64,000 bases of DNA from Candidatus Nitronauta litoralis (GTDB lineage: Bacteria; Nitrospinota; Nitrospinia; Nitrospinales; Nitrospinaceae), in assembly GCA_015698285.1 (NCBI GenBank), contig CP048685.1, forward strand, positions 1-64,000. The letters are read 5' to 3'. Made by a program: the position numbers and the translations under genes. How positions within the stretch are numbered: the stretch's first letter is position 1; the number at the start of each line of letters is the position of its first letter. Below the pieces are notes generated by a model. That model ran no database searches. It had not been told where the DNA came from and saw nothing but the letters and a program-made list of their open reading frames with translations. Positions 1 through 64,000 of the stretch are shown piece by piece.

Positions 1-127
1 CGAAGCGAATCCTTCGGACTTATCGTACCGTATAGCACCTGTCGGAACTACAGCAGGCACCTACCACTTGTTAACAACCTAGATCTCAATCTACCAACTA
101 CCTACCCAACAAACGCAGAAGTAGCCT

Positions 128-1285
128 TTACATTCCTGCGCGTAATTCATAAACCTCTATACAACGGTCACAAGCGCCATCCTTACTCTCCCAGTCCGGG
201 AAATCAATCTTGATGGCTTCGACCACCATTTCGTCACACACACTTTCGGGATCATCCACCCAGTTGTAAGTCGGGAATTTGCAGAGCGGACAGGGTGATC
301 CTTGCAGGTGGATGAATTCGCGATCCTCTTCGGTGAACTCATCGGTATAATCAACAAACTGATTGATGAGGGTGTCAAGGTCAGTCGCCATCGACAACAG
401 TTCTTCATGTGTCAGTTTTTCAGACTGCCACAGGCCTTCAAAAATAGCCCGTCTTTGTCTGTCAGGGATCTTCCGGTAATAGTTATCGAATTCACGAAAA
501 CGCGATTCTTTCGGAATCACCGACTTGATTCCCTTGCGCGCCAGCCGGGAATCGACATAAACATTCCAAAGCAGACGGAAACGCGCGGTGATGAGATTGC
601 GCATGGACGGATTGCCCGGAATAAACGCATCCTCGTAATCGAACTCCGGGTCCATCATGTCCCGCGCGTGCATAAACTCATGGATCAAAAATGCTTCCAG
701 TTCCTGCGTCTCTTCTGGGTTGGCGAAACGACTGGCTAAAACGCGTAATTCGATAATGGGGAGTCCCGAGGCTCTGTTTAAAACATTAGATCCCTCATCA
801 ACTTTATTGATGGCCCGCTTGATCATGATTTCGCGGATCTTTTCCTCGAAGGTACGATCCAAATCGTATTGGATTTCATCCTCATCGCTATCTTTTTCTT
901 CCTCTTCCACATCCTCGCCAGCCACAGTCTCATCAGTCTCGGCAAGAGCGGTTTCACCTTCCTGGTCGTCACCCTCTTCCTGCTCTGCCATCTCAAGCGC
1001 ACCGGCTGCAACCGGAGCCTGGGTGGTGGTCAGCTTTCTTTTTGGAATGAGACCACAGGCTTCAAGTGCTCGTAAAACAAAATCGCCAAGTCCAAGTTTT
1101 TCGATAAAGAACAACTTGTTGACCTTCGCAAATTCTTCTTCACGATCATCTTCTGGAAGTTCATAAATCGGGTCGGCGAGAGAATGGAACTCATCATATT
1201 CGGAGCGACGCCCCGAGCGTTCCAGATGGTTGAGGTGCCGGAATACCGACTCCTCCATCAATTGCGGGCTATAGGTAATTTTCAT
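128..1285 (-). CDS. acidic HExxH / zinc-ribbon protein of unknown function
   Basis: I do not recognise this 385-residue family. Residues 202-206 read HEFMH inside a helix-like stretch, which fits the HExxH zinc-metallopeptidase signature. The C-terminus carries two CxxC pairs (C332/C335 and C372/C375) plus C350, which suggests a zinc ribbon. Between them, residues about 98-140 are strongly acidic and probably disordered. There is no signal peptide or membrane segment, so it is probably cytoplasmic. The ATG start has a weak GGA-type ribosome site (ATGGAAT). It appears monocistronic. Proteolytic activity is inferred from the short motif only; a structural metal site is equally possible. Confidence 0.8.
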   Translation of the reverse strand: MKITYSPQLMEESVFRHLNHLERSGRRSEYDEFHSLADPIYELPEDDREEEFAKVNKLFFIEKLGLGDFVLRALEACGLIPKRKLTTTQAPVAAGALEMAEQEEGDDQEGETALAETDETVAGEDVEEEEKDSDEDEIQYDLDRTFEEKIREIMIKRAINKVDEGSNVLNRASGLPIIELRVLASRFANPEETQELEAFLIHEFMHARDMMDPEFDYEDAFIPGNPSMRNLITARFRLLWNVYVDSRLARKGIKSVIPKESRFREFDNYYRKIPDRQRRAIFEGLWQSEKLTHEELLSMATDLDTLINQFVDYTDEFTEEDREFIHLQGSPCPLCKFPTYNWVDDPESVCDEMVVEAIKIDFPDWESKDGACDRCIEVYELRAGM

Positions 1286-1647
1286 TTATATTCCATCAGG
1301 TTTTACCGGAGCACACTATGGCAAAACCCCAATTAAAGACGGTTTCTATTCAAAATTTATAGAATGCCCGACCCGTTGTCAAGGTCGGTTATTGAACCGG
1401 TAAATAAAAATAAATCAGTTGCTTCCGTTTTAAAAATGACTCTCAAAACAAAAACATCAGATTTAAATGATAAATCTCAGACTCAAAAATAACTCTTTAC
1501 TTTTCAGTGGGTTAAAAAAATAAACCCAAGCGATAAATTTTGCTAGTCGGAATTTTATGTACCGACTGACTGGAACAACCTTCGCGGACCGCGGCGCACT
1601 CGACTCAGGAAAAAAAACCATGCCCGGATAACATTTGCCTACTCTTG
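1286..1647. other. intergenic region, no gene seen
   Basis: About 360 bases of AT-rich sequence separate two minus-strand genes. A short inverted repeat (CCGACC at 1368-1373 with GGTCGG at 1383-1388) is visible but has no T-run. A 62-codon open frame here has no ribosome site and no recognisable product. The 1285-side half probably holds the promoter of the HExxH gene, but no convincing -35/-10 pair was found. Confidence 0.5.
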
Positions 1648-4284
1648 TCAAATCCGGTCAATACGCTCCGCCATTTTTCGTATGTTTTCGATCGACTGGA
1701 CAAGTTTCTCGGGATTGCCGAGTTCCTTGGCTAATTCCTGCGCCTTGTCCAGTTCCCGTTCACATTCATCTTTTTTGGATTCTGCAACATAGAGACTGGC
1801 CACCGTCATGTGAAGCTGAACAAGATTGAGGATACTTTTTTGTTCCCGAAATTTTTCAGCAGCAAGGTCAAACTCAGCCTGTGCCTGGTCAAACCGTTCG
1901 CTCTTGAAGTAAAGGTTACCGAGAAAAGTACGATCCTTCGCTTCACTGATTGGATCACCGGAGACAAGGGTGAACTTGAGTGCTTCTTTATAAAGTTTTT
2001 CAGCTTCCTTGGGGTTATTCTTTTGAAAATGGAAATTCCCAAGGTTGCGCAGGTCTTCAGCTTTTTCTACAGGGTCATTGCCTTTACTTGAAATGTTAAA
2101 CGCTTCGGTAAAATGCTCCAGTGCTTTTTCCGTGTAACCCCGCTCCATATACACCTCGCCAAGGAGCCGGTGGTCAATGCAGATTTCTTTTGCATCCTTT
2201 AGCTTCCTGGAAAACTCCAGAGCTTTCTTGTAGCAATCTTCAATTTGTGTGCGATCTTTTTTATTTTTGAGAATAGCCCCCAGAGTCCGGCAGTCCCGAG
2301 CTGCATTTTGGAAATCCCCCAAACCATCTGCGGTTTCCAATGCTTCTTTACAAAACCGCTCAGCATCGTTCCAGTCTTCTTTCTGGAAATAAAGATTGCA
2401 GATATTCCGCAGGTCTTCCGCGGCTTCTTTATGGTTTCCAAACTGGGTGTTGATATCGAGAGCTCTTTTATATTGTTGTTCAGCTTCTACCCATTCTGTT
2501 TTTTGCAAAAACAGATTTCCCAGGTTCCGGTAGTCCATAACCAGACCCTGCTGGTTCTGGTTTTTGGTATTGAGTGCCAGAGATTTTCGCATGACCTTTT
2601 CAGCCTGATCAAGCTTAACCATCCTGAGAAGTAAAGCCCCGCGCCTGGCATAGAGCTCCACCACAGCATTGTCATCCCCCAGACTCTCGCGAACCTCGGT
2701 TGCCTTTTCGTACTGTTCATTGGCTTCTTCAAACTTGTCGCCCTGTTCAAAAATTCCCGCCAGGTTGCCGTGCGCCACCCCAAGTGCATGTTGATCCCCG
2801 GTTTTTTCATATAACTCGATCAACTGGAGAAGTACGTCGCGAGACTTGTCCAGATCACTGGCCATAAAATGAACATTTGCCAGGTCTTTTAATATTGCGA
2901 TTTTCTTTTTGGGATCCTTCTCGACTTCCGGCTTGGCGAGTTCGGCTTCAATTGCAGCTTCCTGTTTTTTAAGGCTGGCAGGGTGACTGATGATGTAGAC
3001 CAACTTGTCTTGAATCGTGTTGACGCTTTTCGGGTCCTTCAATTCCTCAAAAAGACTCATCGCACGGCTCAGCCACTCTTCGGCTTTTTCCAGATCTTCA
3101 GAAGCAAGATAAAGGTCGCCCATCGCCTCATACTGTTGGGCCATTCCCGGCCTGTTTTCCAGACCTTCCATCAACTCCACAGATTTTTTCACATGCTCTT
3201 CAGCTTTAGCCCGATCACCTTTCTCAGCAACAACCTTGCCGAGATTGGCATAGCTGCGGGCTTCTCCCAGACGGTCTCCCAGCTCCTTCATCAATTCCAT
3301 GGATTGCGTAAACGAGGTGAGAGCTTCATCCAACTTGTTCTGGTTTTGGTAGAGGAGACCCAGTGTTCCAAGAATATAAGATTTTCTCTTCTTGTCATTT
3401 TGGCTTTCGAATACCGACAACGCATTTTTAAATTCTTCTTCTGCCCGGGGAAGAAACTCTGGTTTGCCTCCCAACCCATGTTGCATCAACGTACTAGCCA
3501 GGTTTGCATGGCAGATAGCAAGCGACGCCTTATCCTCCATACTTTCCAGCACCTCGGCGATTTTCCCGGAAACCTCAATTACCTTATCAATATTGGATGC
3601 TTTAAAATAAATTTCCTCGAGTTCCTGAAGTTTAGCCAGTCGTCCCTGTTTGTCCTCTCCACCCAGCGCATCAATTTCTTTTTGCTTATCCTGAGCCAGC
3701 AACTCCAGATATTCGGGATGCGTCTCGATAGTCTTTATTTTATCTTCGAGCGCATTGACCCGCTCCACATCTTCCCTTTCCCCCAGGGAAAGCAAACGGG
3801 CTTTCTCGAAATGCTGCTTGGCAGCGTGGAAATCTTTTAATTGCAAAGTAACGGTTCCAAGGTTCTCCTGATACATCGCCTGCCCCTGCAGGTTTTTTGA
3901 TTCTTCCACCAGGCGAAGCGCTTTTTGATAGTTTTCTCGAGCTTTCTCCAGATTGTTACGATACAAATAAACGTTTCCCAGGTTTCCGTGAGAACTTTCT
4001 ATTCCCCGCTTATCCTGAATCTTCTTCATAAATAGCAGTGATTTCTCGTAATATTCCTCAGCGAGATCGAAACGTTTCTGTTCGAAAAACAGGTTCCCCA
4101 GATTTCCCAGTACATATGCCTGACCGGTTTCATCGCCATCGCCTTGCATATGTTTGAGGGCGGTCTGAAAATGTTCTTCCGCTTCTTCCGGTTTCTGCGC
4201 CTGCAAACTGGCATAAGCCAGCTTTTCAAATTTACGGCCTTCGTTGCTACCCGCAGGGTTGGCGGTTTGGGTCATTGGGTTCAC
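1648..4284 (-). CDS. long tetratricopeptide-repeat (TPR) protein
   Basis: This 878-residue protein is almost wholly built of TPR units of about 40 residues, of the kinesin-light-chain/FlaRHIS type, with recurrent A.A...LGN-L and Y.KAL patterns from about residue 20 to the end. TPR arrays are protein-interaction scaffolds. There is no signal peptide, membrane segment or catalytic domain, so it is probably a cytoplasmic assembly or signalling platform. The frame opens with GTG at 4284; an in-frame ATG lies three codons later and either could be used. Its partner cannot be told from the neighbours, which are unrelated. Confidence 0.9.
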   Translation of the reverse strand: MNPMTQTANPAGSNEGRKFEKLAYASLQAQKPEEAEEHFQTALKHMQGDGDETGQAYVLGNLGNLFFEQKRFDLAEEYYEKSLLFMKKIQDKRGIESSHGNLGNVYLYRNNLEKARENYQKALRLVEESKNLQGQAMYQENLGTVTLQLKDFHAAKQHFEKARLLSLGEREDVERVNALEDKIKTIETHPEYLELLAQDKQKEIDALGGEDKQGRLAKLQELEEIYFKASNIDKVIEVSGKIAEVLESMEDKASLAICHANLASTLMQHGLGGKPEFLPRAEEEFKNALSVFESQNDKKRKSYILGTLGLLYQNQNKLDEALTSFTQSMELMKELGDRLGEARSYANLGKVVAEKGDRAKAEEHVKKSVELMEGLENRPGMAQQYEAMGDLYLASEDLEKAEEWLSRAMSLFEELKDPKSVNTIQDKLVYIISHPASLKKQEAAIEAELAKPEVEKDPKKKIAILKDLANVHFMASDLDKSRDVLLQLIELYEKTGDQHALGVAHGNLAGIFEQGDKFEEANEQYEKATEVRESLGDDNAVVELYARRGALLLRMVKLDQAEKVMRKSLALNTKNQNQQGLVMDYRNLGNLFLQKTEWVEAEQQYKRALDINTQFGNHKEAAEDLRNICNLYFQKEDWNDAERFCKEALETADGLGDFQNAARDCRTLGAILKNKKDRTQIEDCYKKALEFSRKLKDAKEICIDHRLLGEVYMERGYTEKALEHFTEAFNISSKGNDPVEKAEDLRNLGNFHFQKNNPKEAEKLYKEALKFTLVSGDPISEAKDRTFLGNLYFKSERFDQAQAEFDLAAEKFREQKSILNLVQLHMTVASLYVAESKKDECERELDKAQELAKELGNPEKLVQSIENIRKMAERIDRI

Positions 4285-4521
4285 TTAAAAAAAGGTTATC
4301 CTGATGGAACGCCTTAATATTTAAGACGCTTCTCATTATAAAAATCAGCTTTCGAGATGAAACCTTGATTATATGTACAGGGGTTGATGGTGTCAACAAA
4401 AGGACCATTTTTCAGGCCTTTTAGGACCCTGAACGTCTCTCTCTCCTCACCCGGATTGACACCCCGATACCCGGGTCCCTATAATCGCCGTTCAATAACG
4501 CATTCAACAAAGGAACTTCCT

Positions 4522-6384
4522 GTGGTCGATTCTACCCAACTTATTGCCGCCCTGAACCGGAAAGACAGCCTGATCTTCACTCCCAACCTGGTAGAAGCTC
4601 AAGAACTGGCCTCCCTGATCCCAAACCTGAAAACACTGGAAAAGGATGGAGCAGGTTTCTGGTTTAACGGCGATTTCCCCACATCCGAAACCATAAGGAT
4701 CAAGCAGTACCCTAACGGGCACCTGGTTTTTTATACGGATGCGGGACAGAGGTTCCTGATGACAGACCCGGATGGAGTTCCCCTTCATGAAGCCGAATGG
4801 GTATCACTGGGCGGAGAACCTGCAAAGCTGTCTCAAGTGCGGATGCAGCTCGATTCTCGAGAATGGGTGGGAATAAAGCCAAAGGCTAAACGATTCACCA
4901 CTCATATCGATATCAAAAGCCAACCGGGCTGGAAACACATGAAACTGGACGACTTGCGCAAAGGTGCGGCTCAGGCCTGGCAGGTCCCATTCTCGGAAGT
5001 GAAGTTTTTTTACGGTGACCATAATTTCGTTTCAACGGGTGAAGGTGAATACGATGTGTTTCTGGATAAGGACAGCCTGTATGTCCTGACTGACCAAACA
5101 TTTGAAAAGAAAATGTTCATCAGTCATATGTTTTCGGTGAATTGGGAAAGGCTCGATTTGATCCCGGTCGTCGAGTTGTTCCAATCCACCCTGCCCGGAG
5201 CAGGTGGTGCCGTATTTGAATTTATCTGGGGATTGTTTGAAGACCAGTCGAGGGAAAATCCTCTGGAACCTCTCCGTTACCGTGGTCTACCAACCTATCC
5301 GTCTAAAGAAGCCTTTAATATCTTCAACGCTTTCTTTATACCCGGAGGCATCCCCGAAGATAAAATGTTGGATACATTCCTGAACCCGAATACTTCGAAC
5401 GAAATTGAATGGACCCCTCGGGAGAATCCTCCATGGCGTTATTTTGATGAAGAACAAAAGTTGACGGTCACCGTACAGGACCGGTTTCTCTACAAGGCGA
5501 GTGCATGGAATGATCCCACAGGGTTGCCTTTTATCAATATCTCGCGGGGCGGTTTTGGTCCTTGTGGAAGGACTCTGCACCCTGAAGGGGACAAGTTGTT
5601 ATTAAAGGATGGGGCTGACATCAGGGAATGCTCTCTTAAAACAAAATGGAATGCGGATGCTGAAGCCCCTACGACCAAACCGAAGGCTCCGGCATTTGGT
5701 TGGCGGCAACTGTTCGAGGAAGGTGTCCCCGAGGTGGACCCCGTAAAACTGTTATATACCGTTCCATTTTACCCGGAAGGTGAAGGCGATATTGAAGAAT
5801 CGGCAACTCAACCTTTGGCAGTCGATCAGATGTTGCAATACATGGAAGAAACCGAGGACATGCAGGACCGGCTGGGGCGTGTTAAATCCGTATTGATTCA
5901 TACCCTCGATACCGTGATCTCGGGTTGTGTCGATTGCACTCAGAAAAGAAATTACACCGTGCTGTTTGGGGATCCTGAGTTTGCGGTCAAAAATGCGCAG
6001 TTGTTGTGGGGTCATGCAGCGTCTATGGAATTACTGGACAACCTGGCGGACGTGAAGTTTTTATCGGAGGCGAAACACGTCGAATCGGCTTACCAGCAAC
6101 GATACGACATGGCATTCAAGTGGATTCCATTTATGTATCACACCGACCGCGAGACCAGCGAGATGATCTTACAATCGCTTAGAGATGTTGTGAATCCAGG
6201 CGGAATACTGTTCCTGATCGGACCTGTTCAACTCGGAGGTTTGTTCGAACACTACCGTTTGAAAGTGCTGCGCAGCGATCCGGTTGAACACATGCCCTAC
6301 TTCCGCCAGCACTTGAAAATGTGCCCGGAGAATACGATCAACCCCTACATGACGGTATTTTTTGCTGAGAGAATGGGGGACTAA
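4522..6384 (+). CDS. conserved protein with methyltransferase-like C-terminus
   Basis: The open frame extends back to 4384, but GTG at 4522 follows an AAAGGAAC ribosome site with proper spacing, so I start there (620 residues). The N-terminal two thirds match no family I know. The last 150 residues contain a stretch ending in NPGGILFLIGP, typical of the post-motif strand of class I SAM-dependent methyltransferases, but the glycine-rich motif I is not evident, so the fold may be degenerate or the activity lost. No signal peptide. It lies alone between the divergent TPR gene and the convergent histidine kinase gene. Confidence 0.8.
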   Translation: MVDSTQLIAALNRKDSLIFTPNLVEAQELASLIPNLKTLEKDGAGFWFNGDFPTSETIRIKQYPNGHLVFYTDAGQRFLMTDPDGVPLHEAEWVSLGGEPAKLSQVRMQLDSREWVGIKPKAKRFTTHIDIKSQPGWKHMKLDDLRKGAAQAWQVPFSEVKFFYGDHNFVSTGEGEYDVFLDKDSLYVLTDQTFEKKMFISHMFSVNWERLDLIPVVELFQSTLPGAGGAVFEFIWGLFEDQSRENPLEPLRYRGLPTYPSKEAFNIFNAFFIPGGIPEDKMLDTFLNPNTSNEIEWTPRENPPWRYFDEEQKLTVTVQDRFLYKASAWNDPTGLPFINISRGGFGPCGRTLHPEGDKLLLKDGADIRECSLKTKWNADAEAPTTKPKAPAFGWRQLFEEGVPEVDPVKLLYTVPFYPEGEGDIEESATQPLAVDQMLQYMEETEDMQDRLGRVKSVLIHTLDTVISGCVDCTQKRNYTVLFGDPEFAVKNAQLLWGHAASMELLDNLADVKFLSEAKHVESAYQQRYDMAFKWIPFMYHTDRETSEMILQSLRDVVNPGGILFLIGPVQLGGLFEHYRLKVLRSDPVEHMPYFRQHLKMCPENTINPYMTVFFAERMGD

Positions 6385-6458
6385 TTCCAAATAAAGAATA
6401 TCTTATGGGCATAGGGCTTAACCCAACAAATGATTTCGAGTTTTCCCTCTTTTTTCCG

Positions 6459-8585
6459 TCATTTTTCACGATAATCCTGAAAAGTTTCATCCGGATCCAA
6501 ATGAGCTCCATCACTCCTATTTTTATTCTGGCTCAGGGGTAGATTGACGACGAAGGTTGATCCTTCATTTGGTACGCTTTTGATCTCGATCACCCCATTG
6601 TGCCGATCCACAATTTTTTTACATATCGCAAGGCCCATTCCGGTTCCTTTAAACTCCGTGCGACTATGCAGCCTCTGGAATGGACGAAATATTCGTTGGC
6701 TATATTTCTCATCAAAACCGATTCCATTATCGCTGACCAGGATATTAACTCTATCATCGCCATCCAGTTGGCTGCTGATTTTCACAACGGGAGCGATCCC
6801 TTTTTTGTGGTATTTAAGAGCATTTGCTATCAGGTTTTGAAAAAGTTGAAGCATATGAAGTGGGTCCGCTTCAATTCGAGGCAGATTCTCTGCCTGCACG
6901 GTCCCTCGTGTTTCAGACAGGCGACTTTCAAGGTTCAACAGAGATTGTCTGACGATCACATTGAAATCTATTTCCTTGAGAAGGTTTTTTTGTGTGTTGA
7001 CCATTGAATAATCCAGCAGGTTATTAATCAGCTCCTGCATTCTCATCGCAGCGGCTTGCATCCGATTGAGATAATCCCAGCCTTTCTCATCATCACCTTT
7101 AAGTCTTCCTCCTAAACAGTCTCCAAACGTAATGACCTTGCGGAGGGGTTCGCTAAGATCGTGCGAAGCGATTGAGGCAAAGTCTGTTAATTCCTGATTT
7201 TTCTGGACCAATTCTTTTGTGCGTTCCTTGATAAGAACTTCCAGATTGTTGAGATGATCCTGCAAGGTTTCCGCCGCCTGCTGACGTTCAAAAACCCGAC
7301 CCATTTCAATACCCACAGAACTCATAGCCTGCAATAATTCCGCATGCAATGTTTCCACGTGCGAGGTAAAAAATTCCGCAACAGCCACTACCTTGTCGCC
7401 AATCATCACTGGAAAAGCAAACCCGGCCCGGACCCCAATCTCGCCAGCCAGTTTAGCCCTGGGGAAATTAAAGTCCTTCGAAACATCAGCAACCCACATC
7501 GCACGCTTTTCTTCAAAGACTCTTCCCGGTAAACCCACACCAGGAACAAAGACAGTTTCTTCGGTCACCCTCCTGAACTCTGCGAACCTTTCGTTATCAG
7601 TGACATGCCAGATTTTCGAGGACACCAATTTGCTACTGCTTCCCTCCACGACATACACATGCCCCACAGGCCATCCCGCAGTTTTACAAACCATATCCAG
7701 ACTGATTCTGGCAACTTCCTCAAACCCGTTCAGTTTATTTGCCGCCATGGCGACTACCCGAATCAATTCTGAAAAAGCCCTTTCCTCCCGAAGTTCATCC
7801 TCCACCTGCTTTCTTTTTTCAGCCGTGTCGCGAAACACTCGCAATGCCGACTCTATATCTGAAATTTCATCCCCTCGGCTGGACACTGGTGTTTCAATTT
7901 TAAGATTTCCTCCAGCCAACTCACGCATGGAATGGCTGAGCTTTCGCAGTGGATTGATAATACGCTTGATTCCGATGTTATAGACCAGGAAAAGTACGAG
8001 GGTTACAGACACCAACAGAAGACAGTTGGTCAGCACCATATAAAATGAAACATCCTCCCGAAAATGGTTTGAAATTTCCTCAGCACGTGCGTTGGTCTTG
8101 CGTTGGAATTTTTTTATATTTCCCATGATAAGGCGCTTTTGGTCCTCATAATATTTTCCAAAAACCAATTTCCTCGCTTGTTCAAAATCATTTTTTTTAA
8201 CCGCATCCATTGCGGCTTCTTCTGTGTTTATGAGATTGTCCGAAAAACTTTTTGCCTTTTTGATAATAGCCAGTTCTTCGGGAAGAACGTTCAGCTTCTT
8301 CAACCGCTCCACTGCTTTATCTCTTGAACGGGTTACCCTGACTTCATTCCAGAAATTTTTCAGATGAACCGGGTCACCAAACTGAACATATCTTCTGATT
8401 TCGCCTGTCAGAAAGTCCGAGCCCTCTGCGAGTGTTTGCCCCAGCCCTCTAAGTTCAATTTGGTTTTCCATAGAAGTGAAATGGGCTTCTTCCGCCACGT
8501 TCATTTTGTAAACGGATATACCCAGAAAGACGAAAACAACAATATTAACTACAAGGATTGCCCGGAATGTTGAGAAAATAGACAT
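6459..8585 (-). CDS. orphan sensor histidine kinase (HAMP-GAF-HisKA-HATPase)
   Basis: A 708-residue membrane sensor kinase. Transmembrane segments lie at about 8-27 and 180-204, flanking a periplasmic helical domain of about 150 residues. A HAMP linker follows (205-260), then a GAF domain (about 280-430), a coiled coil, the phosphoacceptor H475 in HDLSEP, and an ATPase domain with DNGIGF and GTGMGL motifs. The H-box resembles phytochrome-type kinases. No response regulator gene is adjacent, so its partner is elsewhere. Its GAF domain is strikingly like that of the kinase at 56567-58576. The signal is unknown. Confidence 0.95.
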   Translation of the reverse strand: MSIFSTFRAILVVNIVVFVFLGISVYKMNVAEEAHFTSMENQIELRGLGQTLAEGSDFLTGEIRRYVQFGDPVHLKNFWNEVRVTRSRDKAVERLKKLNVLPEELAIIKKAKSFSDNLINTEEAAMDAVKKNDFEQARKLVFGKYYEDQKRLIMGNIKKFQRKTNARAEEISNHFREDVSFYMVLTNCLLLVSVTLVLFLVYNIGIKRIINPLRKLSHSMRELAGGNLKIETPVSSRGDEISDIESALRVFRDTAEKRKQVEDELREERAFSELIRVVAMAANKLNGFEEVARISLDMVCKTAGWPVGHVYVVEGSSSKLVSSKIWHVTDNERFAEFRRVTEETVFVPGVGLPGRVFEEKRAMWVADVSKDFNFPRAKLAGEIGVRAGFAFPVMIGDKVVAVAEFFTSHVETLHAELLQAMSSVGIEMGRVFERQQAAETLQDHLNNLEVLIKERTKELVQKNQELTDFASIASHDLSEPLRKVITFGDCLGGRLKGDDEKGWDYLNRMQAAAMRMQELINNLLDYSMVNTQKNLLKEIDFNVIVRQSLLNLESRLSETRGTVQAENLPRIEADPLHMLQLFQNLIANALKYHKKGIAPVVKISSQLDGDDRVNILVSDNGIGFDEKYSQRIFRPFQRLHSRTEFKGTGMGLAICKKIVDRHNGVIEIKSVPNEGSTFVVNLPLSQNKNRSDGAHLDPDETFQDYREK

Positions 8586-8843
8586 AGGCCTGATTTGATC
8601 AGTGTTTTATTTGATTACACAAATGCCCATCTACTGCCGAACAGATAAGAGAAAAACAAACCTAAATAATAAACACAACAACACCTACTGTAAATTAAAT
8701 TAATGGCAATCCTGGTTTTTTAAAAGCCTTCTATAGAAATAATCGCTTAAAAGCTGGTTACCCTACAAAATCTTCTTTTTTTTTTGGGGGAAATTTAAAA
8801 GCTTGAAGGCTGGGTCGAATCAATATCAACGGTGAGGACTTTG

Positions 8844-10667
8844 TCAGGCAAAAGAGGCAGGTGCTTCCTGACGGTTTGGGTCATTCTTAACGTAGATTTG
8901 AGGCAGGTCGTTCGTTCCAAAGTGGGTAATATACAGAAACACATGTTCACGGGAGTTTACCCGAAGTGCCCAGGGATCGAAATCATCCCGATAAAAACTT
9001 TCGTAACGCTGCATGGCATCCGGGATCGTCAACCCATCTTCAGGTGTGTAGTAATAGTCCAGCGCAAGATCGTGATCCGGATTTTCGTGTACCTTGATTT
9101 TGGTCTCTTCAAGCATGTCCCATACAGGCGCGTGTTTGTATAACACGAAGAAATACATTTCAACCGATGGGATCAGTTTCCGATTTTCGATCAGGAATCG
9201 TTGTGTATCATCCGCCTCTTCCTGGGTTTCACTTGGGAACCCGAAAAAGCCCATCACATGACTCCAGATTCCAACCCTCTTGGCCTCTTTAAGGTTCTGG
9301 ATCGCAACATCAATCTTCGTATCTTTCTTGACCAGATTGATGATCCGCTGGTTTGCTGACTCAAGTCCAAAATACAGGGAGCGACAACCGGATTCTGCAG
9401 CCTTGTCCCATAACTCAGGCTCTATCAGAGACTGTTCAAATCGAATAAGAGTCGTCCAATAAATATCCAGTTTTGCCTCAACCATCAATGGCGGTAGTTT
9501 GACAAACAAGGCCGGTGGAAAAGATTCGTCCGTAAAAAGAAAATGACGACAATCATATTTTGATTTTAGTTCCTGTAGTTCCTCAACAATCTTGTCAGCG
9601 TGTTTAGCGCGGAATTGATCTATGTATCCGGCATGATGGTCGCAGAAGGTGCATTTACCCCAATAGCAACCCCGGGTCCCAAGGTAGGGCAGAATCAACT
9701 CTGGTGCGAAGTATTTCTCAAGCGGCAAGCCGTCAAAGTCGGGAACAGGGAGCTCCATGACCCGCTCTGTGTGCTGTTGCTCGTTCCGAATCACCTCACT
9801 TTTATCCTTATCGAACCAGATCAGGTTGGGAACCTCTGCAACCGACTTCCCTTCGGATAAAGCCGTAACCAAATCGGTCAATGCCTGCTCGCCTTCGTAA
9901 TAAACCAGGTAGTCGAATACCTCTTCAAAAAAGCGTTTGTGTTTCGGAAATTCCTCTTTTAAACGAGTGATGATATTGCCACCCACCACTATTTTTATAT
10001 CCGGGTATTTTTGTTTGATCAGTTTACAGAATGTAACGCCAGACATGAGTTGAACTGGTGTACCGATGGATATCCCGATCACTGGCGGATTTTCCTTTTC
10101 AATGTCTGGGAATACCAGTTGCCGGCAAACATCTGCATAAATATTGACATCATTGTCATCGGGCGCTGCCAGCAGTTCCTTTGAAATCCAGGGATGATAC
10201 AGGTTCAGGTTACTTTCTCCTGGATAAAAAACGATGGAAGCGGGGTAATAGGCAATGGAGATAAAATCCGTGACATCCCGAAACGCATTCAACGCCCACT
10301 CAGCCTGGACCACATCATAAAACATGGGACCACGCAGTATTTCCTTAGCCTGCGCCGAGTTTTTTATAAGGTCATCCAGGTCAGCAAACTGGAATTCATA
10401 GTAGTGGGATTTAAGCTGGCTTTCTTCATCGGAGAGGGGACGGGTCTGCTCCAGAGCACATAGCTGGTCGTATCGACTGCGGATTTTGCCTGCTGTGAAT
10501 TCAATAAAATCCCGGGTGAAGTAGTGGTCGTAAGCTTCTACATTGATATCCTTTTGCACCACCTCGATCCCATTCTGGCGCAGGACAGCCGTCAGACTGG
10601 GTAAAGCCAGATAGGGTGCTGTCGGAACCCATTCCGGCGGAAATATCAACATTACTTTTTTTTGCAC
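8844..10667 (-). CDS. B12-binding-domain radical SAM protein
   Basis: This 607-residue enzyme has an N-terminal cobalamin-binding-like Rossmann half (residues about 1-270, with ISIGTP and VVGGN strands) and a radical SAM half from about 325. The cluster cysteines are C334, C339 and C342, spaced CX4CX2C rather than the common CX3CX2C. It is followed by recognisable radical SAM strand motifs (LYFGLES, MGFFGFPSE). Family members carry out methylations or rearrangements, often in lipid, cofactor or peptide maturation; no substrate can be assigned. GTG start at 10667 with an AGGTGA ribosome site five bases upstream. No operon partner. Confidence 0.9.
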   Translation of the reverse strand: MQKKVMLIFPPEWVPTAPYLALPSLTAVLRQNGIEVVQKDINVEAYDHYFTRDFIEFTAGKIRSRYDQLCALEQTRPLSDEESQLKSHYYEFQFADLDDLIKNSAQAKEILRGPMFYDVVQAEWALNAFRDVTDFISIAYYPASIVFYPGESNLNLYHPWISKELLAAPDDNDVNIYADVCRQLVFPDIEKENPPVIGISIGTPVQLMSGVTFCKLIKQKYPDIKIVVGGNIITRLKEEFPKHKRFFEEVFDYLVYYEGEQALTDLVTALSEGKSVAEVPNLIWFDKDKSEVIRNEQQHTERVMELPVPDFDGLPLEKYFAPELILPYLGTRGCYWGKCTFCDHHAGYIDQFRAKHADKIVEELQELKSKYDCRHFLFTDESFPPALFVKLPPLMVEAKLDIYWTTLIRFEQSLIEPELWDKAAESGCRSLYFGLESANQRIINLVKKDTKIDVAIQNLKEAKRVGIWSHVMGFFGFPSETQEEADDTQRFLIENRKLIPSVEMYFFVLYKHAPVWDMLEETKIKVHENPDHDLALDYYYTPEDGLTIPDAMQRYESFYRDDFDPWALRVNSREHVFLYITHFGTNDLPQIYVKNDPNRQEAPASFA

Positions 10668-10900
10668 TATTCACCTTTTGGAAAACAAAAGAGACGGTTA
10701 AAAACACAACGTCTCCCTGTATTTTTTTGACTTATGTTATCATAGAACCTATCCAGCCGGGCCATAACCACCCCAAAATGAACAAATTGAGGGGGTTAAA
10801 ACGACAGGTCGTGTCCGTGCATCTTAACTATAAAATGAGGACCTCTTCCTTGCCAGGAAGTGTCTCCCTTGATTTCAATAACAGGAGAAGTCGACCCCCA

Positions 10901-11404
10901 ATGAACCAATTTCAGGATACGTCTACAGAAATCAAAGCAAAGCTGATTCTCGATGAAGCAAACTTAGCATTTTGTGAAACGACCGAACGTAGCGATGAAC
11001 CAGGAAACCGGAACCCAGATGGGTCTTGCTGGGAAGAAGGTAAAATGGAGGGTGAATTCGATCAGGAGGATTTCCAGAAAATTCTCGACCTCCAGTTGGA
11101 AGCGGCCAAAATCTGCGATGGCCACCCGGACCTTGAAGACAAAACATCCGAACTGTTTCAGAAAGTCACTGAAGACAACGCAGACAGCGTTTTAAAAGAA
11201 GCTTTGGACAATCCACAAATAAAAGAACTGGCTCGCATCAGCATCACAATATTCCTCTTAAGGTTTCCAACTGTACAATCCTTCACCAACAAGGGTCATC
11301 CTCTGGTCCTGGCGATGGATGAATACATGCTTGAAAACGCCAATGCACAAAACTGGTACGACTATAAAAATGTCGCAGAGGAGATGGGCTGGCTACCGAG
11401 CTAA
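10901..11404 (+). CDS. hypothetical protein upstream of polyferredoxin gene
   Basis: The frame is open from 10616, but ATG at 10901 has an AGGAGAA ribosome site at 10883-10889, so the product is about 167 residues. It is acidic, mostly helical and without signal peptide or metal motif. I do not recognise the family. It ends 11 bases before the NapG-like polyferredoxin gene, so the two are probably cotranscribed and may work together, for instance as a small partner or chaperone of the Fe-S protein; that is inference from position only. Confidence 0.75.
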   Translation: MNQFQDTSTEIKAKLILDEANLAFCETTERSDEPGNRNPDGSCWEEGKMEGEFDQEDFQKILDLQLEAAKICDGHPDLEDKTSELFQKVTEDNADSVLKEALDNPQIKELARISITIFLLRFPTVQSFTNKGHPLVLAMDEYMLENANAQNWYDYKNVAEEMGWLPS

Positions 11405-11415
11405 CCAACGTCCCC

Positions 11416-12843
11416 ATGTCACTTCGCTACCGCCTCGACAAAGAACGCTTCAAGGGCAAAAAGCTGCCGCCCAAAAACCGCACCAATGAAGACCACGTCT
11501 CCCCCGATCAGCGTGGGGACGATGCGTCTTCAGACGATGCTTTAAGCGACAGCGGAATGAAGCACACGCTCAAGCAAAGGCTTAAGCACGAGTCCGAACA
11601 GTTCACTCAACGTGGAATTTTTTCGGGCCTAAACAAGCTAAAAGATTACGCCCACGAGCAGGACAAAAAGGAACAGGCTTCCGTTGAAAAGGAAGTTAAA
11701 AAAGTCCGGAGAAAAAAGAAGAAACGGAAACCAGTTGAAGACAGTTCAGAAGCTGCATTAGAAACAACTGAAGAAAACACACCTGAAACAAGCGCGGTTG
11801 AAGAACCGAAGATTTCAGAACAAGCTCAAACAGTGGAACTCCCCCCGGCACCGGTGGCGCCCCCTAAACGCGGAGGGATTTTCAGCCGGGTCAAAAATCA
11901 TTTTTTTCCTTCACTGGAATCCGAGATTGCAGGGAAAGACCCATCTCCTCCTCCACTACATTCCCCTGACAATACAGAATTAAAACCTTCCAGCCCCATA
12001 GAAATGATCTCTCCCACTGATGTGGTGGAGGAAGCGCGCAAAATCACCACCGATGTCCCGGAAGAGGAAATGACAGAGGAAGAAAGGCAATTGGACCGTC
12101 GGCACCTCATGAAAGAAAGCGTTCACTTCCTTGCGAAACCGGCGGTAGAAAAAGTTCAGCATAAAATCGACAAGGTCAATGAGGCGATGGACAAGATCAC
12201 GAAGCGCCCTCCCCTCCTGAGACCTCCCGGTGCCATATCAGAAAAAGCGTTTCTGCAAGCCTGTACGCGCTGCGACAAATGTATTCAAGCGTGCCCTAAA
12301 GACGCAATCAAAAAGGTTCCCAAAAAAATGGGCTGGATCATCATGGACACGCCCTACATCGACCCGATGAAAGTGCCTTGTGTCATGTGCGACGACCTGC
12401 CCTGCATATCCGCTTGCCAGGATGAAGCCCTGTTGCCGGTTGCCGCTCCGGCGGATGTCGAAATGGGATATGTCATTCTCGACAAGAAACACTGTATGGC
12501 TTACGGAGACGGATTCTGCCAGCAGTGTGTGATCGATTGCCCTATTCCCGGGGCGATCACACAGGAGAATAACCTTCCGAAATTCCATCGGAAATCCTGC
12601 ACAGGATGCGGTGCCTGCGTCCGTGCCTGTGCAACGGTGAATATCCCGGTCGCCCTCAAGGTAAAACCCCAGATGGTCATTGAGGCCCAGCAACTCAGAA
12701 AACAACGTGAAAAAGAAGAAGCTGAAATTGCGATTCAACTGGAAGAAGAACGCAAGCGACTTGCCCTGGAACAGGCCGCCCTCAAAGAAGAGGAAGCCGC
12801 TCTCGCCCGGGAAAAAGGCTGGGTCGACGAAGACGAATCCTGA
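11416..12843 (+). CDS. NapG/MauM-like polyferredoxin with long disordered N-terminus
   Basis: The 475-residue product has four cysteine quartets for [4Fe-4S] clusters: C283/286/289/293, C322/325/330/334, C360/368/371/375 and C395/398/401/405. The segment from RPPGA at about 269 matches NapG/MauM-type quinol-to-reductase electron carriers. Unusually, the expected Tat signal is absent; instead there are about 265 charged, low-complexity residues (Lys/Arg-rich, then Pro/Glu-rich), and the C-terminus (about 425-470) is a charged coiled coil. It is probably a cytoplasmic electron-transfer protein. It follows the hypothetical gene at 10901 by 11 bases. No napA or other reductase gene is nearby. Confidence 0.85.
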   Translation: MSLRYRLDKERFKGKKLPPKNRTNEDHVSPDQRGDDASSDDALSDSGMKHTLKQRLKHESEQFTQRGIFSGLNKLKDYAHEQDKKEQASVEKEVKKVRRKKKKRKPVEDSSEAALETTEENTPETSAVEEPKISEQAQTVELPPAPVAPPKRGGIFSRVKNHFFPSLESEIAGKDPSPPPLHSPDNTELKPSSPIEMISPTDVVEEARKITTDVPEEEMTEEERQLDRRHLMKESVHFLAKPAVEKVQHKIDKVNEAMDKITKRPPLLRPPGAISEKAFLQACTRCDKCIQACPKDAIKKVPKKMGWIIMDTPYIDPMKVPCVMCDDLPCISACQDEALLPVAAPADVEMGYVILDKKHCMAYGDGFCQQCVIDCPIPGAITQENNLPKFHRKSCTGCGACVRACATVNIPVALKVKPQMVIEAQQLRKQREKEEAEIAIQLEEERKRLALEQAALKEEEAALAREKGWVDEDES

Positions 12844-12940
12844 GTCCTCCTTCCTCCGATTAAACTTGCAAACTCCCTGTGTTTTCCGTATGTTTAGGCC
12901 TTTCTGCCCTCATTTTATTTAACGTAAACCTGAAAAAAAT

Positions 12941-14707
12941 ATGATCAAGCGTACTCATCATTGCGGCGAATTATCAGATAAAAACGACGGCCAGACGGTC
13001 AGCCTGACAGGCTGGGTCCAGACCCGGCGGGACCACGGCGGCCTGATATTCATCGACCTGTGGGATAAAAACGGCATCACCCAGGTTGTTCTCAATCCAC
13101 AAATTGACGACCTGGCTCATCAGGCAGCCCACACGATCCGCAACGGTTTTGTCATCGGAGTGACAGGGAACGTCCGCCTGCGCCCGGAAGGGATGATTAA
13201 CGACAAACTGGTCACAGGAAAAATTGAGGTTTACGTTGAAGCTCTGGAAATCCTGAACGAATCCAAAACACCACCGTTTTCTGTCTGGGACGAAAACGAG
13301 GTCCAGGAAGGGACGCGCCTCACCTATCGCTATCTTGATTTGCGCGATGAAAAGATGCAGCGCAACCTCAACCTGCGATACCAGATTACCCGCACCGTGC
13401 GGAATGTCCTCCACGACAAGGGATTTACGGAAATTGAAACCCCCATGCTGACACGCAGTACTCCAGAAGGTGCGCGCGATTACCTGGTGCCAAGCCGCGT
13501 GAATCCACAGAAATTTTACGCCCTGCCCCAGTCGCCCCAATTGTTCAAACAAATCCTGATGATCTCCGGGTTCGACCGCTATTTCCAGATCGTGAAATGT
13601 TTTCGAGATGAAGATTTGAGGCAGGACCGGCAACCGGAATTCACCCAGATCGACATGGAGCTATCATTCGTCGATGAAGAAACCCTGTTTCCCCTGGTGG
13701 AAGATATGATTGCCTCCATCTACAAGGAAGCGCTGGACATTACCGTGGAAACACCGTTTCCTATCCTGAAATATCAGGACGCCATAGACCGCTATGGCAT
13801 AGATAAACCAGACCTGCGTTTTGACCTCGAAATTGTAGACCTCGGCGATGTACTGGAAGGTTGCGGATTCAAAGTCTTCGCCGATGCCTTGTCCTCCGGT
13901 GGACAGGTGCGCGCCCTTTGCGCAAAGAAAAGTACGGACACCCTGTCGCGCAAGGCACTCGACGACCTCACGGAGATCGCCAAAACTTACGGCGCAAAAG
14001 GCATGGCGTGGATCAAGGTAAACGAAGACGGGCTGCAATCACCCATCATCAAATTTTTTGAGCAACCCATGCTCGATGCCATGATCAAAAAAATGGGTGC
14101 CGAGGTGGGAGACACCATTTTATTTTCCGCCGATCAACCCAAAGTCGTTGCCGATGCCCTCGCACATTTGCGACTCGCACTCGGTAAACAGCTCGGCCTA
14201 ATCGACGAGAAAGCTATCAAACTGGCATGGGTCACGGAATTTCCTCTTCTGGAATACGATGAGGAAGAAAAACGTTACATCGCGATGCACCACCCGTTCA
14301 CTTCTCCTTTGCCGGAAGATGTCGACAAATTTGAAACCGATCCCGGGGGCATCCGCGCCCGTGCTTACGATCTTGTGTTAAATGGTAACGAGATTGGCGG
14401 CGGCAGTATTCGTATTCACGACCAGAATATGCAGGCCAAGATGTTTGAACTACTCGGTATTGGAGAAGAAGAGGCCAAGGGCAAGTTCGGGTTCCTGCTG
14501 GAAGCCCTGCAATACGGAGCACCGCCTCATGGCGGGATTGCTTTCGGTCTCGACAGGATCGCCATGATTTTATCCGGCGCTGATTCGATCCGCGACGTGA
14601 TCGCGTTCCCCAAAACGCAGAAAGCCACCTGCCAGATGACCCAGGCCCCATCCGATATCGACCAAAGGCAGATGAAAGAACTTAAGTTGAAATTTGATTT
14701 ATCTTAG
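12941..14707 (+). CDS. aspS: aspartyl-tRNA synthetase
   Basis: A 588-residue class II aminoacyl-tRNA synthetase of bacterial type. An N-terminal OB-fold anticodon-binding domain (GWVQTRRDHGG at about 25-35) precedes the catalytic core, which shows motif 2 (FRDEDLRQDRQPEF) and motif 3 near the end (GIAFGLDR), with a GAD insertion domain between them. It charges tRNA-Asp, possibly also tRNA-Asn if the non-discriminating form; this cannot be decided by eye. Length fits the bacterial family. Its stop is only 30 bases from the convergent TerB-like gene. Confidence 0.98.
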   Translation: MIKRTHHCGELSDKNDGQTVSLTGWVQTRRDHGGLIFIDLWDKNGITQVVLNPQIDDLAHQAAHTIRNGFVIGVTGNVRLRPEGMINDKLVTGKIEVYVEALEILNESKTPPFSVWDENEVQEGTRLTYRYLDLRDEKMQRNLNLRYQITRTVRNVLHDKGFTEIETPMLTRSTPEGARDYLVPSRVNPQKFYALPQSPQLFKQILMISGFDRYFQIVKCFRDEDLRQDRQPEFTQIDMELSFVDEETLFPLVEDMIASIYKEALDITVETPFPILKYQDAIDRYGIDKPDLRFDLEIVDLGDVLEGCGFKVFADALSSGGQVRALCAKKSTDTLSRKALDDLTEIAKTYGAKGMAWIKVNEDGLQSPIIKFFEQPMLDAMIKKMGAEVGDTILFSADQPKVVADALAHLRLALGKQLGLIDEKAIKLAWVTEFPLLEYDEEEKRYIAMHHPFTSPLPEDVDKFETDPGGIRARAYDLVLNGNEIGGGSIRIHDQNMQAKMFELLGIGEEEAKGKFGFLLEALQYGAPPHGGIAFGLDRIAMILSGADSIRDVIAFPKTQKATCQMTQAPSDIDQRQMKELKLKFDLS

Positions 14708-14737
14708 TGTTTCTCTCATGAGAACTAAACTATTTTT

Positions 14738-15988
14738 TCATTTTAATAATTTTTCCACCTTATTTTTATCTAGTCCTAGCTTAAGAAATACTTTTTTCAA
14801 CAACATCTCCAGCCCTTTTAAGCCCTTAGGGCGGACCCCTCTAGCCCAGTACTCATCCGTGTATACATAGCCATCTTCCTTTTCTTTTAATACAATCTTT
14901 ATTGCACCCGGGGTTTGCTCATAGTCACGATTATAATCCCAATCATTTTCAGCCTCGGGCTCAATTATTTCAGGTAATTGTCTTATGGACTCCTCCAAAA
15001 TTTCATATGAAATATGTGGACAAAATCGAAATCGGAACAAGTTTGATCTTAGTTCATGACCGATTTTTTCTTTATCAAATTTCCAATAGTTTTTCTTTTT
15101 GCTAATACCTTTCTTTTCCCAACTACCGAATTCAAACCAGTTTGCCCAATCAGTCCATTCCATTCTTGCTTGCTTGCAACCCCAAGGGTTTAACCGATTA
15201 TCTTCTTTGCCGAAACAATATTCATCCGGTCTGTAAGCAGTTGCACGCTGGGTTGCACACCAAGAAAACCCAAACACCTCATTCCATACTTCTTTCTTTC
15301 CATCAACGTAAACATTCTTGTTTCGAATCCCACTTAATGCTTCTACTAATTCTAGTGATTCATTTAAATCCCCTGATTTATAACTCGCCAAATACCAATT
15401 TTTTTTATTTTTCAAACAACTTTTAAAACCATTTAGACTCTTAGCGATTTTTAATGCGTTCTGAAAAGATGCTGCTGACGAATCGGCAAATTCTATTGCT
15501 AATCCTGACTTAGGAATATCAAATTCTATATTTTTTTCAATGACAGGCTCAGCAAATTCCAAGCCACATTCTTTACAAAACTTGGCTGACGCATCCAAAG
15601 ATATCTTGCATTTGGGGCATAGCCTTCCACATTCTTTTAAGTTTGAAAGAACCTCTTTTTTTATTTTGTTTAGCTGCACTTGGGTAATATTAATTAGCTT
15701 ACAAAAGGAAACTATTAAACTGGCTTCTTTGGGCTCTAAATCATCATCAGCATAAGCGACTCGCAACATAAGCTCTAGATTCTTTACCTGATCCGCAAAC
15801 GTACCGACCAACATCAGATGATGGTTATTTTGTTCAACTAATTTTAAAGCGGAATTAAAATCACTCTTCTTGATTTTCAATTCTTTACGAATCGCTTCAA
15901 TTTGCCCTAATTCAGATGAAGAAATTGAACCATCAACAAAAGCGACCAATGCTATATTCGCCAAAAATGGTATTGGCTCCGAAACCAT
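14738..15988 (-). CDS. TerB-like / zinc-ribbon protein, AT-rich
   Basis: Residues about 5-115 resemble a TerB-like helical domain with an acidic turn (YADDDLEPKE). A zinc ribbon follows (CPKC at 124-127, CKEC at 138-141), then about 270 residues rich in Trp and Tyr that I do not recognise. TerB-like domains occur in stress and phage-response proteins and bind metal at the membrane surface. No signal peptide. The gene is visibly richer in A+T than aspS and rnpB on either side, with many AAA, TTT and ATT codons, so it may have been acquired horizontally. It has no obvious operon partner. Confidence 0.75.
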   Translation of the reverse strand: MVSEPIPFLANIALVAFVDGSISSSELGQIEAIRKELKIKKSDFNSALKLVEQNNHHLMLVGTFADQVKNLELMLRVAYADDDLEPKEASLIVSFCKLINITQVQLNKIKKEVLSNLKECGRLCPKCKISLDASAKFCKECGLEFAEPVIEKNIEFDIPKSGLAIEFADSSAASFQNALKIAKSLNGFKSCLKNKKNWYLASYKSGDLNESLELVEALSGIRNKNVYVDGKKEVWNEVFGFSWCATQRATAYRPDEYCFGKEDNRLNPWGCKQARMEWTDWANWFEFGSWEKKGISKKKNYWKFDKEKIGHELRSNLFRFRFCPHISYEILEESIRQLPEIIEPEAENDWDYNRDYEQTPGAIKIVLKEKEDGYVYTDEYWARGVRPKGLKGLEMLLKKVFLKLGLDKNKVEKLLK

Positions 15989-16097
15989 AAAACCTCCTAT
16001 CCGAATAAACAGGAAATTTAGACAATGCGGTTTTTTTGGGCAATCTATATTAAGTCTTTCGCATATTCAATAAATAAAAATTGGACTTGAACTGAAA

Positions 16098-16418
16098 TCA
16101 CTTCCCATAGCTATCTTCCACTTTGCAGATGTGGACCTGGTGGGTTGAGTAGTAAGTCGATTTTCCTTTTTCTTTTGCTTCCATGTGAACAGGATCATTC
16201 TTCCACTGCTCCAACGCTTCCAGAGTTTTCCAGTAAACCAGAGAAATACTGAATTCCGGGCTCCCGGCAAACTCCACTCCTAAAAACCCATCGATCTTCT
16301 GTGCGAGTCCCATCAGGTGCTGTGCGGTTTCATCGTAGCCTTCGTTGTTGTCCGTTCGGACAGCGGTGAACACAGCAATGTAATACGGCATTTCAAATTT
16401 CAATAACTGCTGAGTCAT
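16098..16418 (-). CDS. ABM-type (antibiotic biosynthesis monooxygenase-like) small protein
   Basis: A 106-residue dimeric alpha/beta-barrel type protein. The order YYIAVFTAVR strand, helix ending in GFLGVEF, SISLVYWKTLEALEQWK and a final H.V.I strand is the pattern of the ABM/YqjZ-like superfamily. Such proteins include cofactor-free monooxygenases and haem-degrading enzymes, but most members have no known substrate. Start ATG at 16418 has an AAGGAA ribosome site close upstream. It lies alone between the TerB-like gene and rnpB. Confidence 0.8.
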   Translation of the reverse strand: MTQQLLKFEMPYYIAVFTAVRTDNNEGYDETAQHLMGLAQKIDGFLGVEFAGSPEFSISLVYWKTLEALEQWKNDPVHMEAKEKGKSTYYSTHQVHICKVEDSYGK

Positions 16419-16459
16419 TGGAATTCCTTTCCAGAAAATTTAAGCTATTAAAAGCAAAT

Positions 16460-16490
16460 GCGAGATTCTTCGCTATCGCTCAGAATGACA
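16460..16490 (+). repeat. dispersed palindromic repeat, copy 1
   Basis: The 31 bases start gcgagattcttc and end ctcagaatgaca. The same two arms recur at 26662-26691 and 28446-28477, and an inverted right arm is at 28552-28570. The copy lies between the ABM gene and rnpB, outside coding sequence, as do all the others. Confidence 0.75.
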
Positions 16491-16577
16491 TTTTAAAAAT
16501 TTTTTGTGGTACTAAAATTTAAAGCAAAAAAAGGCTTTGGTATGATACTGCCACAAATAATTCTGCTACAAATGAGA

Positions 16578-16608
16578 GAAGCCCTCAGCCTTTAGGGCTG
16601 AGGGCTTC
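16578..16608 (-). terminator. strong hairpin downstream of rnpB
   Basis: A perfect 13-bp stem (gaagccctcagcc with its complement) closes a 5-base loop. It lies just past the 3' end of RNase P RNA on the minus strand and is followed by TCTCATTTG, a weak U-tract. It probably ends rnpB transcription or protects the 3' end. Confidence 0.6.
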
Positions 16609-16621
16609 AAGATTACAGACG

Positions 16622-17004
16622 GCGCGAAGTGAACCTGTAAGCCGGGTTCTGTCCTCCGGGTTGCCCCGAAGTGGTGACCATCAATCTAGGCCGGCCGTTG
16701 CCGGACGGCTCAAGCGGTCAACCCGAAAGCATCGGACGGGCCGCCCTCAATCGCTTTCCTATTCGACCTTGCACCGGATAGGGTTTACCAAGCTACCCCG
16801 GTCACCCGCGGTACTGGTGGGCTCTTACCCCACCTTTTCACCATTGCCGCCTGCGCTTGCGCGCCGGGTAGGCTGTGTCTTTTCTGTGGCACTTTCCCTA
16901 AGGTCGCCCCCGCTCCGCGTTACGGAGTATCCTGCCCTTTGGAGCCCGGACTTTCCTCCCCCCAGACAAAGTTGCCTGGGCGGCGGCCACCCGGTTTACT
17001 TCGG
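16622..17004 (-). ncRNA. rnpB: RNase P RNA (bacterial class A)
   Basis: On the minus strand the conserved 5' core GAGGAAAGTCCGGGCT (about 16952-16967) and the 3' core ACAGAACCCGGCTTACAG (about 16634-16651) are present with the expected spacing, giving an RNA of about 380 bases. The outer helix P1 pairs 16993-17003 with 16625-16635 with one mismatch in 11 pairs. The RNA is the catalytic subunit that matures tRNA 5' ends. Ends are estimated from P1. The start of the RNA overlaps the stop codon of the upstream zinc-ribbon gene. Confidence 0.96.
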
Positions 17005-17751
17005 CACCGCCGATTCGCTTCCTTCAGTCGGCTCTGCCTCGCAATACAATATCCGGTGACAGGACTGGCAAACATGAATCAGGTCTTCACTCGACTTCAC
17101 TTCAATCGCCACCTGCGGCCGAATCTGGTTATAACACCCCTGGCAAATTTCACCCTTCAACTGAACGACTGCCAGTTCTTCCCGCCGGGTAAAAATATTC
17201 ATGTATTCTTTCGAATATTTCGGGTCGATGGTGTCGAAAACTTTCTGTCGCCTTTGATTAGTTTCCTCTATTTCCTTTTCCAATCGCGCAGATTCATTTT
17301 CCTTGCTCGATTTGTACTCGCCAAACTCTTTTTCGTACCCCTCAAATTCACTCTTTGCATCAGGAATCTCGGCTTCCTTTTGCTCCAGCACTTCCATGAT
17401 CTCGATTTCCTTTTCCTCAACATCGGAGATCTTTACTTTAATCGCTTCAATCTCCGCCAGAAGCGCGCTGTACTCTTTATTGGTTTTGACTGCGGGGAGT
17501 TTTTGCTGGGCCTTCAGCATATGATCCTGCTCGCTTTTCACATCCTGCTCGCACTGGTTGCGCTTTTTTTGAAGATCATCAATTTCAGCCTTCAATTTAT
17601 TTAACCGGCTCTTCTTGCTTTCGAGTTCCTTCTGGCCTTTTTCAATCTGACCGGGAATCAACCCCTTGCATTTCTTCAGTTCCTTGATTTCATTGTCCAG
17701 CAACTGCAATGAAACCAGTTTCTCCAACTGAGGATTGCCTCCTTGGATCAT
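16996..17751 (-). CDS. coiled-coil zinc-ribbon protein (COG1579 family)
   Basis: A 251-residue protein. Residues about 20-185 form a long coiled coil, followed by a C4 zinc ribbon: CQGC near 203-206 and CQSC near 228-231, then ILYC. This is the architecture of the COG1579 family, for which nucleic-acid binding has been proposed but which has no settled role. An AAGGAGGG ribosome site precedes ATG at 17751. Its TAA stop lies inside helix P1 of rnpB, so the two share bases and may share a transcript. Confidence 0.9.
   Translation of the reverse strand: MIQGGNPQLEKLVSLQLLDNEIKELKKCKGLIPGQIEKGQKELESKKSRLNKLKAEIDDLQKKRNQCEQDVKSEQDHMLKAQQKLPAVKTNKEYSALLAEIEAIKVKISDVEEKEIEIMEVLEQKEAEIPDAKSEFEGYEKEFGEYKSSKENESARLEKEIEETNQRRQKVFDTIDPKYSKEYMNIFTRREELAVVQLKGEICQGCYNQIRPQVAIEVKSSEDLIHVCQSCHRILYCEAEPTEGSESAVPK
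17043..17071 (-). promoter_or_regulatory. candidate rnpB promoter inside the zinc-ribbon gene
   Basis: On the minus strand TTGCCA (17066-17071) and TGTATT (17043-17048) are separated by exactly 17 bases, about 40 bases upstream of the mature RNase P RNA. The -35 is close to consensus and the -10 matches four of six. The pair could give rnpB its own transcript independent of the host gene. Confidence 0.35.
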
Positions 17752-17885
17752 TCACGCCCTCCTTAAGGAAATAGATGGTTGATCCCAAATAAAACAGGAA
17801 CACTGAATGTAGCACGCAGCGGGAGGATTTTGCAATGAAGAGTAAACGAGCGGAGAAGAAGCCTTGAAATTGGGCCGGGTGAGGG

Positions 17886-18794
17886 TCACGCCCGCTTCTT
17901 GGTTCGGCGCTTGCTTTCCCAATACACCAGAAAAACACTCGCGATAAAAATGGAGGAATAGGTTCCGACTGCGACCCCAACCAACAGGGTTAGGGAAAAA
18001 TCATGGATGATTTCCCCTCCAAGAACAAACAGAGCGATAACCACCAGCAAGGTGGTGCCGGAAGTGAGCAGGGTCCGGCTGAGCGTCTGGTTTACACTGA
18101 GATTGATCATATTCTCCAGAGTTTCCTTGCCCTGTCGCCGCGTGTTCTCACGGATACGGTCGAACACCACAATGGTATCGTTCAGGGAATAACCGATGAG
18201 TGTCAGGAACCCTGCAACCACCACCAGGGTAAACTCAATGTTCAGGATCGAGAATACACCCATGGTGATCATGACATCGTGCATCAACGCCAATACAGCG
18301 GCAATCGCAAACTGAAACTCAAAACGCCAGGAAATATAAATCAGGATACCGGCAATGGCGTAGACAATTGATAGCAGCGCTTTCTCCCTCAAATCAGCTC
18401 CTACTTTAGGGCCAACGAGTTCCACGCGATCCACAATAATGTCATCTTCGGACCCGCCTTTAAGGAGCGCGTCTTTGATTCGGCTTCCCACTTCCTTAAG
18501 CTCGCTGGAAGATGTGGCGGTTCGGATCAGAATTTCATTTTTCGAACCAAATTCCTGGATAGTGGAGTCACCAAGACCAATCTCTTTCAATCCGGTACGG
18601 ATTGAATCAACGGAGGGCGCTGATTTAAATCTCAGTTGAACAAGCGTCCCACCAGCGAAATCGATACCGTAACTGAGGCCTCCTTGGAAAGCAATCGAAA
18701 CCAGGCTGATAACGATCAACAGGCCGGAAATGCCCAAGGCAAGTTTGCGCTTGCCCATAAAATCAATTTTGCTGGTCTCTTTAAATATTTCCAT
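17886..18794 (-). CDS. secF: protein translocase subunit SecF
   Basis: A 302-residue inner-membrane protein with six transmembrane segments: one at about 17-37, a periplasmic domain, then five from about 135 on. The family signature GIDFAGG follows TM1, and the conserved region SLNDTIVVFDRIREN is present. With SecD it uses the proton gradient to help pull exported proteins to the periplasm. It ends the yajC-secD-secF cluster, 35 bases after secD. Length is normal. Confidence 0.97.
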   Translation of the reverse strand: MEIFKETSKIDFMGKRKLALGISGLLIVISLVSIAFQGGLSYGIDFAGGTLVQLRFKSAPSVDSIRTGLKEIGLGDSTIQEFGSKNEILIRTATSSSELKEVGSRIKDALLKGGSEDDIIVDRVELVGPKVGADLREKALLSIVYAIAGILIYISWRFEFQFAIAAVLALMHDVMITMGVFSILNIEFTLVVVAGFLTLIGYSLNDTIVVFDRIRENTRRQGKETLENMINLSVNQTLSRTLLTSGTTLLVVIALFVLGGEIIHDFSLTLLVGVAVGTYSSIFIASVFLVYWESKRRTKKRA

Positions 18795-18829
18795 GAATGC
18801 TTTTAGCTTCCGTTAAGTTTTACCGTGAC

Positions 18830-20392
18830 TCAGATACTGAGCTTTTCCAGTTTCCTGCGGGCTTGCACCGAATCGAAAACCACATGGCTGACAAAAACAG
18901 CGGTGAACATGCTGGCCAGGATGCCAATACAAAGCGTGATCGCAAAACCCTTGATCGGCCCGGTTCCAAACTGAAATAAAACGATAGCAGCAATGAACGT
19001 CGTGACGTTGGCATCGACAATTGTTCGAAACGCTTTTTCAAACCCAGCTTCGATCGCGGCCCTCACCGTTTTACCAATTTTAATTTCCTCTCGAATGCGT
19101 TCGAACACTAATACGTTCGCATCGATGGCCATACCCACTGTGAGCAGGATTCCCGCAATACCCGGTAAGGTCAGCGAAGCCCTGAAGTAGGCCAGTGCTC
19201 CCAACAGCAATACGATATTCAGGAACAAGGCCATCACCGCAACCATTCCAGATAGACGGTAATAAATTACGATGAAGATCAGGACGGCGACGAATCCCGC
19301 AAGAACAGATTTCACACCGGCCTTTACGGAGTCACTACCCAGCGAGGCCCCAACCGTCCGGTTTTCCAGGATTTTAACAGGAGCCGGCAAGGCACCGGCA
19401 CGTAGCGCAATCGCAAGATTACGTGCCTCAGCAGTGGAGAAAGATCCCGTGACCTGGGCCTGGCCTCCGGCAATCGCTTCCTGAATAACCGGCGCGCTGT
19501 AAACATTCTCATCGAGAACAATGGCCAACCGTCTTTTCACATTTTTAGAAGTGATGTCGTAGAACAACTGGGAACCGATACTGTCAAACGTCAGTGACAC
19601 GTACGGCATATTGTTTGAACTGTCAAAACGCACATCCGCGTTGGTGAGCATTTCCCCGGTCAGTTCAGCTCGCTTTTTAACGACAATCGGGTCGCCATCA
19701 CCTTTAATTACTTCTCCCGTTTTTGGATCTATATTCCGCTCGTACAGCACTTCACTGTCAGGAGGAAGGCCACCTGAGGTTGCAGCATCGGGACTGACCA
19801 GTTCATTGACTAATCTGAATTCCAGACGCGCCGTTTTTCCGATGAGTTCTATTGCAACTTTGGGGTCCTTGATTCCCGGTAACTGGACCAGAATCCGACG
19901 TTCCCCCTGAATCTGGATGGAAGGCTCGGCTACGCCAAATTCGTCGACCCTGTTTCTAATAATCTCCAGTGCCTGGGACACCGCATTTTGCTTGATGAAT
20001 TCACGTTCATCATTTTTCAGTTCGTAAATTGCCTCGAGCCCGTCACTTGATATTTCAACCTTGGTTAAGCCTGGATAGGTCCGCATACGGTCTTCTGTTC
20101 CTGCCATATCTGAGGCATCGACCAAAAGAATTTTAAGACGTGCGGTCTCTTGATCCACCTTCAGGCGGTCCACTTCAATCGCGTCATCCTCAAGAGCTTT
20201 TTTAATATCGTTGGCACGACGCTCCAGGCCCGCTTCCACAGCCTTTTCAGTCTGCACCTCCAAAACCAGATGCATCCCGCCTCTAAGATCCAGGCCCAGA
20301 TTAATTTTGTCCTTAAGAGGCCAGGCCAAATAGACGGACCCCAGCACAACAAGAAGAATAAGGGGAATTTTCCAACGGAGATTACGGTGCAT
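18830..20392 (-). CDS. secD: protein translocase subunit SecD
   Basis: This 520-residue integral membrane protein has an N-terminal TM segment (about 8-25), the signature GLDLRGGMH, a large periplasmic P1 region, and five TM segments from about 345 on, including ANVLVFERIREE. It partners with SecF in proton-driven protein export. It starts 10 bases after the yajC stop, so the three genes form one operon in the usual order. Length is typical of the shorter SecD type. Confidence 0.97.
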   Translation of the reverse strand: MHRNLRWKIPLILLVVLGSVYLAWPLKDKINLGLDLRGGMHLVLEVQTEKAVEAGLERRANDIKKALEDDAIEVDRLKVDQETARLKILLVDASDMAGTEDRMRTYPGLTKVEISSDGLEAIYELKNDEREFIKQNAVSQALEIIRNRVDEFGVAEPSIQIQGERRILVQLPGIKDPKVAIELIGKTARLEFRLVNELVSPDAATSGGLPPDSEVLYERNIDPKTGEVIKGDGDPIVVKKRAELTGEMLTNADVRFDSSNNMPYVSLTFDSIGSQLFYDITSKNVKRRLAIVLDENVYSAPVIQEAIAGGQAQVTGSFSTAEARNLAIALRAGALPAPVKILENRTVGASLGSDSVKAGVKSVLAGFVAVLIFIVIYYRLSGMVAVMALFLNIVLLLGALAYFRASLTLPGIAGILLTVGMAIDANVLVFERIREEIKIGKTVRAAIEAGFEKAFRTIVDANVTTFIAAIVLFQFGTGPIKGFAITLCIGILASMFTAVFVSHVVFDSVQARRKLEKLSI

Positions 20393-20402
20393 CTACCAGT
20401 GC

Positions 20403-20750
20403 CTAGCTTTCATTTCCATTACGTGTGGTGCCGATGGAGGAGCGGTTGATTTTGATACGGACGTTCTCCGCAATTTGAAGGGTGACAACATCTTCTTTTA
20501 GTTTCTTAATTGTGCCGTGTATCCCGCTCAGGGTGACCACATTATCGCCCTCTTTTAAATCATCCAGCATCTTGCGGGTTTGCTGTTGCTTTTTCTGCTG
20601 GGGTCGAATCAACATGAACCAGAAAATCAGGAACATGAAAATCACTGGCGGTAACAACGCCAGCAAACTGCCCTGACTCTGGGCCTGACCGTCCGCGGGT
20701 GGCGGTGGAGCCATACCCACTATTTCCTGAATCCACACAAATGACTGCAC
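20403..20750 (-). CDS. yajC: preprotein translocase accessory subunit YajC
   Basis: A 115-residue protein with one transmembrane helix (about 33-50, ending FMLIRPQQKK) and a small cytoplasmic domain with the typical GDNVVTLSGIHGTI motif. It associates with SecDF. The frame opens with GTG at 20750; an ATG at 20714 follows an AGGAAA site and could be the real start, but the longer N-terminus resembles many YajC proteins. Confidence 0.95.
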   Translation of the reverse strand: MQSFVWIQEIVGMAPPPPADGQAQSQGSLLALLPPVIFMFLIFWFMLIRPQQKKQQQTRKMLDDLKEGDNVVTLSGIHGTIKKLKEDVVTLQIAENVRIKINRSSIGTTRNGNES

Positions 20751-20925
20751 GGTTACTCGATCTGTAAAAAGTTAATGGTTTTGGAGTGAAATCAATGAGT
20801 TAAAACATAGCCATGGGCTGGTGTGAAAGCTCTGCTTATATCAAATCCCTTATCATTTGTCCAATTGAAAAGATTCCGGGGGTAAAGCCTTCGAACCTGG
20901 TAGTAGCGGCCCATTCCCTTCCCAA

Positions 20926-21465
20926 TCAATAAAATGCACTTGGTATATTCTCCTCGCCCGTCAATTTAATGTAAAGCTGGTGAAACTGCGCCGTATTTAA
21001 ACTGGGATCCCGCAAACTCTCAAGTTCTTCCGGAGTGATCGGAATTAAAGACTTTTCATCCCAGGCGGAAGTGCCTACCGCAGCGTAATTGGGCGGATTC
21101 AATCGCTGGACAACAAGCATGGTGATCCCATCATTTCTCTCTATAGCCAGATCGATTAACCAGCGGGCATCTTCAGCACTGATTCCATTACCGATAGCAA
21201 TATTTTGAGGTGGATGGCCACCCTTGGGCCGCCAGTATTGAATTGTTCTCCTCAAAACCTTGACCGGCCTGTCCTTTAGAAACTGTCGTATTTCTTTATT
21301 ATGTTTTTTCTGCTTATGTGCCAGCCACATTTCGATAGTGCAAATGGTGGACTTGGAGGTATCGCATGACTTACTGGCAAAAGCAGGGCCCACCAAAACT
21401 AAAGACCCAATCAGCCCAAAAACAATCAAAACCAATAAAAACAATGAGTTGTTCGCTTTTTTCAT
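20926..21465 (-). CDS. secreted hypothetical protein
   Basis: This 179-residue protein begins with a clear Sec signal peptide (hydrophobic residues about 8-28, cleavage near AFA-SK). The mature part has two cysteines near its start (CDTSKSTIC), probably a disulfide, and no known domain. It is likely periplasmic. A good AAAGGAA ribosome site precedes ATG at 21465. It stands alone between the sec operon and the yjfB-like gene. Function unknown. Confidence 0.75.
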   Translation of the reverse strand: MKKANNSLFLLVLIVFGLIGSLVLVGPAFASKSCDTSKSTICTIEMWLAHKQKKHNKEIRQFLKDRPVKVLRRTIQYWRPKGGHPPQNIAIGNGISAEDARWLIDLAIERNDGITMLVVQRLNPPNYAAVGTSAWDEKSLIPITPEELESLRDPSLNTAQFHQLYIKLTGEENIPSAFY

Positions 21466-21569
21466 TCAACTAATTCCTTTGCAAAATCTTGTTTTAATTG
21501 CATTTTATCGCAATAAGACCGGGGAGTGTCAAGATAACGTTTATTCCAAAAATTATTTCACCCCAGGCT

Positions 21570-21596
21570 AAACTTTTTCAATATTTATCCGATAAG
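21570..21596 (+). promoter_or_regulatory. sigma-28 (FliA)-type promoter
   Basis: TAAACTTT (21570-21577), 11 bases, then TCCGATAA (21589-21596) match the flagellar sigma-28 consensus TAAAGTTT-N11-GCCGATAA at all but one base of each box. It lies about 60 bases before the yjfB-like gene, which belongs to a family linked to motility. Confidence 0.8.
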
Positions 21597-21613
21597 ACGA
21601 TCAGGTACTTGTT

Positions 21614-21633
21614 TATCCACGGGAGGGGATAAC
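21614..21633 (+). promoter_or_regulatory. leader hairpin before the yjfB-like gene
   Basis: TTATCC and GGATAA form a six-pair stem around an eight-base GA-rich loop in the short leader between the sigma-28 promoter and the ribosome site (GGGAGG at 21640-21645). It may stabilise the transcript or influence translation; nothing more can be seen. Confidence 0.4.
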
Positions 21634-21653
21634 TTTGAAGGGAGGACATTGTT

Positions 21654-21839
21654 ATGACTGACCCCGTAGTCAGTTCAACCGCAGCCAACGCGTCTGCAGG
21701 AAACCAGCTTTCCATTGCGGGTGCCAAGACAGCAAACGACGTTCAAAAGCAGGAAGGTGAAAATGTCGCTAAACTGCTCGAAACAGCCGTGAGCACTCCG
21801 CAGAGTGCACCCGGGCAGCAGGTTGACGTAACCGCCTGA
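21654..21839 (+). CDS. YjfB-like small putative motility protein
   Basis: A 61-residue peptide whose layout fits the YjfB putative motility family: a short N-terminal region, a helix of the form A..T..DVQKQEGENVAKLLE, and a C-terminal GQQVDVTA tail. It has a strong GGGAGG ribosome site, its own sigma-28-type promoter and an intrinsic terminator, so it is a single-gene transcript likely expressed with late flagellar genes. No signal peptide. The family's biochemical role is not known. Confidence 0.75.
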   Translation: MTDPVVSSTAANASAGNQLSIAGAKTANDVQKQEGENVAKLLETAVSTPQSAPGQQVDVTA

Positions 21840-21852
21840 AGAAATATAAAAC

Positions 21853-21890
21853 AAGCCGGCGGGGATAAAAAACCCCCTGCCGGCTTTTTT
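21853..21890 (+). terminator. intrinsic terminator
   Basis: A GC-rich stem (AAGCCGGC-GGGG with its complement) is followed by six T. It ends the yjfB-like transcript and, read on the minus strand, could also stop the operon whose last gene ends at 21899. Confidence 0.9.
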
Positions 21891-21898
21891 AATTTTTA

Positions 21899-22432
21899 TC
21901 AAAGATTATTTAACTTAGAGCAGGTTTCCTCAACCTGTTCTGCACTTAACACCGGGTTCTGATTCTTTCTGATTGCGCTCAACAGGCCATCGAATAGCAC
22001 CACCTCAGGCCCCCGCTCCCCTTGCAACCGCGCATTCACAATCACCACAAGATTGAATAGGGGAACTCCGGGCAGTATCTCCTCCAGAGAATTAATCCTT
22101 TTCCTGTTCCGCCACACCGGATTGTGCAAGGCCATTTCTTTTCCCAATCCTTTACGCGGCCACTCCCTTGAATTTATCCTGCAAATAAGAGCTCCTGGTT
22201 CTGTCACTTCAAGAATAATAAAAACCCCGAACCTGGACACGACCGCGTGATCAATACGATCCATCCCTTCACCCCGCATTCGGATAATCCCGCTGATAAC
22301 CTTGTAATCACCTCCAAGTCCATTCAATAAACCCCGCACAGCTTCCGGCGGGCGCATCCTGCTTCCCTTAAAAAAGAAAAACCAGACACCCACTCCCACA
22401 GCTAATAAAACGAGCAGTGAAACAGGATCCAT
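21899..22432 (-). CDS. membrane-anchored NERD-domain-like protein
   Basis: This 177-residue protein has one N-terminal transmembrane helix (about 4-21) and then a NERD (nuclease-related) fold: MDRIDHAVVSRFGVFIILEV, a W-P-R strand and the VVIVNARLQ strand. In canonical NERD domains the acidic/E.K nuclease signature is complete; here the lysine position reads T (EVT), so catalysis is doubtful. It is the last gene of the flavoprotein operon, starting two bases after the preceding stop. Its role there is unknown. Confidence 0.65.
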   Translation of the reverse strand: MDPVSLLVLLAVGVGVWFFFFKGSRMRPPEAVRGLLNGLGGDYKVISGIIRMRGEGMDRIDHAVVSRFGVFIILEVTEPGALICRINSREWPRKGLGKEMALHNPVWRNRKRINSLEEILPGVPLFNLVVIVNARLQGERGPEVVLFDGLLSAIRKNQNPVLSAEQVEETCSKLNNL

Positions 22433-22434
22433 AT

Positions 22435-22728
22435 TCAGTTTTTCTGCAGGTCTTCGAGAAGATCCGCCATCTCACTGAGTTGCTGGCAAAAACCGGGGGG
22501 TTCCTGTGAAGTTGGAAGCTCAGGAAAATACTGTTTCAGCTGGTGGTGCTCACTCAGTACCGCCCAATGACGACCATCACCGGAAAATTCGTCTGTGCGT
22601 TCCAGCTTTCCATCGCGAATTCCATCGACTAGGGAGCGGGTCAACCATTCGCCGAGTGAAGTCTCTCCACGGCGCACCAGAACTTTTTGAACAATTATTG
22701 ATTTTTTATCAGATGTTTGAAGGATCAT
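22435..22728 (-). CDS. small protein, possibly GYF_2-like
   Basis: A 97-residue soluble protein. The segment LVDGIRDGKLERTDEFS followed by GDGRHWAVL and a short HHQLKQYF helix recalls small GYF_2-type or similar adaptor domains, but the match is weak. It sits 26 bases after the flavoprotein gene and two bases before the NERD-like gene, so it is cotranscribed. No catalytic residues stand out. Confidence 0.6.
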   Translation of the reverse strand: MILQTSDKKSIIVQKVLVRRGETSLGEWLTRSLVDGIRDGKLERTDEFSGDGRHWAVLSEHHQLKQYFPELPTSQEPPGFCQQLSEMADLLEDLQKN

Positions 22729-22754
22729 GAGAATGGGAACTTTTTGGGATGGGG

Positions 22755-24440
22755 TTAACGTGCGGAGAAGGGATCGGGAGGTTCAAAAGAAGAGCCTCCG
22801 GCAGAACCCTGTTGGGAAAAAGAATCGTCACCGGGCTTTTCCAAAGGTGCCTGTTTCAGCTCAAACTTCATGCCTGAAACCGTTGGGTATAGCTGGGGCG
22901 CCTTTTGTTGGGACAATCCCGAAACAGTTTCGCGTTCCTTGCGAAATCGGGAAAGTGCAGACAAGGTAACGGGGCCTCTATCTTTTATATTGCTGATTAT
23001 CGACTCACCGGCCCGGCGACCAAATACGATGATATCAAGAAGTGAATTGCCCATCAACCGGTTGGTTCCGTGCAGTCCCCCGGTCACTTCCCCCGCAGCC
23101 CAGAGGCCCTCGCGTTCGGTCCGGGCTTCCTGGTCAATGGCCACACCACCATTCTGGTAATGCAGGGTGGGGTATACCAATAACGGTTGGGTCGAGGGGT
23201 CAATTCCATATTTTTTGAAACGATGGATCATGCCGGGGAATTGACGGGCCAGCGTACCTTCCCCCTGCCTCTTGTCAATAAGAGGGGTATCCAGCCAGAC
23301 CCCTTGTCGCCCGGCAGGTGTCGTCACTCCCCGTCCTTCACTCACTTCCCTGATTATTGCCGCCGCCACCCGGTCACGATAAGACAACTCATCTATGAAA
23401 CGTTTCCCCTCAGCATTCAGCAATTGCGCTCCCATGGACCGGGCTGACTCAGTCACCAATTGCCCAGCAATGGCTTCCGGAAAAACAGAACCGGTGGGAT
23501 GATACTGAAAGCTGTCCAGATGCACCAGCGAACACCCCTGCCTCCAGGCAAGAACCAGACCATCTCCCGTTGCTCCAAGGTGATTACTTGTTGCAAACCC
23601 CTGCAAACGGAGCTGACCGCTACCACCGGTAGCCAGCAACACCGCCCGCGCCGAAACCGTAACCAGTTCTTTGGCTTCTGAATTCCACAATACAGCACCC
23701 GTTACGCGACCTTCACCGTCATCGCACAGCTCCACTGCAGAATGGCCCTCCAGCAGTTGCGCAGGACCATGGAACACGGCGTCGCGCAAAACCCGCATGA
23801 TTTCGAGGCCGGTGACATCCTGACAGGAAAGCACCCTCGGAGTAGATGTTCCCCCACCGGGTTTAAGCTCATAGCCTTTCTCGGTCCTCCCAAAATGAAC
23901 CCCAAGCTGCGTCAACCAATCAATAGCAGGTCGGGCCTCTTCAACCAGAAGTCGAACCAACTCGGGGACATTTTTCCCATGTCCACCCACAACGGTATCT
24001 GCATAATGCCGACGAGGAGAATCATTTGATCCCACCGCAGCCTGTATCCCGCCTTCCGCCATGAGGGTATTGGCATCTCCTATTCGAAGTTTGGTGGCAA
24101 CGGTCACTTGCAATCCTGAGTTCTGCAAGGTCAACGCAGCGGCCAATCCAGCCCCCCCACCTCCGACAACCAGTACGTCTGTTTCGAGAGTTGGTGATGG
24201 TTCAAACACGGCGGGTAGTGGACTGTCCGCCTCCAGTAATTCAGCAATTTCGGACAGACATTTCAATTTTCCAGCCTGAGGTCCAACTTGAACTAATCTT
24301 TCTAATCCCTTGAAATCAGGATGAAAATTCTCAAGCAATGTGCTCGCCTTGGAGTCGTCCATTTTTGGAGCAGACTCATCCAAACGCTGCCTGCGAGTGG
24401 CTTCAATCTGCCTCAATTGATCTCCCGCCCAATCCATCAT
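22755..24440 (-). CDS. fumarate reductase/succinate dehydrogenase-like flavoprotein subunit
   Basis: The frame opens at 24539, but the ATG at 24440 overlaps the upstream stop as ATGA and has a GGAGG site, so I take it as the start (561 residues). An FAD Rossmann motif (VLVVGGGGAGLAAALTLQ) is preceded by a helical region of about 90 residues. The substrate motif HPTG, the RFIDELSYRD stretch and the GLYAAGEV-like segment near AAGEVTGGLHGTNRL are those of the FrdA/SdhA/NadB family. HYQNGG replaces the usual HYTMGG. It probably interconverts succinate and fumarate or a related dicarboxylate with the Fe-S subunit encoded upstream. Confidence 0.88.
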   Translation of the reverse strand: MMDWAGDQLRQIEATRRQRLDESAPKMDDSKASTLLENFHPDFKGLERLVQVGPQAGKLKCLSEIAELLEADSPLPAVFEPSPTLETDVLVVGGGGAGLAAALTLQNSGLQVTVATKLRIGDANTLMAEGGIQAAVGSNDSPRRHYADTVVGGHGKNVPELVRLLVEEARPAIDWLTQLGVHFGRTEKGYELKPGGGTSTPRVLSCQDVTGLEIMRVLRDAVFHGPAQLLEGHSAVELCDDGEGRVTGAVLWNSEAKELVTVSARAVLLATGGSGQLRLQGFATSNHLGATGDGLVLAWRQGCSLVHLDSFQYHPTGSVFPEAIAGQLVTESARSMGAQLLNAEGKRFIDELSYRDRVAAAIIREVSEGRGVTTPAGRQGVWLDTPLIDKRQGEGTLARQFPGMIHRFKKYGIDPSTQPLLVYPTLHYQNGGVAIDQEARTEREGLWAAGEVTGGLHGTNRLMGNSLLDIIVFGRRAGESIISNIKDRGPVTLSALSRFRKERETVSGLSQQKAPQLYPTVSGMKFELKQAPLEKPGDDSFSQQGSAGGSSFEPPDPFSAR

Positions 24441-25129
24441 TCCTTCGAATCCTCCAATGAATTCAGCGATTCCTGGGTCCGAAATTGGCGGGCACGCTCC
24501 AGACGTTGCTCCAGTGTCCCTTCCATCAAATAACCCCATTCGCGTTCAGCCTCACCCTCTGGTTCTTCCTGAGGTGTCATGTTGGGCAGACTTTGCCCGA
24601 GAGAACGCCGGACCCACATGCCCATCTGATGTGGCTCGACTTTATCTTCACACACTGCCCGGCAAAGCCCGCAGTGGATACAGGTTGTGAAATCCTGCGC
24701 CACCTGTTCAACCTCCCCTTTTTGCATTCGAAGCACCGAGTCCATAACAGGAATATCCATCGGACAGGCATAGGTGCAACTTTCGCATTTGGTGCAACGG
24801 TCAAGAGTGGGATAGGCCTCCCGGAGTTTGGCCGCATCCGGCTCTTTTACCGGAGGTTTGGTTGGTATCGGATCAACCGGGAATGGGAACACCTGCATAC
24901 CTTCTTCCACCTGATGAAGGCAAGCCAGTTCTGTTCCTCCCTTGCGGCCATCAGGGTAGCGGACGGAAACAGTACAGGCCCCACACACCCCGCCAAGACA
25001 ACCGGTCATTACTTCGCTCGCCATACCGGCCTGCCATAGGGCATGGACAATGGTCTGCCCCTCCCTGGCCTCCATGGGTTTTCCGGCGACGGTGATTTGG
25101 ACAGTTTTGGTTTCGGGGTTATTTTTCAT
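24437..25129 (-). CDS. iron-sulfur subunit, 2Fe-2S plus two 4Fe-4S
   Basis: A 230-residue electron-transfer subunit. An N-terminal plant-type [2Fe-2S] domain has cysteines 44, 49, 52 and 70, with spacing (CLGGVCGAC) closer to molybdo-hydroxylase small subunits than to classical SdhB. Two CxxCxxCxxxC motifs follow (C112-C122 and C150-C160), each expected to bind [4Fe-4S]. Its stop overlaps the flavoprotein start as ATGA, so the two are translationally coupled. No membrane anchor gene (SdhC/D type) is nearby, suggesting a soluble complex or another redox partner. Confidence 0.88.
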   Translation of the reverse strand: MKNNPETKTVQITVAGKPMEAREGQTIVHALWQAGMASEVMTGCLGGVCGACTVSVRYPDGRKGGTELACLHQVEEGMQVFPFPVDPIPTKPPVKEPDAAKLREAYPTLDRCTKCESCTYACPMDIPVMDSVLRMQKGEVEQVAQDFTTCIHCGLCRAVCEDKVEPHQMGMWVRRSLGQSLPNMTPQEEPEGEAEREWGYLMEGTLEQRLERARQFRTQESLNSLEDSKE

Positions 25130-25269
25130 GGTAAGAAATTGAGGGAAATTCAGTTTATCAAGGGCATGTTAAAACAACACCGGGAATTTCACAATGAAAC
25201 AGGGTGCGCGTTGTCCCCCCTGCCCTTTTATGCTAGATTACAAGCGTTTATTAATAAGAGAGAATTGCT

Positions 25270-26025
25270 ATGTCTGGTCATTCCAAGTGGTCCACAATCA
25301 AGCACAAGAAAGCCGCAACAGACGCCAAGCGCGGTAAAATTTTCACCAAACTCATCAAGGAAATTACAGTCGCCGCTCGGCTGGGTGGCGGAGATCCTGA
25401 GGGAAATCCACGGTTGCGGCAGGCTCTGGCAACAGCAAAAGCTGCCAATATGCCGGGAGAAAACACCAACCGTGCCATCAAAAAAGGCACTGGTGAACTT
25501 GAAGGGGTCAATTACGAGGAAATCACATATGAAGGGTACGGACCCGGCGGTGTGGCCATCCTTATCGAGACGGTGACGGATAACAAAAACCGGACAGTCG
25601 GTGAAATCCGCGCCATTCTGGGAAAAAACGGTGGCAGCATGGGAGAAAACGGCTGTGTTGCCTGGATCTTCGAAAAAAAGGGGTTCTTTGTGGTGCCTGC
25701 CGAAGGCAAAACTGAAGACGAAATGATGGAAGTAGTGCTGGATGCCGGAGCGGAAGATTTACAGGTGGTCGACGATGTGTTTGAAATCACCTGTCCCTTG
25801 GAAAGCTTTGACCTTGTGCATAAGGCGCTTGAACAACAGGGCCTCAAAATGACAACTGCAGAACTAACTGCGCTTCCCAAAAACACAACTCCCGTAGACG
25901 AGGCAGCAGCACGGTCCAACCTCAAACTACTGGATCTGATCGACGATCACGACGATGTTCAAAAGGTTTATTCCAATCTGGAAATCCCGGATGATGTGAT
26001 GGCAGTACTCGAAAAAGATTCCTGA
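25270..26025 (+). CDS. yebC: YebC/PmpR family DNA-binding regulator or translation factor
   Basis: This 251-residue protein carries the typical YebC start (SGHSKWSTIKHKKAATDAKRG), the IKKGTGE segment and the NRT(V)GEIR pattern, and has the family's normal length. YebC proteins have been described both as transcriptional regulators and as factors that relieve ribosome stalling. It sits directly upstream of ruvC-ruvA-ruvB, the arrangement common in many bacteria. Cytoplasmic. Confidence 0.96.
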   Translation: MSGHSKWSTIKHKKAATDAKRGKIFTKLIKEITVAARLGGGDPEGNPRLRQALATAKAANMPGENTNRAIKKGTGELEGVNYEEITYEGYGPGGVAILIETVTDNKNRTVGEIRAILGKNGGSMGENGCVAWIFEKKGFFVVPAEGKTEDEMMEVVLDAGAEDLQVVDDVFEITCPLESFDLVHKALEQQGLKMTTAELTALPKNTTPVDEAAARSNLKLLDLIDDHDDVQKVYSNLEIPDDVMAVLEKDS

Positions 26026-26107
26026 TTTTTCCACTGATCCCCTTTTACTGTCCCTCCATCTTCCTCATCCTCTCCGCCTGTCGGAGTTCCTCCTGCGAAA
26101 TCGGCCC

Positions 26108-26626
26108 ATGTCAGATTCCTCCCCAGATCGAATACTCGGTGTCGACCCCGGAAGTCTGGCAACAGGCATTGGCATTGTCGAGGCAAAAGGGAGCAAACTA
26201 AAGCTCATTCATACCGACACAATCAAAACCAACAGTAAACAACCTTTTGCTGATCGGTTGAAGACTATCCATGAAGGCGTGCAAGCGGTGATTGAGCAAT
26301 TTGACCCGACGGCTCTCTCTCTGGAAGATATTTTCTTCGCAACCAACGCCAAATCGACTATCAAACTGGGGCAAACGCGTGGTGTAATCCTGCTGGCAGG
26401 AGCCCAATCAAATGTCGCAATCCACGAATACACTCCGCTTGAAGTAAAACAATCGATTGTCGGTTACGGTCGGGCCGATAAAAAACAGGTACAGGCGATG
26501 GTCATGCAGCTTCTGGGACTGAAATCGAAACCCGGTTCACTCGATGCTTCCGACGCACTGGCGGTGGCCATCTGCCACCTCAATAATTTTTCCACCAAAA
26601 AGAAACTGCAGCAGGCTGGAGCCTGA
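26108..26626 (+). CDS. ruvC: Holliday junction resolvase RuvC
   Basis: This 172-residue RNase H-like endonuclease has the acidic residues of the family: D in LGVDPGS near the N-terminus, E in LEDIFF, and D...SDALAVAICH near the C-terminus. It resolves Holliday junctions in complex with RuvAB. Length is normal. The upstream gene is yebC and the downstream is ruvA after a 165-base gap containing a dispersed repeat. The start has only a weak ribosome site. Confidence 0.97.
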   Translation: MSDSSPDRILGVDPGSLATGIGIVEAKGSKLKLIHTDTIKTNSKQPFADRLKTIHEGVQAVIEQFDPTALSLEDIFFATNAKSTIKLGQTRGVILLAGAQSNVAIHEYTPLEVKQSIVGYGRADKKQVQAMVMQLLGLKSKPGSLDASDALAVAICHLNNFSTKKKLQQAGA

Positions 26627-26661
26627 CAGGTTGAGAAGTTTTGCAAAAATTAAAAGCCAAG

Positions 26662-26691
26662 GCGAGATTCTTCACTTCGTTCAGAATGACA
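26662..26691 (+). repeat. dispersed palindromic repeat, copy 2
   Basis: Thirty bases with the same left arm (gcgagattcttc) and right arm (tcagaatgaca) as at 16460-16490. A second element, gtgtcaccctgagc (26707-26720) running into ttattgaa, follows 16 bases downstream and looks like a related but diverged unit. It lies between ruvC and ruvA. Confidence 0.75.
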
Positions 26692-26791
26692 GGCATGGAA
26701 TATTTTGTGTCACCCTGAGCTTATTGAAATGCGACCTCTTTATTCACGATATTTGACACATAGTTCCTGGCAGACAGAAAACTGACTCAAT

Positions 26792-27397
26792 ATGATCGCT
26801 TTACTCAAAGGGACACTGATCGAAAAAACGCCGGAGGTCGTCATTGTCGACGCCGGTGGCGTGGGCTATGAAGTGTTCATCCCGCTATCCACCTTTTACG
26901 ATTTACCGGCCCCCGGTGCCCCTGCCACCCTGCACATCCACACAAGACTGCGTGAAGACTCCTTGCGTCTGTTTGGATTCTTCAGCCTGCAGGAAAAACA
27001 GATCTTCGAAGTGTTGATCGGAATAAACAAAGTGGGTCCTAAACTGGCTCTCGCGATTTTATCAGGCCTGCCATTTCAGGAGTTGTGGGCGGCGGTGTCA
27101 TCTAACGATGTGGCACGACTCAGCGCCATCCCGGGTGTCGGAAAGAAAACTGCCGAACGGCTCGCCCTGGAACTACGCGACAAACTGGCTGCACCTGTGG
27201 GCCAACAAGGGGAAGCCGCGCCTGTATCCAGCAATCCAATGAGGGACGATGCCCTGTCTGCTCTGATCAATCTTGGTTACAAGAAACCGGATGCGGAAAA
27301 AGCGCTCGACCGACTGAATGAAAAAGGAACGACGGATTCCATCGAAACCCTCATCCGCGACAGCCTCAACCTGCTTTCCTCCGACAAACGCAAATGA
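26792..27397 (+). CDS. ruvA: Holliday junction branch migration protein RuvA
   Basis: A 201-residue protein with the OB-fold N-terminus ([20 protein letters not shown]), helix-hairpin-helix motifs ([12 protein letters not shown] and [20 protein letters not shown]) and the C-terminal domain III ([17 protein letters not shown]) that touches RuvB. RuvA binds the four-way junction. Its stop overlaps the RuvB start (ATGA), indicating translational coupling. Confidence 0.98.
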
Positions 27398-28419
27398 CCA
27401 CCGACCGCGAACTCGATCCGAATTCAGAGCCCGATGAAATACAGGTGGAGACCAGTCTGCGTCCAGCGGGTTTCGATGAGTACATCGGCCAGGATGGAGT
27501 AAAAAACAATCTCGCCATCTCCATAGAAGCGGCGCGTATGCGTTCCGAAGCGCTCGACCATTCCCTCTTTTACGGACCACCTGGTCTAGGCAAAACAACA
27601 CTGGCGCATATCATCGCGAAAGAAATGCAGGGGCAGATTAAAACCACATCGGGCCCGGTGATTGAACGGGCGGGAGACCTTGCGGCCCTGCTCACCAACC
27701 TTGAAAAAGGCGACCTGTTATTCATCGACGAAATTCATCGCCTGCCCAAACAGGTGGAGGAAATTCTTTATCCGGCGATGGAGGACTTTCAACTCGACAT
27801 CATGATCGGCCAGGGACCCGGCGCACGTTCGGTGAAACTCGACCTGCCGCCGTTCACGTTGATTGGGGCGACAACGCGGGCGGGACTCCTCACCTCCCCC
27901 TTGCGCGACCGGTTCGGAATTGTGCATCGACTGGACTTTTACAATGCGGATGACCTGCAACAGATATTAAGTCGGTCGGCGGGTATTCTGAAAATTGCTA
28001 TGAACCCTGACGGGTGCCAGGAAATCGCAAGACGATCCCGAGGCACACCACGCATTGCGAACCGACTGCTGAGGCGGGTACGGGATTACGCGCAGGTCAA
28101 GGGCGATGGCGTTATCACCAAAGAAATTGCGGAGAAGGCGCTGTCGCTGATGGAAGTTGATCCAAAAGGACTCGACAAAATGGATCACAAACTGCTGACC
28201 ACATTGATTGATAAGTTTCGTGGCGGACCGGTCGGGGTGGAATCACTGGCGGCATCTATTCACGAAGAGCGGGATACCATTGAGGACGTGCTGGAACCCT
28301 ACCTGTTGCAATGCGGCTTTATTAACCGCACCCCACGTGGGCGCGTGGCCACAGCCCTGGCCTTCGAACATTTCGGCAAAATCCCGCCCCAACAAGGCCA
28401 GCAGGACAAGATGTTTTAA
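27394..28419 (+). CDS. ruvB: Holliday junction branch migration ATPase RuvB
   Basis: This 341-residue AAA+ motor has Walker [11 protein letters not shown], Walker [11 protein letters not shown], sensor GATTRAGLL and the C-terminal winged-helix domain ([11 protein letters not shown]). It drives branch migration with RuvA. It overlaps ruvA by four bases. Length and motif order are those of the family. Confidence 0.98.
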
Positions 28420-28445
28420 AGTGAGGAAATAAACCAAACGCAAAG

Positions 28446-28477
28446 GCGAGATTCTTCACCTGCGGTTCAGAATGGCA
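28446..28477 (+). repeat. dispersed palindromic repeat, copy 3
   Basis: It begins gcgagattcttcacc and ends ttcagaatggca, a slightly diverged copy of the repeats at 16460 and 26662. It follows the ruvB stop by 27 bases. Confidence 0.75.
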
Positions 28478-28551
28478 GGATGGTGCCTTTTGTTTTTTTA
28501 ACGAGTTGGAGCATTGAAATTAGATTCTATCAAACGCTATAAACCATAGTA

Positions 28552-28570
28552 TGTCATTCTGAGGAATGAA
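28552..28570 (-). repeat. dispersed repeat, inverted half-copy
   Basis: tgtcattctgaggaatgaa is the reverse complement of the right arm (...tcagaatgaca) found in the other copies. It lies 74 bases from copy 3 in opposite orientation, so the pair could form a long snap-back structure after ruvB. Confidence 0.55.
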
Positions 28571-28610
28571 TAAAAGTTTCCCATATCTCATTTAGGGAAA
28601 TCATCCTGCA

Positions 28611-29075
28611 TCATCCCTCTTTACCATCACCTGGGCCCTCTTCCATATCATCACCCTCTGTATGTTCGAGCCAGATTTCGGCGAGGGCTTTGTCTTCGGG
28701 GACACCCACTCCGTAAAAATAACAACGTCCTACTTCATGCACAGCTTCGGGATCTCCCCCCAGAGCGGCTCTTAAATAATGTTCGAACGCCAGACGCGGG
28801 TTTTGATCCATGCCGACACCCTGCTCGTAGCAAACCGCAAGGTCAAACAGCGCTTCCAGCACGCCATCCTCTGCCGCTTGATTTAACAAAGGAATAGCTT
28901 TCTCCACATCCTTGTCCACGTTCTGTCCCTGCAGGTACCAGGAACCGAGTGTGTAGGCCGCACGGGGATCGCCTTCCGCCACGGACTGATTCAACAGGAT
29001 CAACATTTTCACGATATCCGGAGATTCGGACTGGGCTTCCTCAATAGCTTTTTCAAACGTTGGCGTTTCTTTCAT
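28611..29075 (-). CDS. Sel1-repeat (SLR) protein
   Basis: About 154 residues with Sel1-like repeats: A.YTLGSWYLQG, A.FDLAVCYEQGVG and AVHEVGRCYFYGVG. These are interaction modules found in many bacterial signalling and envelope proteins. The frame opens with GTG four codons upstream (29087), but ATG at 29075 has GGAG at a better distance. No signal peptide, so it is probably cytoplasmic. It follows the PHP gene closely and is likely cotranscribed with it. Confidence 0.85.
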   Translation of the reverse strand: MKETPTFEKAIEEAQSESPDIVKMLILLNQSVAEGDPRAAYTLGSWYLQGQNVDKDVEKAIPLLNQAAEDGVLEALFDLAVCYEQGVGMDQNPRLAFEHYLRAALGGDPEAVHEVGRCYFYGVGVPEDKALAEIWLEHTEGDDMEEGPGDGKEG

Positions 29076-29100
29076 GTTTTTAAACACTCCAAAAAATATT

Positions 29101-29982
29101 TTATCCCCAGGCCAGGCGAAACTGGTCGAGCCAGTCGGGTTCCATCTGGGTGGTCCCCATCAAATTCCTTTTTTGATTGGTCGGGGAACCGTGAAAGTCG
29201 CGGCTTCCGGTTATTATCATACCGAATGATTTTGCAAGGTTCTTGAAAAAATCAACCTGGCCGGTTTTTTCGTGATAGGGGTAGACACATTCGAGCCCCA
29301 TCAGGCCATACCCTTTCAACTCTTCCACCATGGCAGGTGCGTGTTCCGGCATACGCCCTTTCTGCGGGTTCACCAGAGAATAGGTTCGTTCCCCTGGATG
29401 GGCAATCACCGGGATACCATTACTCCGACGTACCATCTCCAATGCTTCCTGAGCAGAAAGGTTGTCTTTTTCGACGTTGTATTTGACGAGATAAAGATCA
29501 AACGCTTCCCTTCTGTCTTTCACAATCCCCAACCTTTCCATCTCCGCCGCAAGGTGAGGTCGGGCCAGCACCCCCTCTGATGCCCGCTCTACGTTTTCAA
29601 ATTTGATGGTGCCACGAAAACGGTCCGGGATCACTTCATTAATCCGAGCGATCAATTCATGCATACGATCGATCCTTTGCTGACGCATTTCTTCTACACG
29701 GGTCCAGAGTTCCGGTTGAATCGATTCCAGATCCTTGAAGTAACTCAACAGGTGAAGGTTAAAGTCCCGATAGGCTACGGTGATTTCTATCCCGGGAAAC
29801 GCTTCAACCTGTTTTTCCCTGGCAGCCTCAAGAAAAGATGGCAGACCGGAAAACGTGTCGTGATCAGTAAGAGATAAAATTCCGACTCCCTGCTTTTTGG
29901 CAATATCAACCAGGTCGCGTGGATGAAATTCTCCATCCGAAAACGTAGAATGCATGTGAATTTCAAAGGGTCTACGAGGCAT
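29101..29982 (-). CDS. PHP-domain phosphoesterase
   Basis: This protein of about 293 residues carries the PHP metal ligands: IHMHSTFSDG at the N-terminus, LTDHDT, the PGIEI strand, an internal IAHPG and the final GSRDFHG. It resembles the YciV/RNase AM group, which act on 3',5'-nucleotides or short RNA ends; a phosphatase on another small substrate is possible. I start at ATG 29982, which has GGAG upstream; the frame is open to a GTG at 30024. It is probably cytoplasmic and shares a transcript with the Sel1 gene. Confidence 0.88.
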   Translation of the reverse strand: MPRRPFEIHMHSTFSDGEFHPRDLVDIAKKQGVGILSLTDHDTFSGLPSFLEAAREKQVEAFPGIEITVAYRDFNLHLLSYFKDLESIQPELWTRVEEMRQQRIDRMHELIARINEVIPDRFRGTIKFENVERASEGVLARPHLAAEMERLGIVKDRREAFDLYLVKYNVEKDNLSAQEALEMVRRSNGIPVIAHPGERTYSLVNPQKGRMPEHAPAMVEELKGYGLMGLECVYPYHEKTGQVDFFKNLAKSFGMIITGSRDFHGSPTNQKRNLMGTTQMEPDWLDQFRLAWG

Positions 29983-30164
29983 AAATGAGAGGAGCTCCGG
30001 GTTCAGGGTCATGTCAGGATGCACTGCCCCTTATGGTTAAACTGATTTTTAGTGTAACACTTTTAAATGGCTTCCAAATGAAAACATCCGGTATGCTCAC
30101 TGTTTGCACTAACCGGAAATATTGGATACTCTTGACCGGAACACTAACGAGAGAAAAAAAATTC

Positions 30165-31508
30165 ATGTTAAGCCGCCTTTTTCAATTCAATTGCAGAAAA
30201 CGACTGGTGCTCGCCATCCTTGTCATGACCCTTGCCGGATGCTTGACCGCGCAACAGGCGGAAACCACCCCAGGTAAAACCGGGAAAATTTTAATCGTGT
30301 TTTCGGGGCAGGCGCTTGGAGAACTGAAACCCTGCGGCTGTGCCAAGGAAGAAGATCAGGGTGGCATCGAACGTCGCATGGGTTATTTTTTAAACAAACA
30401 GCCTAAGGACATTCCGTTCGTTCGTGTGGATGTCGGCGATAATTTTAAGGAACCGTCGCGGCAAGGGCGATTGAAAGCTGGGACCATGGCGAAGGCAATG
30501 CAGCAAATGCAATACGATGCGGTTGTCCTGGGCGAAAAGGATCTGGTTTATGGAAACTCCTTCCTAAAAAAGTTGCCCGCCCTGCCCTGGCTTTCGGCAA
30601 ATGTAAAAATAAAAGAATTGCCTGTGCCTTCTTACAAGGTCAAAACACTGTCTAACGGTTTAAAAGTCGGGTTGATTTCGGTTGCGGAGCCAGAGTTGTT
30701 TTATGGAGGCGGACACTCTAATGTCACTGTCGAGTCGCCTGAAAAAGCCCTTGCCCGAAGGCTGCCTGAGTTGCAAAAGAAAAATCCGGATTTAATCGTT
30801 TTACTCACTCACATGAAAAAAGAGGCGGCGCTCAAGTTGTTAAAGGTGAAGGGTGTCGACCTCATCATCAACGGACACATTCATGACGATCAGCATCTGG
30901 TTGATTTCAATCCGGTGGAGCGCGAAGGCAAATTGTTTGTCCAACCTGGCCCGCGAGGACAAAAACTGGGAGAGCTCAAGGTCACACTGAACGCCGACGG
31001 CACCAAAACCTTTAACACAAAAATTATAAAACTCGATTCAAATATTCCTTCGGATCCCGAGATGACTGCCTTGTACAGTGAATACAATGACGGTGTCGAA
31101 TCTATATTCATGGAAACACTCAAGGCCAAGCGTAAAAACAAAACTTCAATTTATGCTACAGACAAGACCTGCAAAACATGTCATGCGGAAACTCATACAA
31201 AGTGGGAACAGTCGCGACACGGACACGCCTATAAGACTCTCCTGAAGGTGAACAAGGCCTTCGACCCCGAATGTCTGATTTGCCACACCACCGGTTTTAA
31301 TCAAACGGGCGGATTTTTAAGTGCTGTCGACACACCCAAGCTTAAAAATGTTCAGTGCGAAATGTGTCATGGTCCCCAAAAGAAACACACCCAGTCGCCC
31401 AAGGGAGGGTTCGCCAAAGAAGCCCGAAATGCCTGCGGCAAATGCCACGTTCGAAACCACAGCCCCAATTTCAGCTTCGAAAAATACTGGCCGAAAATAA
31501 AGCACTGA
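30165..31508 (+). CDS. lipoprotein: metallophosphatase fused to tetrahaem cytochrome c554-like domain
   Basis: Start at ATG 30165, because the upstream frame lacks signal-like sequence while here a lipobox (LAGC, Cys26) follows a Sec signal. The 447-residue product has a KPCGC motif (57-59), then a UshA/SoxB-like metallophosphatase half (VDVGDNF, LGEKDL, LLTHMKKE, INGHIHDD), and four CxxCH haem motifs (336-340, 370-374, 398-402, 424-428). It should sit as a lipoprotein on the periplasmic side, where the haems could carry electrons. The 5'-nucleotidase half may act on phosphate esters or be non-catalytic. It is followed by dsbA, whose enzyme type assists such secreted cytochromes. Confidence 0.9.
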   Translation: MLSRLFQFNCRKRLVLAILVMTLAGCLTAQQAETTPGKTGKILIVFSGQALGELKPCGCAKEEDQGGIERRMGYFLNKQPKDIPFVRVDVGDNFKEPSRQGRLKAGTMAKAMQQMQYDAVVLGEKDLVYGNSFLKKLPALPWLSANVKIKELPVPSYKVKTLSNGLKVGLISVAEPELFYGGGHSNVTVESPEKALARRLPELQKKNPDLIVLLTHMKKEAALKLLKVKGVDLIINGHIHDDQHLVDFNPVEREGKLFVQPGPRGQKLGELKVTLNADGTKTFNTKIIKLDSNIPSDPEMTALYSEYNDGVESIFMETLKAKRKNKTSIYATDKTCKTCHAETHTKWEQSRHGHAYKTLLKVNKAFDPECLICHTTGFNQTGGFLSAVDTPKLKNVQCEMCHGPQKKHTQSPKGGFAKEARNACGKCHVRNHSPNFSFEKYWPKIKH

Positions 31509-31727
31509 TCCAGAAAAAGGGCCCCTCCTCCAGCCACCTTTCGCTTAAACCAAGATTTTTCAAAGTTTTTCAAGGTCGAGAAAATACCCCAAATCGGTTT
31601 AAGCCGGGGTAAAATGAATTATAATGTTTCAGTACGTCTGAAACGGATACTTTTCAGCGGCCTCGGGTGGCCCGCACTTATTTAGATGGGCATAACATTT
31701 AGCCCTATAATTTCCCAGGAGATTTTC

Positions 31728-32351
31728 ATGAGAACCCTCTTCACCCTGCTCATCATGTTGACTTTATTCATTCCCCAGGCCGGAATAGCGGCAGACGGTT
31801 CCCTCAAGGGAAAGTACAAAGTGATCGGGGACCTTGCCAAGCTCAAGGGCTTGAAACAGGTGGAAATGGAAGAGTATTTCAATTATTCCTGTGGGCATTG
31901 TTACAAATTTCTGGACACCTCGGAAAAACTTCACAAGCAGTTCAAGGGAAAAGTATTCCACAAGAAGGTTCCAGTTTACTGGGGAAACCAGACCCCCTAC
32001 CCCGCTATGGCTTACTACATAGCTGACCAACACGGTATTGAAAAGAAATTCACTCGGGAGTTGTTCGACACGAACTTCCTGATGGAAATCAATATATTCC
32101 AACCGCGCGTTATCAAATTATTATCGCGGGACCACGGAATTGAAAAAGAATTCACCAGCGGCATGCAGTCGCCTGCAATCAAGCAACAAGTGGAACAAGG
32201 CATGGCCAAGGCCAAGCAATATGAAATTAATGAAACACCCACCGTTATCATCAATGGAGTTCTCAAGGTCACACCCAGTATTTCTGGAGGGTCTGTTGAC
32301 CTGATGACGGAGAACCTTGCGGTGATTCTTGAAGACATTCTGAAGCAGTGA
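31728..32351 (+). CDS. dsbA: periplasmic DsbA-type thiol:disulfide oxidoreductase
   Basis: A 207-residue product with a Sec signal peptide (cleavage near IAA-DG). The CGHC active-site motif lies in YFNYSCGHC (about residues 60-63), and a cis-proline segment NETPTVIING is present. CxHC with a DsbA-like helical insertion and the strand order fit DsbA/DsbL-type oxidases that introduce disulfides in secreted proteins. ATG at 31728 has AGGAGA upstream; the frame is open 14 codons earlier. Its TGA overlaps the ctpA GTG start. Confidence 0.9.
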   Translation: MRTLFTLLIMLTLFIPQAGIAADGSLKGKYKVIGDLAKLKGLKQVEMEEYFNYSCGHCYKFLDTSEKLHKQFKGKVFHKKVPVYWGNQTPYPAMAYYIADQHGIEKKFTRELFDTNFLMEINIFQPRVIKLLSRDHGIEKEFTSGMQSPAIKQQVEQGMAKAKQYEINETPTVIINGVLKVTPSISGGSVDLMTENLAVILEDILKQ

Positions 32352-33949
32352 CCTTATCCCCGCCCCAAAAGAGTAATCCGCCCCGGCGACGGTTTCCAAT
32401 CCTGCAATTAGGGCTAGCTTTTGCCCTGGTTGTCGCCACCGTTTTCACCCCGTTAAAGCTGGAGCGAGCCGGATTTACCTCTGTTCAAGCTCAAGCCAGT
32501 TTCTTTAACAAAGAACTGGAAATATTTGAAGAGGTATTGGACCTGGTGGCGGATAAATATGTTTACCCGCCGGATTACCGCAAGCTATTTGGTTCTGTCA
32601 TCGATGCCATGCTGAGTATGCCACCGGAAGGGGCACTTGAAATTACAGAGCATGGGGATGGGAAAACCATTGTGTCCGGCAGTAGTAAACTTATGTTCCA
32701 CCTCAACTACAGTTACGATGACAATCTGAGAAGCGCCCGTAAAGTGTTTCGCTTCCTCCTTAAACATCATACTGATTCAATAAAAGAGGATCAGCTTGAG
32801 ACCATCGCCATTCATGGAATAATGAGTTCCCTTGATAACTACTCGCTTTATCTGAACCCTGAGGAATTTGAAAACAGCATGCGAGACACAGAGGGGCAAT
32901 ATGGTGGCCTCGGAATGGTTATCACCCTGGAAGACCTGAAACTCACCGTTGTCAAAACGATGAAAGGTTCACCGGCAGAAGAGGCCGGGTTACTGAAGGG
33001 AGACATCATCACGCATGTCGATGGTGAAGAAATCAAGGGTATGCAGATTCACGAACTGGCCGCCCGGTTGAGAGGGTTGCCGGACACACAGGTAAAAATC
33101 CGTACCCTGAGACCAAAAACAGGAGAGAAAAGCCGCTTCACCATGACCCGGAGGGTCATTCACATTGAGTCCGTCGAATTCAAATGGTTAAAAGACGATA
33201 CGGCATACATCAAGATCTCCAGTTTTTCCAAACGGACCAATGAACAACTGGAAGCGGCCCTCGAAAAGGCAACTGAAAAAGGCATGCGGGCGCTGGTCCT
33301 CGACCTTCGTAGCAATCCAGGCGGGTTGTTGAATCAATCTGTTCTCGTGGCCAGTCATTTTCTTGAAGAAGGGCGGCTCATTGTTTACACCCGAGGACGA
33401 CATGTGCGCGACTCTCAGGAATACGATGCGATGTTTTCCGAGAGCCTGAGCAAACTACCGGTGGCTGTATTGATCAACGGGCATAGCGCCAGCGCCTCGG
33501 AAATTGTGGCGGGCTCTCTTCGTGATTCCGGGAAAGCGATCCTGATTGGAGAAAACTCTTATGGGAAAGGATCGGTACAGACCATCTTCAGAATGAGCGA
33601 CGGCTCAGGATTGCGTCTGACCACCTCCAAGTACTTCACTCCCTCGGGAATCGACATTACAGAACAAGGGATTACACCTGAAATTCGTATTGAAAAAGAT
33701 CTCCCCCCCGACCCTGAGGAAAAGCGTTCCACAGAAAAAACGAAGACCAAACGTAAACTCAGAGGGCTGGACCCCTTAACTGTAAAGGAATCGGAAATCC
33801 GCCAATATCTTAAATCAAAAGGCATTTCACCTGACCAGGAAATCGACTCGCAGGTTCACCTGGCCCGCATCGTTTTAAAAAATTCCAAACCGACGCGAAG
33901 CCATACGCTTGCCAAAGCGAGGAAACTGGTTCAGGATATGCACTTTTAA
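32348..33949 (+). CDS. carboxyl-terminal processing protease (S41, CtpA-like)
   Basis: A 533-residue envelope protease. An N-terminal hydrophobic signal/anchor (about 17-35) is followed by a PDZ domain near 190-270 (GLGMVI...VVKTMKGSPAEEAGLLKGD) and the S41 core. Catalytic Ser is in GHSASASE (about 379-386) and Lys in SYGKGSVQ (about 406). Such enzymes degrade or mature periplasmic proteins. GTG start overlaps the dsbA stop, so the two are coupled. Length exceeds typical CtpA because of a Lys-rich C-terminal tail. Confidence 0.93.
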   Translation: MTLSPPQKSNPPRRRFPILQLGLAFALVVATVFTPLKLERAGFTSVQAQASFFNKELEIFEEVLDLVADKYVYPPDYRKLFGSVIDAMLSMPPEGALEITEHGDGKTIVSGSSKLMFHLNYSYDDNLRSARKVFRFLLKHHTDSIKEDQLETIAIHGIMSSLDNYSLYLNPEEFENSMRDTEGQYGGLGMVITLEDLKLTVVKTMKGSPAEEAGLLKGDIITHVDGEEIKGMQIHELAARLRGLPDTQVKIRTLRPKTGEKSRFTMTRRVIHIESVEFKWLKDDTAYIKISSFSKRTNEQLEAALEKATEKGMRALVLDLRSNPGGLLNQSVLVASHFLEEGRLIVYTRGRHVRDSQEYDAMFSESLSKLPVAVLINGHSASASEIVAGSLRDSGKAILIGENSYGKGSVQTIFRMSDGSGLRLTTSKYFTPSGIDITEQGITPEIRIEKDLPPDPEEKRSTEKTKTKRKLRGLDPLTVKESEIRQYLKSKGISPDQEIDSQVHLARIVLKNSKPTRSHTLAKARKLVQDMHF

Positions 33950-34072
33950 CAACGACCCCAAACCTCTTAAAGGCTGATCTAAAGATCCGCGGCTCACAGG
34001 CCTTATAACCTGAATGTGTTAATGAGTTTAAAGAGGTGCACTTCAAACAAATCATCAGGGAATTTCTTTGCT

Positions 34073-34315
34073 ATGAATATTCTGGATATCGACTGGGACA
34101 ACAATAAAGTAAAAAGTGATTTTCAGGAATGGGACATTGTTTCAAACAATGCCAATAAATTCCTGCTTTGCCAACGGAAAGAGAACGGCCGATACCGTGC
34201 TGCTGAAGCGGATGTCAAAATGATGCACATCTGGGAGGTGAAAGAAATCCGTTACGAAGCACCGGGTGGCGAGAAGTTCGTTTTTGATGAAGACTCGGGA
34301 ATTATCAAATTATAA
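34073..34315 (+). CDS. small hypothetical protein
   Basis: The 80-residue product starts at ATG 34073 after AGGGA, within a longer open frame. It has the pattern DIDWDNNKVKSDF with beta-strand-like segments and no signal peptide or known motif. It lies between ctpA and the convergent LRR genes. I do not recognise a family. Confidence 0.55.
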   Translation: MNILDIDWDNNKVKSDFQEWDIVSNNANKFLLCQRKENGRYRAAEADVKMMHIWEVKEIRYEAPGGEKFVFDEDSGIIKL

Positions 34316-34900
34316 ACTGGCTTCCAGTTTGAGCTTTTTCAGGTGGGCCAGTTTTTCTTTTAACTCGTTCTTTGTTTTATCTGCAATGAAATTTCCTCGC
34401 AAGTCCAGCTTCTTAAGCCTGGGAAACTTATCCGACTGAGCCAAAGCCAAAGCTCCCGCATCGCGCACCTCATTCCAGCCCAGCCCCAGTTTTTCGAGCT
34501 TGGTCATCCCGACTGCACCTGCCAAGGCTACCGTACCAGCATCCATTAAATAATTATGTCGAATCTCAAGTTTCTTCAGGTTGGGGAAAGCGCCGGATTT
34601 TGCCAGCATATCCCCGGCTTTTTCTGACAACTTGCAGTAACGCAGGTCCAGGCTTTTGACTTTCTTTAACCTGTCTCCCAGCTTTAAAAGTTTTTCAAGA
34701 CCCTCATCCCCAATTTTTTTCCCCGAGAGATTGAGCACTGTACCACCTCGTAAAAAACCAGCGGCAAAAACAGCGTCATAATCAATTTTCTTTTCATCAA
34801 GTTGCCCCAAAACAGGTGCCGTAAAACCGAGAAAAATGGCCACCAATAGAAACTTCTTAAACAAATGCAAAATTGTATGGTTTGTTGACGGTGTGATCAT
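34310..34900 (-). CDS. secreted leucine-rich-repeat protein
   Basis: A 196-residue protein with a signal peptide (about 10-32). The mature part has LRRs of ribonuclease-inhibitor type (L..LDLRYC.L, L..LEIRHNYL.DAG, L..LGLGWNEV.DAG). LRRs bind proteins. It starts at an ATGA overlap with the upstream LRR gene (34897-35463), so both are made together but one is secreted and one is not. Function unknown. Confidence 0.8.
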   Translation of the reverse strand: MITPSTNHTILHLFKKFLLVAIFLGFTAPVLGQLDEKKIDYDAVFAAGFLRGGTVLNLSGKKIGDEGLEKLLKLGDRLKKVKSLDLRYCKLSEKAGDMLAKSGAFPNLKKLEIRHNYLMDAGTVALAGAVGMTKLEKLGLGWNEVRDAGALALAQSDKFPRLKKLDLRGNFIADKTKNELKEKLAHLKKLKLEASL

Positions 34901-35463
34901 TCTTCATCCTCTTCATCGCGCCAGGAAGGGCGGTACACCATATCTTCATCATCCTCGTCATCTTCATCAACATAACCAAGGTCTTCCAGGTCATCAATAT
35001 GCAAATGACAGAGACGTGTACGACACCGTGCATTTTTGAGTGCATCCAGGCCATCCTTTCGAATCCTGTTGCCTGAGAGATAGAGGTGGGTTACCTTTTT
35101 CAGCACTTCAGAATCCGCAATTGCTATCGCACCTTCATCCTCGATCAGGTTTCCATACAAACCCAGTTTTTTTAACTTGGCCATGTGTGGAGAAGTGGCA
35201 ATGGCAACCGCACCTTCATCGCTGATCACGTTGCTGTACAGCTCAAGCTCATTCAGATTCTTAAAAATTTCAGATTCGGCGATTTCTTTTGCACCGACAT
35301 CTCCGATATTATTATTTGGCAGACGCAGTTTTCTTAATCGCTTTAGTTGCTTCGACTGAATCAGAGAAGAAACACCCTTGTCCCCTATATTGTAATTACT
35401 TAAATCCAGTGTCCGCCGATCGGGGCTCAGGAATTGTTTGATGAGGTATTCAACACTTGCCAT
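34897..35463 (-). CDS. leucine-rich-repeat protein (cytoplasmic)
   Basis: This 188-residue protein lacks a signal peptide. It has about five LRRs of the form L..L.L..N.IGD.GA.AIA, of ribonuclease-inhibitor type, and an acidic C-terminal tail (DDEDDEDMV). It is translationally coupled to the secreted LRR protein downstream. The two genes may be a split or duplicated pair. No enzymatic domain. Confidence 0.8.
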   Translation of the reverse strand: MASVEYLIKQFLSPDRRTLDLSNYNIGDKGVSSLIQSKQLKRLRKLRLPNNNIGDVGAKEIAESEIFKNLNELELYSNVISDEGAVAIATSPHMAKLKKLGLYGNLIEDEGAIAIADSEVLKKVTHLYLSGNRIRKDGLDALKNARCRTRLCHLHIDDLEDLGYVDEDDEDDEDMVYRPSWRDEEDEE

Positions 35464-35531
35464 ATCAGGAAACTTTCTCGTTTGAAAATGCGGTTTTTAT
35501 TTTAGAGGGAAAGTATACCATACTGCCGTGT

Positions 35532-36809
35532 TCATCCTTCGGTGAGATACTTTTCTCTGACCCATGTCTTTTCATCCTCACGAGAATGAATTTTACCTTC
35601 GAGTCGCCCCCGACATAGTTCTTGAAACACCTTCTGGAATAAAGGACCCGGCTTGAGTCCCAGGGAAATCAGATCATCGCCTGTCAATGAAACGTGACTG
35701 GCTTCTTTAATATATGAGAAGTACCTGTCGACCCCCAACCCGATCGCTTTATTTTCTGAAACGGCCAAAAGCCAGTAAGCTGCCTCAATAGAGATAGAAG
35801 AAAAAGTCTCGTAAACCTCGACAGAGGAAACCGGTCTTGATTCTTCAAATTTATCTAAAACGCTTATGCAATATTCTCTGTCTTTTATCAGTTTTTCACC
35901 TGCGCCACCTTTAAGGCCAAACCGGTCCAATACCCGTAAAAACACCTTTTCGTCCAGGGACCATAACATCCCAAGCAACCAGATAAAAACCTGGTCGACC
36001 TCCCCGATCGAAACACGGTTTTCGGGCTTATTCGCTTCGATTCCCAACCGTTCGAGTTTTTGCCAGTCAACTTTTTCCCAGTAGATTTCCGGGTCAATTC
36101 CTTTTATCACTCCAAGTTCCTGTAGTCGCCAAAGGCAGGCGGTAACATCCTTTTCCATGAAAATCGCAACAAGCTCATTAAAGAGCCGGTGCCCACTGAG
36201 TTTTTCAATTACCGGGATGCCTGCCACCAACCATGTTTTGGTCTCCTGATTCAACGCGAAGCCAAGTCTTTGCTCAAACCGAATGGCGCGAAAAATTCGG
36301 GTTGGGTCATCAACAAAACTTTTGGGATGGAGAGCTCGAATAACCTTTTGTTCGAGATCCAGTTTCCCCTGATTGAAGTCCAGGAACAGATGGCATCCTT
36401 CAGGCTCCAGTTTGATCGCAAGACTGTTGATCGAGAAATCCCGTCGGCCCATATCTTCACGGATACTTCCAGGTTGAACGGTAGGCAAGGCAGCAGGTTC
36501 TTTATAAATTTCCAGGCGTGCCGTGGCGACATCCAGATGAGAGCCATCCTCAAGGTCCAGAACGGAAGTCCCAAATCTGGTGTGGGGGGTTATTTTGGCA
36601 TTGAGTTCTGAGCCCAGTAATTCCGCGAACCTAAGTCCATCACCTTCCACCACCAGATCGATATCCAGGTTCTTGATTTGAAGAAGGAGATCCCGGACAA
36701 ATCCTCCCACTACATATACGTGGAAATCATTTTTGGTCGCAAGCACAGCAACCCTGTCCAAAAGGTTACGGGTCGCAGCAGGCAATTGTTCCTGCATGAG
36801 TTGACGCAT
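35532..36809 (-). CDS. CCA-adding / poly(A) polymerase-type tRNA nucleotidyltransferase
   Basis: The class II nucleotidyltransferase head is clear: VYVVGGFVRDLLL with GG-RD and the DIDLVVEG motif, followed by TARLE and RRDFSINSLAI, DDPTRIFRAIRFEQRLGF. It adds or repairs CCA ends on tRNA, or only A residues in bacteria that split the activity. I start at ATG 36809 (425 residues), which has AGGA upstream; a TTG at 36854 opens the frame farther and abuts the previous stop. No HD domain signature is evident. It is probably in one operon with the DsbD-like and DsbA-like genes. Confidence 0.9.
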   Translation of the reverse strand: MRQLMQEQLPAATRNLLDRVAVLATKNDFHVYVVGGFVRDLLLQIKNLDIDLVVEGDGLRFAELLGSELNAKITPHTRFGTSVLDLEDGSHLDVATARLEIYKEPAALPTVQPGSIREDMGRRDFSINSLAIKLEPEGCHLFLDFNQGKLDLEQKVIRALHPKSFVDDPTRIFRAIRFEQRLGFALNQETKTWLVAGIPVIEKLSGHRLFNELVAIFMEKDVTACLWRLQELGVIKGIDPEIYWEKVDWQKLERLGIEANKPENRVSIGEVDQVFIWLLGMLWSLDEKVFLRVLDRFGLKGGAGEKLIKDREYCISVLDKFEESRPVSSVEVYETFSSISIEAAYWLLAVSENKAIGLGVDRYFSYIKEASHVSLTGDDLISLGLKPGPLFQKVFQELCRGRLEGKIHSREDEKTWVREKYLTEG

Positions 36810-36855
36810 GGCGATTCCTGGATGCTTTGAAAATGGCAGGCGGGTTAAGACCAAA

Positions 36856-37422
36856 TCAAACCTGGTCTTTTGCCACTATCTGAATCAGGGTGTTGAACCT
36901 TACTTTGCGAGGCATTGTGCAAACCCGGTTGTCACAGGCCCGGAAAGTGAGAAACCCACGAACCGGATGATGACCTGGCCCCAGATTACCGGGAACAACA
37001 TAAGTACGCTTGAACTCTGCACGATCTAAATGCACTTTAACCATGCGGTTTAATATCTGGTCTTTCATAATGGTGGGAGTCGATTCCTTCCAGTCTTCCC
37101 CCACATCGGTCAAATTGGTTTTCAGGATTATACGGGTTGGCAGGGTGGGATCATCCTGGGACTCCAGGGAATAAATGTGCCAACCCTCATCAAGCGAAAC
37201 CACCAGGTTTAATTCAAACTGGTCATCCGGTCTCAGGACTTCCTGGTCGCTGAAGGCTTCAACCCTGATCCCCGCAACCGATTTCTCGTTTTCACTGTCG
37301 CTATGAGACGAATTCCAATCGAATCCAACCGCAGGGGTCGACAAGGCCATGGACATCAGAACAGTAAGGACGATTCCACAGGGCCTTGGGGGAATAATCT
37401 TTTTGTAATTTTCTGTGTGCAT
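36856..37422 (-). CDS. secreted DsbD alpha-domain-like protein
   Basis: A 188-residue protein with a hydrophobic signal (about 13-33). The mature region has the immunoglobulin-like fold seen in the N-terminal domain of DsbD (DEGWHIYSL, a P.P.I strand, VPGNLGPG) and a cysteine pair in CDNRVC near the end, matching the DsbD-alpha redox pair. It would pass electrons to or from periplasmic thiol proteins, but the membrane DsbD core is absent here. It follows a DsbA-like gene by 29 bases. Confidence 0.85.
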   Translation of the reverse strand: MHTENYKKIIPPRPCGIVLTVLMSMALSTPAVGFDWNSSHSDSENEKSVAGIRVEAFSDQEVLRPDDQFELNLVVSLDEGWHIYSLESQDDPTLPTRIILKTNLTDVGEDWKESTPTIMKDQILNRMVKVHLDRAEFKRTYVVPGNLGPGHHPVRGFLTFRACDNRVCTMPRKVRFNTLIQIVAKDQV

Positions 37423-37451
37423 TTTTCCTGAAAAATTTCCTGACTACCAGG

Positions 37452-38537
37452 TCATTGGGTCAGATACTTTTCAATGACTTTGACAAATTTTTCCTCAGGC
37501 ACCGCGCCAGAAAACATTTCTCCAGAGACGGTCCCTTGACCAGGATTGTATTGACCAATGATAAATGTCGGAGTGCCTCGAATCCCAATCTTAACCCCAG
37601 CCTGAACATCTTCCTGTACCCGTTTTCGATACTTACCAGCAGACCAGCAATCTTCAAAACCCTTTATATTTTTTACGCCAGCTTTACGGGCAAGATTAAA
37701 AACACCATCGGGTCCATTGGCAATAGCAGAGTTTTGATAGACAAGATTATGAAACTCCCAGAATCGCCCCTGATCCCGGGCACATTCTACTGCCTCCGCC
37801 AGACTGGTGGCCTCTTTGTGCAAAGGCAAGGGGAAGTGTCGATACCCAAACTGAACGTCGTTGGAATATTTTTTTCTCAACTTGGCCAGGGTTGGTTGAA
37901 CCCGTTTACAGAAAGGGCATTCAAAATCAGAGTATTCCAAAAGAAATACCTTTCGACGGGAATCCGTTTCACTGGGAAACCAACGCATTGCAGTTCCCAA
38001 TCCAACAACCAACTTAAAATCGGATGGAGGAACAAGGTAGTTTTTAACATATCCCAGGCTCGCTGCTCTATTAAACTTTTCGGCTACCTGTTTGAGATAT
38101 TTTTCCCGTTTGAGTCTCTTGAGATAGTCCCGGATATTTTCTTTCCATTGCTCCAGCGGCCCCATGGATCTGACCTCGGGAGTGGACTGGTAAAATTTTA
38201 CGATTTCTTCTTTGGTGACCTTAGGGGTTCCTGACAATTTTAAATCAGGATATTTTTCACCAAGGACCTTCATGGTTTTCTCAACCAACTTGCGCTTCTG
38301 CAATTGAAAAACCTGAACCATAAGTTCATGAACCTGCGCATCGCGAAGATCATTCAGATGAATTGTTTTTCCTTCCACCACCGCAACAATCGGGTTGTTG
38401 GAATAAACAGGACTATTTAAACTTTCTTCAAATTCGGTTGCGTGGCCTGAAACTCCTGCAAAAAAAACGGAGAGCAATGTAAAAATAAAAAAAGCAGGGC
38501 CCTGCCGGAAAACTTTCGAAAAACCAATTGGCACCAT
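37452..38537 (-). CDS. secreted DsbA-like thioredoxin-fold protein with long N-terminal domain
   Basis: A 361-residue product with a signal peptide (about 15-33). Residues about 45-165 form a charged helical domain, somewhat SurA/peptidyl-prolyl-isomerase-like. The thioredoxin fold follows, with the CPFC active site at 207-210 in EYSDFECPFC and a cis-proline in IRGTPTFIIG. This is the BdbD/DsbA-like thiol oxidoreductase family, in the periplasm. It heads a likely operon with the DsbD-alpha-like gene and the nucleotidyltransferase. Confidence 0.9.
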   Translation of the reverse strand: MVPIGFSKVFRQGPAFFIFTLLSVFFAGVSGHATEFEESLNSPVYSNNPIVAVVEGKTIHLNDLRDAQVHELMVQVFQLQKRKLVEKTMKVLGEKYPDLKLSGTPKVTKEEIVKFYQSTPEVRSMGPLEQWKENIRDYLKRLKREKYLKQVAEKFNRAASLGYVKNYLVPPSDFKLVVGLGTAMRWFPSETDSRRKVFLLEYSDFECPFCKRVQPTLAKLRKKYSNDVQFGYRHFPLPLHKEATSLAEAVECARDQGRFWEFHNLVYQNSAIANGPDGVFNLARKAGVKNIKGFEDCWSAGKYRKRVQEDVQAGVKIGIRGTPTFIIGQYNPGQGTVSGEMFSGAVPEEKFVKVIEKYLTQ

Positions 38538-38862
38538 ATTTTAAAAACCTCGAAAAGACCGGAGCGCTTCCGGCATTACCTAAAAAGAGTCCTTTAGTTA
38601 TTTGGAAAAACCGCCAGAGGGTTAAAATCATCTACCCCCTGAAACTGGGAACTCCAATCCCCCGCTCTTTTATTATCCAATAAATCCACCAGTGATCGCA
38701 AATGGATTGTCGGGTTTGGGCTGTATTTGAGCTCAAATGACGGGAAACAGCTTGAAGATGGCTTTACAAGAGGTTTAAAAAATTTTCAAACTAATACCTT
38801 TTCAGGAAGGGCACACCATAGATTCCCCCGTTTTTTCATTTTAAAACCACAGTAACTCGTCT
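38538..38862. other. intergenic region, no gene seen
   Basis: About 325 bases of AT-rich DNA between the DsbA-like gene and the Mrp gene, both on the minus strand. No open frame with a ribosome site, no RNA gene and no clear promoter were found. Two C-tracts are visible, nothing more. Confidence 0.5.
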
Positions 38863-39771
38863 TTAGGATTGCAAGGATTCTTCAGGATTCAAGAACTTGT
38901 GGCAATTATCCGCGAGTTGTAAAAAGGCTTTCGCTGCTGCTGAATCCGGTCGAGAAAGCACTACCGGCTCTCCATCATCGGAACGCAATGCCACTTCCGG
39001 GTCCAGCGGAATACTGCCAAGGTAAGGAAGAACCAACTCTTCCGCGAGCTTTTCACCACCACCGCGTTTGAAAACATCGATCTGCTCATTACAGTGTGGG
39101 CAGGCCATCGTCCCCATATTCTCGATAACTCCTACAATCGGAACATTACTGTCGCGAGAAAAAGAAATCATTTTTCGCGCATCCAGCAGAGCCAGGTCCT
39201 GGGGTGTCGTGACAACTATACAGCCGTCAACCTCACCAATGAAATCTATGATGGTGATCTGTTCGTTTCCGGTTCCTGGAGGCAGATCAATCAAAAGGTA
39301 GTCCAACTTACCCCAATTAATATTACCTAATAATTCAATAATAAAATCGTACTTAACCGCATCACGCCAGGCGATATGCATATTGGGATCTTCGATCAGG
39401 AATCCCAGTGAAGCCACGCGTAACCCGTTTCTGGTTTCGAATGGGACAATTCCATCTTCTTCCGATTTTAAACGGACGGACTCGGCGTTCAGTAATTTTG
39501 GAATATTCGGGCCATGCAAATCTGCATCGGCAAGGCCTACTTTAAATCCCCTGTCCGCCAATGCCACAGCCAGATTTGTTGTGACCGTACTTTTGCCAAC
39601 ACCGCCCTTATTACTGCCAACTATCAGCTTAAATTTAACATCGTTCATCCGATGGTTTACGATCCACCGGTTATGTTCATTATGATCCGCCTTGCAATCT
39701 GTATCGTTGTTGTACTCACACATTTCACATGTGTGCAAAAGTCGACATTCTCCTGTAACCGGTAAATCCAT
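38863..39771 (-). CDS. Mrp/ApbC-type Fe-S cluster carrier ATPase
   Basis: The 302-residue product starts at ATG 39771 behind an AGGAGGG site; the open frame extends nine codons further. The P-loop is SNKGGVGKSTVT, followed by the LADADLHGPN signature and a DLPPGTGN motif. The N-terminal 40 residues hold a cysteine cluster (C.....C..C........C), uncommon in Mrp proteins. The CxxC pair near the C-terminus (MACPHC) fits Fe-S binding. It should deliver clusters to apo-proteins in the cytoplasm. Confidence 0.93.
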   Translation of the reverse strand: MDLPVTGECRLLHTCEMCEYNNDTDCKADHNEHNRWIVNHRMNDVKFKLIVGSNKGGVGKSTVTTNLAVALADRGFKVGLADADLHGPNIPKLLNAESVRLKSEEDGIVPFETRNGLRVASLGFLIEDPNMHIAWRDAVKYDFIIELLGNINWGKLDYLLIDLPPGTGNEQITIIDFIGEVDGCIVVTTPQDLALLDARKMISFSRDSNVPIVGVIENMGTMACPHCNEQIDVFKRGGGEKLAEELVLPYLGSIPLDPEVALRSDDGEPVVLSRPDSAAAKAFLQLADNCHKFLNPEESLQS

Positions 39772-39811
39772 CAAACCCTCCTGTGGTTCCCTATTCAATC
39801 AAAAAACAAAC

Positions 39812-39841
39812 GTTGCCAATCCCGCAACGGGACCTGGCAAC
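39812..39841 (-). promoter_or_regulatory. attenuator-like hairpin in mrp leader
   Basis: GTTGCCA/TGGCAAC and the inner TCCCG/CGGGA form a strong two-part stem-loop in the mrp leader. On the minus strand it is followed by a T-rich tract (TTTGTTTTTTG). It lies between the mapped-by-eye promoter and the start codon at 39771, so it could terminate or slow transcription before the gene. Confidence 0.55.
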
Positions 39842-39874
39842 GACCGGTGTTATCCATAAAAAAGCAGTGTCTGG

Positions 39875-39902
39875 ATTATATACCCTTTTCGGGCCTTAGC
39901 AA
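39875..39902 (-). promoter_or_regulatory. candidate sigma-70 promoter for mrp
   Basis: On the minus strand TTGCTA (39897-39902), a 16-base spacer and a perfect TATAAT (39875-39880) give a housekeeping-type promoter about 105 bases before the mrp start codon. Transcription would begin near 39868. Confidence 0.55.
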
Positions 39903-40009
39903 AGCTTACCCCCCTATATTTAGTAGCAGTTTGCCCCATTCACCCTCTCCTCCCAAAAAAGAAAAAAAACTTTGAATCCCGACCCTGATTATGGTGATCT
40001 AAAAGGGTC

Positions 40010-40089
40010 AGTGGAACTTCTGAAAAATTATTGGGGAAGCTGATGCAGACGTCAGCGGAAGGGACACCCTACCTGGTTCCTATTCCACT
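40010..40089 (+). promoter_or_regulatory. structured 5' leader of the DUF4399 gene
   Basis: AGTGGAA (40010-40016) pairs perfectly with TTCCACT (40083-40089), enclosing a seven-pair hairpin GCTGATG-CAGA-CGTCAGC (40039-40056, one wobble) and a smaller AGGG-ACA-CCCT hairpin (40060-40070). A closed multibranch element about 90 bases before the start resembles a cis-regulatory RNA. It matches no riboswitch class I can name. Confidence 0.45.
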
Positions 40090-40176
40090 TTCCCGAAGAG
40101 GCCCGGCAACAGGATGTCACCGGTCTGAAAATCCAATCAAAACCATTTTCATCAATCCTAGGAGGAAGTATTTGTC

Positions 40177-40593
40177 ATGACGAAATTCTTTTTTAAAGCA
40201 AGCGTTGCTGCCGTTTCCCTGCTGGTACTGGGACTCTCCTCTGCACAAGCAGATGGAAACTCCGTTACCATTACTGAGCCTGCAGACGGCGCTACCGTTT
40301 CCAGCCCTGTAAAAGTTTGCATGGAAACTCATGGAGTATCTGTTGAGCCTGCGAAAAAGGGCGTTAACGACGGCAAAGGCCATCACCATTTGCTGGTTAA
40401 TGTCGACCTGCCTGCAGACCTGAGCAAGCCAATCGGGAAAGACGCTCAGCACATCCATATGGGCGATGGTTCGACCTGTAAGGAAATCAAACTGGATGCT
40501 GGCAAGCACAAAATCAGTGCCTTGTTCGCAAAAGGGAACCATGTACCTTACAACCCTGCCATCACCACGACGGTAAACGTTACAGTAAAATAA
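40177..40593 (+). CDS. secreted DUF4399 protein
   Basis: This 138-residue protein has a signal peptide (cleavage near AQA-DG). The mature part begins SVTITEPADGATVSSP and carries the family's histidine cluster KGHHHLLVN and QHIHMGDG, with two cysteines. DUF4399 proteins are periplasmic; their role is not settled, though the His-rich pattern suggests metal binding. A strong CTAGGAGGAAG site precedes ATG 40177. It is a single-gene transcript with its own terminator. Confidence 0.92.
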   Translation: MTKFFFKASVAAVSLLVLGLSSAQADGNSVTITEPADGATVSSPVKVCMETHGVSVEPAKKGVNDGKGHHHLLVNVDLPADLSKPIGKDAQHIHMGDGSTCKEIKLDAGKHKISALFAKGNHVPYNPAITTTVNVTVK

Positions 40594-40605
40594 GTTTTTA
40601 TTTTT

Positions 40606-40641
40606 AAAAGCCCTCCCATTTATTGGGAGGGCTTTTTTTTT
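40606..40641 (+). terminator. intrinsic terminator
   Basis: AAAAGCCCTCCCA and its complement form a 13-pair stem followed by a run of T. It ends the DUF4399 transcript. Confidence 0.93.
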
Positions 40642-40668
40642 GAGCTTTCACAAATCATTTGAATTCGG

Positions 40669-40698
40669 TTGTATTCGTGACGGCCCCTCTTATACAAT
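40669..40698 (+). promoter_or_regulatory. candidate sigma-70 promoter
   Basis: TTGTAT (40669-40674), an 18-base spacer and TACAAT (40693-40698) lie about 40 bases before the protease/TPR gene at 40739. Both boxes are near consensus. Confidence 0.45.
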
Positions 40699-40738
40699 CT
40701 AATGATCGGATTAATTTCTTAATGATTGAGGAGGCTTG

Positions 40739-42112
40739 ATGAAACGGAATTTCTGCTTAAAGTTACGCCGGGCAATCGGGCAATTTTTCTTGATCTCCCT
40801 GATATGGAGCCAGCTATTCACATCGGCCAATGGCTTTGAAGTAAATAAGGGGGCTTTGGCTTTACTTATCGCTAAAGATGTTAAGGGCGAGGTTATTGGT
40901 ACCGGAACGGGATTTGTTGCCGAACCCACTGGATTACTGGTCACCAATTATCATGTCATTCTGGACGCAAATACAATTGAAGCTGTTTTCCAAAATGGAA
41001 GGCGGGTCGGTATTCAGGGAGTCAACAACCTCAACCGTCGGCAGGATTGGGCTATCTTGCAACTGGAAAAAGGCTTCTACTCCACACTTGAAATCGGTGA
41101 CAGTGCCGCTCTAAAAAACTACGACTACACAACAGCTCTCGGGTTTCCTTCCCAACGTGTCCATAGGGAACAAAACGGCCTGATCGGCCCCCTGGTACAA
41201 ACCCATGGATTTGTTCTCGGAATACACCCCCAGGCCTTACCCGACTTTTCCTTTATTTACACCAGCACCCCCTTCGACCCCGGCTATAGCGGTGGCCCTC
41301 TGCTCGATCAGGATAATAAAGTGGTGGGACTGGCAACCCTGGAAGGTCGCTCAATAAACCTCGCTCTCCCCATTGAATACGTTAAGCCATACCTAAAACC
41401 ATCTTCACCAAAAACATTGACCGCCTTGCGCAAGGAAGATCAAAATTCTCCCGAAGCGCTCTATTACAAAGGAAATTTTGCACTGTATGCCCTGGGTGAT
41501 TCCGAAAAAGCCATTGAGTATTTTGAGCAATCGCTATCAAAGGACTCCTCCTTTATTCCTGCACGGTACGACCTTGCGGTGGCTTATCGTGGTTTGGGGC
41601 AAACTGATCGGGCTATTGCGGAATACGAGAAAATAATTAAAGCCAACCCAAAGTTTCCTGAAGCTCTGTCCAATCTCGGAGGTCAGTATTTCAGAAAAGG
41701 AGAAACAGAAAAAGCGATCAAGTATTTCACACAAGCCTTGCAGGTATATCCTAATTTCGTGCAGGGGTTATCCAACCTTGGCGCCGCTCTTAATAAAGTC
41801 CAACGTTTTGAAGAAGCCCTTCCCCACCTGAAAAGAGCCACCGATCTAGACCCCGAGTTTGCTATCACACAATTCAATCTGGGGAACAGCTATTTCGGGT
41901 TGGGACAATTCGAAAAAGCAGAGCATGCCTTCAACACAGCGAGAACCCAGGGAGTGGACTTTCTATCACTCCACTGGAAATTATACGAAATATATAATAA
42001 ATCAGACCGGCAAAAAGAAGCGATTCGCGAGCTCGAAATGATTCTCGAGATGGACCCCATGAATCAGGAAGCTGCAGAAAAACTGAAATCTCTAAAGCCT
42101 CAAATCCATTAA
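40739..42112 (+). CDS. secreted trypsin-like protease / TPR protein
   Basis: The 457-residue protein starts at ATG 40739 behind GAGGAGG. A signal peptide (about 12-33) precedes an S1C-type protease domain: VTNYHVIL (His), RRQDWAILQL (Asp), and PGYSGGPLLD (Ser), all three catalytic residues present. Four or more TPR units follow from about residue 235. It is probably a periplasmic or outer-membrane-facing protease that recruits partners through TPRs; a DegP-like PDZ domain is absent. Confidence 0.9.
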   Translation: MKRNFCLKLRRAIGQFFLISLIWSQLFTSANGFEVNKGALALLIAKDVKGEVIGTGTGFVAEPTGLLVTNYHVILDANTIEAVFQNGRRVGIQGVNNLNRRQDWAILQLEKGFYSTLEIGDSAALKNYDYTTALGFPSQRVHREQNGLIGPLVQTHGFVLGIHPQALPDFSFIYTSTPFDPGYSGGPLLDQDNKVVGLATLEGRSINLALPIEYVKPYLKPSSPKTLTALRKEDQNSPEALYYKGNFALYALGDSEKAIEYFEQSLSKDSSFIPARYDLAVAYRGLGQTDRAIAEYEKIIKANPKFPEALSNLGGQYFRKGETEKAIKYFTQALQVYPNFVQGLSNLGAALNKVQRFEEALPHLKRATDLDPEFAITQFNLGNSYFGLGQFEKAEHAFNTARTQGVDFLSLHWKLYEIYNKSDRQKEAIRELEMILEMDPMNQEAAEKLKSLKPQIH

Positions 42113-42221
42113 AATCTTTTGATAAACTTACAGAAGTTTTTTGAGTCGTTTTCAATTTCTTTCTGTCAACTCCTGGTTAGCCAACAATCCCATGCGGTAA
42201 CCCGGACAGGTGACAAGGAAA

Positions 42222-43136
42222 TCACATCATTGCGACTGCTTCTGTTACCACATTAAAAACGATATAAAGACTCTCATCTGAACATTTATCCAGCGTATCC
42301 TCCTGTGTATGCCAGTGAGGGTAATCAAAATCGATGAGAACCGCTGCGGGGATGCCAACCTTCAAAAACGGTAAGTGATCATCACGGATGGTATAGCGTG
42401 GACGCGGGGTGAACTGCCGGTACTTCAACCGATGGGCTGTATCAAACAACAGATCCACAAGCCAGGGTGCCCCTTCATTCGAATATACTTCCTTGTATAT
42501 TTTCAGATCCCGATCCGCAACCATATCCAGCACAAGCACACAAAATGGTTTTTCATCTTCACTTCTTCGGCTGACACCCTCCGCATAATGTTTTGATCCC
42601 AAAAAATAATTGTTGGAAAACTTTACGCCGTAATCTTCCCCGTCAAAAAATACGAGATGTACCGGGCGGCGAGGTCTATGTTCTTTGAAGTATTCGGCGA
42701 GCGCCAATAACAGTGCCGTACCCGAACCTCCATCGTTGGCACCGACGATCGGTTTCTTCTGGTTTTCAGGATCTGAGTCTTCATCTGCGAACCGACGTGT
42801 ATCGAAATGAGCTCCGAGTAAAATGGGACGACCTCCTTCCGTTCCCTCAATCTTGAACTCCAGATTGAACATGGGAATAATCTGCCCCTCTTCAGTCTGG
42901 TAATTAAACGGCAATTCAGCGACAGAATCGGCATGCTGTAACCCGATAGTTTTGATGTATTGACGCAGGTTTGCATGTGCTGGACTACCTGGAGGTCTTG
43001 GTCCAAACTCCACAATATTGCTTAAATGCTTCCACGCGATTGCTTTGAAATCTTTTTCCACCGGGGCCTGCTGGGCCGCTACCCCCTTTACGCCAGACAA
43101 CAGGATCAAAACCACCAACCATAGAAAATTCTTCAT
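42222..43136 (-). CDS. secreted M28-family / glutaminyl cyclase-like metallohydrolase
   Basis: A 304-residue protein with a signal peptide. The M28 zinc ligands are in GAHFDTR, GANDGGSGTA and FFDGEDYG, and the early FGPRPPGSPA motif is typical of glutaminyl-peptide cyclotransferase-like members. It may cyclise N-terminal Gln or act as an aminopeptidase; sequence alone cannot decide. A TGAGG ribosome site precedes ATG at 43136. It overlaps nothing and is next to the NUDIX gene. Confidence 0.88.
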   Translation of the reverse strand: MKNFLWLVVLILLSGVKGVAAQQAPVEKDFKAIAWKHLSNIVEFGPRPPGSPAHANLRQYIKTIGLQHADSVAELPFNYQTEEGQIIPMFNLEFKIEGTEGGRPILLGAHFDTRRFADEDSDPENQKKPIVGANDGGSGTALLLALAEYFKEHRPRRPVHLVFFDGEDYGVKFSNNYFLGSKHYAEGVSRRSEDEKPFCVLVLDMVADRDLKIYKEVYSNEGAPWLVDLLFDTAHRLKYRQFTPRPRYTIRDDHLPFLKVGIPAAVLIDFDYPHWHTQEDTLDKCSDESLYIVFNVVTEAVAMM

Positions 43137-43189
43137 AAAACCTCAAAAAGTTCGATCATTACTTTTTTACCAGCTAACTGACACCAGAA

Positions 43190-43621
43190 CTAAAAATGCT
43201 CGAAAAATGGATCCTCCCCCTCAAACCTGAAACGTCTGTAATCTTCAATTATTCTCTCATGGTCAAACGCTATCGGTCCAGGCAGTTGGTCTACCCGAAC
43301 AATGCGACAAGTTTTGGCATCGCTGGATGCCGTTGGTTCTCCCTCCACAACACGGGCCAGAAAAACGGTCGTGATGTTGTGCTGGCGTGAATCCCTTTCC
43401 GGATCAGAATAGGAGTGAAACTGCTGAAGTAGTTTGACCTTAAGCCCAGTTTCTTCAAAAGATTCTCTTATAGCGGCTTTTTCCAAGGTTTCTCCATAGT
43501 CCACAAAGCCACCGGGTAGCGCCCAACCATAGGGAGGGTTCTTCCTCTCTATCAACAAAATTCTCCTGTCCTCCCACTCAATAATGACATCCACTGTCGG
43601 GATCGGGTTTCTAAACTCCAT
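43190..43621 (-). CDS. NUDIX hydrolase
   Basis: A 143-residue protein with a complete Nudix box: G-x5-E-x7-RESFEETGL, in the context PGGFVDYGE. The N-terminus ([24 protein letters not shown]) is typical of the ADP-ribose pyrophosphatase/MutT-like group. It hydrolyses a nucleoside diphosphate derivative; substrate is unknown. Cytoplasmic. It is 53 bases upstream of the M28 gene on the same strand and may share its transcript. Confidence 0.93.
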
Positions 43622-43760
43622 AACTCATTAGTTTTAAATGGTTTTTAGTTTATTGAAAATCAGCCCAAAGATTGCTGCCTTGACACTAAAGATATCAACA
43701 AGTTAGCCTAACAACGGTAAATTTGGGTCATATAGGGGGAAAATTTTTCCGGGGACCCCT

Positions 43761-43787
43761 TAAGTTTGCTCCAAGTTCCACCGATAT
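43761..43787 (+). promoter_or_regulatory. candidate sigma-28 promoter upstream of flgM-like gene
   Basis: TAAGTTTG (43761-43768), 11 bases and ACCGATAT (43780-43787) resemble the FliA consensus, though less closely than the yjfB promoter. In enteric bacteria flgM is transcribed from two promoters, one of them FliA-dependent, so its location is plausible. Confidence 0.4.
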
Positions 43788-43819
43788 GTAGTAAGTGAAG
43801 CAACCAGGGGGCCGGGCAC

Positions 43820-43848
43820 TTGCCCTAACCGGCATCGCCTTATATAAT
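43820..43848 (+). promoter_or_regulatory. sigma-70-type promoter of flgM-like gene
   Basis: TTGCCC (43820-43825), exactly 17 bases and TATAAT (43843-43848) give a strong housekeeping promoter 65-70 bases before the start codon of the flgM-like gene. Confidence 0.6.
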
Positions 43849-43889
43849 AGACAAACGGTCGGTAGGCCACAACCTGCAAGAAATCAAGA

Positions 43890-43906
43890 CCTCGTTAAAA
43901 ACGAGG
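43890..43906 (+). promoter_or_regulatory. hairpin at the flgM-like ribosome site
   Basis: CCTCGTT-AAA-AACGAGG forms a seven-pair stem whose 3' arm contains GAGG, the best ribosome-site match for the gene at 43920. The site may be partly hidden by folding. Confidence 0.4.
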
Positions 43907-43919
43907 CAGGCTTTTAAAA

Positions 43920-44240
43920 ATGGAAATCCCAAGTAACGAATTCAGAATAAAAAACAGAGCGGTTCAGGAGACCCGCGATTCCGGTAAAAAACCGGCAGCG
44001 GCCAAAACTGATGCACCGCCTTCAGCGCCCGCAGGCAGTGAGCAAATAGCTCTCTCCTCCCGGGCTGTATTGATTCAAAAAGCCCACGAGGCGGTTAGCA
44101 ACTCTGCTGACATACGGGCTGAAAAGGTCAATGCGATCAAGGAAAAAGTTCAAAATAATGAGTACCATGTTTCCTCTGACGTTTTGGCTGAAGCGGTCTT
44201 GCAGGAGATTATTTCCGAGTCGCAATTCACAGATCTCTAG
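43920..44240 (+). CDS. flgM: FlgM-like anti-sigma-28 factor
   Basis: A 106-residue protein with the FlgM C-terminal signature: IALSSRAVLIQKA, then ADIRAEKVNAIKEKVQNNEYHVSS and a final helix. FlgM binds FliA until the flagellar hook is complete. The N-terminal half is a disordered Pro/Ala-rich tail. It is isolated from other flagellar genes in this window but has a sigma-28-like and a sigma-70-like promoter upstream and its own terminator. Confidence 0.88.
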   Translation: MEIPSNEFRIKNRAVQETRDSGKKPAAAKTDAPPSAPAGSEQIALSSRAVLIQKAHEAVSNSADIRAEKVNAIKEKVQNNEYHVSSDVLAEAVLQEIISESQFTDL

Positions 44241-44260
44241 TCGATTTGACAGATTTCTTA

Positions 44261-44290
44261 AACCAGCCCTAAAAAGGGCTGGTTTTTTTT
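44261..44290 (+). terminator. intrinsic terminator after flgM
   Basis: AACCAGCCCT-AAAA-AGGGCTGGTT is a perfect ten-pair stem with a T-run. It separates flgM from rpmB. Confidence 0.93.
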
Positions 44291-44381
44291 ATTGGCAAAT
44301 AGGCTTAATAGGCTTGTCCCGCCAGCCCCTGTTATGGTAGATTACCTATCTTTATTTACCTGAAAATGATGAGGAAAAGCT

Positions 44382-44591
44382 GTGGCTAAGCGCTGTGAAG
44401 TATGCAATAAGGGTCCCATGTTTGGCAATAATGTCAGCCATGCGAACAATCATACCCGACGTCGTTGGAACCCGAATCTCAAAAAAATGCAGGCGGTTTA
44501 TCGTGGAAAGGTTCAGACGATCAAGGTCTGCACCCGGTGTATCAAAGCAGGAAAGGTCACCAAAGTACCGGTTAAAGCTCCGGTCAATTGA
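44382..44591 (+). CDS. rpmB: 50S ribosomal protein L28
   Basis: A 69-residue protein of the cysteine-containing L28 form: CEVC near the N-terminus and CTRC near the C-terminus, for a structural zinc. The segment [16 protein letters not shown] is the family hallmark. Start is GTG at 44382. Its last bases overlap the 3' end of the convergent relA/spoT gene (44584 on). Confidence 0.96.
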
Positions 44592-46821
44592 CGGCAGCGC
44601 TTGACTCCTCTGTCGACTCTGTCTCCCCTCCCCTGTCTTTCCAGTTTTCATTATTCCCGGGTTTCTTTTTTCCAAACTCCTGAACCCGGTCAATATGCAA
44701 AACTCCATCGACCTGCTTTAACCGGTCAAACATACCCATAAGATGATTTAAATCACGGATCTCTACTGTGAGATCAAAATAAGCCCGCTTGTAACCACCA
44801 ATTCTCACATTGGCTCGAGTGATATTCACTTCGCACTCAGAAAGCACCTGGCTTATTTTTGCCAACTGCCCCGGTTTTTCAACACTGACGATTGAAACCC
44901 GGGTTGGAAATAGTGTTTTATTGGCAAGATCCCATTCCACTTCAAGCAATCGTTCAGTCTCATTAGCCAGGGACCCCACTCCGGGACATTCTTTATGATG
45001 TACAGAAATACCGCGGCCCCGCGTGATGTAGCCCAGGATCGGATCGCCAGGCAAAGGATTGCAGCACTTCCCCACCCGGATCATTAACTCATCATCGAAA
45101 TCTTTCACTTTGATTGGGCTCGCCCCAATAGACGGTGAGGTTTGTTCTTTTTTCTCTTCCTTTGCGACCAGTTTTAACTGGTCTCTAGGGACCAGTTTCT
45201 CCAGCACGCGGCGAGCGGAAGTTTTCCCGTAACCAACAGACATCAGCAGGTTGTCAAAATTATTGAACCCACAGGAATGAATGGCTTCTTCCAGCATCTT
45301 ACCCTTAAGAATCTCTTCTGGAACAAGACCTGATTTTTTAATCAGGTTTTCCAGCAACTCCATCCCCAATATCCGGCTGCGCTCCCGCTCCCGCTGGTTC
45401 AAAAAGTTGGAAATCTTGTTTCTGGCTTTGGAGGTTTTTACAATAGACAACCAATCCCGGCTGGGAAACTTTTGAGGATCAGTAACAATCTCCACCTGAT
45501 CTCCGTTTTTTAATTTGTAACGAACCGATACCAGCTTGCCGTTTACTTTTGCTGCCATACAATGATGGCCGATGTCTGTGTGAACATGATAAGCGAAATC
45601 AATCGGTGTCGCGCCCCTTGGAACCGCAACAACTTCTCCCTGAGGTGTAAATACAAACACTTCCTGAAAATACAAATCCACTTTGAAAGAAGCGAGAAAA
45701 TCTTTTGCATTTTTGATTTCTTTTTGTTCCTCCATCATCGTCCGTACCCAGTCGAGATGGTCGTCCAGATATTTTACAGAAGATTTTCCATCCTCCTTGT
45801 ATTGCCAGTGCGCTGCGATTCCCTGTTCCGCTACTCTGTGCATCTCCGCTGTCCGTATCTGCACCTCAACTCGCTGCCCGCCAGGCCCACTTACTGTTGT
45901 ATGCAGCGATTGGTACCGGTTGGGTTTAGGCATGGCAATATAATCTTTGAACTTTCCAGGAATTGGACGCCACAATGCGTGTACCACCCCGAGGACGGCA
46001 TAGCACTGTTGCTCTGACTCAATAATGACCCGGAGTCCCACCAGGTCATATAACTCGTCGAATGGCAGGTCTTGTAATACCATTTTCTGGTAAATGCTGA
46101 AAAGATGTTTGGATCTCCCTTTGACGGTGGCATCAATTCCTGCAGCTTTGAGGTCCTCACTCAATAACCGACAACACTCGTCAGCATAATCACGGCGCTC
46201 CTCTTCCGCCTGCTTCACTTTTTTTACGATCTGTTTATAAGCCTCGGGATGCAAATATTTGAAGGACCCGTCTTCGAGTTCCTGTTTCAGCCATCCGATT
46301 CCCAGACGATTGGCCATTGGAGCGTAAATATCAAGAGTCTCCCGGGCGATGCGTTTTTTCTTTTCATCTGAAAGAGATTCCAGAGTTCTCAGGTTGTGGG
46401 CGCGGTCTGAAAGTTTGATGAGCACCACCCGGATATCATGCGCCATGGCGAGAACCATTTTGCGATAATTCTCTGCCTGTTTTTCTTCCTTACTGGCAAA
46501 TGGCATCTGCCCGATCTTGGTCACCCCTTCTACCAGGTGATACACTTCGTCGCCAAATTGACTCTTGATCTCTTCCGGTGTAGTGAGCGTGTCTTCCAGA
46601 GTGTCGTGAAGGAGGCCGGCCGCTATCGTCTTCTCATCCATACGAAGACGGGTCAGATTGTATGCTACCTCAACAGGGTGCGATAAATACGCTTCGCCCG
46701 ATGTCCTGCTTTGGCCACGGTGGGCCTTGGCCGAAAACATATAAGCATTGAAAATTACGCTAACATCGGCTGTCGGATGATAACTTAATACGGCATCGGT
46801 TATTTGCGTAATTTTAGACAT
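44584..46821 (-). CDS. bifunctional (p)ppGpp synthetase/hydrolase (RelA/SpoT)
   Basis: The 745-residue product has an HD hydrolase domain (LLHDTLEDT at about 70-78), the synthetase domain (RYQSLHTTV and the EVQIRT motif, about 230-345), a TGS domain (VFTPQGEVV, near 392) and a C-terminal ACT domain. This is the Rel/Spo long form controlling the stringent response by making and breaking (p)ppGpp. The HD motif is intact, so hydrolysis is expected. It is convergent with rpmB, overlapping it by eight bases. Confidence 0.97.
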
Positions 46822-47060
46822 AAGGTTGCCCGATCAGACTAATTTTTATCCGCAAACAAATTATTCAAGACTAACAAATTTTTTTACCTATTCTTGCTTA
46901 TTATAAGGATACTTTTTAAAACCGCCCAAAGTCAAATTTCTTTTAAAATCAAGCCTCTAACCAAACCTGGCTTAAATGCATTTCAACCTCCAACCTACGT
47001 TTTGGATTTAAACAGTATTCCCTTAAGATAGGCTCTTCAAACCGGATCACGAGCTTTTCA

Positions 47061-49184
47061 ATGGCAGATTCCCAAAAAACTTCTCTTACAGACTCAGTAC
47101 AATTCATTAAAGGTGTTGGACCCAAGCGCGCTGAACTTCTAAAACGTATGGGACTGGAAACTGCCGAAGACTGTCTCCATCTTTTGCCCAGCCGGTATGA
47201 AGACCGCTCACAGGTTCGAATGATTGCTGAATTACGCGCTGGTGAAACGGCCACTGTCACGGGAACAATTTTGGACTCCGGGATACTCCGCCTGGGCCGG
47301 CGAAAACGATTGTTTGAAGTGGTTATTGAAGACGATAGCGGTCTGCTACGGGCTAAATGGTTCAAGTTTCGCGATGCGTACATGGCGGAACGCTTTGCAC
47401 CCGGACTAAAGGTGGTTCTTTCAGGAAAAATGACAGAAAATAAATATCTGGGTACGGGACTGGAAATTGTCCACCCGGATATTGAAATCCTGCAGGATGA
47501 CGAGATTGTAAAACCCGACTCGGGTCAAATCATTCCTATCTACCCCTCAACTGAAGGCCTGAACCAGAAAAACCTTAGGCAAATCATGCAGAATGTGGTC
47601 GATCATTACATTCCACTCATACAAGAATTCATTCCGGAAGAAGTTCTGACACGGAACAAACTGCCAGACCGGCGCTCCGCTTTTCAGGAAACCCATCGCC
47701 CTCCTTCAAATCAGAGCATGCGTAAACTGGAGCAATTTCGTACCCCAGGTCAGCTACGACTTATATTCGAAGAGTTCTTCTTTCTCCAACTCAGCCTGGC
47801 ACTAAAACACTTGAACCATGAAACAAAAGAAAAGGGAGTCGCTTTTAAGACAAGAGGCCCACTGATTCAACGCTTTGTCAAACATCTCCCCTTTGAACTT
47901 ACCGGTGCCCAAAGAAAAGTGTTGGGAAACATCATGGACGATCTTGAACAGGAGCACCCAATGAACCGACTCCTCCATGGAGATGTCGGAAGTGGAAAAA
48001 CCATTGTCGCTCTTATAACCCTGCTCACCGCAATTGATAACGGCTACCAGGGAGCCCTGATGGCCCCGACGGAACTACTGGCTGAGCAACATTTCCAGGG
48101 CCTGAAACCCTTCTGTGAAAAACTGGGGGTGTCAATTGATCTTGCGACAAGTGCCTTGACCAATAAAGAACGGAACAATGTTCTTGGAGACCTGGCTTCA
48201 GGGAAAACACAACTGATCGTAGGCACCCATAGCCTGATTCAAAAAGATGTGCAATTCCGGGAACTGGGATTGGTGGTGATCGATGAACAGCACCGATTCG
48301 GTGTATTGCAAAGAGAAGCTCTCGGTAAAAAAGGTTTTCAACCGCATGTGCTGGTCATGACCGCTACCCCTATCCCGCGTTCACTTGCAATGACACTTTA
48401 TGGAGATATGGATGTTTGCCAACTCGATGAAATGCCTCCAGGCAGACAGCCCATTAAAACCTATAAGTTTTATGAAAACCGGCGCGAAGAGGCTTACCAA
48501 AAAATCGACGCCGAGATTAAAAATGACAGACAAGCCTATATCGTTTGTCCCCTCATAGATGAGTCAGAAAAGGTGGATTTACACACTGCCACAGAAGTCT
48601 TCGAAGATCTAAAAAGAAAGTTCCCTGCATGGAAATCAGGGTTACTGCACGGTCGCATCAAAAATGAAGAGCGGCAGCAGATGATGCAGGAGTTCAAAAA
48701 AGGGAACCTGCAGGTTTTGGTCGCGACCACAGTTATTGAAGTTGGCATTGATGTTCCCAATGCCACAACCATTTTGATAGAGCATGCAGAAAGATTTGGA
48801 CTTGCGCAATTGCATCAATTACGGGGCCGGGTCGGGCGTGGAAAATATTCTTCGCAATGCCTGCTGGTGGCACACCACCCGATCACTCCCGAAGCCAAAA
48901 GAAGACTGGATGCCATGGTCAAATCTCAAAACGGGTTTCTCATTGCGGAAGAAGATCTCGAAATCAGAGGGCCGGGAGATTTTATGGGAACACGACAATC
49001 AGGCCTTCCTCTTTTAAGAGTCGCAAACCTTGTTCGAGACGCAGAGCTCATCACTCCGGCGCGAAAAGAAGCATTTGCTTTGATTGAGCAGGATCCAGAC
49101 CTATCACAAGCAAAACACAAACTTCTTAAGCAGGCACTGCTTCACTACGTAGGCGATCGTGCAGGCCTGGCTTCAATTTTATAA
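47061..49184 (+). CDS. recG: ATP-dependent DNA helicase RecG
   Basis: A 707-residue helicase. The wedge/OB domain is N-terminal (VKGVGPKRAELLKRMG and TVTGTILDSG). The helicase core shows Walker A GDVGSGKT, DEQH, TATPIPR, and the C-terminal RGRVGRG and LEIRGPGDFMGTRQSG motifs. It reverses stalled replication forks and migrates junctions. Length is typical. It lies divergent to relA/spoT. Confidence 0.98.
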   Translation: MADSQKTSLTDSVQFIKGVGPKRAELLKRMGLETAEDCLHLLPSRYEDRSQVRMIAELRAGETATVTGTILDSGILRLGRRKRLFEVVIEDDSGLLRAKWFKFRDAYMAERFAPGLKVVLSGKMTENKYLGTGLEIVHPDIEILQDDEIVKPDSGQIIPIYPSTEGLNQKNLRQIMQNVVDHYIPLIQEFIPEEVLTRNKLPDRRSAFQETHRPPSNQSMRKLEQFRTPGQLRLIFEEFFFLQLSLALKHLNHETKEKGVAFKTRGPLIQRFVKHLPFELTGAQRKVLGNIMDDLEQEHPMNRLLHGDVGSGKTIVALITLLTAIDNGYQGALMAPTELLAEQHFQGLKPFCEKLGVSIDLATSALTNKERNNVLGDLASGKTQLIVGTHSLIQKDVQFRELGLVVIDEQHRFGVLQREALGKKGFQPHVLVMTATPIPRSLAMTLYGDMDVCQLDEMPPGRQPIKTYKFYENRREEAYQKIDAEIKNDRQAYIVCPLIDESEKVDLHTATEVFEDLKRKFPAWKSGLLHGRIKNEERQQMMQEFKKGNLQVLVATTVIEVGIDVPNATTILIEHAERFGLAQLHQLRGRVGRGKYSSQCLLVAHHPITPEAKRRLDAMVKSQNGFLIAEEDLEIRGPGDFMGTRQSGLPLLRVANLVRDAELITPARKEAFALIEQDPDLSQAKHKLLKQALLHYVGDRAGLASIL

Positions 49185-49314
49185 ACAACAATCCATTTCT
49201 CTGATTTAAGCGCTCTTGCAAGATTAAAAAACTTTTAGTGGATTTTAATCACATAACCTTTTTACAATGAAATCAATGGAATAATAATCGATCATTTCAC
49301 AAAAGGTACCAAAC

Positions 49315-50226
49315 ATGAAAAGATTTTGTCTCGCCATCGCTATTCTATTCGGGTTTGCAAATCAAGCTCTGGCTCACCAACCCGAGATGAAAATTGCCCA
49401 TGCGGGATGGAGTCAAAACGAAATTCATTTCGCTCGGTCCTCTATGAATGATCCCTCCCCAATTCCTGTCGAAAGCAAATCCAAATTCATCATCCTGGCA
49501 GATCGTGATGACGACGATGATGACGGGGGACACCATCACAAAGGGAAAGGCAAAAAAAAGCATTGGAAAAAACACCACGATGGCGACGATGACGATGACG
49601 GTTATCGAGGTAAAAAACGAAAGAAAAATAAAAAAAATAAACACAAACATAAAAAGCACTGGAAAAAGGAACACCGTCACTACGACTACCACGACGCAAA
49701 ATGGAAGCCTTACCACAACCGCCGTCTTCCGGCCTGGGCCCGGGACTGCGGTCTCCCTCCGGGACTTGCCAAACAAAACAAGATCCCTCCAGGATGGGAA
49801 AAGAAATGCCGCAAAGGCTACAAATATTATGAACGCGAAGATGAATTCAGGCGGGACGTCGAGATTGAGTACAGCAAGACTCACGGCAGGAGGCCCGGTG
49901 ACTCTGGAAAAATAGACACGAATGCACCGAGCTATCAGGTCATTTACAACATGGATGATTCCGACTGCAAGGTCAAAGCCCTCAAGCAAGCGGGTAGTGT
50001 AGGAGAAGGCGTTGCCAAAGGAGCCGTTTATGGAGGTATTCTAGGAGCGGCTACGGGCGTCCTGATTGAAGCGGTACAGGAGGATGGCAACCAGGAACAC
50101 GGAGCTATTTACGGTGCCACAGGTGGAGCTGCCGGAGGTGCGGTTCTCGGAGGTATCCTTGCCAGCAATGAGTTCAAAGAGCAATACCGAGAATGCATGC
50201 GCAGGCGCGGTCACAAGGTTAGATAA
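49315..50226 (+). CDS. secreted His/Asp/Lys-rich protein with glycine-zipper tail
   Basis: This 303-residue protein has a clear signal peptide (cleavage near ALA-HQ). A low-complexity block (about 63-125) alternates Asp runs, His runs and Lys-rich runs (KKHWKKHH, KNKKNKHKHKK). A conserved-looking LPPGLAK...IPPGW segment follows, then a C-terminal glycine zipper (GAVYGGILGAATGV and GATGGAAGGAVLGG), which often inserts in membranes. Cell-surface or outer-membrane location is likely. Metal or polyanion binding is plausible but unproven. AAAGG ribosome site. Confidence 0.8.
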   Translation: MKRFCLAIAILFGFANQALAHQPEMKIAHAGWSQNEIHFARSSMNDPSPIPVESKSKFIILADRDDDDDDGGHHHKGKGKKKHWKKHHDGDDDDDGYRGKKRKKNKKNKHKHKKHWKKEHRHYDYHDAKWKPYHNRRLPAWARDCGLPPGLAKQNKIPPGWEKKCRKGYKYYEREDEFRRDVEIEYSKTHGRRPGDSGKIDTNAPSYQVIYNMDDSDCKVKALKQAGSVGEGVAKGAVYGGILGAATGVLIEAVQEDGNQEHGAIYGATGGAAGGAVLGGILASNEFKEQYRECMRRRGHKVR

Positions 50227-50352
50227 TTACCCTGACATAGTTGCGCACTTTCGCTGTTGTAGCGTTAAAAAAGTTTTCCCTTTTGTTTTTATCAAACAAA
50301 AAGCTTCATAAATAGTTCACGGAATTTTATTCAACATCTCCCGGACATAAAA

Positions 50353-52536
50353 TTGTCAACAATTCGCCGTGGGTTTACCTGCCTTTTCTTGTCCCTTTTT
50401 TTTCAAGGAGCCCTTCTGTGCCCGCCTCCTGCACTAGCAGGAGGTCTAAAGCGGCCAGTTGAACACAAACTGTCTATTGAACTGAAGCCACACCTCGGAA
50501 CGCTAACCGCAGAAGATGCCCTCACACTTTATCCTGGCAAATGGAACGAACCCTCCTTTGTATTCCTCCTTCATGGGGACTTTAAAGTCGACCCGGTCGA
50601 AATTCCTCATCAGGGAGACTGGAAAATTTCAGCGACAAAAACAAGGGATGGAAGCAAACCCATAAACCGGATTGAAATTTTTAAGCCCACCAACAATAAC
50701 TGGCCCGACTTTATTCAATTTAAATTTCGTTACCGGGGCCCCTACCGGGACCTCCAGGAAACGGGAGAGCAAAATAGTGTAGAAAACGCCCACACTGTTT
50801 TCCTGAGTCAAAACAGTTTGTTCTACCCGGTCATTGAAACCGGAAATGCATCTCCCCTTATTATCTTTGAAATGCAAACCACCACTCCACCAGGCTGGGA
50901 AGTGGTCAGCGAAGGGAAACGTATTTCCCACATTGACAATGGCGGACGTATCTCAACTCTTTGGAAATGCGACGATCCGATGGAGGAAATTCATCTCATC
51001 ACGGACCGTTATCATGAATTCAGGGGTCGATGGGAAGACATTGACCTGCAAGTGTTCCTGCGCAGTAAAGATCCGGAACTAGCCCAACGTTTTATAGAAA
51101 CAGCAAAACTATACATCCCGTTTTACCAAAGGCTGATTGGTTCTTATCCCTTCGTTAAATTCGCAGTTGTTGAAAATTCTGAGCAAACGGGTTACGGCAT
51201 GCCTTCGTTCACATTGCTTGGATCTCAGGTAATCCGTTTTCCTTTCATCCTGCACACCTCTTATCCTCACGAAATCCTTCATAACTGGTGGGGAAATGGA
51301 GCGTTCGTAAAAACAGAAGAGGGAAACTGGTCCGAGGGACTCACTACTTACCTTGCCGACCATCTCATGCAGGATCTCAAGGGGAAAGGTGACCGTTATC
51401 GTTTTCAGGAATTGATGAAATACAAAAACTATGTGTCCAAAAAAAATGATTTTCCCCTAAACGAGTTTATTTCCCGCACAGACATGACAACTCAGGCAAT
51501 CGGTTATGGAAAACTCGTGATGGTTTTTCACATGCTACGCAAACGAATTGGAGAGAAAGTTTTTCTGGATGCCTTGCACGACTTTTATTTTGAACATATT
51601 TTCAAGCGCGCAGGATACCAGAACCTGCAGGAAGCCATGGAGGCGCACTCAAGACAGGATCTTTCGACTTTTTTCCGACAATGGATTTCTTCAAAAGGAG
51701 CTCCCCAAATCACCCTTGGAAAGGTTTCTTCTCAAAAAACAAAAACAGGATTTCAGTTGGACTTTGAAGTCCTCCAGAACCAAAATGGATCTACATTCGA
51801 TCTGGACCTACCCTACATTATTTGGAGTGAAAACAATGCCGCTCCCCTAATCAAGATGGCAACTATCACGCAATCGAATCAAAATTTTTCAATTTCACTT
51901 TCAAGCGCACCACGTGCAATTTTGCTAGATCCCTGGAACGAGGTTTTTAGACAATTGAATGAAGGCGAGGTACCTCCAAGCATCTCTCAATCTTTTGGGG
52001 ACTCCCAAAGCCTAATTGTCATTGAGGAAAATGGAGAGCAAGCTTTACAGGGAGCCTATAAATATATAGCGTCGACTCTCAACGGTAAAAAAGATACTGA
52101 AGCCGATTGGTTGGAACAAGGAGACCATTCCGTCTGGCTGTTGGGCCATCACTTTCAAAAGAACCAACCCCTTTTAAAATGGCTGGAGACAAAGGGCATC
52201 ATTGTCAAACAAGACATTATCAGGATCGACGGTCAACCGTATTCACTTAAGGAACACAGCGTAGCGTTAACCGTTCCCCACCCAAAGTCACCCCGCCATT
52301 CCATTTCCTGGATCCTGCTCCATTCAGCCGAGGCCGCGAAGGGGCTTGCCAGAAAACTGCCCCACTACGGTAAGTACGGTTATCTGGTTTTCAAGGGCGA
52401 TCAACCCACCAATGTCGCCAAAGGAGCCTGGCCGGCAAACCCGAAAGGGCGACTCCATCGTTTTTCAAATGGCCCTCTACCCTTGCCTGAGCAAAAACCG
52501 CTGGTCGATTTTCGCCCCGGTGACCCGCTTGAATAG
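50353..52536 (+). CDS. M1-like metallopeptidase, secreted
   Basis: A 727-residue protein with a signal peptide. The zinc motif is HEILH at about 306-310, followed 17 residues later by the third ligand in GNWSEGLTTYL; classical M1 enzymes have 18, but this spacing belongs to a known bacterial branch (HNWWGN-type). The YGMPSFTLLG motif precedes it. It is an aminopeptidase-like enzyme of the envelope. The only start that fits is TTG at 50353, with a poor ribosome site, so translation may be weak or the start wrong. Confidence 0.85.
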   Translation: MSTIRRGFTCLFLSLFFQGALLCPPPALAGGLKRPVEHKLSIELKPHLGTLTAEDALTLYPGKWNEPSFVFLLHGDFKVDPVEIPHQGDWKISATKTRDGSKPINRIEIFKPTNNNWPDFIQFKFRYRGPYRDLQETGEQNSVENAHTVFLSQNSLFYPVIETGNASPLIIFEMQTTTPPGWEVVSEGKRISHIDNGGRISTLWKCDDPMEEIHLITDRYHEFRGRWEDIDLQVFLRSKDPELAQRFIETAKLYIPFYQRLIGSYPFVKFAVVENSEQTGYGMPSFTLLGSQVIRFPFILHTSYPHEILHNWWGNGAFVKTEEGNWSEGLTTYLADHLMQDLKGKGDRYRFQELMKYKNYVSKKNDFPLNEFISRTDMTTQAIGYGKLVMVFHMLRKRIGEKVFLDALHDFYFEHIFKRAGYQNLQEAMEAHSRQDLSTFFRQWISSKGAPQITLGKVSSQKTKTGFQLDFEVLQNQNGSTFDLDLPYIIWSENNAAPLIKMATITQSNQNFSISLSSAPRAILLDPWNEVFRQLNEGEVPPSISQSFGDSQSLIVIEENGEQALQGAYKYIASTLNGKKDTEADWLEQGDHSVWLLGHHFQKNQPLLKWLETKGIIVKQDIIRIDGQPYSLKEHSVALTVPHPKSPRHSISWILLHSAEAAKGLARKLPHYGKYGYLVFKGDQPTNVAKGAWPANPKGRLHRFSNGPLPLPEQKPLVDFRPGDPLE

Positions 52537-52542
52537 TTCGTT

Positions 52543-54243
52543 TTAAAATCTCATTCGGCTCAAAACCGCCATCACTTCATGCAATCGCGGTAAAGAAACC
52601 AGCCCATTATTCCAGGGTAACAGACAGGACACATTGTTTTCCATTTTGGAAAGAAGTGATTTCACACCAGCGACACTGGATCCTTCATTTTTCTCAAGCC
52701 ATTCCTTTAATGCATGTAAAATCCAACCGCATGCTTCCAGTTGCCCCGTCTCGACCAATTGCTCAATCTCGTGCGTGTCAATCTCGTTTATCCCAAGGAG
52801 CAGGGAATCGCAACCTCGGGACGAAATAAACACTTCTCTCTTTCCTTTGCGAAATTTTAAATTCTCAGGTGAATGCCTGCCAGGTATTAAATCGGGAAAT
52901 GGCATGGGGGTTTCCCTGTTTCGTCCAGTTGGCATAGCTACTGCAATTTTTCTCGCCTCTTCACTGACAAGGTGTGGTTGAAAGTTTTCCATAGCAACAA
53001 CCGTATCAGCCACATCAAAATAATCTCCCGAACCACCCATAACAAGGACAGCACTGATATTGAATCGTTCGTACAATTCCCGTACGCGATCAATGAAGGG
53101 TGTGATCGGCTCCTGTTCTTTGTGAATCAAAGCCTGCATACGGGCATCCCGGATCATAAAATTGGTTGCACAGGTGTCTTCATCCAGAAGCAGCAACTTG
53201 CATCCAGATTGAAGTGACTCCACAATATTTACGGCTTGCGAGGTGGAACCGCTCGCGTTTTGTGTTGAGAAGGTTTCAGTAGATTCAATTCCTGGCAAAT
53301 TATCGAGGAATGGGGAGATATCAACTTTATTCACAAAACGTCCATCTTCAGCACGCACCTTGACAGCCGTAGGGTTAACGGCAACCTGTTCACGTCCGTC
53401 ACCCGGAATATGCGGATACACTGCATTCTGCAGAGCTTTTAATAATGTGCTTTTCCCATGAAACCCGCCGCCTACCAGAAGCATGATGCCCTTTAAAATT
53501 GGCATGCCTCGAATTTCACCTGCATTGGGCAATGTCACCCTGTCTGAAAGTTTTTCCGGTGCGATAAACGATTGGCACTCTTTCAGGGGTAAATCGGAAT
53601 TGCCCGCTGCACGGGCCAGGCAGGAACCATCAGTAACAAACCCGACCCAACCCTTCTCGTTCAACAACCCTTGCAAACAATGAAAATCTTCAAAGGTCTC
53701 CGTATGTAGCTTCAAGGCAGGCATGTCCAGCGTTTCAGCAGCAAGACTCTGTCGCAAAATACCGGCAACATCCTCTTCAAATAAACGCCAGCATTCCAGA
53801 CCCAGTATACGCCTTCCTTCTGCCGGTAAACCGACAAAGAACACCAACTCGATTTGATTTTTAGAAACTGTTACGGCTGACCTTTTAATTATTTTCTGAG
53901 ATGGGAAAAGCGCAGTGATGATCCCACTTTTTCCAGCACCCTTTGGCTTTATTTTCCTTGTCAAAACAGCTTTATGAAATCGACGAAGCAAAAAGTCTTC
54001 TACAGCAATCCTTGACAAAGCCGTATCACACACAGCATCCGGTAATCCACTCAACTTGAAAGGTAAATTTGCTGTCATACGCGAGGGTTCCGCAAAAGCA
54101 TCTCCCTGCACATGCTCAAACTTTAGCTGGATAGGACCAAAAGCCCAATCTGTTCCCTGCAAATCCTTATAAGCTTTGTAACCGCGACCCTCTACTCTTG
54201 TGAGCCGCTGCTTCAGGGTTTCAGGCGCTTCAATATTCATCAT
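52543..54243 (-). CDS. ABC-class ATPase (COG3044/PF09818 type)
   Basis: A 566-residue soluble ATPase of the ABC class without transporter partner. Walker A is GGGFHGKST (about 258-266), preceded by MPILKGIMLLV. Walker B is KLLLLDEDT followed by CATNFMIRD, and an ABC-like signature region lies between (FSTQNASGSTSQA). It fits the COG3044 'predicted ATPase of the ABC class', whose function is not settled. The ATG starts immediately after the stop of the radical SAM gene, so the two are coupled. Confidence 0.9.
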   Translation of the reverse strand: MMNIEAPETLKQRLTRVEGRGYKAYKDLQGTDWAFGPIQLKFEHVQGDAFAEPSRMTANLPFKLSGLPDAVCDTALSRIAVEDFLLRRFHKAVLTRKIKPKGAGKSGIITALFPSQKIIKRSAVTVSKNQIELVFFVGLPAEGRRILGLECWRLFEEDVAGILRQSLAAETLDMPALKLHTETFEDFHCLQGLLNEKGWVGFVTDGSCLARAAGNSDLPLKECQSFIAPEKLSDRVTLPNAGEIRGMPILKGIMLLVGGGFHGKSTLLKALQNAVYPHIPGDGREQVAVNPTAVKVRAEDGRFVNKVDISPFLDNLPGIESTETFSTQNASGSTSQAVNIVESLQSGCKLLLLDEDTCATNFMIRDARMQALIHKEQEPITPFIDRVRELYERFNISAVLVMGGSGDYFDVADTVVAMENFQPHLVSEEARKIAVAMPTGRNRETPMPFPDLIPGRHSPENLKFRKGKREVFISSRGCDSLLLGINEIDTHEIEQLVETGQLEACGWILHALKEWLEKNEGSSVAGVKSLLSKMENNVSCLLPWNNGLVSLPRLHEVMAVLSRMRF

Positions 54244-55101
54244 TTAAACCGAGGAGTAATTTCCGGCAAATCCTGCCGCAGAAATTCCTGTTGGCAGAAA
54301 ACGCCTTGCAATAGAAGCAATTTCATCACGATAATTGAGTTGCACCGAAGCGGGCATCAATGCTTCCATTTTTTCGGGCAATACAGTTTTCAAGGTTCGT
54401 GACCCGGTGGCAGTACCATCCCCTTCTATAAAATGATCCACGACAACAGCCTGGGCACCGGCTCGTGCGAGTTTTCTAAAAAACCTTTCCGGGTGTTCCA
54501 TTGGCAAAAGTGGAGCCATGCACACCACAACAAATAAACCGGCATCGGATAAGTTGTGGACGGCTTCAATCCTTTCCTCCACACCACAGGCCTGCTTATT
54601 CAAACCCTGTATATGCTCGCGATCCGTTTCTATGGAGATATGGACTCGCAGGTCCGTTTTTCCGGAGAGTGCCCTGATCAGGTCTTTGTCATCAAGGATG
54701 GATGTTGAATGTGTTTGCAGGATTAATTCTTCTGGCGGATTGTCGGTCAGGGCTTTTAACAACTGCCGGGTGATTCTGAATTTTTTCTCGGCAGGTTGCC
54801 AGGGTTCTGTTGAACTCGAAAAAAAAACTGAAAATGGACGGTCCCTTCGGTGGGCCCACCGTCTTTCCCTTTCACAAGTCTCTTTATAAACCCTGGCGGC
54901 GTTTGACTTCACTTCCAGAAAAGAGCCCCACCTTCTTCCGCGTGTAAGCCAGCCGTTCGATTGGACGTAACAGCCGGTCCCACACAAAGTATTGCCCAGG
55001 CCACAACCAATGTACGGATTGATTGAATGAGTACAAACAGGCTCCAGGAATCCCCCGGAACGTGTGAGTATGGATCGGCACTGGATTTGTTCAATGACCA
55101 T
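54244..55101 (-). CDS. SPL-like radical SAM protein
   Basis: A 285-residue protein of the spore-photoproduct-lyase-like radical SAM branch. NPYIGC opens the cluster region; the cysteines are C33, C40 and C44, spaced C-x6-C-x3-C instead of CX3CX2C. The usual radical SAM fold features (HSTSILDD, RVHISIETD) follow. No substrate is known. Its stop touches the start of the ABC-class ATPase gene, which suggests joint action. Confidence 0.85.
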   Translation of the reverse strand: MVIEQIQCRSILTRSGGFLEPVCTHSINPYIGCGLGNTLCGTGCYVQSNGWLTRGRRWGSFLEVKSNAARVYKETCERERRWAHRRDRPFSVFFSSSTEPWQPAEKKFRITRQLLKALTDNPPEELILQTHSTSILDDKDLIRALSGKTDLRVHISIETDREHIQGLNKQACGVEERIEAVHNLSDAGLFVVVCMAPLLPMEHPERFFRKLARAGAQAVVVDHFIEGDGTATGSRTLKTVLPEKMEALMPASVQLNYRDEIASIARRFLPTGISAAGFAGNYSSV

Positions 55102-55132
55102 GCCTCCATTTTACTTAAAAATCCGTTTCAAA

Positions 55133-55168
55133 AAGAAAAAAAGCCCCCCGGAAATTCTCCGGGAGGCT
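55133..55168 (-). terminator. intrinsic terminator
   Basis: On the minus strand a ten-pair GC-rich stem (AGCCTCCCGG with its partner) is followed by seven T. It ends the transcript of the tandem secreted pair (55199-56236). Confidence 0.9.
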
Positions 55169-55198
55169 GAAACTATTTACCACTTCTATGAGCAAATG

Positions 55199-55696
55199 TC
55201 AGGACTGAGGCTTTTCTCCAGACCACCATTTCCCCCATTTTACAGAGGAAATATTCTGGTCGAACAAGGGAGCCGCCTGGGAGTACACCTCAAAACCACC
55301 ATACCCATTCTGGCTTGGAACCGAATGCCAGACACCCTTAGGGAAATCCATCAAATCCTGTATCCAGACCTGCCGGTCGTCTGTTTTTCGAATCACCAGA
55401 AACCCGGCGTTTCCTTTAAAGTGCGGACGGGCGTAAAGCGTAACAATTCTTCCCGCCTCCCCATCAAGAGTCAAGGAATAACGCTTTTGTCCCTGAAAAT
55501 GATTGAAATCATCAATGCGTCCACGGTCCTCACCATGAGGGACATCGTATAAGGCGAAGTTACCGCCATAGGAATACCCCAATTCTCTCAAACCCTCTGC
55601 ATTGAGGATTAGTCCGCTCCGACCTTTGGCCCCGGAAGAAATCGGCAGGAATAACAAGATGCTCAACACAATTGCCAAAACCTTTGATTGCGTCAT
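55199..55696 (-). CDS. secreted paralogue B (unknown family)
   Basis: A 165-residue protein with a signal peptide. The C-terminal half (GFLVIRKTDDRQVWI, then NGYGGFEVYSQAAP and SVKWGKWW) is closely similar to the neighbour at 55724-56236; the N-terminal halves diverge. It looks like a small beta-rich secreted protein. A strong AAAGGAGA site precedes ATG at 55696. I do not recognise the family. Confidence 0.8.
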   Translation of the reverse strand: MTQSKVLAIVLSILLFLPISSGAKGRSGLILNAEGLRELGYSYGGNFALYDVPHGEDRGRIDDFNHFQGQKRYSLTLDGEAGRIVTLYARPHFKGNAGFLVIRKTDDRQVWIQDLMDFPKGVWHSVPSQNGYGGFEVYSQAAPLFDQNISSVKWGKWWSGEKPQS

Positions 55697-55723
55697 GATG
55701 TCTCCTTTCCCTCCTGCTGAATA

Positions 55724-56236
55724 TTAGTGAGCACTTCCAGGAACTTCCTGTCCCCACCAGTGGCCCCACTTGACTGATGCAATATTTTGGCTGAATTGGG
55801 GAGCCGAAGCGTAGTATGCCTCGTATCCTCCGTATCCATTTTCAGGCGCACGTTTCACCCACTGGTTTGCCGGAATCGACTCGATTTCCGTTAGCCAGAT
55901 TTGTTTGTCATCCGTTTTTCTAATAATCAGGTATCCACGTTCCTTCCTGTAATCCACATTTCCGAACAAAGTGACCGTCGATCCAGGCTTACCACGCAAG
56001 GTGAACGTATAACGCCCCTGACAATTATTGTCACGATAATTGAAAAAATTAGGTTGATCCTTCCCTGCATGAAAATCGAGAAGGCTTTCGCAGACCGGGG
56101 TACGTTGCAAGGTATCTATTTCGAGAAGCGGTCCTTTATTCAAGACCAACTCCCCACGCATTTCAATCGCCTGAACAGGAAAAGCAAACAAAAGAGCCAG
56201 AATTATTGAGGGAACTACTCGAGATAATTTCGTCAC
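55724..56236 (-). CDS. secreted paralogue A (unknown family)
   Basis: A 170-residue protein with a signal peptide. The C-terminal half shares GYLIIRKTDDKQIWL, NGYGGYEAYY and SVKWGHWW with the next gene, showing a tandem duplication. Two cysteines are in the N-terminal half (PVCESLLDF and DNNCQG) that the paralogue lacks. GTG start with AAGGAG site. Both genes share one transcript and end at the same terminator. Confidence 0.8.
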   Translation of the reverse strand: MTKLSRVVPSIILALLFAFPVQAIEMRGELVLNKGPLLEIDTLQRTPVCESLLDFHAGKDQPNFFNYRDNNCQGRYTFTLRGKPGSTVTLFGNVDYRKERGYLIIRKTDDKQIWLTEIESIPANQWVKRAPENGYGGYEAYYASAPQFSQNIASVKWGHWWGQEVPGSAH

Positions 56237-56566
56237 GATATTCTCCTTCTAAAAGGGAGCCACAACTCCTGGAGCTTTTTCTTTTTAATCTGCGGGAGTC
56301 ACGAAAGTTCCGCCTCTTTAAGTTATTAGTCGATAGATTTCATAGACTCATTACAAAATATTCGCCCCACGGCGGAAATTTCCTAACCCCATGATTTAAT
56401 ATCAGTATACACTGCCAAAACCTTCCCAAAAAACCCGAAGTTCAGCTATTACCTGATTTGATTATGGGGAACCAAAACCTTTGAAAAAAGCCGTATAAAG
56501 GATGGCCTATCTCGCGATAGCAATTCTTTATGTTATGTTGAAGGACTATCTTTTTCGTAAAGACCC
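56237..56566. other. divergent intergenic region
   Basis: About 330 AT-rich bases lie between the secreted pair (minus) and the histidine kinase gene (plus). Promoters for both should be here, but no confident -35/-10 pair was found. No RNA gene or conserved motif is evident. Confidence 0.5.
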
Positions 56567-58576
56567 ATGAATCTCATTTCCGAAAAATTTCAAAAGAATT
56601 CTAATTTGCTGCCGCTCCTTTCCCTGGGAACCGCCGGGTTTGTCCTTTTTATAGACTGGGTCAGTCCTCTTGGGATTTCAGACGGTGTTTTATACGTTGC
56701 TCTGGTTTTACTTGGATTACTTACTGGCAAAAGGAAGTACATCTTGATAGAAGCGACCGCAGGAACAGTTCTCTGTATCTTCGGAATTTTTATTTCGCCA
56801 TCAGGTGGTGAATTATGGAAAGTGCTCTTAAACCGTTTTTTGGCCATCATTGCGATCTGGCTCACTGCCATGTTGTGTTTATTACAGCAACGCACCCAAC
56901 AAAAACTGCAAAATGCCCATAAGGCTCTTGAAGAAAACGTCAGGATTAGAACACAGGAGCTTCATCAAGCGCATGAAAAACTCATACGTGAAAAATCTTT
57001 CCTTGAACTCAACAAAAACCTGACTGCAGTTGCCAATATTAGCGGGTCCGTTGAAGGTACGATCCAATTCGCACTTGATCAACTTTGCCGACATACCGAT
57101 TGGCCTGTGGGACACCTCTATATTGTGGAGGAAGGCAAAAAAGACCATCTGATATCATCTAACATTTGGCACTTTTCTGAAGAAGAAGCGTTTCTAAATT
57201 TCAAAAGGATCACTGAATCAACCAGTTTTGAACCCGGTGTGGGGCTTCCGGGGCGCGTACTCGAAAGCGGCAAACCTGCCTGGATCACTGATGCCACGCT
57301 TGATGAAAATTTTCCGCGGGCGCATTTGGACAATAACATTGGCATCCGTGCCGGGTTTGCGTTTCCAGTTTTGATCGGAAAAGAAGTGGTGGGAGTTATG
57401 GAGTTTTTCTCCACTCGAGCAGTGGAACCCCAAACAGAAATGCTCGAAGTCATGTCGCAGGCAGGAATTCATTTGGGTCGTGCTATTGAGCGTCAGCGGG
57501 CGGAAATTCATCAGGAAAAACTACTCTCAATCCTGAAAGAACGAATCAAAGAGCTTACCTGCTTGTACCAGGTCTCCCATTTAATCGGAACTTCAAAATC
57601 CCTCGAAATGATTTTCAACAAACTGGAAGCCAACATCAAGCCCGGTTGGCAATATCCGGAGGCCACACGGGTCAAAGTTCGATTCGACAACCAAACTTAC
57701 GGGTCACCTCTTTTCGAGGGTTCACCCTGGATGATTTCAGCGCCGATTTTTGTATCCGGCATTCAAAGGGGTACTCTTGAGGTTTTTTATAGCAAAGAAA
57801 AGCCACAAACCCACGAAGGTCCATTCCTTAAGGAAGAGCGACATCTGATAGAAACTCTCGCCAATTTATTAGGAATAGCTGCTGAGAGGATAACAGCAGA
57901 AAAAAATATCCTCAAATCCGAAGATCAACTGCGAAACCTGTACCACCGGCTACAAAACATCCGCGAAGAAGAGCGTTCACGTATCGCACGGGAGTTCCAC
58001 GACCAGTTAGGGCAGGTTTTAACTACACTAAAACTCGAGCTGGACCTGCTCGATAAAAAGCTGCACCGCATTGCCCCAGCCCTTAGAGAAAATACTCAAC
58101 GACTATTGGAACTTGTAGATGGCACTCTGCCTGCTGTAAAACAATTAGTGATGGACTTGCGTCCTCCTGTACTCGACGACCTCGGGTTGCAGGATGCGAT
58201 TGAGTGGCAGGCTCAGGACTTTGAAAAACGCACAGGCATTGATTGCATTGTACAGGTGCACAATTTGCCCAAATTGCTAACTCCGGAACAGGCAACAGCA
58301 TTGTTCCGGATCTTTCAGGAAACGCTGACCAATATCGTACGACACGCACAGGCCTCACAAGTTAGTGTATGTCTGAAACAGGTCAATGGTCATGTGATTC
58401 TAAAAGTAGCTGACAATGGAAAAGGAATCAAATCAAGCAAGATTTCCGATTCGAAATCTCTTGGTATACTGGGAATGAAGGAACGCGTTTTGCCCTGGGG
58501 TGGCAAAGTGGATATCCAGGGCGAGGAAAACAAGGGAACCACAGTGACGATCCAAATTCACACGGAGACAACATGA
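56567..58576 (+). CDS. NarX-like sensor histidine kinase (HisKA_3, GAF)
   Basis: A 669-residue kinase. Three or four N-terminal transmembrane segments (about 15-105) precede a GAF domain (about 160-305), a second sensory segment, and the HisKA_3 phosphoacceptor H478 in REFHDQLGQ, then an ATPase domain (VADNGKGI, LGILGMKERV). This is the NarX/UhpB/DegS class that works with LuxR-type regulators. The response regulator gene overlaps its stop as ATGA. The signal is unknown; the GAF closely resembles that of the orphan kinase at 6459-8585. Confidence 0.95.
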   Translation: MNLISEKFQKNSNLLPLLSLGTAGFVLFIDWVSPLGISDGVLYVALVLLGLLTGKRKYILIEATAGTVLCIFGIFISPSGGELWKVLLNRFLAIIAIWLTAMLCLLQQRTQQKLQNAHKALEENVRIRTQELHQAHEKLIREKSFLELNKNLTAVANISGSVEGTIQFALDQLCRHTDWPVGHLYIVEEGKKDHLISSNIWHFSEEEAFLNFKRITESTSFEPGVGLPGRVLESGKPAWITDATLDENFPRAHLDNNIGIRAGFAFPVLIGKEVVGVMEFFSTRAVEPQTEMLEVMSQAGIHLGRAIERQRAEIHQEKLLSILKERIKELTCLYQVSHLIGTSKSLEMIFNKLEANIKPGWQYPEATRVKVRFDNQTYGSPLFEGSPWMISAPIFVSGIQRGTLEVFYSKEKPQTHEGPFLKEERHLIETLANLLGIAAERITAEKNILKSEDQLRNLYHRLQNIREEERSRIAREFHDQLGQVLTTLKLELDLLDKKLHRIAPALRENTQRLLELVDGTLPAVKQLVMDLRPPVLDDLGLQDAIEWQAQDFEKRTGIDCIVQVHNLPKLLTPEQATALFRIFQETLTNIVRHAQASQVSVCLKQVNGHVILKVADNGKGIKSSKISDSKSLGILGMKERVLPWGGKVDIQGEENKGTTVTIQIHTETT

Positions 58577-59226
58577 ACAACTTAGCAACCAGAAGAAAAC
58601 CTATCACCCTCCTGATAGTGGACGACCATCCTCTTTTCCGCAGAGGATTAAAAAATGCCTTTTCAGAAACCAATGATATCGAAGTGATCGGGGAGGCCGA
58701 TTCGGGACATGGAGCCGTCAACCTGGTCAAGAAGTGTAAACCCAGCCTGGTCCTGCTTGACATTGCCTTACCAGACAAACACGGACTGGAAGTGGTTCGA
58801 CAAATGCAGGAAGAATTTCCGAAAGTCCCTCTTCTTGTTCTCAGCATGTACCCTGAAGACCAGTACGCTGTTCGCTTTTTCAAAGCCGGTGTTGCGGGCT
58901 ACCTCACCAAGGACAGCAATATGGACACTATCCTGGAAGCCGTGCGCAAGGTGGCAGGTGGTGGCAAATTCGCCACCCCAAAGGTCACCGAAAAACTGGC
59001 ATTCGACTTTCTCCAAACAGACAAACCACTGCATGAACTGCTTTCTGACCGCGAATACCAGGTCTTTCTCATGATTGCCTCTGGCAAAACTCTCACTGAA
59101 ATTGGAGAAGAATTATCTCTCAGCGTTAAAACAATCAGCACCTACCGCACCCGCATTCTGGAAAAACTGAAAATGAAAAAAAATGCAGAAATTATTTACT
59201 ATGCAATCGAAAATCAGCTGATATAG
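58573..59226 (+). CDS. NarL/LuxR-family response regulator
   Basis: A 217-residue regulator. The receiver domain has D17/D18, phosphoacceptor D63 (LLDIAL) and the conserved Lys in GYLTKDS. The C-terminal LuxR helix-turn-helix has SDREYQVFLMIASGK and LSLSVKTISTYRTRIL. It is phosphorylated by the coupled kinase upstream and should bind promoter DNA as a dimer. Targets are not visible from this window. Confidence 0.97.
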   Translation: MNNLATRRKPITLLIVDDHPLFRRGLKNAFSETNDIEVIGEADSGHGAVNLVKKCKPSLVLLDIALPDKHGLEVVRQMQEEFPKVPLLVLSMYPEDQYAVRFFKAGVAGYLTKDSNMDTILEAVRKVAGGGKFATPKVTEKLAFDFLQTDKPLHELLSDREYQVFLMIASGKTLTEIGEELSLSVKTISTYRTRILEKLKMKKNAEIIYYAIENQLI

Positions 59227-59456
59227 AAAAAAGACCGCAAGATTCCAGGCAATACCTTCTCCGCCGTGTAGGCAAAACTGAGATCGTGGAAGGTGTTTTT
59301 CCTACATGAAATAAAGCCAACCACTGATATCCTCCATTCCCATTCTTCACTAAAATCTGGCCTGTAACATTATTAGAAGGCCTGTCTTCGGCGGCGTTAT
59401 GCCCATAGACAAATCCCCTGTGGAATGCCTTTTAGAATTGAGAATCGGGAGGTATT

Positions 59457-59855
59457 ATGGGTCTTGCCAGAGGTTTGGGAAAATCTGCATTTTTAGTCAA
59501 TGCTTTAATTCTTATCCTGATATATCTACTTGTCGTCTCTCCAGCCCTCGCTAAAGAACCCAGGCATCTAATTAAACTCAACAAAGTAAGCTTTGATGCC
59601 CCCGTTAAAGTTTTTCAGGATTCACCTGTGACTTTAAAGAACGATTGGGGTTTCTCATTGCACCAGACATCCATATCACAAATTGAATCCGGAGCAGAAA
59701 TTGCCAGGATACAAACTGTAATGGCGGGTCAAACCGTAAGTTTAGAGTTTCCCCGGGAGGGTGAATATTCGATCTGTTACTTCCTTTCTCCAGAGCAGCA
59801 ACCGGAAAAGGAACGGTGCTTTTCCCTCAACGTAGTTCCCTTAAAAACTGCGTAA
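59457..59855 (+). CDS. small secreted protein, possibly cupredoxin-like
   Basis: This 132-residue protein has a hydrophobic signal/anchor (about 10-31), then a mature beta-rich part with VTLKNDWGFSLHQT and a late GEYSICYF strand. The layout recalls cupredoxins, but the copper ligands are not convincing. A GGGAGG ribosome site precedes ATG 59457. It lies 100 bases before another small secreted gene. Confidence 0.7.
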   Translation: MGLARGLGKSAFLVNALILILIYLLVVSPALAKEPRHLIKLNKVSFDAPVKVFQDSPVTLKNDWGFSLHQTSISQIESGAEIARIQTVMAGQTVSLEFPREGEYSICYFLSPEQQPEKERCFSLNVVPLKTA

Positions 59856-59958
59856 GTGAAAAGTAAACGTCAAACTATAATTCAAGTCGCTCATTCCCGT
59901 TCAATGTTGGTTTGATTAGTAAGTTTCTTAACCCTTGCCTTTGAAAGGAGAGCAAGCA

Positions 59959-60405
59959 ATGAAAAAAGTTCTTATCCTCACCGCCCTGTTTTTTGCAGGT
60001 TCGGCGGTATCCGCTCAAGCGGGCACCATCAACCCAGGCGAATCTACCGAATGTAACAACGCTAACTCCATCACCGTTGAAGTTGCTAACATTCCGAATG
60101 CAGCTACCGAAAAATTCGGCTATACCAGCAACGATCGCGGTACCGGCAGCCTGGTTGTCTGGAAATCCGCAAATGCTACCACCGTTCCGCTGACTCTTGG
60201 GCCAGCTGACGACAACCGTTCTCTCAATACCACGGACCACGGAAAAACCGGTATTGAAGTTATGGGTTCCATGGGACGTAACAAAGTTGTCCTGACCAAA
60301 CAGACTGCTTTCAGCCGTGGCGACAGCATCGGGGACATTGCAGGTCTCGTACGGTTTACCAACACGGGAACCAACCCTGTTTCAATTGCTTGTAACTAAG
60401 TCTTG
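59959..60405 (+). CDS. small secreted protein, probably highly expressed
   Basis: The 146-residue product starts at ATG 59959 behind AAAGGAG; the open frame extends eight codons earlier. It has a signal peptide (cleavage near AQA-GT). Only two cysteines remain in the mature chain, C32 and C145, which would link its two ends. Codon choice is strongly biased to GTT, ACC, GCT, CGT and CTG, unlike its neighbours, suggesting abundant expression. A terminator follows. I do not recognise the family. Confidence 0.7.
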
Positions 60406-60480
60406 TACTTACGTTTAAAAAGTTTTTGGAAATAACGCAGTCCCCTCACGACTGCGAGCAATACATCCCTTACCCAGGGG

Positions 60481-60513
60481 AAGGCCGGCTCTCACGAGCC
60501 GGCCTTTTATTTT
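60481..60513 (+). terminator. intrinsic terminator
   Basis: AAGGCCGGCTC-TCAC-GAGCCGGCCTT is a perfect 11-pair stem with a following T-rich tail. It ends the transcript of the small secreted gene at 59959. Confidence 0.92.
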
Positions 60514-60579
60514 GGCCTAAACTTAAAATCCTGCCTTTAATTTGCTAAGCTATCCGTCCTAAATCACCGGAGTTGGTTC

Positions 60580-61989
60580 ATGAACGATAAAGTACGCGTG
60601 CGATTTGCCCCCAGCCCTACCGGCTATCTCCATATCGGAGGAGTGAGGACGGCCCTGTTCAATTGGCTTTATGCCCGTAATCAGGGGGGCACCTTCGTCC
60701 TGCGCATAGAAGACACCGATGCCTCGCGATCAACCGATGAGTCCATACAGGAAATTCTGGCCGCGATGGCCTGGCTCGGGCTGGATCATGATGAAGGACC
60801 CTATAGACAGACCGAGCGCCAGGATTTATACAATCGGAAAATCCAGACCTTGCTCGACAACGGTCAGGCCTACCGCTGTTACTGCTCAGCAGAAAGAGTC
60901 GAAGAACTTCGCAAACAATTGCAGGCTGAAGGCAAAAACCCTATGTACGATGGGCTTTGCCGCAACCGTGAAGATCAACCCGATGAACCCCACGTCATCC
61001 GCTTGAAGTCTCCATTAAAAGGCAACACCGTCTTCAATGATCTGCTTCGTGGCAATATCAGTTGGGACAACACCGAACTCGACGACTTCATCCTGCAACG
61101 GACCGACGGCACCCCCACCTATAACTTTGTTGTAGTGGTTGATGATGCTGATATGAACATCACCCACGTGATAAGAGGCGACGACCATTTATCGAACACT
61201 CCAAAACAGATACTGATCTTTGACGCGCTGGGTCTGCCGCGACCGAAATTCGCCCATATCTCGATGATTCTCGGCAACGATAAAAAACGCTTGTCCAAAC
61301 GGCATGGAGCCACTTCAACGCTCGCTTATCGAGACGATGGCTTTCTGCCCGATGCCCTCGTCAATTATCTTGCGCGGTTGGGCTGGTCGCATGGCGATCA
61401 GGAACTATTTTCGCGCGACGAATTGATCCAGCATTTTTCAATGGATTCCATCACCACCTCTGCCGCAGTATTTAATCCTGAAAAACTGCTTTGGGTTAAC
61501 GAACAGACCATACAAGCCACACCGGATTCAAACCTGGCCACGCTGATCGAGCCGTTTCTGGTAAAAGGGGGGATTCTGGAAGAAGGCCATAGTTTCCCGA
61601 AAGATGACATCATCCGCGCCATGCCAGCCCTTAAAACCAGAGGCAAGACGCTAATCGAGGTCGCTCAGGCGGGAACCTTTTATTTTAAAGAAACGATCGA
61701 ATACGAAGAGAAAGCCGTCACTAAATTTCTGAAACCGGAAGCTAAACCCCTGTTGGAGTCAGTCATCACCGGTATTGAAACCATGGCCGAACCACTTCAA
61801 AGTGATGCACTTGAGATCTTGCTCAAGAAAATTGCAGAAGACGCCGGGCTCAAGTTTGGAAAGCTCGCGCAACCCATGCGCGTGGCTCTCACCGGAGGCA
61901 CTGCCAGCCCCGGCATCTACGATGTCGTCCTGCTGCTCGGGAAAGACAGAAGTCTGGCACGCCTGAAGCACGCGGTCGGTTTGTGTTGA
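60580..61989 (+). CDS. gltX: glutamyl-tRNA synthetase
   Basis: This 469-residue class I synthetase has the HIGH-type motif PSPTGYLHIGG and the KMSKS-type motif KKRLSKRHG at about 230-240. The C-terminal anticodon-binding domain follows. It charges tRNA-Glu. A CGGAG ribosome site precedes ATG 60580. Together with the nearby glnS, it suggests direct charging of both Glu and Gln tRNAs. Length is typical. Confidence 0.98.
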   Translation: MNDKVRVRFAPSPTGYLHIGGVRTALFNWLYARNQGGTFVLRIEDTDASRSTDESIQEILAAMAWLGLDHDEGPYRQTERQDLYNRKIQTLLDNGQAYRCYCSAERVEELRKQLQAEGKNPMYDGLCRNREDQPDEPHVIRLKSPLKGNTVFNDLLRGNISWDNTELDDFILQRTDGTPTYNFVVVVDDADMNITHVIRGDDHLSNTPKQILIFDALGLPRPKFAHISMILGNDKKRLSKRHGATSTLAYRDDGFLPDALVNYLARLGWSHGDQELFSRDELIQHFSMDSITTSAAVFNPEKLLWVNEQTIQATPDSNLATLIEPFLVKGGILEEGHSFPKDDIIRAMPALKTRGKTLIEVAQAGTFYFKETIEYEEKAVTKFLKPEAKPLLESVITGIETMAEPLQSDALEILLKKIAEDAGLKFGKLAQPMRVALTGGTASPGIYDVVLLLGKDRSLARLKHAVGLC

Positions 61990-62020
61990 TTTAATGGCCC
62001 GGCTGGGTTAGCCTCTATTC

Positions 62021-62572
62021 ATGCCTGTTCCACATTTCAAAACTTCGGTCGTTACCGCAATTGCCCTTTTACTGGCTTTTACGCCTCTGGCCAACGCATC
62101 AGACCTTGCGACCTGTCTGAAAAAGGTCGCCGATGAAGATCTGAACCAGAAGATCAGTTTTCAAGGACAGATGCGGGATATCATCATTTCCAAGCAAGCG
62201 GACCTGAACACCCTGGCCACATTGCAGCACGACTTCCAGGTTGCATTGGGAAAAAACCGCAGCAACCGATTAAAATACCTTGTCGATCACAATATTGACC
62301 GAATTTCTACAAATGAACTGTCCCAGTTTCGTAATTTTGACTGGACCGAGGAAGATCAGGAAGGTTTTTTAAAGGCAGATACATATAATCAAGAGCAGTT
62401 AAGTCAGATATTTGAATTAAAAAGAAAAAACCAGAACCACCCGGACTGGCCCAAGATGAGAGAGTTTATGGAGAAACACCTGCGCGGTTCAAAAGAATTT
62501 CAGGACCTGATGAAAACCTTTGCAGGCACCCAGGCCAACACGGAATCTCAGCTAAAGAGTTGCTCGAATTAG
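62021..62572 (+). CDS. secreted hypothetical protein
   Basis: This 183-residue protein has a signal peptide (cleavage near ANA-SD). The mature region is helical and charged, with two cysteines, one near each end (DLATCLKK and LKSCSN). No known motif. It lies between gltX and the DUF5069 gene, convergent to the latter. Function unknown. Confidence 0.65.
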   Translation: MPVPHFKTSVVTAIALLLAFTPLANASDLATCLKKVADEDLNQKISFQGQMRDIIISKQADLNTLATLQHDFQVALGKNRSNRLKYLVDHNIDRISTNELSQFRNFDWTEEDQEGFLKADTYNQEQLSQIFELKRKNQNHPDWPKMREFMEKHLRGSKEFQDLMKTFAGTQANTESQLKSCSN

Positions 62573-62586
62573 TTTAAAATTTTTTC

Positions 62587-63012
62587 CTAATCCTTCCGTC
62601 CTTCGTTCACTTCAATCAAATCAAAAATAGTTTCAATATCATTACGGTCAGCAAGCCCATCGTCGCTCTTGTAGTCCTGGAGTCGCTTTGTGATCCCGTT
62701 GTCTTCATCTCGCCAACCCAGTTTTTCCAGGAATTTATTGAACAACAACCGGTCAAAGTCTGTACGGGGAGTTCCATTTTCGTAGCACCATTCCAGGATT
62801 TCCTCGTCACCCTTTCCGGCTTCAACCTGAGCAGCCACATCGCTGTATTTCACACCAAGAAACTTGCAAAGATATCCATCCATTCCCTTACCGAGACGTT
62901 CTTTATAGTCGTCTGGCAGGTCACCACTGAAATTCAGCCAGATCTTATCGACCATCCTGGCGAAATGATACATACCACCAATAGTGTCTAACGGACTGCG
63001 CGGGTAGGCCAT
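62587..63012 (-). CDS. DUF5069-domain protein
   Basis: This 141-residue soluble protein starts PRSPLDTIGGMYHFARMVDKI and has LPDDYKERLGKGMDGYLCKFLGV, the DUF5069 pattern. Its role is unknown. A strong AGGAGG ribosome site precedes ATG at 63012. It follows the glnS stop by 16 bases, so it is probably in one operon with glnS. Confidence 0.88.
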   Translation of the reverse strand: MAYPRSPLDTIGGMYHFARMVDKIWLNFSGDLPDDYKERLGKGMDGYLCKFLGVKYSDVAAQVEAGKGDEEILEWCYENGTPRTDFDRLLFNKFLEKLGWRDEDNGITKRLQDYKSDDGLADRNDIETIFDLIEVNEGRKD

Positions 63013-63028
63013 GACACACCTCCTGAAT

Positions 63029-64000
63029 TCAACCAGCTTTGCCTTTCTTAACCATTTTACCCCAGGTGTCTTTCAACGTCACGGTGCGATTGAACACAAG
63101 AGTGCCGGGTTTGGAGTCCGGATCAACACAGAAATATCCCATCCTTAAAAACTGGAAACGCTCTCCTGGCTTGGAGTTTTCAAGTACAGGCTCTACTTTC
63201 GCGTTTTTTATAACCTTGAGCGATTCCGGATTAAGACCGTCTTTCAACTCCGGACAAGCTTTGGTATCCCAGGGTGCTTCATGCGTGAAAAGATGATCGT
63301 ATAATCTCACTTCGGCATTGACCGCATGTTGCACCGACACCCATTGGAGGGTGCCTTTGATCTTGCGCCCGTCTTTGGGGTTGCCGCCTCCGAAGGTATC
63401 GGGATCATAACTGCAATGCAGTTCAACAATATTGCCCGCTTCATCCTTGATCACTTCATCGCAACGAACAACGCAGGCGTGCTTGAGTCGAACTTCTTTG
63501 CCAGGTGACAGACGGAAGAATTTCTTCGGTGGGTCTTCTTTAAAATCGTCCCCATCGATATAGACCTCGCGACTGAACGGCACCTTGCGGTGACCATCGG
63601 CTTCATTTTCAGGATTATTCTCGGAATCGAATTCGTCGACCTGCCCTTCCGGGTAATTGGTGATAACGAGCTTCAGTGGATTGAGTACGGCCATCACGCG
63701 ATGTGCGGTCTTATTGAGTTCTTCGCGTAAACAGTGTTCGAGTTGTGCGATTTCCACTGTACTGTTCGCCTTGGCCACGCCAATCCGATCACAGAAATCA
63801 CGGATGGATTCTGGTGTATAGCCGCGTCTCTTCAGTCCGGAAATAGTCGGCATACGGGGATCGTCCCAACCGCTGACAGTCCCCTCGTTGACCAACTGGA
63901 TGAGCACCCGCTTGCTCAACATCGTGTAAGACAATTGCAGCCGCGCAAATTCGTACTGTCTCGGATGAAACACATCGAGTTTATCCAGGCACCAGTCGTA
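63029..64000 (-). CDS. glnS: glutaminyl-tRNA synthetase, 3' part (runs off the window)
   Basis: Only the C-terminal 314 or more codons are inside the window; the gene continues beyond 64000. The KMSKS-equivalent segment TMLSKRV near the start of the visible part and the following GWDDPRMPTISGLKRRGY are diagnostic of GlnS. The anticodon-binding beta-barrels make up the rest, with EVRLKHACVV. It charges tRNA-Gln. It is followed by the DUF5069 gene. Confidence 0.96.
   Translation of the reverse strand, partial: YDWCLDKLDVFHPRQYEFARLQLSYTMLSKRVLIQLVNEGTVSGWDDPRMPTISGLKRRGYTPESIRDFCDRIGVAKANSTVEIAQLEHCLREELNKTAHRVMAVLNPLKLVITNYPEGQVDEFDSENNPENEADGHRKVPFSREVYIDGDDFKEDPPKKFFRLSPGKEVRLKHACVVRCDEVIKDEAGNIVELHCSYDPDTFGGGNPKDGRKIKGTLQWVSVQHAVNAEVRLYDHLFTHEAPWDTKACPELKDGLNPESLKVIKNAKVEPVLENSKPGERFQFLRMGYFCVDPDSKPGTLVFNRTVTLKDTWGKMVKKGKAG

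Follow-up and report, generated by a model that had tools for sequence, protein, structure and literature searches.

A radical SAM protein and an MRB1590-type ATPase encoded side by side in Nitrospinota probably work together, though each usually occurs alone

The gene pair and its setting

This study examined a pair of adjacent genes in a window comprising the first 64,000 nucleotides of contig CP048685.1, the single contig of the 3.92 Mb genome of Candidatus Nitronauta litoralis. The first gene specifies a radical SAM protein (rSAM) resembling spore photoproduct lyase (SPL), and the second an ABC-class ATPase (Table 1). As the preliminary description of this DNA had stated, the rSAM stop codon directly abuts the start codon of the ATPase gene, both on the minus strand and with no base between them. 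A terminator-like hairpin of 12 bp (z -3.4 against shuffled sequence) precedes the pair and sets it apart from the upstream gene as a unit of its own; the two genes are probably transcribed and translated together. Upstream of the hairpin lie two tandem, related genes for secreted-looking proteins (55199-55696 and 55724-56236, minus strand), which gave no Pfam match and whose members recur at the same place across the Nitrospinota order, while a convergent gene for an M1-family peptidase (PF01433; 50353-52536, plus strand) flanks the pair on the other side.

Table 1. Features of the rSAM-ATPase locus (positions in the window)
Feature	Position	Strand	Remarks
SPL-like radical SAM protein (rSAM)	54244..55101	-	285 aa; ORF; first gene of the pair
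ABC-class ATPase, COG3044/MRB1590 family	52543..54243	-	566 aa; second gene of the pair
TAA/ATG ATG junction, zero gap	54238..54246	-	rSAM stop TAA at 54244-54246, then ATG ATG
Intrinsic-terminator-like hairpin	55142..55168	-	between the upstream gene and the pair
Cysteine motif C33-x6-C40-x3-C44	54970..55005	-	presumed [4Fe-4S] ligands; in 'NPYIGCGLGNTLCGTGCYVQ'
Ser96	54814..54816	-	invariant; at the place of the SPL hydrogen-donor Cys140 by motif (alignment read against the SPL motif, not superposition)
Walker A region GGGFHGKST	53446..53472	-	G258, G260, H262, G263 and K264 identical in 62/62 aligned ATPases
Arg144	53812..53814	-	aligns with Arg199 in the RNA-binding pore of T. brucei MRB1590

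Family membership, predicted fold and conserved residues

The COG3044-type assignment of the ATPase was borne out by three Pfam models, all scoring above their cut-offs: PF20446 for the N-domain (148.4 bits, cut-off 26.5), PF09818 for the P-loop domain, which stood in for COG3044 in the profile search (369.6, cut-off 23.2), and PF21117, MRB1590_C (51.6, cut-off 27). Proteins of the same family with solved structures matched over most of its length, both from Vibrio (5d6a, E 3e-111) and from Trypanosoma brucei (4yix, 4yiy and 4yj1, E ~1e-94). The earlier view that no function is known for this class needs some correction, as it includes the T. brucei protein MRB1590/KRBP72, a dimer-forming ABC ATPase that binds RNA and has a gated pore; Arg199 and Arg200 are important for this binding (PMC4538832). 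The trypanosome protein binds RNA and assists editing past a stem-loop (PMC4538832, PMC11754742); in vivo its ATPase is required and its own RNA binding hardly so (PMC11754742). It differs from the window ATPase in acting in mitochondrial RNA editing and in carrying a C-terminal Arg525-529 patch, a trypanosome-specific feature (PMC4538832). The counterpart of the first pore arginine, Arg144, was invariant in all 62 aligned ATPases; that of the second, Arg145, occurs in the window ATPase but is not conserved, being found in 10 of 28 proteins of the order. A bacterial function for COG3044/PF09818 was not found among the open-access titles and abstracts listed. To our knowledge no bacterial member of this ATPase family has been tested, neither the rSAM nor the ATPase family has an established bacterial role, and we know of no rSAM partner of MRB1590/KRBP72. 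No rSAM match was found among phages, and the ATPase was present on three unannotated faecal contigs in the same search. Neither protein matched a PADLOC anti-phage defence model, and a role in defence was rejected on this ground.

The rSAM showed the features of its superfamily (three invariant cysteines, alternating strands and helices, and rSAM folds as best matches), yet it did not reach the cut-off of any curated family in the search, including PF04055 (29.4 bits, cut-off 29.5). The nearest named families, with E-values of 1e-19 to 5e-24, were PA0069, Rv2578c and mobile-pair-B (NF033668, NF038135, TIGR04470), but scores of 70-85 bits did not reach NCBIfam cut-offs of 360-430 (PA0069, 84.8/360; Rv2578c, 70.1/430; mob_pairB, 71.4/410), and those relatives that were read have the canonical C-x3-C-x2-C motif. 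An AF2 model built with 51 homologues (mean pLDDT 95.4) had three SPLs as its top Foldseek matches in the PDB (4fhc, 4k9r and 4fhg, TM 0.61-0.63), so the predicted fold is that of SPL (TIGR04070/PF20903), with which the protein also shares a tyrosine directly after the third cysteine. It scored 10 bits (E 0.33) against the Pfam SPL model, and no SPASM domain was matched in the profile search. C33, C40 and C44 were invariant in 58 aligned homologues and are the only conserved cysteines; no cysteine of any kind lies between residues 77 and 171. Two features exclude SPL itself as the identity of the enzyme: it lacks the C-x3-C-x2-C spacing of SPL, and it has no equivalent of the conserved fourth cysteine, Cys140.

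The odd C-x6-C-x3-C spacing remarked on in the preliminary description is present, and it is widespread. When 84,980 species genomes were scanned, 55 homologous loci were recovered from Planctomycetota, Acidobacteriota, Myxococcota, Gemmatimonadota, Vulcanimicrobiota (Eremiobacterota) and others, and all of them had this spacing, an agreement that is partly selected in that the scan used the search pattern CG[VT]GC. Proteins found by similarity only, namely all 46 intact Nitrospinota proteins and the loci L208 and L212, had it as well; the bearers include organisms named Nitrospina, Nitrospinaceae and Nitrospinota. Because relatives with the canonical motif branch outside the C-x6-C-x3-C clade in the tree, the simplest explanation of the spacing is one derived change. 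It marks one widespread rSAM clade, not pairing with the ATPase. The expectation that adjacent-pair homologues would share the spacing was not upheld: unpaired homologues in many phyla have it, paired rSAMs of Myxococcota are canonical, and it was rejected as a mark of the pair. A search of the open-access literature for the motif found no paper.

Several relatives merit separate mention. The protein of L170 (G184, Acidobacteriota; 1501-2388), 41% identical to the window rSAM, retains the x6 insertion and has aspartate in place of the third cluster cysteine (GCAYGRTLCGVPDYA), which is present in its nearest relative, L208; the aspartate may possibly be a non-cysteine ligand or the enzyme may be dead. 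A second SPL-like protein in the window's own genome (L204, 1713564-1714523 of the contig) has the canonical motif and scored 106 bits against TIGR04070, below the cut-off of 400. A plasmid of Staphylococcus saprophyticus (NZ_CP022057.1) carries a canonical relative in a DNA-alkylation-repair cluster, next to genes for a DNA glycosylase, Ada and a methylated-DNA methyltransferase.

Linkage within and beyond the Nitrospinota order

Among 64 genomes of the order to which the window belongs, 32 hold both genes, 16 the rSAM alone (at a contig edge in G055 and G004), none the ATPase alone, and 16 neither. Most of the genomes in this study are MAGs, in which absence can reflect missing sequence. The two genes are adjacent in all 32 genomes that hold both, and the rSAM always comes first. 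The co-occurrence gave a Fisher p of 2.5e-6 with genomes taken as independent, uncorrected for phylogeny, and such genome counts are not counts of independent events. With start codons and neighbours assigned by simple ORF rules, the genes overlap or lie within 5 nt in 28 of the 31 intact pairs (gaps of -25 to +36 nt). Overlapping junctions persist despite identities of about 50-75% across the order. The constancy of the tight junction and the hairpin ahead of the pair indicate more than chance. The locus is syntenic, with gltX, a histidine kinase gene, the M1 peptidase gene, recG and relA around the pair, so that adjacency within the order represents one inherited event. Most genomes of the order share these surroundings, also those without the ATPase, where that gene alone is missing, and in their trees the paired rSAMs and the paired ATPases each fall into a single clade; the simplest account is thus that the order inherited the arrangement from its ancestor and that the ATPase disappeared on several occasions. 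Loss beside a retained rSAM is repeated, the tree calling for four changes or more, and in G020 the pair is retained next to a different downstream flank. The dependence is one-way: the ATPase never occurs without the rSAM, while the rSAM often occurs without the ATPase. In one genome (G060, contig C19, about 6.4-10.2 kb) the rSAM and ATPase genes both carry stops or frameshifts, as do the upstream gene and one downstream gene, those further out being intact; the joint decay was rejected as evidence of co-function because the neighbours decay too.

Outside Nitrospinota the ATPase was not found beside the window-type rSAM in any neighbourhood fetched. Of 44 genomes there with the window-type rSAM, 11 carry the ATPase elsewhere, and none of these 11 has the pairing. 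In Acidobacteriota the ATPase occurs in 23 of 198 genomes and the window-type rSAM in three, all of which also hold the ATPase, although they are apparently closely related and two were already known carriers; in Myxococcota, 53 of the 55 genomes with the ATPase (238 searched) lack the window-type rSAM. By these counts the two families are largely independent in occurrence. No rSAM-ATPase pairing was seen in 23 Acidobacteriota and 17 Pseudomonadota genomes with the ATPase, and no SPL-like rSAM neighbour was found at 20 Acidobacteriota, 16 Pseudomonadota and 8 other ATPase loci, the scan reaching up to about 5 kb upstream in the first two phyla. Neighbours of the rSAM outside Nitrospinota included none that is widely shared, neither a small precursor gene beside the rSAM nor DNA-repair genes next to the C-x6-C-x3-C clade were found to recur, and in other phyla the window-type rSAM overlaps by 4 nt with various unrelated genes, among them cellulase, rhomboid protease, DUF2079 and glycosyltransferase genes.

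In Myxococcota the ATPase was found downstream of a different SPL-like rSAM, one of the PA0069 family (NF033668, 451-459 bits, cut-off 360), about 30% identical to the window rSAM and with canonical C-x3-C-x2-C cysteines in the readable cases. Such a gene lies upstream of the ATPase, on the same strand and within about 4 kb, in 17 of the 55 genomes; in seven or eight of these it is direct, with no clear intervening same-strand gene and gaps of -1 to 516 nt. All 17 cases fall in one ATPase clade of 37 rows, and at 34 loci of this clade the PA0069-type rSAM is more frequent than any other neighbour (16 found by clustering, and a truncated copy besides), followed by an M1 peptidase (13). The arrangement resembles that of the window in ATPase family and gene order but differs in rSAM subfamily, cysteines, ATPase branch and spacing (-1 nt to nearly 4 kb). 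In both trees the Nitrospinota and Myxococcota groups stand apart, and since the Nitrospinota ATPases branch elsewhere than the Myxococcota clade, the second pairing represents a separate event. A rough chance estimate, not a test, which assumes one given family with 1-2 genes per 5000-gene genome, put a directly upstream position in the right orientation at a few in 10,000 per lineage, and such a find in one of about four further lineages at about 1 in 1000.

Two details of the Myxococcota loci are of separate interest. At L278 (5805-7499, minus strand) the reading frame of the PA0069-type rSAM near the ATPase contains a LAGLIDADG homing-endonuclease domain, probably an intein; the related Rv2578c family is intein-containing. 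An M1-family peptidase gene (PF01433; L281, 1-2673, plus strand) lies upstream of the pair on the same strand, and the presence of such a peptidase near the pair in both phyla could be coincidence.

Joint action and its alternatives

The preliminary description took the exact junction as an argument that the two products act together. On its own the junction says little, because the same type of rSAM tightly overlaps unrelated genes in other phyla, and it was rejected as proof; what speaks for joint action is the tight two-gene unit, adjacent in 32 of 32 genomes, and the independent pairing in Myxococcota. Adjacency limited to close relatives, with the families otherwise occurring independently, had been named as the outcome that would count against the idea, and this describes half of what was found: the window-type pair is confined to one order and both families are mostly apart elsewhere, while 17 of 55 Myxococcota genomes carry the other pairing. 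That the same gene order arose twice separately speaks for a functional link, and it is probable that the rSAM and ATPase work together, with DNA or RNA as the likeliest substrate, though each usually occurs alone.

An entirely different explanation is that the ATPase is a passenger: its gene would have come to lie behind that of the rSAM a single time, in the ancestor of the Nitrospinota, and would do no more than share its expression, and the Myxococcota case would be a second coincidence preserved by synteny. The conserved locus in each of the two phyla, the mostly unpaired state of both families, the packing of the rSAM against unrelated genes and the repeated ATPase loss all fit this explanation, which we consider quite possible if somewhat improbable; it sits poorly with two origins involving distinct rSAM subfamilies in the same order, with an ATPase never found without the rSAM in Nitrospinota, and with overlapping junctions maintained through such sequence divergence. 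Modification of a peptide or protein by a maturase and its ATPase is very unlikely. Many rSAMs are peptide maturases, but the fold of this one is nearest to SPL, and neither a SPASM match nor a recurring precursor gene was detected.

Joint action on a nucleic acid has two versions. In one, an SPL-like DNA repair, the rSAM would reverse or remove a lesion, and the ATPase would be a damage-recognition or remodelling factor. The closest solved folds, the relative in the Staphylococcus repair cluster and the occurrence of SplB-like rSAMs with ImuB-C and glycosylases (PMC3765255) point in this direction, against which stand the missing SPL motif and fourth cysteine and the lack of recurring repair genes beside the clade; taken singly, this version is unlikely. 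The other, to which we give an equally low probability, is modification or quality control of RNA (rRNA, tRNA or mRNA). It draws on RNA binding by MRB1590/KRBP72, which helps editing past a stem-loop, and on the conserved pore arginine, but no RNA-linked neighbours were seen, the second pore arginine varies in the order, and we know of no bacterial member that has been tested. The present evidence fits DNA repair and RNA modification alike.

The preferred reading is of an inherited unit carrying out radical chemistry on a nucleic acid, with the ATPase as an accessory clamp, a tentative proposal whose likelihood we place just short of even. The pair would have been inherited from the ancestor of one Nitrospinota order. 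With its arginine-lined pore, an ATPase dimer would grip and open the substrate, and the rSAM would direct a 5'-deoxyadenosyl radical at a base or sugar, leading to repair or modification. The ATPase, as an ATP-driven clamp or remodeller, would be accessory to the rSAM: no genome of the order has the ATPase without the rSAM, while the rSAM often persists alone. We infer in this that the proteins may cooperate physically or functionally, that nucleic acid may be the substrate, and that the rSAM may bind a cluster and use SAM chemistry. The fullest form of the idea, a two-part nucleic-acid repair or modification machine of SPL-like rSAM and MRB1590-type RNA/DNA-clamping ATPase, assembled at least twice independently (in Nitrospinota and Myxococcota) and with C-x6-C-x3-C ligands in the Nitrospinota rSAM, is doubtful as a whole.

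The C-x6-C-x3-C clade departs from the usual cluster motif in a way that can be tested. The recurring gene-order link provides a handle on both families, and predicts that bacterial MRB1590-type ATPases would assist radical chemistry on nucleic acid.
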